From NCBI RefSeq assembly GCF_016859285.1, contig NC_053415.1:22463501-22527500 (forward strand): a stretch of DNA of 64,000 nucleotides, written 5' to 3'. Source of the stretch: Xiphias gladius (Eukaryota; Chordata; Actinopteri; Istiophoriformes; Xiphiidae). Made by a program: the position numbers and the translations under genes. A model generated the notes under the pieces. The model searched no databases, was not told the DNA's origin, and worked only from the letters and a program-made list of their open reading frames with translations. Shown one piece after another: positions 1 to 64,000 of the stretch; position 1 is the stretch's first letter; each line of letters opens with the position of its first letter.

Positions 1-246
1 CTGCACTACATATGACGTTCTCCATTTGCAGCGTCTCAAATGCGAGGATTCGCTGCTCTTCTCTCTTTCTATCAGTGTAAATTGAATACCTTCGGGTTTT
101 GGACTGTTGGCCATACAAAATGATTTATTTCGAAGATGTCACATTGGGCTCCGGGAAAATTGCAATCATCATTTTTCAGTATTTTCTGTCATTTTATGGA
201 CAAAAAAAACACACAAATCAACAATGAAAACAACTGCTAGTGTTGC
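1..246. repeat. GCTGCAAC-family MITE, partial copy
   Basis: Shares the pattern (tctcaaatg..gaggatt, ttttggactgttgg, aagatgtcac..tgggct, aatgaaaac) with the copies at 39499-39834, 41072-41445 and 31100-31572. One end is cut by the window edge. Confidence 0.6.
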
Positions 247-1314
247 CTGTTCTCCATATGGGACATTTGTGCCCCAAATTGTTCTGCTCCCCATGCAGGA
301 GGGGTAATTGGCGATGGGCATTCTGCCCCATATCTAGCCTCTGTCATGCAGTCTCCCTCCAGAGCAGGCTGCTTTTATGTCTCTCTCACAATGGTGCCTC
401 TATAAAACTATGAAGGGGTCTGTCGCAGCTAGGGTGAGTTTGATGCCAAGTTAACTAAATCTGTTTGCTCCGTAGGTCCAGAAAACTGACACTTTGTCTG
501 TCAGGACATCAGTGAGATTTCTGGAGGAAAAAAAAAAAAAAAAAAAAGATACATTAAAGATGCATAAAAATTCACAGTACACATCTGTAAATACGCTGCC
601 TGATCAGTTCTGTAATTATCACACATTTCTGACACTTATAAATGTGCAAGTGAATCTCTTGTGTGAGTAGCAAGAAAAACACCATATTTTCCACCCTCTG
701 GCCATCAAGGACCTGAAGACAAGATAATAGATTCCCATTCATTACCGATGATAATGGAATTACTTTCAAAAATTAGCATAATGGAACATAATGGGCTCAA
801 TGGACTCTTCGTGCCACCTTGACAAAGGCAGCCTGTCAGCCACTCTATGTAACCGTTCATGCAAGCACACTTTGTGCACCGCGTACATGGTTCAATCAGA
901 CCGGGGCTCTTCGCCGACCCTGTCCGACGAGAGAAATAGTTGCAAACTGTGAGAAATTGGCGTGGTATTAGAATAGCCTCGCTACTTTTAGAATAACTTT
1001 ATTTCTTATGCTACAACAATCTGTAACAACACACCTATCCTCCTCTTTAAATCACGGGGTTGTGCAGGAGGGACAAGAGAGCAGTTCCTTCATAAATTCG
1101 CCCAGTTTCCTGCTGGGCACGGGCAGGAGAAATACTGATGGACAGAAGAGACGTGGGTTTGGCTGCAGGTGTGGTTTGAAAAGTTGCTATGCACATTTTC
1201 AAACTTTTTTCCCCACCATGAAAACTATGGGAAAGTGACAAAAGCCAGTGACACAAATTCAAGTTGACCACAGTGACTGTGCTAAATGAAGAGCGAGACT
1301 ACAGTTGTTTTGCA

Positions 1315-1357
1315 GTAACCTGTCAAGCGTACAGATGGTGTACGCTTGATAGGTTAC
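1315..1357. repeat. Near-perfect inverted repeat (18-bp stem, 7-nt loop)
   Basis: GTAACCTGTCAAGCGTAC at 1315-1332 and its reverse complement at 1340-1357 with a single G/T wobble. The loop is AGATGGT. Weaker pairing extends the stem several more pairs outward. Confidence 0.9.
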
Positions 1358-1414
1358 CGTCAAGTGTTTGATAAGCAAGAGATAGGTTTTTGGCAGAGTA
1401 TGACTTTTTAACTG

Positions 1415-1556
<142 letters not shown>

Positions 1557-3890
1557 CCAAAACAGAGATAAAAGGAGAGTGAATAGTGGACTTCGCTCTA
1601 TTCATCGGGTTGCTTTAACATATGGTATTTACGACTGCACTTTTTGACAATATATGCCTTAAATGAAGACCAAACTAACCACAAATGTGAGTCTTGAACA
1701 AGTATCCCCCTAACCCAACAGCCTACAGCTACATCACCAAAGACGGGACCAATAAAAAATGTAAAGATGGCAAGGATCTGCTTTGTCAAATCAGAGGCTC
1801 TGGTTACATCGGGAAGCATATGGCCAGGCGGAGGGCGAACAACACAGTAAACCCAGCCGGGAAACCGGGACTGTTTCCCTGGATATCACGGACTCTGATG
1901 ATTTTACACATGAGGTCAGAAACACACACATCGGAATATGAGTTGTATTCATGAGGTTCAAGCGGAGATCTGATTCCTGTTCCAGCTGCAGCTACGACCC
2001 ACGCAGAGATTTGCTGACTCTGTTCATTGAGTGCCTCTGATTCATTGATTATGGAGGTAAGCCTGCGAGTTGGGAGAGGAAAACATCCCCTTTGCAGCCA
2101 ACAGAGAGGGGGACTCAACTAATAAAAATGTATGTGGCACAACACACAACATCGTGTTGAAAAACATTACATCGTGTGCTCACATCGAGCTGGTTTACAT
2201 TAAAACATTACTTAGTTGTTGCTATTTTTAAAGCGACCCCCCCTTTGTTTGTGCTTATAAAAACCCTCTCTCCAGCTAGATGTTAAAGGTCAACAATTTC
2301 ACTCTAGACTTAAGTCTGTCTTGGTGTCTTAGGTCAATAGTCTACATCCTTGGGCTGGCGTGGCTCGCGCACTTACACTTTGTCCCAGCATGCAGATACA
2401 AACACTGCTCTTCCAGGAAAAGGGCACAACACTCTAGGAAACAATTGTCCTTATCCTGCTCAAATAGTCATTAAAAATATTTAGCTATTCGGTTGCACAG
2501 CAACGAGACAGCAACAGGCAACAGGAAGAATTTGTAAATGATAAGAGAGTATATACAGTATCACAAATCAAAACTATGCCTTAAAAGGCTATACAATCTG
2601 TACAGCCGAAGACACCTTCTATCCTTAGAACCTCGATTCAGATTTTCTTTTTTTTTAGAAAAAGCCCTTTAACAAGGGAAAACAATAGAAGAAACCTTTG
2701 GGGGGGGGGGAATCCCTCTTCTAAAAACCCGTTGTGATTTTTGATATTGGGCTATATGAATAAAGTTTTCTCGACTTGACCTAATCGGGCATTGTTATTT
2801 TGCTGCTTAAAGCTGACAGCTTGGTTGCCTTTCTCATGAACTTGTGTACATGGCGCAGCTTCACTAGCAATGAAGCATGTGGTGACAGGCTGCAGTAGGG
2901 AAAATGATGACTATCTCGACAGAACTTGCGCGCGATATTTATTTTTTTTCCTGACGCTCAACCCCCCGGATATTCGTGGAACTTTTCACATTACCGGCAG
3001 TCGGTTAAGTTCTACATGGAGCTTGTGTTCAGCGGTCAGCCAGGTGCATGGTAAAGGGCTAAGACAGAAACTACTACACCTCTCAAAATAACTGAAAGTG
3101 GGCATTCAGATAAATGCTACCGTCATCCTCTGATATTAAACTCGCCCAGAGCACCCTGTGTTTTTGGTGCTTTGAGTAGTCAAATGGACAGTTTAAGTTT
3201 TAAAGTAGCCCCCCGCACATGCACGAGGATGCCCAGGTTGGTCATAAGTGCTGTTGGCGCTTGTATTTCCTGTGCTGTGCATCTCTAGACACACAGTTGT
3301 CATATGTAGGCAGCGTGTTTTGCTAATTTACCGAGAAGTTCCCGTAGTTCTACAGAGTGTGCACCCTCGGTCGAGTAATCTTGGAGTTCCCATTTTGCAT
3401 CCCCATGCTAGGTCATTGTTCTGCATGGTGATAACTCACAAAGCAATTCTCTCAAAAGTAAAGAGAGAAAAACATAAAAGAGGGTTTGTGTCAACATCCC
3501 AGCTGTGGTTTCTGTCAGAACTATTACTGCAACACATAACTTCAAATGTTCTTTTGTTTTTACGATAGTAACAACTCCCTGAAACACTGTTTAAATACTG
3601 TATATACTTTCTTATCATTTACAAATTCTCCCTGTGGCTTGTTGCTGTGCAACCAAACAGCTAAATATTTTTTAATAACTATTTGAGCAGGATAAGGACA
3701 ATTGTTTCCTAGAGCGTTGTACCCTTTTCCCGGAAGAGTCCTCAAGCGTAAGTAGGCACTACTGCAGCGCCATGGAGATGATTTTAAAAATGGCTGCAGT
3801 GGATTCTAAGAGGAGTTTAGCATATGTTGTGTGTTGTAAAGCAAACTACTTAACGAACAAAAATGTGTCTCATATATAAAAGTTTATACA

Positions 3891-3917
3891 CATATATATA
3901 TATATATATATATATAT
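3891..3917. repeat. (TA)n microsatellite
   Basis: About 12 TA units in adcy5 intron 1. Confidence 0.9.
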
Positions 3918-6900
3918 CTTAAACTAAAACTGTAATTGCGCTTCTTGGAAAGAGACTTTAAGTCTCTAAACTGCAAACAAATATCCCAGTTACTTAAAGA
4001 AACAATGAATTAATAAAGGCCTCCATCCATACTGAATCATTCGGTCGCTGTTTTGTATTCTGGACTCTCATTCATATGTAATTCACCTTCACTTTCCCAC
4101 TTCTGAGGGCATCATCAGGAGGAAATCATCTCTGTGCTCGGCCATGGCTTTGTGGCAGATATGGGTTTCAGATTCCAGCACATTTGTATGGTACATTTTG
4201 AGGACACGGTTCTCATTAAATGAATGACTCATTCATAAAGGAAAAATCATGGGAGAAACCGCAAGGAAACGGCCGCTTGTCTTCCTCATATCAACGACTG
4301 AGCTGTCAGCAGCAGGCAATACAGCAGCCACAGAGGGTTTATCATGGGAGACGACCATTAGTTTCCTGAAAGACACTCACTATAGCAAATAAACTGAGTC
4401 AATACTGAGGCCATGAGACTGTGTTAACACACTAAGCTTATAAAGCGTCTTTTGCCGGGAGTAAATCAATGTCATATTCATTTTAACACATTAGTACAAG
4501 CAAGAGATAATGCATGTCCTGATGCAAATACATCATCAAGTACAAGTACAAGTACACCGTCTGTGCATTATCATACTTCCACCATAGCCCATAATGTCAT
4601 ATCATTCAGTCTGTAAAAAGATTTTTCTATTAACAAAGATGCCCAATATTCCCCAGGGCTGCAGTGATGAAATATGAGTGCAAGAGGCTGACCTGAACCA
4701 GCAGCAATATCATTAATTACTCCTCCCACCACTAGAAACTATCGACCTGCTATCTGTTCGAAATCCTGCCGGACCGAGACACTACTCGTACTGCAAACAT
4801 GTACTCTAGGCCTATTTCCTGTCAAATAAGGTTCATAGAAGTTGAAGTCTTGTACTGACGTGTGAACACATCACTTTCTATGGACTTTTATACTCGTCGT
4901 GTTTATGTGAATGCAGTCATTCGGGTCACACCGGGGTCCTGTGATGGCAGACGACTGATGAGGAGGCGGTTCTCTTTCATGTTTTGAGCCATGAACCTGA
5001 ACAAAAACTGCAACCTGGGAGGTTTGGTCTGCAGCGTGAGTTTGCATGGAAAGAAAAAAAAGTTTGGTTCAAACTCTTGCCCTATTTTTTTATGACAAAC
5101 AGCCTGGGTTAAGCCCAAAGTTAGCTGGAGAGACTTATTTTTCTGCTTTGTGAGGCAGGCCCGGGGTCAACCTCATGCTTACAGTTGAATAGCATGACAC
5201 ACGGGGTCAGCTGAGTGAGTACAAAAACTTAAATCTGAATTTTAACTTGCGCTGCTTTAAAACACCAGCACAAAAGGGACCTGTAGCTCCTCTTGATGGC
5301 AATACACGTTGTTACATGGCTCTGGAAAAGTTTTTCATAAGCCAAGGAAGCTTGAGAGAGGTCACAGATTTTCCTCAAACTGTAGAGAGAATGTTGTCTT
5401 TTAAAGAAGAGAAAACACGGAAATTACCAACACTACTGTTTAGTCACAGACCTCTCAAAACACAACAGCTACACACAAGAGACATTGTCAGTGTGCGCTC
5501 TGTATTGGACCAGTTATTCTCCAGCACGGTGGAGGAACCTGGTAAACATGATCCTTGAAGGCTGTACAGCCAAATGGACTATTTCACCCAAAACACAAAT
5601 AAAGAAACGTGTTTTCTCACTTAGCCCTAGCGGCGTGTTTCCAAGTGGATGGGTTTATTTTATCTGCTGAGGCTTTGAAATATTTGCCTCTGAAAATTTT
5701 GATGAGTTGTTGAACTTTGCAAATGCAAATTTTCGAGCATCGTAAACAAAATTCATTTCCCTTCCTCTGAGGGGGCAGTAGAACCACATATAAAGCCACA
5801 TCAAACTATCTACACGGCTACATGTCACTTGTGATAAGTGAGAAAGAATGTTTTTATAATTTAGTTGTCCCTTTAAAAAAAATTTTAATTGAAAACAAAT
5901 CTGAATTTTCGCTGCCACGGCATGATTCATTTGTTGACACCTCTTTAAAGATAATGGGTTTCCTCTACTTTAGAGAGCATGTCAAAGAACAGGTAGAGCT
6001 TTTTTAACCTCGCACAATGAACCAACTTCAGTGTCAACAAGCCAATGTTAAGAGTCCTGAAGGGAAAATTAAAAGGCCGTGACACATGACCAGGCAGAGG
6101 AGAAGCTATTTTTAAGGTGGTGAATGCTAAAGGCTCACAAAACTACACAATACAATACACATACACGCAGCAGAACACCAAAGCTCCGAACCACACAACC
6201 ACGTAGCAAACACTCAGACTTAAAAATGCTTGAGCTGAGCACTCTTCGACATGAAAAAGGGGCTACCTGCATCTAGTACGACCCCTGTAAAAAAAAACAA
6301 TCCTGCTATGGCTGTTAGGAATATGTAGAGAAAAACAAATAGTTTGAAAAAGGCAATTAAAACAGGCAATGAACCATACAATATGAGGACAGTCAGTGGT
6401 TGGTAAACAAAGAAATGTGGCCAGAAAGCTTCCTGACCTATACTGTTTAGAGAGGTTTCTGAGCTACGTCATTGTGATATGTGCACGCTCTCAGGATGGA
6501 GAAAACAAACCAAAATGACTGAGATCTTATGGGGAGATCGTTGTGAGGCGCTGATTTTATGTTCTAAAACGGGTGAGCCGCAAAAAGCACTGGGTGGAAA
6601 ATGTATCCCGAGACGAGTGCAGATTCAGCTATTAGCATCTAGTGATCTGGTCGAAACCCCGGGTTTTAACAGGGTGGAAGGTATCCTCACACATAAACTG
6701 ATCACCTGGTTTAAGTTAAAACAACCCGCAATGTCCCTCCGTCCCCAGTCTGAGCGGTGACAGCACTCTATTTGATGTGAATGCATTAAAAGCTGTTCCG
6801 CGTTGGGAGAGAACGCCGTGTTAAACTCTTTCACTCAGTGGTATATACTGTTGCTGTAGAGGTCTGATTCAATGTGGAGTTGTTAAAGGGCTTATTGGAG

Positions 6901-7902
6901 AATGAGACGTGTGAAAGGAGAAGGGAGGTGTGCATGTTGCCATATGCCTCATTTTCATCAGATTGCCTTATCTCATCTTTTTTTTTTTTTTTTACGATGA
7001 GCATTTTTAAGAAAGCTCCACTTCTCATAACTACTTTTCTTTTTTGGTCAGGCAAATCTGATGATGTGTATAAATAAAGTAAATTATTAGTACAATGTGC
7101 GTGGGCAAGAACTGTTTACTTCCTGGGTAAACTATTTATTGCCAAATTTTATTTCTCTGTAGTTTAGCCAGTTCTCAGATGACTTATGGAGACAAGTACA
7201 AAGTTTCTCTCTCAGTCTAACAAACCATGGGGTTACATCATAACTTTGAGCATCACCATCCGGCCACGTTAACCGAGCAAATTGCTGCAGACTTAACAAG
7301 GCTGAAACATAAAATAACATTCCCATGTCTGACGGTAACCAAAACAAAACCAAGGATAGAAATGTCACATGAACTGGAGGAGATTTTCACTTCATCTAAA
7401 TTTCCCAATGACAGCAAAATCCATTAAAATCTATCATCTATAAAGCTTTGGATGCTATTGCTGGACAAAGACGTACCAGATGAACAGATGGGCCTGAACA
7501 TAAACCTATGAGCATAAATCCGTCCGACGTGTGATCTGGCTGTGCCATTTCTGCCAAAAGTAAAGGCCAGTTCAAAACAGGAAAACAGTAAAAAGCTCAC
7601 TTCGGACAGTGTGTAAGGTCTGCAGCAGCAAACTTTTGGTAGTTTTTTTAACTTTCCAAAATGGACAAACCAACAGCTAGCCCCCCCCCCCCTCAGTATT
7701 CCTTCTGCCACAGTCCATCCTCACTGGTGAACTACACCAATCACCCCTGCGCTGTCAATGACTGAAGGGGTTTGCCTTCAGAAGAGGGATGAGGAGTGTG
7801 ATCAAAATCGGGACCGAGCTCTGAAAAAATGACGGGAATGGACGGACTCTCCCTTCAACCTCAGCTCTCAAGCTTTTTCGATCACAGCGGAGTAGCTGGA
7901 GC

Positions 7903-8130
7903 AAGGCTCAAGGTTCAAGGTCTTTATTTGTCAAATGCGCAACAATTAAAGGCGTGGCGGTCATTGCTGGCAATGAAAGGCTTGGGCTTCAAGCTCTCCC
8001 AACAGTACAAAAGATTTAAAAAGTGATATCCCAAGACATAATTATACAATGACTTAATAAACATTCAACACACACAAGTAAAGGTGCATAACTGTTTGCG
8101 TCCTATAAATGCAGTATTTATATTCTGTAC
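7903..8130. repeat. Dispersed fish repeat fragment
   Basis: Contains the stretch ttcaaggtctttatttgtca, then caatgaaaggcttgggcttc and ctctcccaacag, wording I recall from a common fish interspersed repeat. Family not assigned and boundaries approximate. Confidence 0.4.
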
Positions 8131-11100
8131 TTTATTTATGTCTTGTATACCAACTACTGGTCCCCCCAAAATCCCGAGACTCCAACTGTGATGAGCCACA
8201 TGATAGTGCTAAGTATCTCTGAAAACAGCTAGACGTGATGGGTCATCCAGCCACGTTCAAAGGCAAAACTGTTCCGAACGGCCACACTTGAAGGTGGGAT
8301 GGGAACCGGCCGTTTTAGCCCCTGTCTGGAAACACCGATGCACACTTTCAGACGGTCTCTCCTCAGAGGCATTAACAGTGCTGCACACAGCATGGATCAG
8401 TTATACACGCAAAAAAATGACAGAACTAGATGTGAGAAGAATAAATGGATAGAGCTTAAGCGTTAAAACGAAGCAAGGGGGCTGTGTTGCTGGGGGTGTG
8501 TAGCTCCAGGCACCAGTGAGACGTGAAATACAGTCCAGGATGTCCACTGTGAGTAACAGACCTGTGAGTCTGAAGGCTTTCAGACGCCAAAACGCTGCAC
8601 AGCAATCCATAATACTAACAGACAGGACTCTTCGTTATCACTGCAGCAATTATTTTATCCTCTGTTGCCACAATAGTGAGGTAAACAGTAGAAATACTCC
8701 ATTCATGTTACAAAGTATTCCACCTGGAGTGTGCACTTGCCTGTATGGGATCGGCAAGCACAGCTGGCCATTTTCTTACTTCAATAGACTTAGCACTGTA
8801 AATGCCAGGCTAACACGGGTTCTGGATTCAACAGTCAAATCCTAATGGTCAGGGCCATAGGATAGGAAATCCCAAACCCAGAAAAAGCAACAAGAAGCCA
8901 CAGCCAGACTGAATAATAAAGTGATATCAAAATGGCAATACAGTCCAGACATAAGGCTAGAAAAAGATTACTAGCATTATTTACTCATAACATAAAACCA
9001 TAGCAGTAATAACAATAATCACCAGAAAAACTCCGCTGGTCACCGACAAGCAGTAGCCCACCACTTTACTATAATACAAGCTCTGAGAGAAATGAACTCG
9101 CTGGACGAACAATTCCATAGTAGAGACGTGTAACATAATTATTTACTCATTCTCCCGGCAAATAATATCACGATGAATCTGGATTCATTCATAGCACAGA
9201 AACTAATTAAAGCTAATGAATGTCAGATGAGCAGAACGTACGGATGAAGCCCAACAGCCAAGTGTTGCTCAGCTCATCACAGTGGAAAGAAACAATGTGA
9301 AAGGGGAAACTATCCATCGGTTTTAGATTCCGCTGTCAAACAATCAGCTTGTGATTACAGGAACACGCAGATATTAAAATGAGAGGACGTTTCCTCTTTA
9401 GTAAACATGCAACAAGTTGTTTGATAAGAACAATATCTTAACTCAAGCTCCCCTTACTAGCATTTTCCACAGCTTTCGGCCACATCTCAGCCCTTAGAGT
9501 TCGCTCAGGAACACGTTAACTGGATGCGAACAGCGGGATACAGCACAACTAATGAAAAGTGTCATGATCAGCTCAAGCAGAAGAACTCAAAGGAACGTTA
9601 ACAAACTCTCACTAAAAATATAACTCACAGCCAAAAATAACAGTTTGGAGGGCATACGACTGCAGAGAAGGCATACTTCTTCCTGCACTGGCGCTGAACG
9701 TCGGCACTGGACACAAGCAGTGACCTATGGATTCATCCTATATGAATGTAATTCTTAGGGGGCACTGGGCTGGATGAGAACATCTGCTGGACTAGAACAT
9801 CAATCACAACCATGATGACAAACGTTTTACCTTTATTTCATTTTGTCTCTCTGCAAGTATGAGCAGGTTGAAGACTGAATACATGGGTAGAATTTCTGCT
9901 CAATATAAAGTTGGGATTTTATGACTTGGTGGATTTTATTTTTTTTATTTTTATTTTTTCTGTCTCTGAATTTTTTTCCCCAGATTCCTCTTTTAGTCTG
10001 ATAGGTGTGATTGTGTGTGTTCATCAGCAATGAAATTAGTCTACCAGTTAATTAAGTACACCGGAGAAGAAAATCCTTTAAAATACAAATACCCCACCAA
10101 AAAAAAAAGAAAAAACTCAGAAGCAAAAGAATGATCTAAACACAAAAAAATGGATGTCTAGGATTTTCTGTTATGTTTGAGTTACATTTGCGGCTGATTT
10201 CTTTGTCTGATCATCAGGGATGTTGTCACTGCTCATGCCATTTCACGTAAGACTACCCGACACTGGATGTTTGGAAGATGGACTAAGTGCAGACTGGACC
10301 ACTGCTGTGGTATTTTTATCATAAACAGAAACAAAGAAAAGAAAAATTTCCCTCTATTCGTATCGAAGTGATCAGACCAACTACTTAACCATCTTACAAA
10401 CCACTATGTTTTGGAAGTATTTTGGGCTATAGCTGTAGTTTTATAAATAAGAAAAAAAAAAAAAGCATACAGAGCAAACTCCACATATCCTGTACACAGC
10501 GTGAACAGAAAAGCAACACAACGCAGAGGACAAAGAAAGAAGCATCCTACAGAAGTTAGGAGTCAGTTTGACCCAGTACACAAAATGATGTTCAGGCAGT
10601 CTATGACCGGAGGTAAAATATACACCGGAGCTCTCAGGGAAGCACTGAGAGGAGTTGGTCGGTGTTTGTGAAATAGAATCTGTTGCTAAGTTACAGGTGC
10701 ACTGAGCAGTTTTCTGGGCTCACAGGGGAATGCGTCAGCAGCGGTTTCTGTGAGGTACTCAGGCTTGCCCTGCATCCATGTTTGCTTTGAATATCATCTC
10801 CAAAGCAGCAGCATCCTCTGTCACACTCCACAGCCTCTGGGCGCTCCTATATTCTAAAATACAATTAAACAAAGCAAATAGCAGCAGAAACTATATATGC
10901 GGACACTGCCACGGGGGACAGGGAGCAGCGAACCTTGCAGTGGGGAATCTGATGTTTAGATTCTCATTGAGACGGTTTTCCTGAGGGGCACTTCTATCTC
11001 GTTGCTCTCAAGCACATGTACCTCATCTTATAGGGGAGGGAAGCAGTTAAAAGTCTGTCCACGGGGGCCAGGTCTCACAGGGAAATTAAAAGCATGTCTA

Positions 11101-13623
11101 GAAGCAGGTCAGGACCGGGAGGGATAGCTGTAAGAAGACAGGTAAAGGAAGGGGAGATGATGTGGACATCTGTTTTGAATTTCCACACATTACGAGCAGC
11201 GGGCAATTCAATTAAGACAGGCAGGAAACCCTGTTACTACTGGAATCCTGCCAGCGAGGACTGGTCTGCTTACATGCCCTTCTCCACGAACTTGGAGACG
11301 GGGGCAGAGAAGAATGGAAGCAGAGCTTTTTCAACGAAACAGTCCCAGGAAACCAACTCAGAAAGTAACTCGAGAGCTTCGACTTCCTTCATGTTTGCAT
11401 TTCCACCACGTCAAGAATTGTGAGGATTGGGTGAGTCAATCAAGTAACAGATCGAATTCGAGATCATCTTCGCACAGCACAGAGTAATCATGTTGCTCCT
11501 CATAACTTTCTACTATGGTGGATCTTGGAAAGGAGATATGCAGAAATGACTCCAGAAAAGCAGGAAACTCCACTGATATTACACATCAAACTCTTTTTTT
11601 ACAGGTGTTGGAGAGTGGGCTAGTACTGCATATGGGAAAAAAAAAAGAAAGTTGTATAAAGCCTTTCATGTCTCCAAAGAGAGCTGTGTGAAGTCTGATA
11701 AATTGCCTCAAGTGGCATCCCTGGGGCAGCGTCAGTTTGGGCTGAAGACTACAAGTCTTAAAAGGCCAAACGTTTCCATCTGTCTAAATTACTTATAATT
11801 TTTTGTTTCAACAGCATATTAATAACTGTATTTCAGTGGGAAGTTAGAACCTGCTTCACATCGAAACATAGGCCTAGTGCTTTGTAACTGAGAAGTTTAC
11901 AAAACTTTCAGGATTCAATCAAATTCACCCCAGTTTTAACCGAGTCATCTCTAGGCCTTTCGACCTTTCCGTCACCAAATCCATGCTTACTGGCTACGTG
12001 GAGAAGTTCAAAAAGAGCCACGGGAGAGCAAGAGTTCTGTCCTGCATCATGTCCTGTCAACATCCGTCTCCGTATCCTCATAAAACAAGCTATGCACCGA
12101 GGTTATTCCCAGTTCAGCTTTCAGTTTCACCTGTAATGAACCTCGGCTGAGTTCAGCAAACGTACCGTGGATATGGACAGACGCTCAGATTTTAAGCTTG
12201 TTATCTGGTTCCACCAGAGTTTGAATAGCATTGTTTTTACTTGACCAAACAAACCACACCACAGTAATTCTACACCCCACTTATCTCTCTGTGTGAACAC
12301 AACCTAGAAGTGAATCTTTACTTAATGTCACCTGTTTAAGGAACCAAAATATGAGACATGACTGGATTGATGTAGGCTGAAAGGGAAATCAACGAGAGAC
12401 GAGAGACGAGAGACAGGAATAACGAGGGACTGAAGGGTTGAACAAACAAGCACATGACTGATTTGGTCTTTAGATTGAGGCTGACAAGACTCCGTAGTCT
12501 GAATTGTTTTTTTTGTGTCATTTGGCCAATGTTACATTTGGGGCTTTGAGCAAAGATGAAGACTCTGCAGCTGGAAGCTCCCCTCACGATGTCAAAACAA
12601 AAAAAAAACAAAAAAAAAGTTGATTCCGTAATGAACTGCAAAATTAAGTGTTTTGAATCATATACAGGATCTACTGATATAATGGTAGGCTATCAGTGGA
12701 GGCCAGGACAGACAGACAGAAGAAGTGAAAAGTGGCAGTGAATAAAGTGACGACAAAATTTACAGCAAATTTTTAACAAGTTTAACTAACAGAGAGTTTT
12801 CCCTGTGACGGCTCAGAAATGTATTACCAAAAAAAAAAAAACACCTGTATGAACGTTGGAAAATGAGAATGAAAACAACGTCCTAGTTTTGCAACAGCGT
12901 GATTTCCGGTACAACTGTTTAGGCTAATATAAAACCGAGCATTAGGGAAGGTCACAAGGTCGGACGATGTTGCATTTCTAAAAACTTTGGGAAAACTCTG
13001 CGTATTCCTGGGAGCACACGCATACGAAATTGCATTATCTTGGGATCTCAGATAAACAGCAGTGGTCTAACTCAGCAAAGAACCGGGTCCTATGTAAACA
13101 GGAGAGAACAGATATGCTAAAAACAACAGTATGGTGAGGAAAGAACAACAAATACAGCAGCTCGTTCCCACACACTCACATCAACACATTGAATGACAAT
13201 GTGGCTTTCGCAAAAAATACAAATAGATGCAGGGTCACATGCCATTCGCACAAAAAAAACTAAACTATCATCCTGGTTTTTGCTTATTAAACCAAACATT
13301 AGATTCCAATAAGAAACAGAGGGATGAAATCTTACATCCTTTCTGGTGTTAAACACATTCTTTGCACGTTTTCGTTGCCGATGCACTTGTGATAGCCGAG
13401 ATGACTGAAGAGGTAGTTGAAGCTGTACCATAACACGAGGCTGTTCATGCACTTTCCTCGGGTTTTTAAAATGGTGTGCAACTTCATATTCTCTCTCTAA
13501 AGCTGGATACAATACTGATGGCCCAGATAAAGTGCGGGGCATTTCCTTTTCCCAATTTCTGGAGCACACTGTTAAATACTATATGTGGAATCCTCTTTTA
13601 GGTAGACTTACATGCTATTTATT

Positions 13624-14752
13624 TACACAATATGGCCAAACGTATAGAGACATGAACACTATATCCATAACTAAGCATCTCCTTTCGAAACCACAGGCAT
13701 TATTCTGCTGCTAGCCTCAGCTCTTCAGGTTTCAGGCTTTCCACCAGACTTTGGAACCTGGCTGCAGGGACTTGTTCCCATTCAGCTAGAAGAGCATTGC
13801 CCCCAGTGTCCAACGGACGCGGCTGCATTGTATACCAATTTGCAATCCATTTTCCACTAGCCTAGCGAGAAGAGGATCTACTCTGCTATCTTTAGTATTT
13901 TTACTTTACCATCTTTTGCCAGGCCTGCTTTTGCTGGAGGAGCTTGTCTCGGAGCCATTACAACTTACTTGTGAATGTATATAAATGCCTCTATTTATTG
14001 ACAATTGATATGTCTGTTTGTACATATAGCAGAGCTAGCATTTCATGTTTGCTGATGTCACTTTTCCCCCAAAGTCTGTGAGGGATGACTGCTAAGGAAC
14101 GCCACAGTCCTCCTCCTCTTAATATAAGCAATTTAGGTAATGCAGATACAAAATAAAGACAAGATGTTGTGCTGTGTACAGCAATTAAAAGAGCAAAGTA
14201 CAGTGGGAAATCTCCATTACCACACCGATCGCATAGAAGCTGGAAACATGTATCTAATATGCTTGTAAAAACACAAAAACTCTAAAAGCAATACTGAAAA
14301 TTTTTGCTCCTGAAAGGCAGACTGCTTTGAGACCCCTTTGCTTCTGAAAATCTTCTAGTGAACCCTGCCACCTCTGTGGAGACAACAAAGCTGTGGTTGT
14401 CACTGTATCGCGACAACAGTGGACATGAGGTTCTAGCGAGGTCGGTCTGTGTTCCAATGCATCCCAAAAGGTGTTTGATGGATCCACACCAAACTCTGGA
14501 AACCATTTCTTTATGGACCTGGCTTTGTGTGTGGGGGAACTGCAATGTTGAAACAGGAAAGGGCTTTCCCCAGGCTGTTGCCACGTAGTCGGAAGTACAC
14601 TATTGTCTAAAATATCATTGTATACGTAGTAGTAAGATTTCCCTTAATTGGAACGAAGGGGGTGGCCTGAACCATGAAAAACAGTCCCAGACCAAAAGCA
14701 CAACAAAAGTACGTGGACCGGCATCCCAACATATTTTTGACGGCACGGTGTA
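13624..14752 (-). mobile_element. Tc1-like DNA transposon, degenerate and interrupted
   Basis: Ends resemble each other as inverted repeats (acacaatatggccaaacgta at the left; complement of tatttttgacggcacggtgt at the right). The minus strand carries frameshifted pieces of a Tc1-type transposase, for example from 14560-14690 the order corresponding to a WGCF..GPL..NG-like block followed by an LPTxWQQ-like block. About 0.45 kb of unrelated sequence (about 13830-14280) splits the element. It is not functional. Confidence 0.65.
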
Positions 14753-17117
14753 TTTCAAAATCTAAGGATGAAGCCTTTTGTGATACACCATCTAATTTTT
14801 AGGGAGACAGCTTTAGAAAAGTGCTCATTGTAGAAGGGAGACTGCATTGGTGGGGAAAAAAAAAAATGTTTATGAGCAGCACAGGGCCTGGTAAAAACCG
14901 TAAATTTAGTGAGCGGCCAGAACAATGAGGTGGGAGGTAGGAGCTGCAGAGTTATAGCAACACACACACACACACACACTCGCATACACAAGCACAGTTT
15001 GGGGTAAATAACACTGAGTTAGTGTACGATGCAGTTAAGCGCACCTTTAAATAATGGTGGAAAACTAAACCCATTTGTGTAAGCACCTTTATTACAGATA
15101 GAGCCCACCAGCCCTAAATGTTTTGAAATGCGATGTTGTAAAAATACTACCAGGGGCATTTAGATTTTATGAGGAACTTGTAGGCTCAGCAGCACACTAA
15201 AACAAAATCCCTTGAAACTATTAACTGTAAACTTATTACAAGACCAGATGAAGTAAAACAAATAACCTGAAATCAGTCTTTCCAAAGCTAAGGGCAAACA
15301 CTTTTTTCTTCAGTTTCAATTTCAGGCATTTAACCAGCTGTTTGTTTTTCACTTTATTATAAAATAATTAGTCCTAAATATGATACATATCTGTGTTTAC
15401 AAATGTGGTTAAAAGGCCAATACTGCGTGGTTGAGAGCAGGATTTATATTCTATCCATATCCGAGCCGCTGCTTAAAGATGTAACGGATTTACCCAGTCA
15501 AAAATAAAACATGAAAACTCATATGTCAGATAAACATCCTCTGCATCTGTTCTCATAAAAAGGTCATTACATGGAAGAGTCTGTTACAGGAATACTACGA
15601 TAAACAAACAAACAATCTATCCTGACAAGAATCCAACGGTTTATCTTTGGAAATCCAGTCAGAGTTTTAACAATTATTATTCATCTGTACTGTAGTAAGA
15701 GCTAAGATGTGTGGCCACGCAATTACTGCTGACACGTGTCCGATGATGTACAGCGAGATGTTGCAGCAGAATTCAATATATAACAGAATTGATTTTAAAA
15801 AAAATTGTAACAGTGATGATGGACAACATTCTTCTGTCCGTCCATTCTTTCTAATTTGTAACCGGCAAAGGCTTCAGTTGCAGGCCAATGTAAGAAAGCC
15901 GCGGCCTCCGTGATAAACTTGGCCTGCAATCAGATTTTTTTTCTCTGGCAGTGCTGCCATTTACTGTCTAAACGGGGCCCTGCACGCACTGTTGGTAGAG
16001 TTAAACAACTGGGAATAATATCTGGCGAGACGAATAGGAAAGTCCAACTGCAAAGCAAGAGTCTGACTGTAGTGTGCACAGATGCACTTGCGTTAAACCT
16101 GGAGTTGTCTGCGCCCCGGAGGAGTACCAGGCCAGCTTTCGGTTTCCGTGGCAACCAGCAGCTACATCTCATAGAAAAAGAAAAAAAAAAAGTAGTTTGT
16201 CTACCAATCACTAGCTCAATTTGTCAATTCAGCTATTTAATGTTTGGCCTCAGCAAGTTACTGGACAGAAAGAAAAAGAAAAAAACAGTAAAAACTTTTT
16301 GGTTTTTCTTGTTGTGCTGAAGTGCCCTTTAATGCCTCCTGTTCAAGAACCTTTATGCATGAAGGAGTAGCTAGGACCTGATTGGGCTCTTCCAAGGCAC
16401 CGTTTTTAGCCTAACATCCGCCAAATGCCCCTCTTCTCTTGGCAGTTGCCTCCTTAGTTGAGCCAAAGGCCTCTCTGATCAGCCAAAGTGTGTCTAACTT
16501 CTGCACTTAAAGCTACTGGGTTAACGATATAACCATGGTGGGTGGGGGGTGACACTTAAAGACCTCGGTGCTATCTAGGTTCTAGGTTGGACCACGTCTG
16601 AAGGCAGAAGTGTTAATACCGGAATAGCCCCAAATCTCCGATGTGTGGCGAAAAGCCCGTTGTCACGGCCTCCTAGTGGCTGCATCACGCTGGCCCCCCT
16701 GACCCCTCTCTCCAAAAACGCTGGATCTTTCGGTGGCTCGTACGGTTTTGAACAGTCCCCCCCCCCCACCACCACCACCAAAGAGCACTGTTTGTACCGC
16801 GCTCTCCTGTGCGCGCAAAAAATTCACCAAGCAGCCGTGTGATGGATTTACCCCGCATGAGGCGGCGGCGGCTGCGGAGGTGGTGGGTGCCCCTTTTTCA
16901 TTTTACTCTCTTGCCCCCCTAGAGAGTCTGTGCATGCCGCCGCGGCGAGGAGCCTTTTGACACTGAGGGAGAACAAGTTCAGCGGCAGGAAGCTTTAAAA
17001 GGAAATGCCCGCGTTCCGCTGCGCCTTACTGCGCACAGCGTAGGTGTGGAACAGCAGCTTCTCTGTACCGATTCTTTTCAAAAAATGTACAAACGAAGCA
17101 CATGTTCTTCTACGTAC

Positions 17118-18047
17118 CTGTTTCCAGAGAAAGCTGTCCATGCCGTTTAGCGTCCAAGAGACAGCCACGTGGATGGCGGAAAGAATTACTCCAGTGATGA
17201 CCGCAGCGCGCATCCTGACGGGCAGCAGAGTGTAGATGACATGGATGAAGAACACGGTCCACCAGATCCCCTCGGAGGCACTTCTGGGCTGCACGAGCAG
17301 CACCCCGATCACCTGGATCACCAGCACCACCAGGATGACCACGTAGCACACAATCCACATGTGGTCCTGGTGAAACCCGTTCCTGTTGCAGACCACCATG
17401 AGGATGAGCGTGAGGAAGATGGCAACGGAAAACACCACCACGTAAGTTACGCTCGGCCTCGCCGTCCCGCCGGAGCAGTGGAAGCCCAGCATGACCGTGA
17501 AGACCAGCACCAGCACTGCCATGAGCATGGTCAAGCTGCTCTGGTTGAGACGGAAAAAGTAGCGCTGGTAGAGCCGCTCCAACTTCTCCGACTGGAATTT
17601 CTTGGATTTGAAAACGTGCATGACGCTGGTGCAGCACGCCACTAAAGAAAAGTTTACATCTGGCATGACCTCCTCCTCGTTGGTCCTCGGCTTGGCTCTC
17701 CGCTCCTCCAGACCCAGCTCGACAGACTTGGGTCTCACCTCGTCGCCCGGACGCTTAGGGGACGCGCGGTCTCGGTTCTCCTCGCCATGGTCCTGCCAAG
17801 CCGACCTGGATCTGAAGCTGACCCTGCTGACGGTCGTGGAGGCTTTCCCGGACTGCCGGTGGCCCGGCTCATCCTCTTCCCTCCACCGACTGTTAGTCCG
17901 GGAGAGCTTCTTGCGCGGGGATCTGGTCGCGTATGGGCAACCGTTGGCCACGGACTCAGACTCTCCCCAAGCAGATCTGTGCTCGGTCCCTCCCCTCAAC
18001 CCAGGCGCACCGACTCCGGGTGGGCTGACACTGTTTGATCTGGACAT
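17118..18047 (-). CDS. adcy5: adcy5 coding exon 1: adenylyl cyclase type 5, N-terminus and first membrane helices
   Basis: This encodes the first 310 residues of adenylyl cyclase 5, the plasma-membrane enzyme that makes cAMP from ATP under control of Gs/Gi proteins and calcium. The start is ATG at 18045-18047 with a strong context (CACCACCATGT). The N-terminus reads MSRSNSVSPP, followed by EHRSAWGES (22-30) and VRPKSVELGLEERR (104-117), which match ADCY5 and not ADCY6. The block KLERLYQRYFFRLNQSSL (155-172) leads into membrane helices at about 171-190, 200-221, 230-252, 261-275 and 279-298. The open frame runs on, but a consensus donor (CAG/GTACGTA) ends the exon at 17118 after codon 310 (FLWKQ), the usual ADCY5/6 exon 1 boundary, phase 0. 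The sixth helix and both catalytic domains lie outside the window. The cytosolic N-terminus is shorter than in mammals, which carry extra Gly/Ala-rich tracts. Confidence 0.95.
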
Positions 18048-19400
18048 GGTGGTGAACGGGAGGCAACAACAGAGTGCGCTTGAACAAATAAACGCTGCGG
18101 GAAAGGTTTTTGTTCCACGGAAAATAATGTCAGGGAACTATTTAGTCCCAAAGATGAGGCGCATCAAATGTCTGTTATAGGCTGAATTTCCCATAGTTTG
18201 GTGACTGCTGAAACAGTCTGAGCGCTTTGAATCTAAACAGCCGAGTCAATATAAACTCTCGTCGGTTGACTCTCCCGCTTTCAGAGGCAAACTTTCCTCC
18301 TAAAATCTTTTGTGTGTGTGTGTGTGTGTGTGTGTTTAAATCGAGAGAGGATCATCCGAAGCGATGACCAGAAGCGGCGAAAAACCTCTGGGAATTAAAA
18401 CAATTGAACATGCGCAAAAAGTCACAGGGGGGCCCGTTTCGCCGCGAGAGGAGGGAACATTGGATCCAGGTGGACTTGGCTCCACATCACTGGGCCCAAT
18501 TAACTGCCATCCATGGGGAGTTCGCACTGCAGCGCTCGCCGCAGACGATGAAACCCATTACACGAATCGGATGCTCCCCAGAGATCGCAGCGCAACACCG
18601 TCAATTACGCCGCGGATCCGTTATGTCTGCGGACGTGTTTCCTGCATCACTGTAAACGGGTCGCGGACAGAAAAAGGCGGAGGTGGGGGGGGGATAAAAA
18701 GGCGAATCCCATGTTTGCGGCTTCCGTGCGGCCCCGCGGAGCCTTAATTCACCTGTACTGACCAAACACTGCAGCCTGGACGGCGGTGGGAGCCTCACGT
18801 TTGCCCACAAAGCATCATCACGATCCTCGCACACTTGCGCTGACCGCGGCGGGGGGAGAAAAACTCAGCCGCTCCTCCTCCTCCTCCTCCTCCTCCCGAG
18901 GCAGCCGCAAAAAACACCTCCTTGGTCCATGGTATAGCCCGTGGTCAGTTGATCGTCACCCCCTGCGCCGGATCAGTGTCCGACAGCTGCCCATCACTGT
19001 GCAATCCCCCCCACCCCCACCACCCCAGAGAGCGACCCCTGATTTGATTCGTGGCCGGACTCCGCGCGCAGCGAATCAGCGGCCGTGCGGCGTCAGCATC
19101 GCCCGAAGTGTCTGCCCGGTGCCAAAGCGCGCGCTCGCAGCCTCGGACAATCCGCTCGCCGTCTGTTCGGAGCGTGGCATCATAACATATTTACCGCTGA
19201 TTGCAGCTTTAACGGCCATTCAACCAAGTGTGCTTCCTGCGTCCCGCCTCCCCGCCGCGCTTCCATTGGAGAGAGGAGGGGGGGTGAGTCACGCTTTGGC
19301 GCGCGCTGATTGGGCGACAGGCCGGTCAATCCACATCAAGAGGCTGCGCGACCCCTCGGGCGCTTTCGACGAATGGGCGGGTCTGTAGTCACAGCTGGAT
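18048..19400 (-). promoter_or_regulatory. adcy5: adcy5 5' UTR and CpG-rich promoter region
   Basis: The 1.35 kb upstream of the adcy5 ATG is clearly GC- and CpG-rich compared with the flanking AT-rich DNA. Dense CpG runs include 18590-18740 and 19020-19160. This is typical of a vertebrate CpG-island promoter. A GT microsatellite (18310-18334) sits inside it. No TATA box position can be assigned with confidence, and the transcription start is not visible. The long plus-strand frames here are by-products of GC richness. Confidence 0.6.
18310..18334. repeat. (TG)n microsatellite in adcy5 promoter region
   Basis: Twelve TG units about 265 nt upstream of the adcy5 start codon. Confidence 0.95.
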
Positions 19401-19894
19401 GGCCCTCTCTCTCACACACACACACACCCACCCACGCACACTGGGGGCTGAATCCTCCGTCGGTGAACCCCACTTCTCCACTGGTTCCCATTCTCAAAGT
19501 TGGGTCCCAGGACTCCGGGACCTGGGCCCCAATAACATGATGAGGATAATTCTTATTCAAAATAATTTGGCGTGGCGATATTTTGACCTGTTCTGTCTTC
19601 TCTGTTAAAATGAAGGGACGACGTCTTTGCATTCCCAACTTTTCAAAGGGCAAACTTTTGAGGCTCAGTTGTATTTTCTCGCTTTTTTTGGGGGGGGGGC
19701 AGACGTTTTCGCTCCTATGTCTGGAGACATTTTGTTGCATTCTCTTATTCCTATCGAGCTCTTTTCCGTTTGATTTATTTATTTATTTATTTATTGCATC
19801 ATGGGTTTAATTGTGAAGAACAGAGATCAAATGTCAAACATGTGTCAAGCCTTCTTAAATATGAATATTTGATGCTTTTCCCTGCGTTACACCA

Positions 19895-20030
19895 AACTAA
19901 ATTAAATATATTTTGGTTTTAGGCTGTTGGTCAGAGGAGACAAGGAAAATGAAGTGGTCATCTTGGGTTCTGGCAATTTATCAGTTACTCGGAAAAGTAA
20001 TCCACAATGAAAACAATCATCACCTGCAGG
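19895..20030. repeat. GCTGCAAC-family MITE fragment
   Basis: ggctgttggtcagaggagac, catcttgggttctgg and aatgaaaacaatcatc match the family. Both ends are lost. Confidence 0.5.
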
Positions 20031-20698
20031 CTTTTTACATCTTTGCTTGCCCATATTTATAGGCTGAGGGTAGAACAAAAAAAGTATGCGTGATTCAGCC
20101 CAGTGTTTCACTTCCCCCCGCCATTCACATGCGGTGAAACAGCACTTGTGTCATTTAAGTTCACATTGTGTGCTAATGAATGTAAATTGGAGGCATGTGA
20201 CGAGGAGCCTCGTGTGTTTGCTGGGACCGGCTCACCTCCAGCTGAGTTCCCTTTGCCCCCTTTGCAACTCAACAAGGGTGAAACACTGTTAGCGGAGAGA
20301 ACAGGGGCTTCCATTCAGCACAGCCATCATCAAATAAAAGGGGAACTCAGATATAAATCAGATACAAATTTATCTTGATTCAGGTTTTGTAACTTATTTT
20401 CTCTGCTTGTCTTATGACTGCTTGTTTGCTCGCTCTCTTTGGCTCTTTCTCTTTGCTCTCTCATAACACACCTAACACAATTTATTGTTGAATAACACAA
20501 GGCAATAGTGATCTCACCATATTAAACTCAAACAGATTAATGTGAAGAATCAGGTTAATGCCGGAAACTGTACTGTACCTAAGTACAGTTTAGACTGAAA
20601 ACTTCAGTGTTCTGCTACTTTGTACTTCTACTCCTCCTAAATTTCAGGCAGAAATTAAGTAATTTATGCATTTTTTTTTTTACAGCTGAATTTACCAG

Positions 20699-21067
20699 TT
20701 ACACTACACGGCCGAAAGTATGCGGACAACTCATACGTGACTGTTGAACATGACCTTCCAAAAGCACATTTAATCTGCTGCTGTAACAGCCTCCGCTCTT
20801 CTGGCGTCGGGCTCTCCACCAGGCCTCTGAACCTGGCTGCAGGGATTTCCTCCCATTCAGCCACAACAGCATTAGGGAGGGTGGCCACTGGTGCTGGGTC
20901 ATCAGGGCCCGGCTGAGCTCCAGGGCTCTGAGCAGACCAGTCAAGTTCTGCCGCACCGAGCTCGGAAAAACCGTCTCTTTACGGAAAAGGGCTTTGTGCA
21001 CGGGGTTATTGTCATGTTGAAACATGAAAAAGGCCTTTCCCCGCATACTTTTTGGCCACATAATGTG
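20699..21067 (-). mobile_element. Tc1-derived non-autonomous element with inverted repeats
   Basis: Left end acactacacggccgaaagta and right end (complement) acattatgtggccaaaaagt form imperfect inverted repeats. The minus-strand interior reads FMFQHDNNPVHKALF, the DDE-region motif of Tc1-like transposases, then frameshifts. The transposase N-terminal part is missing, so this is an internally deleted copy of the same family as 13624-14752. Confidence 0.75.
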
Positions 21068-21468
21068 CTTTGCGCATTAAGATTATACATACAAAACAAA
21101 TGTTCGGCCTGGGAATAATGATGCATTGTCACAGATGAAACAGCCGGGCCTAACAGAATAAAAAGTAGCTAAAATAAGCTACTGATTAGCTGATAACCTT
21201 CCTCACATGTCCAACCAGGATCAGAGTGTCTGAGAGAAAGCAGACATCGGTGTGGAATCTTAAGTTACCCTTTGGTATTAACTGCCACTTTAAACTAATC
21301 AATCACGTTTATGCGAAATACTGAAACCACTGTCCACGTCCGGGCAAGTTTGCTTTTCACACAACGCCAAGACGGTGTTTTATAAGGGAGACTCGGGAAC
21401 ATGTGGAGCTAAAATCTAAATAAATCCAATTTACACAGCTTCACGGTCTAATGTGGAATATACATACG

Positions 21469-21492
21469 TGTGTGTGTGTGTGTGTGTGTGTG
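21469..21492. repeat. (GT)n microsatellite
   Basis: About 11 GT units in intergenic DNA. Confidence 0.95.
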
Positions 21493-21849
21493 CCTCCCGC
21501 TTTTGTCTGATATTTCACAGTAACTGAAACCACACACATACTGTACGTGGTTCTCCAGGTAAAATGCTTTCACTCGTAACGTTGAACGCTTCTAAAGCAA
21601 ATGTAATCAGGGAGGTTTAAGATTATGTTCCCTGTTGATTCGACACAGAACGCTACTGCCATCGTCTGAATGTTAAATGAACTGGCTCAGCAGCAGTTTA
21701 TCATCATGTACAAGATTCAGACGTGTATTCACACCCTCACACACAGAGAGAGACTCTCTCACACACACACACACAAACACAAATTTAATCTCATTACAAC
21801 CATCTTTTTGAATTTCCACATAAATTTGCTATTGGCTATGTAAACTATA

Positions 21850-22230
21850 GTTAAAGTTTGAAGGGTTTTTTTTTTTTCACCCAAATTCCCATGCAGTTCG
21901 TTTCAGTTTTTGCTTGCAGAGTGTTTGATATCTCCATTGCTGAGACCCCTGGTGCCACACTGATACCATGAAAATGGAGAAAACTTCGTCTGTGGTGCTC
22001 AAAGCAAGAGGGTACAGCGCTGGAAAAAAAAACTCGACAGAGAAAACAACCTCCCCAGTTAAGTTGATAAAATCAGGACGGTTTTCAAATGAGCACAGTC
22101 CAGATTGAAACCGGAACTAAACCAAAAAACAAATCACTCTGAAGTACGTGGCTCGGTGGCGAGTTACCAGTGGGAGTGAGTGGGAAAACATGTTTTATTT
22201 CTAGTCACCTGGATGAACTGACCCTTTAAC
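21850..22230. mobile_element. MITE with AAAGGGTCAGTTCA-type ends, degenerate copy
   Basis: The right end reads ggatgaactgaccctttaac. The left end ttaaagtttgaaggg is its weak complement. Internal text (tttcacccaaattccc, ttgctgagacccctgg) fits the family also seen at 25992-26617. Confidence 0.55.
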
Positions 22231-23775
22231 ACACTGTTATTTCAAATGTAAAAATTCCCTGTGTAAATACCAGTGCCGCCACAAATTATTCAACAGGATT
22301 AACTGTAAAGAATAAGACATTTTTGCCATGTAACACGAGAAGGAAATGTTAGTGATCATCTTCCTCCGTGTATATGAGCGAACTATTTATGAGTGAGTTT
22401 ATTTAAAAGTGTAGTAAATCTACATTTAAAAAAAAATGTAATTAAACATCATTATTATTATCATTATTCTGGAAAAAAAGGTGGAGAACAAAAGCACAAA
22501 GCCTAGTAAAGGCTCTGTCCCACAACGCTAATACACTTAAATGCATACGTGAAATACAGCAATTTGTTTCTCCCTTCTTAGGTGATTTTAATACAGTAGA
22601 GTCCAGCCATACTGAGCAGAAGCCTAAAGAAGCTCTTGGATGGATGGAAAACAGCTTGAGGAAAAGGCTACAGCAACAACATTCAGTTCACTGGATAAAC
22701 ACGCTTCGTTTTCAGTGATGTAATCCTCAAATATCCCTCTTTCCAAAAGCAGCACAGAACAAAACAGACCTCATCAAAAGAAAATCAAAGAGATGAGAAC
22801 ATGTGCAAAGAGTCGCTTCTACCACACAACTACACAACAGACAAGACAACAGATATAGCTTGAGATCGAAAGCTCGTTCTTGACACCACTTGACAAAACT
22901 ATCTCACTAACCCGTTTCAGACTCGAGTTGTAGCCCAGCATAGACCAGAATCCATTAAGGTGCTCAGAAAATGCCGGTTTCCCAAAATGGCAGATTCTAC
23001 GGATTCATGACAGCTGGACAAACTCCACCAGCTCAGGAAGACTGTGTGGCACGATCAAAAGCTCCAGAGCAGCTACTAAATGGACCTAGTAGTAGGACTG
23101 TTTTGTCAATGGGTGTAACGCTGGAAAGCGTGTTAGTCACGTGGTTCTATGCAAAGCCAGCATCGGACAGTCTGCATTCACCCCTGCACAGAGGTCAGTG
23201 CTCTCATCCGTCCGTGGGAACTCAAGTCAGGCATCTGACGCAGAGACCGTCGACCTCTCTGAGAAACCTTTCCGGGTGGAAAGCACTGCACAGGAACAAG
23301 CGGTTGATGCCTCTCCTTGTGGCACAGATGTGTCCGTGTCTGCTATGGCAAGAATTCCTATAGGAGCTCATATAATATAAGTGTGCTGCTGAACGTAAGA
23401 AGAAACCTCTTGTGTAGACACCAGCCCCTCTGGATACCTCTTACGCGTATTAATCTTCACGAACCGGGGCGGTCTCGTGAATGTCGAATCTCTTTTTCAA
23501 GACACCTGCGGTCAAAATGGCAGCACGACCATGTCATATTAATGCACCGCCAACATTCGCCGAGAGAAGTAAAGCATAGGACTATGGGGGGAAAAGGGCA
23601 TTTAAAAACACATTAAAACGAAATAATCAACAAGCACAAGAGGTTCCTGAAAAATAAAGAGAAGTAGAGGAAGCTGCAGAAGGGAAAAGGTATTGGAATT
23701 GTTCAAGAGAAGGAAAATAAAATCAAAGTTACGATGCATTGACCATGGATGTTGTAACTTGGGGAATTACTTAAA

Positions 23776-23950
23776 CTACAGTGGCTTCAGAAAGTATTCA
23801 GACCCCTGCACTTTTTTGCACGTTTTGCTGTGCTGTAGATTTTATCATAGACAGATAAACTTGATAGTTTTGCCCATAAATCTACGCTAAGTCACCCATG
23901 ATGACAAAGTGACAACATGCTCTCAGAAAGTTTCGCAAATTTATCAAACA
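23776..23950. mobile_element. Tc1/mariner terminal fragment
   Basis: Begins ctacagtggcttcagaaag, then tattcagacccct, and ends with the region around atgacaaagtgacaacatg. This is the familiar terminal sequence of a fish Tc1-like family. Only one end is present. Confidence 0.6.
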
Positions 23951-24892
23951 ACCAAAAACATCCTAGGCTCATCTTGTTCGGCAGTTCTCATGCTAATACT
24001 AAATGAATGAAGTTATATGATATAGCAATTCAGTCTCTTCTTCTTGCTGCACTGATTCAGCCGCTGGTAGCAGCCAGTCAAGCATAACTCCTGTTTGCAG
24101 TCCACAGGGAAAAAAAAATCACATCTGAGGCATCGCAAATATTCCGAAAAACATCCTCTACAAAAATAAACCTTTTCAGTGTTCCATCAAATTGTTTATT
24201 ATGAACCATGTGTGCTGGCAGTGCCTCATGAACACCAGTACAAACACACGAACCATTTGGCAACGTCTAACATAGCATCAAGCGTTCCAGAGATTCGCGG
24301 CATATGCGATCCAGTGGCCGAATCAAGGGACGGTGCGCAGCACGAGGGCGTGAGAGGTGAATGCGAACCGGCTGCATCGGGAGGCCAAGGACTGACAAGC
24401 GAAGAATCCCCTCACCACCGGCAGCCTGTGCACACGTGCGGTGAGACACGAGAGGAAGATCTCAGTCCAGGTCAGTGCAGATCTATTCTCTCTTTCACAA
24501 GAAGGAGAGAAGGACGAGCGCTGCACGGTGGAGAGCAACCTTTGCCGTCTGTATCGTGTATGTTGTTTGTGCAACAAAAAGGGAGTCACACTCGGCCATC
24601 CACCTATCTCAGATATTTTTTCTCTGAATTTTGCTATTTGAGCCAGTATTCAGATAATAATAGTCAGAGCTCGACGTCGCCATTCTTTGGACACGGTTGT
24701 GCTACGAAGAATCATACTGGACCGTCACGTGTCATGGGTAGAGTGACGAGGCCTGGCGGGAAATATCAAGTCAGATTTATACTCTTCTCATCACCTCTTC
24801 TCTGATCAGATAGATTCTGATCCCGGTACAAGTTTGTTGTTGGATAAATTTCATACAACTGCTTGTGTTTAGACAACATCAAAAGTTTAGGA

Positions 24893-25002
24893 ACGAAAGA
24901 GCAATGGCAGCCAAGTGGTTGAGGCGCCCAACTAGGGCATCCAGTCGTGTCATCTGGGTCATCCACTGTCCACATTTACACTGTGACTGTCAAATAAAGG
25001 CT
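24893..25002 (+). repeat. Possible tRNA-derived SINE remnant
   Basis: agccaagtggttgaggcgcc resembles a tRNA A-box region (box B is not clear), and the piece ends in gtcaaataaaggc, a common SINE tail in spiny-rayed fish. Confidence 0.4.
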
Positions 25003-25991
25003 GTTGACAATGCCTAGACTTTGCAGAATAATTTAAATACTCGTCCTGTTAAAACAGTTGTATAATGTCTTCTCATGTCATAGTGATGTCATGGATGGAT
25101 GGAGGAAGGGTCTAATAAAAACACACAATCGAGTTGCATTATGGGAAATGATTCAGTATTTTTGACAGTATTTTGACTTTTGATGGTTTAGCAATACTTG
25201 ACGAATTCTCCTCTTTTTTTCTTTGTACATTTTTCTTTCCCCCATATATATGTTTTTCAACGGTTGAAAAAATCCAATAGCAACAATTCAGTTTTGACAT
25301 TGTAACATTGTCCCATGGAAATAAATGAAATTACGCTAAAACAGACAATGTTCCCACCTATATGATGCATGAGGGAATGAGTCACCGGTACATTTAAGGT
25401 ACACATAGAAAAACTAGCCACTTTTTTCCCCATGAATTACTAGAAGTCCACTGTTACTCAGAGGGGCCCACCAATGTTGCATTATACATGTACCAGTGCA
25501 TGTTAGTTTGCCACTGTATATGCAATAAAAAAAAATGTGAATATGCTTCCCATATTATAGGTTTATTGTAAATATATACTCATTATTCATACCTGTACAA
25601 AGTAGTTGGCCCCATGCAAAACATTTGTATCAAAACTTTATTCAGTAGAACCAATTCTCAAGTAACATATGCCATGCTTTTGTAGTTTTTCTTTTTTAAG
25701 TTATGCTGTAACACAGATCTTCGTTCCAGGCGTCCAGATTTACTCTTTCATGCAGTTTTACAATGAGCTGCACTTCTGCTCCTGCAAGACTTTCCCAACA
25801 AGTATCTGAAATCATGCTCAACCATTTATGGGGAAGGACTGCAAGACGGGTTCTATGATCAAGACCGCAAGCAGGACTTCAGCAACATGACTTGTATGTT
25901 TTGGAGGTGGCTTTGAGCAGTAATGTTGACACTGCTCAAATGAGGCAAGCTGATGTGCGCTAGCTTCTGAGAACACAGTTTGAAAGAATCA

Positions 25992-26617
25992 TTTAAGGGT
26001 CAGTTCACCAAGTTTACAAAAAAAAACTTCTCACTTACCTCTAGTAGACCGGTATTTGGACTCGCCAAGATATATTTGAAGTATCCGTTTCTGAGATTTC
26101 TGCTTCCACCTCAAGACAATTGATGTGAAAGGTAGGAAGGCACTCAAACGTTGAAAAAAAATTCTATTTTAAAGATTTGGACTGCATCATATTTGTCTAG
26201 AAACAAGCATTTTAGTCACTCTGACTAATGCGCAGACCTCGCTGCACTTGGTAGGTGGACTGTCAAGACCAGTGGTTCCAAAACTGTGGGATGGGACCCC
26301 TAAGGGGACACAGGGGCTATTAATTGATGCTTGCTGGTTAGATTTTTTTCTGGTGTCTGGCAATGACTGATCCAAAGTATCAGGGACACTGATTCTAAAA
26401 AGAGACGCTGTTTTAATTTTTTAAATGTAATTTTGCAACGCTGCGAGCACCACAAATAAATTCCATTCACCTCCATTGTATTGTGGTGGAGGTAGAAATC
26501 TCAGGGAGGAGATTTGGTATTGAGTATCGTTTAAAAAGCAAAAATATCTGGATGGCTAGACCACCAGGGGTATGTGAAAAGATTTGCTTTGTAATTTGGG
26601 TGAACAGACCATTTAAA
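25992..26617. mobile_element. MITE with AAGGGTCAGTTCACC ends
   Basis: Left end tttaagggtcagttcacca. The right end tttgggtgaacagaccattt is its inverted complement with mismatches. No coding capacity. Similar ends occur at 21850-22230. Confidence 0.7.
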
Positions 26618-27891
26618 GAGTAACTGTTGTTTCTTCTCTGACCTCAAGCGGTTGAAGCTCCGGCTGTGCTGCAGTGGTGTAGAAATGTACTCAGAGGGAT
26701 AGATGTGCGGCAGACTCATCGTTTCAACTGAAAGAGGTCAGTAGAAGGATGCTCGTTCTGCCTGATGTTGTCCTCTCCGACAGAGCAGCCGACAACAGGC
26801 CCAACAAAATATCGAGTACTCCGGATTACAACTCCAAAATTTCCATAATAACATTGTCTAAAACAAACAGAAAACATTGTGGGGTGTGCAATCAGATATG
26901 ACCATTACAAACTAAATGTGTCTTTTTTTCATTAGGTAATGAAAAGGTGGACCTATTCTGATTCAGTTCTCTCTTTGTACTGTACGTTATTAAATTCACC
27001 TCATTGAAAAGGCATGACTACGAGCTCACTAATTGATTGCACTACCAAGTCTGTTTGCTTCTTTCTTGAGCACTATTCCCACATTGACAGAGACATGCCT
27101 CTTAGGAATAGCACTTCAGCTCACATAGCTCTATACAAATGAATGACCACCATTTTTTTCATGTACCAAAGTATAGTGAAATCACTCTGTATTTCAAAAT
27201 AAAAGTCCCTAAAGATAAAGCATCTATCGCATATTTAAGCTACAATGTGGGTTTCTTTTGTTACATATCAAAGCTTATTTCCTCTGAAAGTACTGTTGCT
27301 ACTGTATGTTGCGCTATCTGTTCTTTTTTGCTAGTGTCTCATTACAAGCCATGATATCTTAATTGTTCGTTTGTGATAAAAGGGTTTCACATCCCGTTTA
27401 CGAGACAAACGGACCCTGTCAATTAATTAGAGATGGGATGAGGACTGAAGACAGAGCTTAATAAAGAATGAAAGTGTGCATGTTCTAATTTGGGTGGTTT
27501 GAAAAGCATCACTTTAATGGAGCTGAAAATGCTAAAAGTAGTTAGTTTCAATAGATAAAAGAAAGAAAAATGCAATCACCTGAAGAGATGAGGAATTTTT
27601 GCTCACTTGGATGCATGTGGTAAGGAAAAACATGACTAGTCTCTTCAATCACCTACTGGCTACATCAGGTTAGTAAACATCAAGCAATGAGGAAACCAAA
27701 CGACACAACTCACAGTCATCACTGGCAAAGTTGGGAAACTTAAAGCTTTTAGACAGTCAACATAATCAATGGCAGACCAGTAAGAGTGTAACTGAGACAC
27801 AAGTCAAAACAACATCCGAGCAAACACCAAACAAAGAGCAACACAAGTGGAAAACAGATAGAAAACCATGCAAGCACAGAATGAAAAAAGG

Positions 27892-27897
27892 TTTATT
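27892..27897 (-). terminator. hacd2: Candidate hacd2 polyadenylation signal (AATAAA on minus strand)
   Basis: The plus strand reads TTTATT, giving AATAAA on the minus strand, 635 nt past the hacd2 stop codon. I saw no other canonical AATAAA between it and the stop. It would give a 3' UTR of about 0.65 kb. Transcript ends are needed to confirm it. Confidence 0.4.
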
Positions 27898-28531
27898 GGA
27901 CTAAATTAGGAATGTAATCAAACCTTTGACTGAAACGAATGAAAGAAAACAAAAAAACGGATCTGGACCAACAAACAAACTGTAGATGCAAAACCTACAG
28001 ACAACCTAGTTGCAGTGCTAGTCTTCACATTATTCTTTCTGTAGTGTAGTAAAGGATAACTGCTTCTTAAAAAGACCAAAAGACGAGCCCTGGGTGAGGT
28101 GAGAAACCTATTAGGGATTTTCTATAGTGTTATTTAAAAGGAGGTTATAGATTCTATTAGTGCGCGATTTAGTTCAAAGCTTTGCTGTGAGTGAATTCGG
28201 CTCACTGCTCGCGTGGCAGCTCAACTGTATCCAAGTGAAAATACAGTACCGTTGTAGCAGCAAGGTCTTTGACTATACAAAAGTACCTGCAGTTTGTTCA
28301 TAAATAAAAACAACAACAAAAATAACACCAGTTCGTTCATGATTTGTGAGCATCTATACAACCCAGACAACGGCTGGACAAAAATTACGATGCTTGACAA
28401 TTGGATCATCTGCCAGGCCCGTTCTGGCAGTTTGAAAACTGGTCGGGTTTTGTGTTTCAATAAGCAGACATGGTTTTGTTCCTCTTCCGTTGGTTGTTTT
28501 GGTTTCTTCGCCCTTGATCAGATCCGTCTGA

Positions 28532-28614
28532 TCACTCCACTTTGCTGTAGTCTTCTACGTGGCCCAGCACCTTCTTCCTCTGTCGTATCATGTGGAAGTA
28601 AAGCTGAGGGAAGA
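28532..28614 (-). CDS. hacd2: hacd2 coding exon 7 (C-terminus and stop)
   Basis: Acceptor CCCTCAG, then a frame reading [14 protein letters not shown] followed by [12 protein letters not shown] and [11 protein letters not shown] is the conserved end of the last membrane helix in HACD1/2. The basic tail is a plausible ER-retention type tail. Confidence 0.93.
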
Positions 28615-31600
28615 CTGAGGGGAGGCAGAGGAAGATCAGTATGTGGAAGAGAGACTTCAACATCAAACTACAACAGCAACTGGATCGACCAAAAGACACA
28701 GGCTTCCTTCCTTTTTATAATTTTGCAAGATACCTCTACAAAAGTGCACTGCATTCACCACAGAACAGAAACAGGAAGCATCGTCCTCCAGTTCGACTTC
28801 CATTGTCACGTAATTATGAGACAAACTATTACTTACTAATTATGTGATAGATTACCTCATAATCATATCCCATCATATATGACACTGCCTGATTCAATTC
28901 TCATACGGTGATGACTGTTGAGGGGTGATCAAACTGAACGCAAGTGGCATCACTGCAAACACAGTCAACGGAAAAATGCAAGATGCATATTTGTTGCAAA
29001 AATTAGGGAAGTTGAAGGTATTTCAGCTAAAATTCATGCCAATCATTAGCATTTACGATTCAAATGAATTAAGTGCAAAGACAAGAGGAAAAAGGAAAGA
29101 GATTGGATGGAAGCCACCGAAAATTCCTGTAAATTTTGACATTAGTCAGAATCTGAGCTGCCACACAAACACACCACAAGCAGAATCCTCACACACACAC
29201 ACAGTTGCTGTGTCTGTTGCCAGCTACAGTAGCTATAACTAACGTTTACACAGGGAATTAACGGGGATTGCAAAAAACACTGAAGCGGTCAAATAAAAGC
29301 GAATAACGCAAGGTAAAGAAATTACCTTTGTGTTCCGACTCAAAATCCCTTGAGGCCATGTTTACATTTTCTCTAAATTATGAAAAAGATCTTGTAATTA
29401 GGAGATACCGATGATGCTAAATCACAATTACAGGAAAATGTCTCCAATTTTTCTTTTGCATCGCACTGCATATTTGTGATTTAAAGCAAACTCTTAGTGG
29501 GCGCACGATATTGTTGCTGCATGTTTACTGTCGCTACCAGAGCGGAAAAAAAGCAACATCTGTTTGTTGACTTACGGGGAATGTAGGAGATCATGACGAG
29601 GATGAGGAAGGTGTAGTAGTCGAAGGAGAAGTTGTACTTGTTGGGGAGAGTGACAGAGTACAGGCCTGTCTTCTGCACGTACGGCAGCGCTGCATAGATA
29701 GTCAGCAGTTCCCCAGTCACTCCCATGGGATACAGCACAATGAAAAAGGTGTACCTGCAGGAGAGGGGTTTGTGAGAGAGAAGGCAAGGGACTGAAATAA
29801 TAAATCATACAGCTTCGTTACTCAATGCTTCTGCAACATAAGGGGTGGGCGGTATAGCTGGTATGAATAGCAAAACACAGAGTGAGATATCATAAGGATT
29901 TGACTTTTTTTCTGTTTGCACCACAAGCTGCACGTTACCCAGTGCAGCTCCAAACTTAAGCAATGTCAGTGATAGGCCAGTAAAAACGTGAACATACACT
30001 TGTGCTTTTCACTGAAACAAAACACATTTTCCTTTGAAGAAAATGTGGGTGAAGAACACTTCTACATAAGCACAACCAAATGATGAAGAATGTGGTCCAA
30101 AAAAGGCAATTCGTTATAAAAAAAAACAAAAAAATGCAAGAGAGACTCAAAAAATTGTTTCCAGAGGCAGCAATACGAGCAACATTTTTCATTAAGTGGA
30201 GGGGTACGAGGGATGTTTGAGTATGTGCTCAGGCTCTGACACAAGTAATTCAAGTAGGCAATGATTCAAGCAAAACATTGCCTAAAACCCTGACAGACTG
30301 CTGTCCTTTAAAGGAAAGCCAGCCATGGAAGGACATCTAAACACCATAACAGTGCATTTGAGTAACGACACGGTGCAGATTCTAACTGTCGACAGAGACG
30401 CGTTAAAGTAATAGTGAAAAGGCTGCATTCAGTTTTAAATCCCAAACCATAAACAAAATTCCAAAGTTGCACTGCAGCAGCTGTGAGAAAGTGGAGCAAA
30501 CAGACAAAATTACATTATTGGATCCAAACTCTAAATGTGATAAAAATATTAGGCCATACCATGTGCTTCTCGACGAGAAAGTTGAAGAATGCAAATAAAA
30601 AGGATATAATACTGCCTCTGCGTGCCTCTAAATTTTTAATGCTAGGGCTGTTGAGGGATTAGGCCTTCTGAGGAGAAAGCTCGCAATTTAGTATGAGAGA
30701 TACACTGAGCTCCGTTTTCTTCTACAGAGAGAATGAAGATCAAATAGAGAAAATAAAAAGTTCTGCCTCTTCTTTAACTAGCGCTCCAAACCCAGTCACT
30801 GTCTTCTGAGCCTTCGCTGAATTTTCCACGGGTGCACAACCAATTTTTCTCTCTCTCAGGCTGCAACTCAAACCAAAAGTCAAATACCAATATAGCGACG
30901 GTCTAATTTGCTGCCAAGCAACAACGACCACAGGGGGGGAGGCACTTAACAACTGTTGCCTTGGTTGTAGACAAAGATGAATGCCATTAGGCGGACAGAT
31001 TTTCTGTAGGCTTGATTTTGGTTTGTTTTTTTGAAACTGATCCGTGTATCTTTAGCATCGACAAAAACAACTACTTAAACAATGCAGTGATTCTCAAAGT
31101 GGCTGCTGATTAATTTCTGCCAATTAACTAATCGTATAAACACATACAAAAGTCTTTGTTTCACATAACATAGTAAGCCAACCCTCTCACTTACATCAGT
31201 GATTAATGTTGTCTTAACATCTGTATCGTTGTTTTGCAAAAGTGGAGCTGAAGCAATTAGTTGAAGTGACAGAAAACTAATCAGCAACTATTTTTCTAAT
31301 CCAGTCATCGTTTTAATCACTTTGTGAGCAAGAAAGGCCAAACAATCAATGATTCCAGCCTCTCAAATGTGAGGTTTGGTTGCTTTTCTTTGTCATATAT
31401 CACTGTAAATTTAAGATCTCTGGGTTTAGAACTGTTGGTCAGACAAAACAAGAAGTTTGAGGACGTTACCTTGGGCTTGAGAACATTGTGATGGGCATTT
31501 TTTCTCTACCATTTGCCATTTCGTAGACTACACGCTTAATTGACAGAAAAAAATCAATAATGAAAATAATAATTTGTTTCTGTCTCAGTACAGTATCAAG

Positions 31601-34019
31601 ATGATAAATCATGGCTTTAAATAAGGAGATATCTAATCACAGCATCTTACTTGAATAAGAATCTGACTCAAGTATTCTTCAGTACTCAGTCTAACGGACA
31701 TAATTCATTTATTCAGTATTCTCCAACTATTGAGGCTTGACACAACTCTTTTAAAATCATCTCATCTTGAAATGATTGCTCAGGCATGTACTTCAGCAGG
31801 TACACTTAGTGTACAAATGTCCCCTGCTCTGACACTGCCCTCGGGCTGAGTTTCCTACCTTGCCCATTTGATGAGGTATGGCAGGTGATTGAGCAGGCTG
31901 AAGGTGTAGAAAGAGTAGCGGATGATCTCCGTGACGGTCCAGGCTGTGACAAACAGTAGCACGCTGTCCTCGCTCTGCACCTGCAGAAACACACACACAC
32001 ACACACACACACACGGGATGATGGGAGGAGGACCGAGGAACAGACGGGCTTGCATCATGCCGCAGTAGTTACTCTACTGTAGGCTAATCCAGACTTCCCA
32101 TCACAGAACCATGCTGTTTGTTTTCAGATGCTCAGGGATCAGATCACACTGCAGACCGCTGGTCACTATCCTCAGATATTAGAATAAAAGCAATGCAAAT
32201 AGGATGTTAAAAAGAAAGGCACACTCCTGATCACACACTCGCAATATAAATACGGTTTCCATACACATACACGCAGAAGGGAATGAGAGAACAGCTTGAG
32301 AAAAACGTCAGTACAGCATCATACAAAGACACACAAAGGAAACAAAGCATTTCAAACACGAATTGTTATTCACTGTAATAAAATTCAGCAGATCCATTCC
32401 TGCAACCCTATAGCAAGACCTCCTGGCGTTACTTACAGATTTACTCCTTGCCAAACTAATCCAATCCAATCTATCAACAGGGCAAACAGTACATCGACTG
32501 GTCACTTTTGAACACGAACCCCGGGATCTATTTACATTGCTGTGTCGTTCATACCAAGCGAATTAGACAGACTGAGAGAGAAACTCATCCTACCTCCCTG
32601 ACGCTGTGTGTGACGGCCCAGGTGAGGAAGACCCGGGACATGACCTGGAATCCAGTCAGGACCACGGAGGACGGTACAATTCCTGGGATACGAGACAAAA
32701 GACAAACCCTTAATATATAGGGATGAAAGAACATTGGTCACACGTGTTAATTAGCTTGTCTGCTTGTGTGTGTGTGTGTGAGCATTCCCGACATGTTGTC
32801 ACTGGCAAGGTTCTCACTATTTTCAATGTTTTCTTTTTTCAAGACATCCAGGACATTTTCAAAAACCCAGAGAGTGGAACGTCGCTTTTTTTAAGTTTAA
32901 TTTCAAAGCGTTACGATGAGCACACTCCGCAGATATTTAGATGCTGAAGATTCCCAAAACAGTCAGTTATTTGATTAGCCGCCAGACAGAAAATCAAACT
33001 GATCTTTTCCGCTCCTCAGCTGTGAGTATCTGAGAAACAGGAACCAAATCCCCACATTTGAGCTGTTTGAAGATGTCAGTTTGGGCCTATGGAAATGTTT
33101 TTATGGGAACTTTTCAGTTTTTTCTGTTTTCTGGAAGGTAATCATCATCAATAATGAACAAATTAGTTATTGGGAGCCCTGGTTTGGATATTAAAAGAAG
33201 CGATGCCCATTTCCAATACACTGGATCAGTATTGACACTGGCACGGCCCCAACTAAAAGAATTGGGTTTTAGTCAAAAACAGTCTGTTCACAATAAATAT
33301 TTTTTCTAAGATACTGCAGTAAATTGTAAATATGTGATTTCATAAACGTTCTACAAATAACTAAACAAATAAATAATGGGAAGTTGTTCAAGCCTAACAA
33401 GGCGTTGTGTGTGTGTGTGATATGTAGTCATGTGTAATAGTCTAATTTAAATTAGGTATCCGAGGAGAAAAATTTGATCGATGCGTGCCATTGCTGAGAC
33501 TAATTTCCCTTTTTGTTTTTTCTTTCGCTTCTGGAGACCTGGGCCTCAGAAGTTAAATGTTTCTTCAGCTATATATCATTGCATTTTACATGAAATGTAA
33601 TTTTTGAAAAAATAATTAATTGAACCCAATTGGGGTAATAAATAAAATGGGTAATAATAATAATAATGGTTGTCACATAGAAGGGAGTGCTTGACTGGGA
33701 AAAAAAAATTCCACAAAAAGCATGTCCAAAAAAACAGGAAACATAGGAGGAGATATTGGACAATGAAAAAAAAAAAGCGTTTTAAAAAGAAAACTGATGC
33801 TCTGCTTATTAATAAATATGTTAGACACATCAAATGGTTTGATGAAATACCGTGTGCTCAGGAGTGTTGATGCAGTATCTTTTACTGGCCAGTAGAGAGG
33901 AACCTAGAGCTGCTGGTTTGCATGTGTGTGTGTGGTTCCGTGTGTCCGTGTGTGTGTGTCCGTGTGTGCGTGTGTCCGTGTGTCCGTGTGTGTGTCCGTG
34001 TGTGTCCGTGTGTGCGTGT

Positions 34020-34055
<36 letters not shown>

Positions 34056-37000
34056 ATGCTCTGAGTGGATGGCAGCAGCAGGGAGCCTGCTTGCAGTGGG
34101 AAAGGTCAGCTAGCTTTGGCTTCAAATCCCAGATAATGAAGAAATCGGACTGTGAACCACGGCGAGGCAGCCAGGCCAGAGCTGGTCTCTCCACATCACA
34201 TTAACACCACGAGAGCTTCTCGGCTCTCTCCTTGGCAAACACTTCAAATATGAAAAGGTTGTGTTTGTCTGTACATCTGTGCTATAACTTGTCAAATAGC
34301 TTAAAAGGACTTCTGACTATCAATGACTTAAATTTTTAATTTCACCTCAAAGTGCAGAAATCCCTGGACGGTGTTTGGTTAGGGTAAGACCTGGTGACAG
34401 CAAAGGCCATGAGATATGACTAACATCATTTTGGCATCGTGAATTGATGTGAATAGTCAAATTTAAAATGGAAATATGTGGAATTCACATCTCAACAAAA
34501 TCTAAACTTAAGCGTGGATATTTTTTGATTAATGGTTTCATATAACCTAATACCATACGTACTTTAATCATAATATCCACTATGTAATTACAGATATCTT
34601 AAATGAACATTGTGACTCACTGGAATGAGAGACACAGCACAACATGAGGTGATGATAAAATGGTTTTTGATACTCTCTCTGAAGTGATCTGTACTGACAC
34701 TGAGGTTTTTACTGGTAACAGAGAGCAGCGTAGGTGAGGGTGGAGGTTGTAGAGAGACTCACCTACAGCACAGTGCAGTATCTGCGAGAGGAAAAGATAA
34801 GAGAAAATGACTCAATATGCTGGAAATCATTTGGAGACCATTCTAAATATTATTATTATCACTGATTTCCCATTAACACATCTCAAGACATACCTGAAAA
34901 GGAATTTTGTGAATGCGCACAACTTCATTACACAAAAATTAACTTAGTATTTCTAAATAATGTGTCATGTGTGTCTGAATAAACTTGACTGACAATGTTA
35001 AGACTGACTTAATACCATAGTGCCTGTAGTGTTCAATCTGTGCACGGACCATTTCATGAATGGAAGATACTGATGGAAGACAAAGCTAAGCCTCCTATTA
35101 CTGAGCCACAGTGTGTCTGGACAGGATCACTGGAACACCTCGTGTTGCTCAGCCCCTGGACAGTTAAGACACGTGTGTGTCAGTGTGTGTCAGCCGAACA
35201 TGCCAGGCTGATATGTTACAGCGGACATACCGAACACTGTACAGATAACAGGCCTGTCAAATTCAGTGCCGCTGCACATCCAGACCTGAATCCAACACTC
35301 AATCAGATTTTATTGACCTGATGCTTTTTCTAGCAGCTGAAAAAGTCCTGGATTCATAAATAAACCAAATTTTCGCTGAAACATTTATCAATTAAGCAAC
35401 ATGAACACAAACGTCAAAATCCTGACAGTGGTTTTCCATAAATCATTCACTCCAGTGTACTGCTTGGACCGCTGATAGAACAACTGCCCTGTAGAATCAT
35501 TAAATGAAGTAATTTATTAATAGGTTAATCGAATGCTAAAAACATTAATGTTGGATTAATAGAAATAAATATGATTGTTGCATCCCCAATATCTGGATAT
35601 ATAAATCAGTTAAGTGCTGATTAGACAAATGATAGTTTTCTCTGAAATACTGCCACATCATATATACTGTACATACTGCATTCAATGAACTACATTGTGA
35701 TGGTTGATTTGGTCAATAATCGTCCGGCTCTTTGTGCTTATCTCACCTCCAAAATAGCTCCAGTCTGAAAGAACTTCAGAGGCCTCTCTATCGAGTAGTA
35801 CAGCCCGTGGTAGCTTCCTCTGGCTAGGTAAGCTCTGACCAGGCCCACAGCTATCACCAGCCACCTGGACAGCAGAGGAAAAGAAAATATCTCAGGATGG
35901 TCATCGCACATACTATTCTGAGATAGTATTTGCCAGATGATCTCAGTAGGATCATTTGTTGGATGTTGCTGTCAAGGCCCCCTGTTAGCTGCTTATTTGA
36001 AACTTGCGATGAAAATACGTCTCGGGCAGGACTGCAACTGTTTCACAGTTGAACAAGAAGCTTAAAATTTATTATAGTGGAGTAAATACTATTCAACAAT
36101 ACATTTTGAACACTACAAGGGCATTCACACCTGTAATTTATGCCAGCAAGGAAAGCTATTTGTGCAAATGTGATGAAATATACACAAATGCAGATATACA
36201 ATATGTTAATTATTTTAATATCGGTCATAAGCGGTCATAATTTGACATCATATCTCTGATCATTAATCCACTAATTAGATCGGAAGTCATATGAGTCATG
36301 TTTTTGATTTTTACGCAGATATTAAAAACTAGGTGTAAAGTTCATATTGAGCCAGATTTTTATGGATGGAGAACTGATATGGGTTTCACCACATACAATT
36401 AAAAAATGATCATGACAATGTAATGGTGCAATGCAATGCATTACACCATTCAGGTTCTGCCCGTCTCCCTCCACAACTGTCTGAGTGGTGCTAGAGGAGA
36501 CCTGAGCAGGGCGGAGGTTTCAGTTCACACTTTGGTTTCACAGACTGAAGAAAGTGACCTGCATGTAATAGGCCTCAATAATCAGATCAATAATAGGGTC
36601 ACTTTAGCAGAAACTGAGCAGGCCTGCTCGGCGGCTACAGCAGCATCTGAATGCAGACACCCCATTTGAGCAGGGAAAACGTGCACGTACAACACCCTGA
36701 CTTGTGCTCAGTACAAAGCAAGCACTGTATAACCTATGAACACCGAGTGGGACACAATGTGACCTAACTGGTTGGAACAGTGAGAAAAACAACACCCACC
36801 ATTCAATTGTGCAACAGTCTAAGAATCAGTGCAATAAAACACGCACAGAGATTTCTCAATTCGTGGTTCAGGACCACTACTTTTGATTTACGCAAGTATC
36901 TGGGACAGGCAACAGAGGTCATAAAATGTGCATCTTGTGCATATCCAGCCTACTTTAATACAAGTCTAACTGTAATCGTTCAAATGCAAAATGCAGTCCC

Positions 37001-38212
37001 ATAACATCCATCAGAAAAGTTATTTCTAGATGGCGTTTGATCATGCAAATAATCTCTGTGCATAGTTATATCTAAATACCAAAGCTGTTCATTTATAATT
37101 GCAGATACTGAACGATTAAAGTATAGTTTATACTTCTACTTCTTCAAGGGAAACCTTACAGGTAACGTCCCGTCTTAGTTTCAAACAAACTCACTGGTCC
37201 CTTCTTACTCAAACAGTCATTTATTCTTCAAACATCCCCCCTAGCAACTTTCAGTAATATAGGTGTCGTAACTGGGGCTGCAACTGATAATAATAATAGC
37301 AGCATATCCTCACTTTTGAGGAGTCTGCGAATATTAGACAGTTTTGCTGAATCTATAACAACTGAATCTATTAATCCATTATCAGCATTGTTGCAGATGA
37401 ACTTTTTTTCTATACCCTAATCAGCTGTTTCTGGTTTAGTCCTAACTTTTTTTCTTATCCGGTTAAAATGACATCTTAATTTAAATCCTACGTGGCCTGT
37501 TAGAGGTAACCAATAAGCCCTTTTGGTGGCTCTTTTTCCTCTCCCTTGAAATAACTTAGCTATTATAGTTATTTCTATGTCATTTATTTGATTGTAACTT
37601 AAAACTCAAACTCGGTCGCTGCCCCGCGAAATTAACATGACAATGCAAGATGACAACCCACACTTTCTGGAAGAAAAAACAAAAGAAAAAAAAGACAGAC
37701 AGCAGACAATAAACCAGCTGTCCTTATATTTCTGTATTGTATGGGGTGGCGACCGGTCAGTCACAATTACAGTCCCACGCCAGGTGGTGTTCTGCTGCTC
37801 GTCTAGCGTTAATCTGTGTAAGCCGTCGGGCGTTGGGAAGCACACCCGAATGTATTTCACTACACAGCATGCTAGCAGCGCCTCTGATAATAACGCCACA
37901 AAATTAGCAGATTAATAATCCAAAAATAACATTACAGCGGGGAAATCTTGCTCCCATTATTCAGTCCTGTCTCGCTCAACCGCGCGCACACACACACGCA
38001 GGCAGGCAGGCAGGCAGGCAGACACACACACACACACACACAAGCAGCAGCAGCAGCAGCATTAGCATGAGGAAACACGCTACATACCCCGCCGTCATAA
38101 CAACGTTGTAAATGACCAAGTAGGCCGTCGCCAGGGCACCGGGTCCCTTCTTCTTCTTCGGGGCCACATCGCTGTGGGCTGCCTTGCTGGTCCCCGGAAC
38201 AGCGGCCGACAT
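28532..38212 (-). CDS. hacd2: hacd2: very-long-chain (3R)-3-hydroxyacyl-CoA dehydratase 2, complete gene, 7 coding exons
   Basis: HACD2 is a multi-span ER membrane enzyme. It performs the third step of very-long-chain fatty acid elongation, dehydrating 3-hydroxyacyl-CoA to trans-2-enoyl-CoA, working with ELOVL elongases. The coding exons are 38088-38212, 35747-35864, 34763-34781, 32594-32682, 31859-31980, 29576-29754 and 28532-28614. They sum to 735 nt with consistent phases and GT/AG borders, giving 244 residues plus stop. The protein follows human HACD2 closely, for example [29 protein letters not shown] and [12 protein letters not shown]. The active-site pair of this family, Tyr and Glu in the pattern YPxGxxxE, is present as Tyr166 and Glu173 in exon 6. 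The C-terminus ends in a short charged tail rather than the mammalian one. The gene lies tail-to-head with adcy5 on the same strand, as in mammals, and head-to-head with stam2. Confidence 0.95.
29576..29754 (-). CDS. hacd2: hacd2 coding exon 6 (active-site Tyr/Glu)
   Basis: 179 nt, entered in phase 2. It reads [17 protein letters not shown], then [12 protein letters not shown] and ILVMISYIP. It carries the catalytic Tyr166 and Glu173 (YPMGVTGE). The donor is CCCC/GTAAGT. Confidence 0.95.
31100..31572. mobile_element. GCTGCAAC-family MITE in hacd2 intron 5
   Basis: Internal text tctcaaatgtgagg, agaactgttggtcagacaaaac and gatgggcattttt matches the copies at 39499 and 41072. Confidence 0.65.
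31859..31980 (-). CDS. hacd2: hacd2 coding exon 5
   Basis: 122 nt encoding [20 protein letters not shown], then [20 protein letters not shown], near-identical to human HACD2. The acceptor follows a (CA)n tract, so the polypyrimidine stretch on the minus strand is largely TG. The donor is AAG/GTAGGA. Confidence 0.95.
31987..32014. repeat. (CA)n microsatellite beside hacd2 exon 5 acceptor
   Basis: About 13 CA units starting 6 nt upstream (minus strand) of the exon 5 boundary, forming part of the TG-rich acceptor tract. Confidence 0.95.
32594..32682 (-). CDS. hacd2: hacd2 coding exon 4
   Basis: 89 nt encoding [18 protein letters not shown] followed by [11 protein letters not shown], a conserved membrane segment of the family. 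The acceptor is TATCCCAG and the donor GAG/GTAGGA. Confidence 0.95.
33919..34054. repeat. GT-rich compound microsatellite in hacd2 intron 3
   Basis: (GT)n interspersed with CCGTGTGT and GCGTGTGT units, ending in pure (GT)15. It is polymorphic-type DNA. The C-V and H-T rich frames across it are artefacts. Confidence 0.95.
34763..34781 (-). CDS. hacd2: hacd2 coding exon 3 (19-nt microexon)
   Basis: A 19-nt exon reading ILHCAV plus the first base of a Gly codon. It is flanked by a pyrimidine-rich acceptor (CTCTCGCAG) and a perfect donor (GTGAGT). It supplies exactly the residues (human ILHCAIG) missing between exons 2 and 4, and its length restores the frame. It is too short for any open-frame caller. 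Confidence 0.9.
35747..35864 (-). CDS. hacd2: hacd2 coding exon 2
   Basis: 118 nt encoding [20 protein letters not shown], then [19 protein letters not shown]. This matches human HACD2 ([14 protein letters not shown]). The acceptor is CTGTCCAG and the donor GAG/GTGAGA. Confidence 0.95.
37276..37402. repeat. GCTGCAAC-family fragment, internally deleted
   Basis: Begins ggggctgcaactgataataa and ends near ttaatccattatcagcattg then ttgcag, consistent with the two ends of the family joined by a deletion. Confidence 0.45.
37992..38061. repeat. Compound microsatellite (CA)n-(GGCA)n-(CA)n-(CAG)n in hacd2 intron 1
   Basis: Short CA, GGCA, CA and CAG runs follow one another, beginning 27 nt inside intron 1 from the exon 1 donor. 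On the transcribed (minus) strand it reads CTG, TG and TGCC repeats. Confidence 0.85.
38088..38212 (-). CDS. hacd2: hacd2 coding exon 1 (start codon)
   Basis: The ATG at 38210-38212 opens [13 protein letters not shown], then a lysine-rich linker and [20 protein letters not shown], the first membrane helix, as in human HACD2. An in-frame upstream ATG at 38354-38356 exists. The internal start is chosen because homology begins there. The donor is GCGGG/GTATGT at 38087. Confidence 0.92.
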
Positions 38213-38622
38213 CGCTGCAACCCTCAACGGTCTTTGGTGCCGGACAACGGCGGCTGTCAGGTTCAGCGAGTCGGGGGGGGGGGCCAGGAAGTGTCGTCCT
38301 GAAGCGAGATGGTTCACTCTCCCGTAATTCCGCCTTGGCTTTTGAGACGCTTTCACTCAAAAATCACCTTGAAAATCGGTCCTTTCAGTGTGCGACCCAA
38401 TCAGTTTATTAAAGGTATTTATGTTGAATATTTATATTCGCGCTAATTAAATCTGGCCGCTCTGTCCCTCCGGGCGCCCGTGAACTTGATTGGGACCAGT
38501 TGAACAGGAACTATCTTGACCTGAGCGTTTGATCTTTGTCGATTCCTCTGATGGTGGAGAGACTCTCTTTGAGAAGCGCGCCCCCTAAAGCGCGTCCCAG
38601 ACTCCGGAACTACATTACACTC

Positions 38623-38775
38623 ACTTGGCAGTTTATTAGGTACACTTACTGCACATGTATCTAAAACCAATACGCTCTAACACAACAGTTCTGCAATAAC
38701 TCCCACCTCCCTGACAGTTATAATGGTCCGTTTTAATTGAAACTGTTTAAAAGAGGTTTTCATTAATCTCCTAAA
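38623..38775. repeat. Dispersed repeat (TTATTAGGTACACTT type)
   Basis: ggcagtttattaggtacact, then ctctaacacaacagttctgc and the complement of a TGACAGTTATAATGG block. A related copy lies at 45690-45790 (ggtacacttg, ctaatacaacagctc). Confidence 0.5.
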
Positions 38776-38879
38776 ACCCCCCTGGGGCAAAGTTTTGTTG
38801 TTGGTCCCCAGACAAACCCCACTGTATACGTCAGCCCCAGTATTTCCCCAGGCACTCAGAAACCAACCCCTACTCTAGA

Positions 38880-39135
38880 GCTGAAATTATAAGGTGATTA
38901 GTTGATTGGTTGAAACTTAATTGGCAACGATTTTGGTCATTGATGAATCATTTAGGTTTTTTGTGTTTGTTTGTTTGTTTGTTTTGTTTTGTTTGGGTTT
39001 TTTTTTAGAAAAAATTCTATAATATTACTGGTACCAGCGTCTCATGTGTGAAGTATTACTTTTCAGTGATAGTAAACTCAGAATTTTGGGCTTTTCGACT
39101 GTTTATCAACAAAATTTGTCAATGGTTGTAAGTGA
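38880..39135. repeat. GCTGCAAC-family fragment
   Basis: gattagttgattggttg, tctcatgtgtgaag, cagtgatagtaaactcag and cgactgtttatcaac resemble the family. A GTTT run (38967-38995) is inserted. Confidence 0.5.
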
Positions 39136-39498
39136 CAGCAAATGGAAGGCAAAACGATATAACAAACAGTCAGACAAAGACTAATGAGTATAGAAATGAT
39201 ATTAAATATATATGTATATAAACGTTTTTAAGATTATTTATTTATTTGATCATTTCATCTGTTGCTGGTCATCATAGTTAGTGAGATATGCAAATATTGA
39301 GATGTCTGAAATTCATTATGGAATTGTAGGATCCAGTTTATTTTGAGTTTGAAAGTCCAGATACAGTGTATTGGGCTTTTCCTACATCAATTTTGACAGC
39401 TCTTTAAAAAAAAAATCTGTCTCTTGTAAATCCCCTGACTTTATGAACATGCACCACTAAACTGGTTGAGTGGCCCTTTACTAAAAGTTATCCTCAGA

Positions 39499-39834
39499 AC
39501 TGCAACGTTTAGTCAATTACTCGATGAGCTGATCGAAAGAAAATTACTTGCCAACTCTTTTGATAACTGATTAATCAAGTCATTTCCAAGCAAAAATGAC
39601 CAATTTTGATGTCCCAGGTTCTCAAATGTGAGGTGCCTTGTCCTACGTAATAGTAAACTGAATATTTGGGGGTTGTAGTCAAACAAAACAAGACATTTAA
39701 TGATGTCAGCCCCTGCTCTGGAACATTTTAATGGGCATTTTTAAAACTGTTTTCCGATGATTTATAGACCAAAGGGAAAAAAAAATAATCTGAGGAATTG
39801 TCGATAATGAAAATAACTGTCAGTTGCAGCCCTA
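39499..39834. mobile_element. GCTGCAAC-family MITE, near full length
   Basis: Left end actgcaacgtttagtca and right end aactgtcagttgcagccct are inverted complements. The length of about 336 bp and interior motifs define the family used for the other copies. Confidence 0.7.
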
Positions 39835-39844
39835 GTCATCATAT

Positions 39845-40162
39845 TTAATAGCTGGCGTCAAATTCTTTACAGTGATTGACTGTCTGAAGTCTCTGGCCCT
39901 CAATCATCATTAGAACCTGGCGACGCTCCGTCAGAGATGCGGTTTTCCTTGCTTCAGGCTCGTCTTGTGTGCCTTTTGCCTTCAGCCTGATCTTCAGCAA
40001 GTGATCCACATGATCATTTGGATTGAGTTCATGTGACTGACTCTGCCCGTCAGGCCCATTTAAAAAAAAAACCTCCTTGGCTGCCTTGTTTGAATGTTTA
40101 GGATACTTGTCCTGCTGTGTTGTCCTAATCGGGTGAGAGCGTATAGATGCTACAAGGCGCAC
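39845..40162 (-). pseudogene. Possible mobile-element ORF remnant
   Basis: A 105-codon minus-strand frame ending MMIEGQRLQTVNHCKEF, then DASY and stop. It resembles, from memory, a RLQAVIDCKGF-like C-terminus repeated many times in fish genomes. It also contains SQSHELNPNDH, reminiscent of the SQSPDLNP motif of Tc1 transposases. Family not proven. Confidence 0.35.
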
Positions 40163-40670
40163 ACTGTTGAACCAATAAGGGTGTAAACCCCCTCAATCTA
40201 AACCTGAAAGTGAGCACGTTAAACGTAAAGTCACTTTTTTATTTTTCAAATCTAATGTGCTGAAGTAGCACCAACACTTTGTGACTGTACTGAACATTAT
40301 GGGGGGTGTTCCTCCTTTCCCCACTAGATGTCAGTATTTGACACGTGCAAGCAGAGGTGTCATACTCAAATGCCTAGTATTGTGCGAATTATTTTTACGA
40401 TTTTTTTGTTAACGTGTTGTACTTTCAATATATAAAAAAAGTATTCAAATTATTCAAAGCACTAAACGTGTTGAAAAATTAATTTGCCCGCTATACTCCG
40501 GCGTTTAAAAATACTGCTCAGGCATTACTGAAGGCAGCCAAGTGTCCGGAAAAGCAACTGGTGCGAGTTTAATGGACAAGGAAGAGATATTTGTTTAGGT
40601 TGAACGTTAGTCTACAGACCACACTTATTTTTCTTTCGTCAAATAGTGTGACTCTTTTAAAATCTTTAGC

Positions 40671-40710
40671 ATGCCTTTGTTTGCCCAAAATCCATTTGAC
40701 CAAGATGTTG
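40671..40710 (+). CDS. stam2: stam2 coding exon 1
   Basis: [13 protein letters not shown], the invariant STAM start, with donor GTTG/GTAAGT. No other in-frame start lies close upstream. Confidence 0.95.
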
Positions 40711-43700
40711 GTAAGTGAAGCGGCGTTTCTTTGGTGTCTTTAGTGTGTCAGAGGTAGCTAACGCCAGGGCCAACAACACCTGGAGCTAACGTTAGCTTAG
40801 CTCCAGTTCCTTAGTGTATTCATCACAGACAGTATTTGGTAAGAACGACTTCCACAGGTCTCAGTCTGACTTTGTTAATGTGTAGCTCACAAGCTAACAG
40901 GTTGTCAACAACTTCTACTAAGTTTATCGCTCAGTTCATTTGCCAGGAAAAGCGACTGCTTGGTAACAAACTTTGAGGCTGATTCATATAAACCGTGACT
41001 GGCTAAAGTACACGATCACCTGATCTCGGATGAGGTCATTTGGATTTTTAGTTAGATTATTTGTAAGATTGGGGCAGAATTGAACGATTATTTTAAATCT
41101 CAATTAATCGGATAGTCTATAAAATGTTTGTAAATGGCAAAAATCCTCATCGCAGTTTTCTTAAACATTCCAAACCCTGAAGATATTCAGTTTTACAATG
41201 ATATGTAATGTTAATGATTTATCGATTAGAGGATTTGTCGTGTCGGTTTGTCTAATGTGATAGTTGTTTGAATATCCAAAGATTTTTGGACTGTTATGAC
41301 AAGCAATTTAAAGATGTCACCCTGAGCTTCAAGTATTTGTGATGGGCCTTTTTCAGTGTTCTGAAAATCTATTGATCAAACAATTAAGTAAAAAAATAAT
41401 ATGCTGATTAATGGAACATGAATATAATCGTTAGTTTGCTGCCCTAATCAAAATTTTTGGCAGTTAATTTTCTGTCTATCAACTGTTTGATTAATCAACT
41501 AATTGCTTGGGCTCTACTGAAGACTCTTGGCTACTGTGAGTCACTTTGAGTAGAATGTGTTAGCATGGTCATTTGTGTTGTTGATATGTCTTTTCTCACA
41601 GTCCAGTCATGTAAATTGTATGCAAAGTTCCAGGTTCACCACCCTTATCTTCTTCTGCAACACCACAGTTCTTGTTTGACCAGACAACAGTGCCCTGTTT
41701 GGCTCTCTGAGGGTTACAGAGTCAGGATGATGAGTCTCATGACAGGGCTTACTATGAGCTGGAAATGTTTGAGTGATTTGCTGCTTAAATATTACAAAGA
41801 GAAACGTGGGTTACCGCACCTGACAAAAAGACGACCTCCACTACCATCATAAAAATGAATACACCTTTATAAAATATTGAACATCAAACATGAACTGAAC
41901 ATCAAACATTAACTTTTAGGAGGAAAAAAAAGATGTGCTTTTCAACAGAGAAAATCTCTTGCCATTTAATTAGTGTGGCTGTTGTTTAGCCTGGCACATA
42001 AAAAACTGATCATAAGTTAAAATTTTTTAATACTGGAATGGCTTACCATCTTGACTAAACAGTTCACTGGGGAAACCCTGCAAGTTCCCAGCATAAAATG
42101 TGAAATATAGCTGGCTCAGGATCCCTCCAAGATATTTTTTCAGCTTTAGGCTGACAGGCTTTGATACAACATCAAGCAGTTCTAAAGTTTGACAGTTCAC
42201 GCTTGCCATTCATTACTATAACAATTGCCCACTGCGACCGGCATGTCTGCCCAAGAACACATTATGTTTGTAGACAAGCAGCAGCAGCAGCAGTGCCAGG
42301 GAAGATATTTTCTCACATGACCATATGTACTCTATCTATGTTTGATATATTTCCAGAGAAGGCAACCAGTGAAAACAACACAACAGATGACTGGGGCCTC
42401 ATTATGGACATCTGTGATAAGATTGGAACGACATCCAATGGGTAAGCTGAAAAAAAAAGCGTTTTCCTTTTGAATTATACGAGCTCAGTAGCAGCTGAGC
42501 AGCACTGTGGTTCAGATGGCTGCTTATTTAAACACAGCACATTTGTATAAAACTTTGAATTTGAAAATACTCTGTGTATCTCAGAGTATCTCTGTGCTTG
42601 TTTTTTAGTAGTTTTTGTACAAGCAATGAATTCTATTTTGTTCTTTTCTGTTCCAGACCAAAGGACAGCGTGAGATCCATTATGAAGAGAGTCAACCACA
42701 AAGTGCCTCATGTTGCCATGCAGGCCCTGAATGTGAGTTTGTTACTATGCTTTAACCAAATTTACACACACCTTAGATAGACGTGCCATCAGGAAATCTA
42801 CTGCACACTGCATAACATTGTCATATTCCAGTAACAGCCATCATCAGTAAAATCTGCTCTAAATCTTTTGCAATTTTACATCAAAAAGATATTTTGAAAT
42901 AACATGCTCAAACTAAGAGTAGAAAAGAAGATGAGAATTAATTCACTTCCAAAGCAAAAATCTCTGGACCCAAGATCCAATCGATATTAAGTTCTTTAAT
43001 GCATATGCTTCATAGATTGACCTTATTAAGTCAAAAATAATGCAATTACAAAACAAAATTGATGTCAAAGTGCTTCACAAAGCAACAGCCATAAATTAAT
43101 CAAGTTAACAATAACCTCAAAATGTCACTCTTATTGTACAATTGTACCCAAAATTTAATTAACTAATGGGTCTCTACAGTAGCATGGTTATCTCAAAAAA
43201 TGTCTATTTTTTTCATCTTTCTGCAGCAGATGTTCAAAATAAGCATTTAAAAACCAAAGCATACAAAGTCCCACCATGAACAAGAGAAAAAAGCAAATTA
43301 AAGTTCAATAGATTTGAGGAGGGTCAAACTCTTCTGTTCCATTTAGGCGTAAGAAGTAAGTGCTCACTAATGCAATTAAGCTGCAGTGGAGCTGTAACTG
43401 ATCTAATATTCCCATTGTTAAAGCCAAACAGGAAGTGGTAGATTTTCATACATGTAGGATTTAACTCAGATGAGGAATATGAGAGTTTTTTTCTCTGTCT
43501 GAGTCATACTGTCACGTGCCCTGCTCTATTCTTAGATCTCTGCGTCACTCATTCAGACAATTAAAACCCTGTTGTGATCAAAACCATTTATAATGACAAA
43601 GGCTTCACTGGCCATTAATGTTTGCTTTGAATAATTCAGCAATGTGAGTTAATTGGTGCAAATATCTTGAAAAACCATTGGCTTTTTTTTTTTTTTTTTG

Positions 43701-46700
43701 CTGTAATGCAATATATACCAGCTGTTTAATCCCATTTTTACATTTACAACTTCTTCTCTTGCAGTTGCTTGGGGCTTGTGTGTCAAACTGTGGCAAAATA
43801 TTCCACTTGGAAATCTGTTCAAGGGAGTTTGCCAGTGAAGTACGGAGTGTGCTGAGCAGGGTATTTTCTTACTGTTCTTATTTTGTAATCATACCCGTCT
43901 ATCATCTCTTTGTACATTCTTTACCAGTTTCATTCTCTCATATGTATTCCCACACACTCTGAAGAAGGTTAACTGAAATGTCACCAATTGAATCATAATT
44001 ATATTCCTACAGCCATTTAATCCTGTTATTGGGCAGCCATTAGTCTCCCTCTTGCATTAAAAAAAACAGTGGAGAGCATCACAGCTGTTTTTGTTTGCAT
44101 GTCTCTTGCAGGCCCACCCTAAGGTGTGTGAAAAGCTAAAAGCTCTGATGGTGGAGTGGGCAGAAGACTTCCAGAAGGATCCGCAACTCAGCCTAATTGG
44201 CGCCACCATCAAGTCTCTGAAAGAGGAGGGCATCAGTTTCCCCTCCGCATCCTCACAGGTATGTTGACATAATACAGAATGAGAATGTCTGTCTGATTTT
44301 GAGAACGTACACAAAGCAAGGTGCAAGTCAAATGTTATCTTGACTTTTATATACAGTCTAACATTTAGTCATGTACAATAAACAACAAAAAATACACTAT
44401 TACAAGACATCATTACAACCATTTTGTAACATTGTTTTAACATAGTACAGTGATTAATTTTAAACCAATCATTGGATTATAAATTTTTCAGTAAAAAAAT
44501 TCATATTCCACATTCTTTGAACCTAATTTTTCACAACACAGCCCAAACTTTTTTCTAAGTAAATCAGTGGTCAACAACACATCATCACTGAAGTTTGTAT
44601 CTTTCTCAAAAAAGTCCACTCCAGTTCACAAAACTGTCTTCAAATCTGGTTGCCCATTTAACACTCAGGCTTAAAGTGCCCAACTTTGAAACTAATCCAA
44701 GATGTCCGTTAAAACGTCTTGAACACCCCTTACATACACAACAAAACAAGCCAGTAGTAAATACTAATTTGCTGAATTGCAGTTTGGTTGTTTGCCATAG
44801 TGGTTGTTGGCAAGGAAAGCCTTTTAGCCACAGCAAGACTTAGCAGCATTTTTTTTCATATCCAGTTGCTTTGTAAGAGTTTGTCTCATTTATTGGAACC
44901 TGCACACTTTGCACATCACCCAACAGATGTGATGTGTCAGCAGCCATCACTCCACAGTCCTCCTATGGAGTTGCAGTCCATATACCACAATATCAAAATA
45001 AGTGTGTGTGGATACTTTTTGTCTAGCTCGAAGCTGTTGTTATGGCTGTGGTTTCACTGCAGACCAGTGTCTTGCAAGTGTGACGGTTCAGGTTGAGTGG
45101 AGGTCGTCTGTCTGCGTTTGTATGGCAAGGGCTTACGGTGGAATTTCCTCTTCACATATCTCACATAATTCTGTGGATATGTGTGTCTGTTCCTTGGAAT
45201 CAGGACTTCTATGATCGTAATGGACAGAGCTGCCGTCTGGTTTCTTTTCTTGGTTTCATGTCTGTGTGATTTATTATGTAACAACCTTTTATGTGTCGAG
45301 GGTTGAAGTGGACTTTGCTCTCACGTTGTCGTAAAGCAGCTGACTTACAATTGTATCATCTGTGGTATAGTAATGGTCCCTCTGTGGCTGACAGCATTTG
45401 TTCTGTGTGTTTACGGAGGGCTTTGCTTCTTTAGATGTTGAATGGTCTGAGTTTGTCACGCCACTTTCAAAAGTATATGAGTGGAAAGACAAGATCTGTG
45501 TGTTAATCCGGCTAAACAACAGGGAGAGCAGGTTTTGATGCAAGTGGAGAGGATTGGGGCTCATGGTCAGAATCTTAAGTACAGTTATACTCTAGATCGG
45601 CATGATAAGTGAACACTCATTAAATCTAGATAAATACAGTAAATGGCCAGTTTTTTTTTTTTTTGTTTTTTTTTTTAGTTTTTTTTTTAAGGTACACTTG
45701 TAAAATCTAATGCAATCTAATACAACAGCTCGGGCATAAATTCTACCTTTACAAAGTTATTACTACTCAGTTTTGATTGACACTGTCAAAGAGTTATTGA
45801 TTTAACTATGTTTATTGGTTAGATTGTCATTTGCATTGGTGTTGCACTGCACTGCATTATATTGATTGGATTGCATTAGTTTTAGCAGGTGTGTCTGAGA
45901 AAGTGGCCCCTGAATGTATATCGCTCTGGACAAATAATGTGCAATACCAGACATAAATGTACAACACGTAGTACAACTGATGAATTTGATCGCTTTCCAT
46001 CTGTTTACAGTATAAACAGACAACTCAGAACATGGAATTTAATTTGCTCTCTCATCCTTACTGTGTCGCCACTGGCTGTGCAGCGTTTGGCTGTGGTGAC
46101 GTGTTCCATATTCTGTTGTGGGGAGGGCTGGGAAACCTGCTTTAATGGAGCGCGGGTGGCACATGAGGCAGCAGGTATGACATTTAATCTGTATCAGCTC
46201 ATGAGCAAACGACAGCAGGTAGTGTGACTCAAGCTGTGGCAATACTTCCTAGTATTTACCTTTAACTATCAATCATACTGTACTTGTAGGTCATTTTTTT
46301 TCCTACAGTATATTAATATACTTTTATGTATATATGTATTTTAGTTTTTAAGCAAATCAATTTGTACAAATACGGACAAAGTTGCTTTAAAAACCTGATT
46401 CACTCACACCTGCCTCCTCAAACCTGTTACCTATAGCCTTACTTATCCTCCTCATCAAATGTAATATAAAATTGTGTGTATTTTTTTGGTGCTCTTTACC
46501 AGCGGGCTCAAGGCACTTGCGACTGATACATTTGGACACTGTGCACAAACATATAATTAATATTTTCAACTAGTAGTAATATCCCTCGACTCTCTAGACT
46601 TTCCCTTGGTTATTTTTCAGCCACAATACCATCAATGCTTAATCAAACACCGGTTCTTGTGTCATATTGCCATGTTAGGAGGATCCTAAAGTGAAAGAAT

Positions 46701-49700
46701 TCCCAGTAAATGACAGCCTGCATTCGAGACCCTGTAAATCTGCCCCTGGATGATAGATTTTCTGTATATTGTACGAGGACCAGCCTTTGTAATACTTTCT
46801 GTTTTTACCAACTGACAGTATTACGCATTACTCCACGCTTTGTGAATATGTGGGTGTCAAGAGTTGTTGTTTAGCACTGGCAACAGTGTCCAGTTGACCT
46901 GTTTTGTCCGCTTTGACCTCATTGTCATGTCAGAGGGCTGCCTCAGGTCACCTTGGACAAAAAGTAATGAGACAGGTGTGTTGAGGGTTTCTGTCTGAAG
47001 GCTAGAGCCACATTTCTGACCAACATGTAGTCCCCAGCATGAACTGCAGATGGCATTCCAGTCACTGGAAATCAGTTTTTCACTTTTAGTCTTAAGTGCT
47101 TCACTCTAACTCTCTCCTATATGTATACAGACACACAGAGACACACACACACACACACACACACAGAGATGTGACCTTATCTTTCTAAATTGCCCACAGG
47201 GGTCTACCACAAAGGTCAGCACACCTGCTGCAAGCAAAGCATTGGATGATGACGACCTGGCCAAAGGTAAAGTGAGATGCCGTGATTCAACTCTACACAC
47301 ACCTTTATCAGCTTTATCAAATCATAATTTTCTACAACAAATACATATTTTCCAACTATTGTGTTATTTTTGAGGTTTATTATTTTCTCCTTTTTATAAA
47401 TAGTATACCATTGTAAATTGATTATCAACTAGATTTCACATTGCCATGCATCAGAAGTTTTGTTGCCTTTTATCACTCTATTGAGAAATGTTTATACTCT
47501 TAAAATAAAAAAAATAAATATAAGTGACGAATGCTGTCTCATATGTGTTGGACATTTGACAAATACGCTCTTCTCCTTTCCACTTCTCTTCCGTTGTCTC
47601 TTCTTCTCATCCAAACCTCTGCCTCCTCCAGCCATCGAGCTGTCCTTGCAGGAGCAGAAGCAGCAGGCAGAGACACGGCCCCCGACCGTGACCTCCGACC
47701 CCGCAAACTACACCAATGGTGGAGGGGGGCAGGAGGTCCGGAAGGTGCGTGCGCTGTATGACTTCGAAGCGGCTGAAGATAATGAGTTGACCTTCAAAGC
47801 TGGAGAACTTATTCTGGTTTTGGATGACAGGTACAGTTTCATAACACGTCCAATCTGTTCCATAAATAAAGCCAAGAGCGCTCGTAGATTTTTAATATCA
47901 TGAAAAAACTGTAAAACCCATTTAATATCTGACTTTAGGAGAGCAGTCGCAGACACCATAAATTAAAAATTCATTTTTATTTAATCCAACATTTCATATT
48001 GCGATGGCTCTGATCGGTGTGAACCTTAGCCAGGGGCTCAGTGTGGCTCACTCTTTGAAGCTCATGCATTGATGTTTATTCCTGTTTCATGGTTTTGTTC
48101 ACAGTGATCCAAACTGGTGGAAAGGAGAGAACCACAGAGGGGTGGGTCTTTTCCCCTCCAACTTTGTCACAACCAATCTGAACGCTGAACCAGAGACAGG
48201 TAGGTATTTTTATGCCTCTGCGCTGGAGACAGCCGCGACCGGAGGCATTATGTTTTTAGGTTGTCTGCCCGTCCGTCCCATTCCTGTGAATGCGATTTAT
48301 CAGGAACACCTGGAGGGAATTTCATTACCTCTGGCACAAACGTCCACTTGGACTCGAGGATGATCTGATTAGAGTTTGGTGGTCAGAGTTAAAGGTCACT
48401 GTGACCTCGCAAAACCCGTTTTTGGCCATAACTGAAGAATTCAGATGCTAATTATGATAAAATACATTTAATACATTGTATTAAATGCCTTCAAAGTCTT
48501 CACTACATATGAGTTTGGACAGACATGACAAACTGCACCACTACTGGTTGGCGGAGGCATAATCTACAACCGCGAGGCAGTGATTCTAGTCACAGAATCT
48601 GAAAATGAACACTTAAGGCCCTTCAGCTTCACATTCTCTGGTTTTTCGAACCTACGTTTTGTACCTTTTAGAATACTCTACGCTCTTCAGCTGTTTGATT
48701 TCAACTGGAGGAAATTAGTTTCAGAGCTGCTGATCGAACTCAACCTTTTCCTCTACAGTGGTTCATGTGGAAAAGTCAGCCAGTCCTGAAGAGACGAGCC
48801 TGGAAACCAAAGTTGAGCCTGAGCCCGTCTTCATAGATGAGGTACTACTCCTCAGTGGGCTCACATATTTACAAACCCAAATCATCTCTCAATTCAACTG
48901 CCAACCCCAAACCTGCTCTCTCCGTTCTGCAGGGGAAGATGGACAGAACGCTGGCACTGCTGCAGAACGCAGATCCTGCAGATCCAGCTCCTGACTCCCC
49001 AGAGCTGATCCAGCTGGAGGGTATAAAACCTTAATGCTAGTTTAAATCTAGCCGCTCTGCCGGTGACAACTGCAGTCGGTCTGAGCTACACCGTGGTTTT
49101 CTAACTGTTTCTGTGAACCCTCCCTAACTGTAAATATTTGACTGAACAGGTGCATGTGAACAGATGAATCCCATGATTGATGAGAAGCTGGAGGAGATTG
49201 ACAGGTACTGTGTCATATATGTGAACTACTTAGGTTTATCAAAATTATTATTATTAGTTTGTTAAATTCCCAGCTAGTTGTCTTAGATTATCTAACACCC
49301 ATTTCAGCTACTTTAAGATAAAGGTAGCGATGATTGTACCTTGCCTGTCGAGACTTCACAAGACCATGCTTGAGGAGCTTCAGTCGGAAAAGCTGTGTAC
49401 CGCTAGGACTGCTCTACAAATGAAAATATATCCCTGTCCATTACATTTCTCTCCCTGTGTTGCAGGAAACACTCCGAGTTGTCAGAGTTAAATGTGAAAG
49501 TTTTGGAGGCTCTGGAGCTTTACAACAAGCTCATGAACGAGGCTCCGTTCTACTCGTCCTACTCCAAGATGCAGCCGCAGTATGCACCATCTGGCTCAGC
49601 TGTGGCCATGCAGGTCAGACAAAAATGTACTAAAGTTGGCCTCCGTGCTGCCCGAAATCTCACCTTAACAATGATTTAATCTTTGTTATTCTAAATATTT

Positions 49701-52700
49701 TATTCTTGCAGCTTTGCACTGTGCCGAAAGATTCACTGTCTCAAAGGACATTAAAACTAAAAGCCTGTGAATCAATAAATAATCTTCAAATCTCTGCCTT
49801 GTTAGACTGGGTTTCCAGAGGCAGGCTCACTGAATAATAGTGTTTACACTTAGTAATAACTAAACAAGACAAGAGTTGGTGTAAGACACTAAGGTAAGGA
49901 TTTTGGTTTGGATTTGAAGAGCTCCAAAGAGTTAGTGTCGTTAGTAGCGAGATGAATGTGGTTTAAGAGTGATGCAGCTGAGGGTTGGGAAAGTGTTGCT
50001 TCTAAGTTAACTGAACCGCAGGAACTGTAGGTAATTACGTCCCCAGTCTAAATGACAGGTCACTTACGCACATGATGGTGAACTGAGGCTTGCAAATGAA
50101 CGTGCTTAATTTCTCTTTAGGATTAATACGTTGAATTCAGACCTGCTTGGGCAACGAAACAAATCATCCGGGACTCTTGTTGGTGTGATGTAGTCCTTTT
50201 TTTTCTCCGTCCTGTAAAACATGCTGAATCAATAAAAAGTAGCAGCTAAGTCATATATAATTTTAGGAATGGATTCAGTCAAATGTTGGCCAACGGTTTA
50301 GAAATGGAAAAGCTGGATTTTCTGTGTTAAAGAGGAGATGTTTGTTTGACAGTCTGTGTGTTAACTACCAGCACAGCCACCCACAATTACTTTGCATAAT
50401 TGAGTGTCAGCACTGTTTAGACTCCCACTCTTGTCTGTTGATTCTATTGATCTGTTGATGTGATGATTTTTTTTTGTTTTTTTTCATGGGGATGAAAGAG
50501 GACACATGACTCAAAGCAGTCACGTGATTATACGTTAGTTTTTATTCTCATGTTTTTTTTTCTTACACCCTACACTCAGGTATGTCGCATTTGTCCTGTG
50601 AAGTAGTTGATTTTGCTTCTTGGACTCGTTCTGATAGCTTGACATTTAGTCGGCCTTTTTTTCCTCCCTGGAGTCGAGGGCTGCCTTGGTTTTCCTGGCA
50701 GTGGCTGTTTTCTCTAATGACTGATGTCACTGTCTCTCCCCTGAGATTTAGAAAAATGTCCACTTCACTGGGCAGGCACTCACCAGAGTGCTGCTTTTTT
50801 TTTTTTCCTTCATCATTTTTTATTTTTGCAGAGCGCAGTAAAAATGACTCAGGTTGTTCCTGCACCTGCAGCAAAAAAGATTCTGTTGCGTATGAGCACT
50901 TAAAATTACAAAAATACAATCCTGATACTATTCATGTTGATATTAACCTCCAAAGCAGCTATTCTGCCCTGTTTCATCGTTTGAATGCATGAAAAATAAC
51001 ACAGCAGCACTACTTCTCGTACACCTAATTCATCTAAGAATGTTTAATGTCTCTTATTGTATATCTAACTCCCAGTAGCCAGACATTTTTATGGAGACCA
51101 AACATTCAGCGACGGACTTGTCTTTTATTAGTGTTGCTAGGGTCAACCTAGGGAAAGAGGTAGATGATACTAACTTTCTGAGAAAATGGAAAGAAACACT
51201 CTGGATTTTTATACTCAGAAACTCGCATCTGAAAGGGTTGAATGAAAATTTGGACATGGGAGTATTTATAATAGTTTAATTTTATGCTTTGGTACTTATT
51301 ATGTACAGTAGGGCTGTAACTTTTACTAAGAGCTTAAAGGAATAGTTTAACATTCGGGAAATACACTTATTTGCTTTCTTGCCAAGAGTTAGACAGATAG
51401 AACTGTCACGTCTGTGTGTTTAAATATGAAGCTTCGGCCAGCAACCATTAGCTTAGCTTAGCATAAAGAAGGGACACAGTGCAAAATAGCTACCCTTGCT
51501 CTGTCCAAAGGTAACAAAATGTGCCCACCAGCACATTACATGTTTTTTGTTTAACCCAAACAAAAACAAACTGTAAAACGGCACGTTTTTTGTTTTACAA
51601 CACGTTCTAGACTGTTTCTTGGATGGGTACAGTGACTTCTCTCTGGAGTCTGAAGTCACTGCATCCAGCCAAGAAATAGCTCCAGGCATAAAATCTAGTA
51701 AGCGCTTTCCCCAGAATGTCAAACTATTGCTTTAAATGCAATGTATTTCTGTGTGGCGTGACTGACTGTTTGCTTGGTAGTTTTTAGTGTATGTAACTTT
51801 TGTTTTGACAAGTCTGTGTTGGAGATGCAGCGTCCTCTAGAGGCTGGCTATTTATGTGTCTAGTCCTCATTAGATATTTGCTAAAAGTCTAAGCCATCGT
51901 GTGGTGTATATAATATACATAATATGCTGTGTTTTTATCTTTTCCTTAAAACACTCTTAATAATGTTAAGTTATTTTTGACGCTTCTTTCCCTTGTTGCT
52001 AGAGCAGTCAGTAGACCGGTGAAGAATTGACAGCACACTCTTCCCACACCTTTTGAATGAGGACGAAGTGTGTTACAAGGATTTCCGTTGCATTTATTAA
52101 AGCCTATCTGCCCCTCTCCCTCTTGTCTGCCCAGGGCTACCTTGGACCAGCCGGTGCTCCCTACCTGAGTTCGGCGATGCCCCAGGTTCCTGCTGCACAT
52201 CCTTACAGTCTGCCCAGCGACCAGCCGGGACCACTTCATTCACTGCCCCCCAATGTCTCAGCCAACAGCCAAGCTGCCCAGCCTCCTTACATGAGGTAAG
52301 AAAAACAGACCCCGCCACCGAAAACAAGATCTGTAAGGCTGTCGGAGTAGGAACTCTGCAGAGACACTCCGAAGACAAATATTGACAAGGGTCATGTCAT
52401 ATGACTAATAAAGGTGGCTCAACATCTTTGGCATTAACAAGCTACTACTTTTGAGTAATGGGTAGATAACAGGACAGATGAGCGCTGGTTATGTCAGTGG
52501 AATACACTGTTGCTCAGTAGGGGCTTTCGCTTTGTAATGTTACAAGGTTTTTATGAAATTATGTTTTTACTACTGCGTGTTTGTTTTTTCTCCGATAGGT
52601 TAGAAGGTTGAGGTCCGTGGTAAAAATGGTTAGCGACATTGATCATGTATTAAGTTGCCATTTTGGAGAAAAACCTGTGACAAAGAAAGTAAACTGGAAG

Positions 52701-54056
52701 CGGTTTTCCAAACGGGATTAACAGAAAGTTGTTTTTGTCTGACTATTCATGATAATAATAGTGTATGTTTTGTTGTTTTTGGAGGGAATGGCTTCATGTA
52801 AATCAATTTTACATGCAGGAAATCACAACTAACATAATAACCCCACTTCTTGAACAGTGATATGGAAAATAAATACTGGTATGCAGCCAGTATACCCAGT
52901 GACTGTTACCACTGGATAATAAGTTATAGAGGGTCAGCCTGTATTTAACATGCAAGAAATAATTAAAAAGTGATCCCCGTTGCTGTAAACAATTTAGTCC
53001 TACAAAAGCCTAACACAGCTTTCCTTTTATGAACATTTGCTTTCTCTGCTTCTCTGCCTATTCAGATTTTTTTTTTTTTTCACAAACACCAAAAGTAGCT
53101 TTTTTTGTCACTTATCCAAAAAGGATACAAGCAGGTAAGTAGCAAAAAAGGATGGATGATTGGTGTACAAGTACCTTGCTTGTCAACACTGATTTGGGCT
53201 GATCCTCATCATATTTATTCCTGGAGTGTGTTCCAGAGGAAGTCACAGCATCCTCAAGCTGGATGTAGCTTTAAATCTAATACAGATTGTATTAGGGATG
53301 GGTGGTATGGATGAAATTAGTATCATAATGTTACTTTGAATAATTGTACCACATTATGGCCAATGTCTGCAAAAGTTGTTCACTGCAATGAAATCTGTTC
53401 AGCTGTTGTGTCAGAAAAAAACTTGTCATGTGAAAAACAAAAACATTTAACTCATTTAGTTTGTTTTTAACCACAACTAGCTTGATGTCATTCATTTGAA
53501 CAACACCTTTGTAAATGATAACGAGAGATATCATCACAGGAGTGTTTCACTAATACATAATAGATGATTGAGCCATTCCCAGCCCTGGGTTTCGTTGTAT
53601 GGCTGCATTATTTGCATTGTTTATGATTTTGAATATAATACCTTTTGTCATAGTATGTCAATGTACCAAAGATTTATTTGGACTCGAGAAATTTTAAAAG
53701 ATCTTGAAATCGACGAGGGTCTACTTCATATTTTATTTGCTACATGCAAATGATGAGACAATAATTTTCACATATTGAGACTCAGTTTCCGTATTTTCTG
53801 TTGGTACTAAGTGGCAAATTTGTATTAACTTCACAGCAGTGGTATGAACACTCAGTACATGAACCAGGCTGCCGGAGCTTCTTACCCAGCCCAGGCGGGC
53901 GTGGCCATGGACATATCGACCTATCACAACTCTAGCATGCCTCCCGTGTCCTATCCTGTGGCTGCTCCCCCTCACCAGGCTCCGCAGCTGCAGCACCAGC
54001 ACCAGCAGCAGCAGCAGCAGCAGCAGGCAGCGTATTATCAACAGCCTCTGCTGTGA
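40671..54056 (+). CDS. stam2: stam2: signal transducing adaptor molecule 2 (ESCRT-0 subunit), complete gene, 14 coding exons
   Basis: STAM2 pairs with HGS/HRS on early endosomes to form ESCRT-0, which gathers ubiquitinated receptors for lysosomal sorting. Its SH3 domain recruits the deubiquitinases USP8 and AMSH. The coding exons are 40671-40710, 42357-42441, 42657-42732, 43765-43860, 44112-44258, 47200-47266, 47632-47830, 48105-48199, 48759-48841, 48933-49020, 49150-49204, 49466-49613, 52135-52295 and 53837-54056. The total of 1560 nt gives 519 residues plus stop (human STAM2 525), with all phases fitting. Domains: VHS about 1-140 with the ubiquitin-binding Trp26; UIM about 164-183 (AIELSLQEQ at 171-179); SH3 about 207-264 (ALYDF 211-215, NWWKGE 240-245, GLFPSNFV 251-258); GAT-like coiled coil about 297-385; Pro/Gln-rich tail ending [24 protein letters not shown] and the tail identify STAM2 rather than STAM1. 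Confidence 0.96.
41072..41445. mobile_element. GCTGCAAC-family MITE in stam2 intron 1
   Basis: Starts ggggcagaattgaacgatta and ends ataatcgttagtttgctgcc. Interior ccaaagatttttggactgtt and aagatgtcaccctgagctt. It appears to include a partial inverted internal duplication. Confidence 0.65.
42357..42441 (+). CDS. stam2: stam2 coding exon 2 (VHS)
   Basis: 85 nt encoding [20 protein letters not shown] then KIGTTSN. Trp26 is the VHS ubiquitin-contact residue. Acceptor TTCCAG, donor GG/GTAAGC. Confidence 0.95.
42657..42732 (+). CDS. stam2: stam2 coding exon 3 (VHS)
   Basis: 76 nt encoding [19 protein letters not shown] then AMQALN. Acceptor TTCCAG, donor AAT/GTGAGT. Confidence 0.95.
43765..43860 (+). 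CDS. stam2: stam2 coding exon 4 (VHS)
   Basis: 96 nt encoding [20 protein letters not shown] then [12 protein letters not shown]. Acceptor CTTGCAG, donor AGG/GTATTT. Confidence 0.95.
44112..44258 (+). CDS. stam2: stam2 coding exon 5 (end of VHS)
   Basis: 147 nt encoding [20 protein letters not shown] through ISFPSASSQ. Acceptor TCTTGCAG, donor CAG/GTATGT. Confidence 0.95.
45690..45790. repeat. Dispersed repeat (GGTACACTT type), second copy
   Basis: Shares ggtacactt, cta(a)tacaacag and the following aaattctacc/ttattact pattern with 38623-38775. It sits next to long T-runs at 45651-45690. Confidence 0.5.
47130..47165. repeat. (CA)n microsatellite before stam2 exon 6
   Basis: CA units with two AGAG interruptions, ending 35 nt before exon 6. 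Confidence 0.9.
47200..47266 (+). CDS. stam2: stam2 coding exon 6 (linker, UIM start)
   Basis: 67 nt encoding [14 protein letters not shown] then LDDDDLAK, the acidic lead into the ubiquitin-interacting motif. Acceptor GCCCACAG, donor AAAG/GTAAAG. Confidence 0.93.
47632..47830 (+). CDS. stam2: stam2 coding exon 7 (UIM and first half of SH3)
   Basis: 199 nt encoding [12 protein letters not shown] (UIM core with Ala171 and Ser175), a short Gly-rich linker and [20 protein letters not shown] of the SH3 domain. Acceptor CTCCAG, donor GACAG/GTACAG. Confidence 0.95.
48105..48199 (+). CDS. stam2: stam2 coding exon 8 (second half of SH3)
   Basis: 95 nt encoding [20 protein letters not shown] then [11 protein letters not shown]. 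Acceptor TTCACAG, donor CAG/GTAGGT. A mobile-element copy begins only 11 nt after the exon. Confidence 0.95.
48211..48562. mobile_element. Non-autonomous element in stam2 intron 8
   Basis: Left tatgcctctgcgctgg and right ggttggcggaggcata are inverted complements. Interior ggcacaaacgtccacttgga and aaaggtcactgtgacctcgc is text I recall from a widespread fish repeat. Confidence 0.7.
48759..48841 (+). CDS. stam2: stam2 coding exon 9
   Basis: 83 nt encoding [17 protein letters not shown] then [10 protein letters not shown]. The EPEPVFIDE end is conserved in STAM1/2. Acceptor CTACAG, donor GAG/GTACTA. Confidence 0.92.
48933..49020 (+). CDS. stam2: stam2 coding exon 10 (GAT-like region)
   Basis: 88 nt encoding [20 protein letters not shown] then DSPELIQLE. 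Acceptor CTGCAG, donor GAGG/GTATAA. Confidence 0.92.
49150..49204 (+). CDS. stam2: stam2 coding exon 11 (GAT-like region)
   Basis: 55 nt encoding [17 protein letters not shown]. Acceptor GAACAG, donor ACAG/GTACTG. Confidence 0.93.
49466..49613 (+). CDS. stam2: stam2 coding exon 12 (coiled coil, HGS binding)
   Basis: 148 nt encoding [20 protein letters not shown] then [20 protein letters not shown]. This region forms the STAM-HGS coiled-coil core in known family members. Acceptor GTTGCAG, donor CAG/GTCAGA. Confidence 0.95.
51334..51735. mobile_element. MITE in stam2 intron 12
   Basis: Left ttaaaggaatagtttaacat and right (complement) ttaaagcaatagtttgacat are clear inverted repeats. Interior attagcttagcttagcataa and ctctgtccaaaggtaacaaa match a very common spiny-rayed fish MITE. 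The TTA/TAA at the ends suggests a Harbinger-like target site. Confidence 0.8.
52135..52295 (+). CDS. stam2: stam2 coding exon 13
   Basis: 161 nt encoding a Pro-rich segment including [20 protein letters not shown], equivalent to human SYSLGPDQIGPLRSLPPNV. Acceptor GCCCAG, donor AG/GTAAG. Confidence 0.93.
53837..54056 (+). CDS. stam2: stam2 coding exon 14 (C-terminus, polyQ, stop)
   Basis: 220 nt encoding [15 protein letters not shown] and onward to a run of eight Gln (CAG at 54003-54026), AAYYQQPLL and TGA. The QQPLL end is the STAM2 C-terminus. Acceptor TTCACAG. Confidence 0.95.
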
Positions 54057-56009
54057 AACTCCAACTGACAGCAGACCTGAGATGAACACATACTTCAGAT
54101 ATTTCATTTGCTAGCTGTGTGTTCATTTAGCTTACCTTGTGCGTGCGTGTGTGCGTGCGTGCGTGCGTGTGTGTGATAACTGCCTTAGGATCATTCCTTT
54201 GGCCTTTTTTTTTTTTTTTTGTGCCTGTCAAGCTGAACTGAACACACCCCAGGAAAGCTGAAATAACTAAATATGTGTGTATATAACACAGGTCTGCTGT
54301 GCAACAGAGTTAGGACTCGGCTACTGTATGTGACGCTAAACATGGCACTAGGGGTGTTCTCCTGTCCTCTACTTCTTTTTCCTGGTTGACCGAAAGCGGC
54401 ACTGGTTTTTCACAAACATCACAGGTCAACAGAAGAAAAGTTTGGGTTTGCTCATCTGTGCGGTCAGTGAGCCATTATTGTCCAGTTTCTGGAAATTAGC
54501 AGTTCAGGATCTGTAGTTCAACACAATGCTACTCCCATCTGAGAGTCCACGCAACATATTCATTGTCTGAAGTGGCAACAGAGGGTCAGGCCATGTCTAC
54601 ACTAATGTAGAAAAATGTGACAAAATGCTAATTTTTTTCTCTCTGGCCTTTTGTTCACACTACCTTGTTTACACTGGCTGTGAAAGACGCACGTTAGCCA
54701 CAGCTGCGCTCCCCTGTCATTGTCGACACTGGACACTCTCGGCCACAGTGCTGCTGTGCACTAGAAGTGTTTTGTAGGCCCATATAGCCTAACGCAAGAT
54801 CAGTGTAATTACACACACAAGTTGTGAATAATATAGACTAAGATATCCCTTGAGTTGCAGCTCTGCAAGTAAAACTTGAGCCTTTAGTTGAGCCTTTGCA
54901 CATGGCTTGTTTAGACAGTTGTATTCATCAAAACTGAAGTAAATCTGTTCTGTCAGGTGCTTGTGAGACAGATGACCGTAAAACACGGCCGAAACGTGTC
55001 CGGTATAGACGGCCTGCAAGCCGACAGAAATGCAACTTTTCGAAAGGGTTTTTTTTTTTCTTCCCAAGGTCAGTAAGATTGGAAACACCAGATTCACATT
55101 GTATTGTGGACCGGGATAACTCAGCTGTTTCACAATGAATAGCCATCAGTGTCCACGGACACAGATGATATGCCAGTGCGCTAGCGTGTGTGTTTGGAAA
55201 ACCATTTGACATCTCAGTGGCATTTGCAAATGGATCTGCATTAATGTGAACGTGGCCTAAACGTTTAGTTGTTCTCTTGGTTTTTAATTACCATCTTGTT
55301 TTTAAATACGTAGGGAAATTCATCTGACGACAGGTACAGTTTATTCTGACCATCTCTTTGTCCTTTAGTGCTGTTTGCACCGAACGATTGATTGAATCGT
55401 TTCTGGGCTGATGTTTCTGCAAGGCCAGCACTTATTACATCTGTGGGACAGGTCGCCGGCGCTTGCGGTGTGCGGTTATTTATTAATTTTTTTTTTTTTC
55501 TTCCTTCCTCACCAGCATTCACGACAGTAGCTGATCTGTTATGTTAACAGTTATATTTGTTCAAACATTGCATAAACCCACCGCCTTGCAATGCACTCCG
55601 GGGTGGCATTTGGAATATTTAAGACGACGTTTTGTGTGTGTGTGTGTTTGTGCACATGTACGTTTTTTTTTTTGGCGTGTGTGTATGTGTCCGAGGGCTT
55701 ACTCGGCTTACTAAAATGACACTGATTTTTTTTTTTTTTTTTTTTTTGGGTAAGGATCATCAGAGTTTAGGGTGAACTGAGAAAAAGTTGGTTGGATCTC
55801 TCTCTGTGTGTTTATTAATCTGCTGAAATGATGCGTCTGTTCATGACTGTTATTGTCAGTACCTTCCTGCCTTTTATCTTCATCCCTGGGGTCTCCTCCA
55901 TTTAGCAGAACCCATTAGGAGTCCATGTTTTATGCAAATGCACAATACTGAGAGGTTTCATGTCTATATACTTAAATTCAAAATGCTCAATGACGTTGCC
56001 TGTACTTTG

Positions 56010-56041
<32 letters not shown>
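56010..56041. repeat. (TA)n microsatellite in stam2 3' UTR
   Basis: About 15 TA units. Confidence 0.95.
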
Positions 56042-56043
<2 letters not shown>

Positions 56044-56649
56044 CGACATCCCACATTTGTAATGTACATGGTTGCAGAATGTGTAATGATTGTTCCTACT
56101 TCCTGTCTGCTTTTACTTTTAATTTCCAGGTGAAATGTAAATGGAACAAAGTTTTGAAAAAATCATTTGTTGTTGTTACTATGATGAAAGAGAAGTGAGA
56201 CCTCGTGGGTTTTTTTGGGTTTTTTTTTTTTTTTTTGTTTTAACCTGCTGTTGCTATTTCTTCAAATTTTGTGTTAAAATTAAGGAGCAGCTTTCATAGA
56301 ATCTACAATCCTGTTGCAGTAGCTCCGCCGTCATAATTTTAGCCAGAACTGTCAATATTTCCCTTAAGCGCCTGATATTAAAGGCACTGTATATTAGATG
56401 TAAAATACCTGGTTTTGTCAGTTACATTGACATTGCACCTTAGCTTTGTAAACAGTTATTTACCACTGGATGCCTTGTTTTTCTGTAGAAATCAAAGAAT
56501 GACATGCATACAACTTTGGTGGGTAACTTCAGTCTCAGAATCCGCTGGATATGTATAATTCTGTGTATTTAAAATATTCCAGGTAAAGTTCTTTTATCCA
56601 GAATTTTAAAACTGCTTTTGTAACAGAGCAACATATAAATATTCTTTGA

Positions 56650-56655
56650 AATAAA
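56650..56655 (+). terminator. stam2: Candidate stam2 polyadenylation signal AATAAA
   Basis: AATAAA inside GAAATAAAAAAAAAA, followed at 20-70 nt by GTG/TTGTTT-rich sequence, a typical downstream element. It lies 2.6 kb past the stop codon. Confidence 0.5.
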
Positions 56656-56675
56656 AAAAAAAGTCCTGTGTTGAG

Positions 56676-57380
56676 GAGTGGTAGTTTGTTTTTGTTGTTT
56701 GTTTTTTTTCCCTACGTTTTCTTTGGCTGCCTTGAAGTAATTACATTTATACAATTAAGAGGCACATGATTAAAATAGTGACTGTCCTCCTAATTAGCTT
56801 CTCCTATTCCCTGCACTCATGACCAGCTGTGTATGATGAATAAGCCAACAGTATGATCCATCACCCAGAGGACACGGTTCGTTCCTCTTATGGTTTCTGC
56901 TCCTTAATTTTCTTAAATTTTTTTAAAAACTGTTCCCTGTAATTAAATTGCTCAAGGCCAGGCACCTACACCCCCAGTCCTGCAGCGGGGTTGCCTGAAA
57001 ACAGCACAGCTGGTAGCGCGGTCTGCTGAGGAGGACTGAGGGGATTTTATCACCTGTCGTTTGTCCTGGTGAGTTTGCTGAGATCAGATTGTTTTTAAGT
57101 GAAGAATACAGGCACTAAATCAGCCCTAACTGATTGCGTTGGGCTACAAATGTATATGAAATACTATTAAAATATTTTGTGTATATTAAAATATGTTCTA
57201 TTTACCATAAAGATAATTCAAAGTTACCAGTGATTGAATTCTTTTAACATTCATACCAATCCTCTTTTTCAGGTATTTCTTTGTATTTTTTTTTTTCTTT
57301 TTTAAAAATCTGGCCTACAGTTATTGTAGTGGGATGGTATTCAGTGTTTTAGGAGGGTTGCTGGGTTGTTGTTGTTGTGT
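56676..57380. other. Spacer between stam2 3' end and the duplicated module
   Basis: AT-rich DNA without a recognised gene. The segment 56940-57069 is GC-richer and ends in a strong donor-like site (CCTG/GTGAGT at 57068-57075). It could be an upstream non-coding exon of cacnb4, but nothing proves it. Confidence 0.4.
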
Positions 57381-57402
57381 TTGTTTGTTTGTTTTCATAC
57401 AG

Positions 57403-57563
57403 AGAATGAATGGGCCTGAACTCTGGAGCCGAATTCGAGGTCACGCTGGAACGGTGAGGAAGAGTTTACGCTGCCTTCAAGGGCTCCTCGTAAAGTCCAA
57501 CTTCCAATATCGGAAACGTTTACACAAAAATTTTGACCGTTTTAATCATAAATACAAAAATAG
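57403..57563 (+). other. Exon-like cassette in copy A, unrecognised 53-codon frame
   Basis: A polypyrimidine/acceptor-like sequence (TTTTCATACAG) precedes AGAATGAATGGGCC. The open frame starting at ATG 57406 reads MNGPELWSRIRGHAG and is rich in Arg/Lys. It runs to AAAAATAG/GTAGGG, a donor-like site. Without splicing the frame stops at TAG 57565-57567. I do not recognise the peptide. Its exit phase (2) does not fit cacnb4 exon 2 (phase 0), so a direct join would shift frame. It may be a real alternative exon, an exon of another transcript, or chance. Confidence 0.3.
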
Positions 57564-58309
57564 GTAGGGCTGCTATTAATGTGCTGAATTTTAGGCCTAA
57601 TGATATTACATTTGAATAATCCTTTCTTTCATCATTCCTCTATACTTGTTTGTACCAGTACACGATCACTTGGTGCTAGTGGTTGCGAGCTTCTGGTTTT
57701 ACTAAAATTATTTACATAAATAACACAAGACCTTTGATAGGGTTGAGTCCACAATCTACATAAAAAAAATAAATCAAACCCGTTAATCTGTCACCAGTTC
57801 TGTTTTTGGCAGTCTGCACAACTTGGGTGCCACTAACTTCTGTGCACATTTTTTTACTTGAGAAATATGAGTTGCGTAAAAATAAAGAGATTTATTTATC
57901 ATTTATTTACATTACTTTTTTACAGCAGTGTAAACAGCTAGTGAAAAATACAGGGACATTTTTAACATGGCAAATTTAGGCCAAAAGAAGTCAAAGAACA
58001 AGGATATAAAATAAAAACAGTATATGTGTATTACAGTCTTAATGGAACATAAGTAGCCTTAGTAGTTAAGAAAATTGATATGGAACAGGGGACATGAATT
58101 GAAATAATCTGGAAGGTGGGAATGTGGAAGTAGACACTGTAAAGGATAAACTTGAGGACAAACTCAAGTTTAGTGTAAAATGACATGTATGTGGGCTATT
58201 TACGTCTACATATGCTTTATTGATATTTGTGAATGATTGTGTTTAAGTATATTTCCACGTATAGATTCGTGGCCTACGGCATTTCGGTCAAACGAACTGA
58301 TACTATCTG

Positions 58310-58560
58310 CTCACTAAGTAAACACTCTGATTTTTCCGTTTTGTCGGTCGTACGTGCGCGTCCGGGTGCAGCGCTGGCATCCCGAAGTCCCGCGTTGTCC
58401 CTGAACGCAGCACCACCCCAGCCCCGTGCGATGGGACCGGAGGGGGGAGGGTCGGTATCTGTAGTCCCGCCGATCCGCGGGCTTCATCTGTGCGCGTCTG
58501 CCGCAGAGGTAGGACACATCCTCAGCGGTGAACGGAGCCGAGCAGCCCGGTACCACATTC
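58310..58560 (+). promoter_or_regulatory. GC/CpG-rich module, copy A (possible duplicate cacnb4 promoter or first exon)
   Basis: A CpG-dense segment in AT-rich surroundings. It contains ATG at 58431-58433 opening MGPEGGGSVSVVPPIRG, in frame to GCAGAG/GTAGGA, a consensus donor leaving phase 0. That phase is compatible with cacnb4 exon 2. The same module recurs at 59555-59805. Confidence 0.35.
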
Positions 58561-58593
58561 ATTTCTTTTTCTCTCTTTTGTGTTTTTTTGTTT

Positions 58594-59837
58594 GTTTGTT
58601 TTCATACAGAGAATGAATGGGCCTGAACTCTGGAGCCAAATTCGAGGTCACGCTGGAACGGTGAGGAAGAGTTTACGCTGCCTTCAAGGGCTCCTCGTAA
58701 AGTCCAACTTCCAATATCGGAAACGTTTACACAAAAATGTTGACCGTTTTAATCATAAATACAAAAATAGGTAGGGCTGCTATTAATGTGCTGAATTTTA
58801 GGCCTAATGATATTACATTTGAATAATCCTTTCTTTCATCATTCCTCTATACTTGTTTGTACCAGTACACGATCACTTGGTGCTAGTTGGTTTTACTAAA
58901 ATTATTTACATAAATAACACAAGACCTTTGATAGGCCGGTCTTCCTTTGCTCTCTACCTTAATGTCCCATCCTTGAGAAAATTCAGAAAAACTGGGTTTA
59001 GTCCACAATCTACATTAAAAAGTCCTGCAGCGGGGTTAATCTGTTGGCAGTCTGCACAACTTGGGTGCCACTAAATTCTGTGCACATTTTTTTACTTGAG
59101 AAATATGAGTTGCGTAAAAATAAAGAGATTTATTTATCATTTATTTACGTGATTTTTTTGCAGCAGTGACAACAGCTAGTGAAAGATACAGGGACATTTT
59201 TAACCTGGCAAATTTAGGCCAAACGAAATCAAAGAACAAGGATATAAAAAAAAAAAACAGTATATGTGTAATAGAGTCTTAATGGAACATAAGTAGCCGT
59301 AGTAGTTAAGAAAATGGATATGGAACAGGGGACATGAATTGAAATAATCTGGAAGGTGGGAATGTGGAAGTAAATAGACACTGTAAAGGATAAACTTGAG
59401 GACAAACTCAAGTTTAGTGTAAAATGACATGTATGTGGGCTATTTACGTCTACATATGCTTTATTGATATGTGTGAATGATTGTGTTTAAGTATATTTCC
59501 ACGTATAGATTCGTGGCCTACGGCATTTCGGTCAAACGAACTGATACTATCTGCTCACTAAGTAAACACTCTGATTTTTCCGTTTTGTCGGTCGTACGTG
59601 CGCGTCCGGGTGCAGCGCTGGCATCCCGAAGTCCCGCGTTGTCCCTGAACGCAGCACCACCCCAGCCCCGTGCGATGGGACCGGAGGGGGGAGGGTCGGT
59701 ATCTGTAGTCCCGCCGATCCGCGGGCTTCATCTGTGCGCGTCTGCCGCAGAGGTAGGACACATCCTCAGCGGTGAACGGAGCCGAGCAGCCCGGTACCAC
59801 ATTCATTTCTTTTTCTCTCTTTTGTGTTTTTTTGTTT
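58594..59837 (+). repeat. Tandem duplication upstream of cacnb4, copy B
   Basis: Second copy, offset 1207 nt at its left end and 1244 nt at its right end because of internal indels. Compared with copy A it carries an extra block (about 58936-58995). It ends in a T-rich run directly before the cacnb4 5' UTR, so the unduplicated arrangement was probably cassette, GC module, then cacnb4 exon 1. Confidence 0.9.
58610..58770 (+). other. Exon-like cassette in copy B
   Basis: Same 161-nt unit as 57403-57563 with two substitutions, both amino-acid changing (Arg to Gln and Phe to Val). The acceptor-like and donor-like borders are kept. Two non-synonymous and no synonymous changes give no sign of protein-level constraint since the duplication. 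Confidence 0.3.
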
Positions 59838-59997
59838 GTTTGTTTTTTTCTTTTTTTCTTTTTCTCTCTTCTGTTGTCGTGATCCGGAGGAAAAGCTGGA
59901 GCCGGCGGTTCGCTGTCCGCCGCCACCGGAGCAGCGGCAGTTCCAGTGGGGCGGCACGGAGCGCCAGCCTCCGCCCTGGACCGATGAACTGGCCGAG
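59555..59997 (+). promoter_or_regulatory. cacnb4: cacnb4 promoter and 5' UTR region (includes GC module copy B)
   Basis: CpG-rich DNA from 59580 to 60060, broken by a T-rich run (59815-59875), leads into the cacnb4 start codon. No stop lies in the cacnb4 frame between about 59824 and 59998, but no suitable upstream ATG is present except one inside the T-run. An out-of-frame ATG at 59984-59986 starts a 15-codon frame overlapping the real start. Confidence 0.5.
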
Positions 59998-60060
59998 ATG
60001 TCCCGGCACATCTACACCCGACACGGGCTAGGAGACGGGCTGCAGAAGCCCGCGTTCCAG
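59998..60060 (+). CDS. cacnb4: cacnb4 coding exon 1 (predicted)
   Basis: ATG at 59998 (context GCCGAGATGT) opens [14 protein letters not shown], then LQKPAFQ at the donor. Exon length (21 codons), phase and a few residues (Tyr, Gly, Asp-Gly, final Gln) match human beta-4 exon 1. Overall identity is low, so this exon rests on position and phase more than on homology. Confidence 0.6.
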
Positions 60061-63000
60061 GTAGGAAAATAAAAAAAAAAAATCATTTGAGACGGCGGGC
60101 GTTCTCGCCTCTCCTCTTCTCCTGCCCAATGATGCAAGAACACCAAGCCCTCAAACATCCCATCGAAAAACATGAATAGAAATATGACTCCCAACAGGAA
60201 CCTATCGTGGCCATTGTGGGAGAGCAACACCTTCGCTCCCGATATTAACACGCAACAGTGGAAATTGATTCTAAACGCTGAGCGCCGATCCACGGGGACA
60301 GCGCCGAACTTAATCACACTGCTCTCGGTTTAACCGACGCTGCGTTTTGCCATCACTCCCAGCGAGGCCCCCCCCCCCGGGGTGCCGTCGCTCGGGCCCG
60401 GGGGCGGTGCGGCGAGCGTTTGACTGATCCCGGGGAGAGATGAAATTGCGTGCTTAATTATTAAACATCCTCTGATGGAACTCCGCTCGTGATGTATGGG
60501 GTGGCCCTGGCCGTGGCCGTGGCCGTGGCCGTGGCCGTGGCCGTGGCCGTGGCCGTGGCCGTGGCCGTGGCCGTGGCCGTGGCCGTGGCCGTGGCCGTGG
60601 CCGTGGCCGTGGCCGTGGCCGTGGCCGTGGCCGTGGCCGTGGCCGTGGCCGTGGCCGTGGCCGTGGCCGTGGCCGTGGCCGTGGCCGTGGCCGTGGCCGT
60701 GGCCGTGGCCGTGGCCGTGGCCGTGGCCGTGGCCGTGGCCGTGGCCGTGGCCGTGGCCGTGGCCGTGGCCGTGGCCGTGGCCGTGGCCGTGGCCGTGGCC
60801 GTGGCCGTGGCCGTGGCCGTGGCCGTGGCCGTGGCCGTGGCCGTGGCCGTGGCCGTGGCCGTGGCCGTGGCCGTGGCCGTGGCCGTGGCCGTGGCCGTGG
60901 CCGTGGCCGTGGCCGTGGCCGTGGCCGTGGCCGTGGCCGTGGCCGTGGCCGTGGCCGTGGCCGTGGCCGTGGCCGTGGCCGTGGCCGTGGCCGTGGCCGT
61001 GGCCGTGGCCGTGGCCGTGGCCGTGGCCGTGGCCGTGGCCGTGGCCGTGGCCGTGGCCGTGGCCGTGGCCGTGGCCGTGGCCGTGGCCGTGGCCGTGGCC
61101 GTGGCCGTGGCCGTGGCCGTGGCCGTGGCCGTGGCCGTGGCCGTGGCCGTGGCCGTGGCCGTGGCCGTGGCCGTGGCCGTGGCCGTGGCCGTGGCCGTGG
61201 CCGTGGCCGTGGCCGTGGCCGTGGCCGTGGCCGTGGCCGTGGCCGTGGCCGTGGCCGTGGCCGTGGCCGTGGCCGTGGCCGTGGCCGTGGCCGTGGCCGT
61301 GGCCGTGGCCGTGGCCGTGGCCGTGGCCGTGGCCGTGGCCGTGGCCGTGGCCGTGGCCGTGGCCGTGGCCGTGGCCGTGGCCGTGGCCGTGGCCGTGGCC
61401 GTGGCCGTGGCCGTGGCCGTGGCCGTGGCCGTGGCCGTGGCCGTGGCCGTGGCCGTGGCCGTGGCCGTGGCCGTGGCCGTGGCCGTGGCCGTGGCCGTGG
61501 CCGTGGCCGTGGCCGTGGCCGTGGCCGTGGCCGTGGCCGTGGCCGTGGCCGTGGCCGTGGCCGTGGCCGTGGCCGTGGCCGTGGCCGTGGCCGTGGCCGT
61601 GGCCGTGGCCGTGGCCGTGGCCGTGGCCGTGGCCGTGGCCGTGGCCGTGGCCGTGGCCGTGGCCGTGGCCGTGGCCGTGGCCGTGGCCGTGGCCGTGGCC
61701 GTGGCCGTGGCCGTGGCCGTGGCCGTGGCCGTGGCCGTGGCCGTGGCCGTGGCCGTGGCCGTGGCCGTGGCCGTGGCCGTGGCCGTGGCCGTGGCCGTGG
61801 CCGTGGCCGTGGCCGTGGCCGTGGCCGTGGCCGTGGCCGTGGCCGTGGCCGTGGCCGTGGCCGTGGCCGTGGCCGTGGCCGTGGCCGTGGCCGTGGCCGT
61901 GGCCGTGGCCGTGGCCGTGGCCGTGGCCGTGGCCGTGGCCGTGGCCGTGGCCGTGGCCGTGGCCGTGGCCGTGGCCGTGGCCGTGGCCGTGGCCGTGGCC
62001 GTGGCCGTGGCCGTGGCCGTGGCCGTGGCCGTGGCCGTGGCCGTGGCCGTGGCCGTGGCCGTGGCCGTGGCCGTGGCCGTGGCCGTGGCCGTGGCCGTGG
62101 CCGTGGCCGTGGCCGTGGCCGTGGCCGTGGCCGTGGCCGTGGCCGTGGCCGTGGCCGTGGCCGTGGCCGTGGCCGTGGCCGTGGCCGTGGCCGTGGCCGT
62201 GGCCGTGGCCGTGGCCGTGGCCGTGGCCGTGGCCGTGGCCGTGGCCGTGGCCGTGGCCGTGGCCGTGGCCGTGGCCGTGGCCGTGGCCGTGGCCGTGGCC
62301 GTGGCCGTGGCCGTGGCCGTGGCCGTGGCCGTGGCCGTGGCCGTGGCCGTGGCCGTGGCCGTGGCCGTGGCCGTGGCCGTTGCATAAATACAAATACAAA
62401 GACACAGGTCAACGAGTTGGAGGGGGGAAAAAAACAGACTGAAATGAAGCGCTGATATGTTTTCAATACGTTGTACAGCGATAGTGCGTCGTAATGAAGC
62501 GCAAAAGTAGCCGGTGTCTCGACCTTTGGCTTTGGGAGCGTTGGTCGGACAGAACAGCGGCGTCACCTCGGGCGCCTCAGGAGACCGTGACGGGGCCTTC
62601 GTCGCAGTTTTATGGAACAAACAATGAATGGATTATCCGGTAAAAATAATCAGCAGATTGATTGTTGGGGGGCGGGGGGGTGAACGAGGTTGCATCCCTC
62701 CATGAATGAAAAGAATAAAAGCAGTGTGGAGTTGCAGTCAGTCAGTTGGAGGGTCGGAAGCATCGGCTTCACCCCCCAGGTCGCCCTCCGGGGGTCACGG
62801 GAGGGCAGGATGCCCCGCACACACAGTGTTAGAAAAAGCCGAGAGGCCATTTCTCAAATTTCACCCCCCCCCCCCTCCCTTGCATATCAGATGAAGTGTT
62901 GCCGCACTGGCCCCTGTCAAGCACCGAAACAAATCGGCTACGCGTGAAATTAGGTCAGGAAAAAAAAAAAAAAAAAAAGAAGCGGATCCGTGGGGGCCGG

Positions 63001-63357
63001 CAGTGTTCGTGCAAAAGAATTTCGGAATGGATTTTCCGCAGTGGCAGTCCGGTAAAGCGGTGACACATTGACTTCACATAATCAGGTCATCACAGAGGGA
63101 CAAGAGGCGGCTGGAAAGAGCCGGAGTCCGGTCAACCCGGGGCGGGGGGGGGCTGGATGCTGGTTGTAATGGAGTTGCTGGAGGGAAGGTGCCCTTGAGT
63201 GCGGGTGGGAAGAGAGTTAGAGAAAGTGAAAGAGGGGATTTAACGCCTGTTTTGTGTTCTTTGACCTCCCCAGGCGAGCAGAGGAACGTACTCCAGGCGC
63301 AGCCGACTGAAGAGGTCCGACGGCAGCACCACCTCCACCAGCTTCATCCTCAGACAG
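59998..63357 (+). CDS. cacnb4: cacnb4 5' part: voltage-gated calcium channel beta-4 subunit, exons 1-2 (gene continues beyond window)
   Basis: CACNB4 is the cytosolic beta subunit that binds the alpha-1 pore of high-voltage-activated calcium channels, promotes surface delivery and sets gating. Exon 2 (63274-63357) reads [20 protein letters not shown], nearly identical to human CACNB4 ([23 protein letters not shown]). Exon 1 (59998-60060) is 21 codons, ends in phase 0 at CAG/GTAGGA and joins exon 2 in frame. Human beta-4 exon 1 is also 21 codons. The SH3 and guanylate-kinase-like domains are encoded downstream of the window. The gene follows stam2 on the same strand, as in human. Confidence 0.85.
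60061..63273 (+). other. cacnb4: cacnb4 intron 1
   Basis: 3.2 kb, of which 58 percent is the GGCCGT array. Outside the array there are C- and G-runs (60369-60378, 62666-62680, 62865-62875, 63142-63151), an A-run (62961-62979) and GC-rich unique DNA. No other gene is seen. Confidence 0.8.
60503..62380. repeat. Perfect hexanucleotide tandem array (GGCCGT)312
   Basis: One variant unit GGCCCT (60503-60508) precedes 1872 nt (60509-62380) of GGCCGT with no visible substitution or indel, exactly 312 copies. It sits in cacnb4 intron 1, 448 nt after the exon 1 donor. Each unit has one CpG. All six frames are open through it: Val-Ala, Trp-Pro and Gly-Arg on the plus strand; Ala-Thr, Arg-Pro and Gly-His on the minus strand. 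Confidence 0.99.
63274..63357 (+). CDS. cacnb4: cacnb4 coding exon 2
   Basis: 84 nt (28 codons), phase 0 at both ends, acceptor ACCTCCCCAG and donor CAG/GTAAGG. It encodes [17 protein letters not shown], then [11 protein letters not shown], diagnostic of CACNB4. Confidence 0.93.
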
Positions 63358-64000
63358 GTAAGGACGTGCATCAGCGGCCCCGGTTTCGCGACGCGCCTGC
63401 GGGCGAACCGGCCGTCGGCTCGATGGGAGCCTGACCGACGCTGAGGCTGATGTCGACCTGAGACTTCCGAGAAATCCTCTAACGATATATCGGCCAATGT
63501 GCGTTTTTAACATAAAAACATCCAACGTGAAAGATCATTTCTGATGAGTGTTCGTTGAATATTGGAGAAACCTGCTGAGCGGGACTTCTAACAGTTGAGC
63601 AATAAACTTGGTCCTTGATCGCAAAACGATTTACACGTGAATCTGCTTCCAAAATGGAAATTTGGGAGATTTGACTGAGTCCCAGCACTGCGATTCGTTC
63701 GCGCTCACTGCCCCCCCTCGCATGTCTGCGATCGGCTCGAGGCGACCAGCTGCACGGGTCGCTCGGCGTCCCGCCCACGTGCAGCCGCGGCTGATCCGAG
63801 TCCAGTCTTGACGGTGTGAGGCCGAGCCTGACGGGCTGCGCCTGCCGCGTCCGGACGTGGCCTCCACACGGACCCCTAAAGCGCTTTTCCCGATTGGGGC
63901 AACATGGCGCCTCCCTCAGGACAAAACTTCAAGCTCTCTTCCGCACCAGTGGCAAGAATCTAAAAAAAAAAACCCCAAACCAACAGCGATGCCTCTACAT
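63358..64000 (+). other. cacnb4: cacnb4 intron 2 (partial)
   Basis: Begins at GTAAGG. GC-rich toward the window end, with no exon or element recognised. Overlapping minus-strand frames here are by-products of GC content. Confidence 0.7.

Follow-up and report, generated by a model that had tools for sequence, protein, structure and literature searches.

The first intron of cacnb4 in the assembly of Xiphias gladius carries 312 perfect GGCCGT units in a row, and it is rather probable that this array arose by a recent, locus-specific expansion of a microsatellite. The expansion is probably of a known kind, driven by a seed and near-neutral. Its main interest is as a candidate natural counterpart of the human hexanucleotide expansions in first introns. 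In the following sections, the array and its host gene are described, its predicted RNA structure and reading frames are compared with those of known repeats, and the possible explanations are weighed.

The array and its position

All coordinates without a contig name refer to the window, the whole 64-kb stretch of DNA that was analyzed, which contains no N bases. The array proper (60509-62380, plus strand) consists of 312 perfect units and spans 1,872 nt without interruption. As head-to-tail copies of a unit within the range of 1 to 6 nt, it is a microsatellite. The maximal pure period-6 run is one base longer (60508-62380, 1,873 nt), and the TRF call extends from 60501 to 62380 with period 6, 313.3 copies and 99% matches. 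At the left edge, a lone variant unit, GGCCCT (60503-60508, plus strand), was read directly; it is possibly a remnant of the seed from which the array would have grown. An earlier note on this DNA, which had reported 312 pure copies over 1872 nt and a single variant at the left edge, proved exact to the base. The array is 83% GC, lacks adenine altogether and contains 312 CpGs, all intact; this count agrees with the one CpG per unit that had been claimed before.

The array begins 448 nt past the donor of cacnb4 exon 1 and accounts for 58.3% of an intron of 3,213 nt (60061-63273, plus strand), as the coordinates of the earlier note had it (448 nt, 58%). The comparison that was drawn there with intron-1 hexanucleotide expansions also holds for placement, as a GC-rich hexamer does lie in the first intron of a gene.

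The host gene and its second copy

The intron opens with a donor GT at 60061 and measures 1,341 nt without the array. It separates the coding part of exon 1 (59998-60060, plus strand; 21 residues) from exon 2 (63274-63357, plus strand; 28 residues). Exons and splice sites were read from the sequence, and both exons have similar counterparts on contig C13. Exons 1 and 2 alone do not separate the beta subunits, giving one weak beta-1 match (E 0.62). Downstream exons were located by their motifs in the 39.5 kb of the contig that follow, of which the first 5,000 bases past the window read N. The joined partial translation contains the Pfam domains PF12052 and PF00625, and its best PDB match is the beta-4 chain 1vyv_A with 506.9 bits, compared to 490.8 bits for the best beta-2 chain. 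Judged by these beta-subunit domains and the best match to beta-4 in the translated exons, the host gene is cacnb4. A stam2-like exon is found upstream on the same strand (47433-47900; best PDB match STAM2, E 6e-15); in human, stam2 adjoins cacnb4.

A second copy on C13 (C13:6952201-6954400) is called cacnb4-like from its exons 1 and 2, which are similar to those of the window, and from a partial PF12052 match nearby. Its exon 1 reads MSRHIYIRNKIGEGIQAPIFQ. The first intron of this copy is about 1.77 kb long and contains neither GGCCGT nor any pure tract of period 1 to 12 above cut-offs of 15 to 28 nt, depending on the period. Since this intron does without an array at about 1.77 kb and the host intron minus its array measures 1,341 nt, the array looks like added length.

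Occurrence in the genome and elsewhere

The exact 18-mer (GGCCGT)3 has 310 forward and no reverse matches in the assembly of 690,834,319 bases, in which stretches of N cannot match, and (GGCCGT)5 has 308 matches, which equals 312 minus 4. As 310 is 312 minus 2, the number expected of one array of 312 units, the assembly has no second locus with three exact copies in tandem. On its right side, the array adjoins single-copy sequence. A genome search with the right flank (62381-63273) returned one full match and three short ones of 47 to 60 query bases, with all four candidates scored. A dispersed element as the carrier of the array was rejected on this result.

The earlier note had considered purity at such length exceptional, a claim that is weakened by several comparisons. 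The same assembly contains a perfect TG tract of 1,311 nt (C1:6550760-6552070), which is followed by one TGGG change and more TG, and pure (AC)94 matches at 29,107 and 24,213 start positions, with many positions per tract. In a survey of 14 fish genomes, hexanucleotide tracts of more than 300 iterations are given for three, Csem, Amex and Ccar (PMC8186053). The pure TG tract and this survey make the cacnb4 array remarkable yet of a known kind. Long pure microsatellites of fish and the cacnb4 array have kilobase-scale purity or more than 300 hexamer iterations in common and differ by motif, an exact GGCCGT array of at least three units being present here at one locus only. ACGGCC, as the motif would be named in the style of the survey, is missing from the most frequent hexanucleotides given in its Tables 7-9, which list only the motifs that make up half of the repeats (PMC8186053). 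The longest other pure tract of period 1 to 12 was 121 nt in a sample of 31 records (322,678 bases, window included, some overlapping and one with 5,000 N), a value that is no measure of the genome maximum because the sample missed the TG tract of 1,311 nt.

Outside the assembly, 49 stretches with at least eight exact GGCCGT copies were found in a prokaryote collection, the longest run in the fetched stretches reaching 19 copies, and none in a viral collection. Such runs do not look like the source of a 312-copy array, and a microbial origin was discarded. The literature searched yielded no report on a "GGCCGT repeat", five rotated or complementary wordings included, and among the matches listed for GGCCGT together with hexanucleotide or microsatellite, no paper contained GGCCGT. 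The terms hexanucleotide repeat, cacnb4 and intron co-occur in one paper among the matches listed (PMC3778950).

Predicted structure of the repeat RNA

The RNA folding predictions covered 670 hexamer classes, each represented by 20 copies. GGCCGU ranked 24th in predicted stability with -102.9 kcal/mol and the SCA36 repeat GGCCUG 18th with -125.4 kcal/mol, and fully paired hairpins are predicted for both. The antisense repeat ACGGCC is predicted to fold into a hairpin with regular mismatches (-75.3 kcal/mol, rank 70). When quadruplexes were allowed, the predicted energy of 20 GGGGCC units changed from -92.9 to -186.8 kcal/mol. No G-quadruplex was predicted in 20 units of GGCCGU, for which -107.3 kcal/mol was obtained both ways (in a rotation different from that of the -102.9 kcal/mol fold). 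A stable repeat-RNA structure, as is typical of the SCA36 and C9orf72 type, is thus predicted on 20 units. In these models, the GGCCGU RNA resembles the paired hairpin of SCA36 more closely than the G-quadruplex of C9orf72.

Reading frames through the array

All six frames through the array are free of stop codons. They encode WP, GR and AV in the sense and TA, RP and GH in the antisense direction. Two putative open frames on the plus strand start with an AUG next to the array, MYGVAL(AV)n of 631 aa (60492-62387, AUG at 60492) and MGWP(WP)n of 648 aa (60496-62442, AUG at 60496), and would matter only if the intron were retained or separately transcribed. A third one, MQ(RP)n of 643 aa on the minus strand (60454-62385, AUG at 62385), would need antisense transcription. 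The frame with (GR)312 (60476-62455, plus strand) has no in-frame AUG upstream of the array. The peptides of the AV, WP, RP and GR frames are considered here as putative products only, derived from codons. A coding repeat was rejected: the tract is stop-free in all frames, but it sits between the donor and the acceptor of cacnb4. The array as an RNA gene was likewise ruled out by zero Rfam matches at the gathering score and zero tRNA or tmRNA genes in the window.

Comparison with SCA36 and C9orf72

The cacnb4 array has the GC-rich hexamer and the first-intron location of SCA36- and C9orf72-type repeats, and its unit, GGCCGT, is neither GGCCTG nor GGGGCC. The SCA36 repeat (GGCCTG in intron 1 of human NOP56) shares with it the GC-rich hexamer, the GGCC core and the first intron, and for both RNAs the prediction is a fully paired hairpin that lacks a G-quadruplex. 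The two units differ by a swap of the last two bases, and the cacnb4 array has a CpG in every unit. Poly(Pro-Arg) has been detected in SCA36 tissue (PMC11979933), and the cacnb4 array has an antisense RP frame. The frames described for NOP56 are AW and GP (PMC11979933), to which GL can be added from the codons, in contrast to GR, AV and WP in the sense direction of the cacnb4 array. SCA36 is a human disease with NOP56 as host gene, whereas the cacnb4 array lies in a different gene and has no known phenotype. Pathogenic SCA36 alleles have as few as 25 and typically 650-2,500 copies (PMC11979933), and the 312 copies of the assembly fall between this minimum and the typical range. The SCA36 expansion is described to impair splicing of NOP56 intron 1 (PMC11979933).

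The C9orf72 repeat GGGGCC is also a GC-rich hexamer in a first intron. It gives rise to poly-GR and poly-PR peptides (PMC4575390), the counterparts of which would be the GR and antisense RP frames of the cacnb4 array. In contrast to GGCCGU, a G-quadruplex is predicted for GGGGCC on 20 units; the GA, GP and PA frames are absent from the cacnb4 array, and the gene is a different one.

If the array is real at its full length, an ordinary vertebrate locus would have the anatomy of the human intron-1 hexanucleotide expansions. Its unit would provide poly-GR and poly-PR frames without a predicted G-quadruplex, so that the roles of arginine dipeptides, hairpin RNA and quadruplex could be told apart more easily, and one could ask how an animal tolerates such repeats. 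If the array has been inflated by assembly, it would be a cautionary example for repeat surveys.

Origin of the array

A recent expansion might have been seeded by two or three GTGGCC-like units within the CpG-rich beginning of cacnb4 intron 1. Growth would have occurred by slippage, aided by self-complementary GGCC hairpins, and purity would have been kept by low age or by fast turnover of units. When cacnb4 is transcribed, the repeat RNA would fold into a long hairpin. Splicing and decay would be expected to dispose of most of this RNA, so that the default effect would be near-neutral. Length-dependent effects on splicing, methylation, transcript level or RNA structure are conceivable.

If substitution rates of 3e-9 to 1e-8 per site in each generation are assumed, with or without a tenfold rate at CpG, zero changes in the array bound the age of its units at about 40,000 to 530,000 generations, assuming that turnover erases no changes. 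Patient alleles of SCA36 analyzed by long reads are described as interrupted (PMC10083286), in contrast to the pure cacnb4 array. The purity of the latter, if real, thus favors recency or fast turnover. The same interruptions in human SCA36 expansions can also be held against a recent expansion (PMC10083286). A further point against it is that an expansion-prone motif might be expected to leave other arrays, of which none with at least three exact units exists elsewhere in the assembly.

That purity is exact would also be expected if the true GGCCGT tract were shorter or imperfect and had been lengthened or homogenized by a k-mer loop, gap filling or consensus polishing, an explanation that is doubtful but deserves serious attention. 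Pure TTAGGG runs of at least ten units are found at three loci only (18 units on C22 at 319 kb, 12 on C154 and 29 on C482, none on C1-C18), and a gap of 500 N lies at another microsatellite, from which it follows that the assembly does not always resolve repeats. The near-identical tandem duplication of about 1.24 kb directly upstream may itself be two joined haplotypes. Short reads have no unique placement inside the array, so that interruptions could have been polished away. With respect to long reads, the accuracy published for 774 GGGGCC units was 26.6% in an ONT consensus, which indicates that some methods cannot read such tracts, but about 99.8% in a PacBio consensus obtained from a plasmid (PMC6102925). 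Against an artefact also speak the lack of any N in the window, the lack of a second full copy of the right flank and a length of 1.9 kb, which is within that of long reads. Moreover, a telomere-like tract on a contig of 3,611 bases (C482:2601-3400) retains many variant units beside its pure TTAGGG block of 29 units, and imperfect hexamer tracts are thus not generally homogenized in this assembly. With its 1,311 nt, the perfect TG tract is a second case of purity like that of the array, in a different motif, but both could have the same origin.

Two further explanations accept the array as real and assign an effect to it. Disease-type biology in the living animal, with intron retention or RNA foci and dipeptide-repeat proteins that are tolerated or mildly harmful, is improbable. 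The putative peptides would be poly-GR without an AUG and poly-AV, poly-WP and antisense poly-PR with AUGs. The first intron, the GC-rich unit and a copy number beyond the 25 with which SCA36 can already occur (PMC11979933) are in line with this idea, as are the stop-free frames with AUGs adjoining the array and the observation that poly-GR-encoding RNA induces apoptosis in the embryonic zebrafish brain (PMC8649169). However, intron 1 is expected to be removed, and 312 copies are fewer than the 650-2,500 typical of SCA36 (PMC11979933). It is more improbable still, and hardly to be expected, that the array is a selected cis-element, either extending the promoter CpG island or acting as a structured intronic element that tunes cacnb4. 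The CpG observed/expected ratio does stay between 0.86 and 1.23 in 200-nt steps between 59501 and the right end of the array, which starts only 448 nt past the donor, but the second cacnb4-like copy on C13 has no such element and the assembly contains no other exact array of at least three units. A recent expansion of the microsatellite at this locus is the explanation preferred here.

Other features of the window

Just upstream of cacnb4 exon 1, a sequence of about 1.24 kb is duplicated head to tail (57380-58602 and 58587-59846). Identity is 97.1% over a block of 803 nt and 95.9% over a block of 362 nt, with no difference in the last 300 bases or so, and TTTG repeats lie where the copies join. 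This may be a real duplication of the promoter region or two haplotypes joined. Open frames (57238-57564 and 58532-58771) contain RMNGPELWS(R or Q)IRGHAGTVRKSLRC in both copies, behind a splice-acceptor-like CATACAG; the frame in the right copy (58532-58771) has no Pfam match.

Downstream of the stam2-like exons, an open frame contains a GCA/CAG tract (53984-54031), which was read as a short glutamine run. Further to the left, an open frame on the minus strand (16998-18137) matches the Pfam family AC_N, the N-terminal part of adenylyl cyclase, with E 1.8e-156, and an impure GT-rich tandem tract is located at 33923-34052, for which TRF gives periods of 2, 22 and 38.
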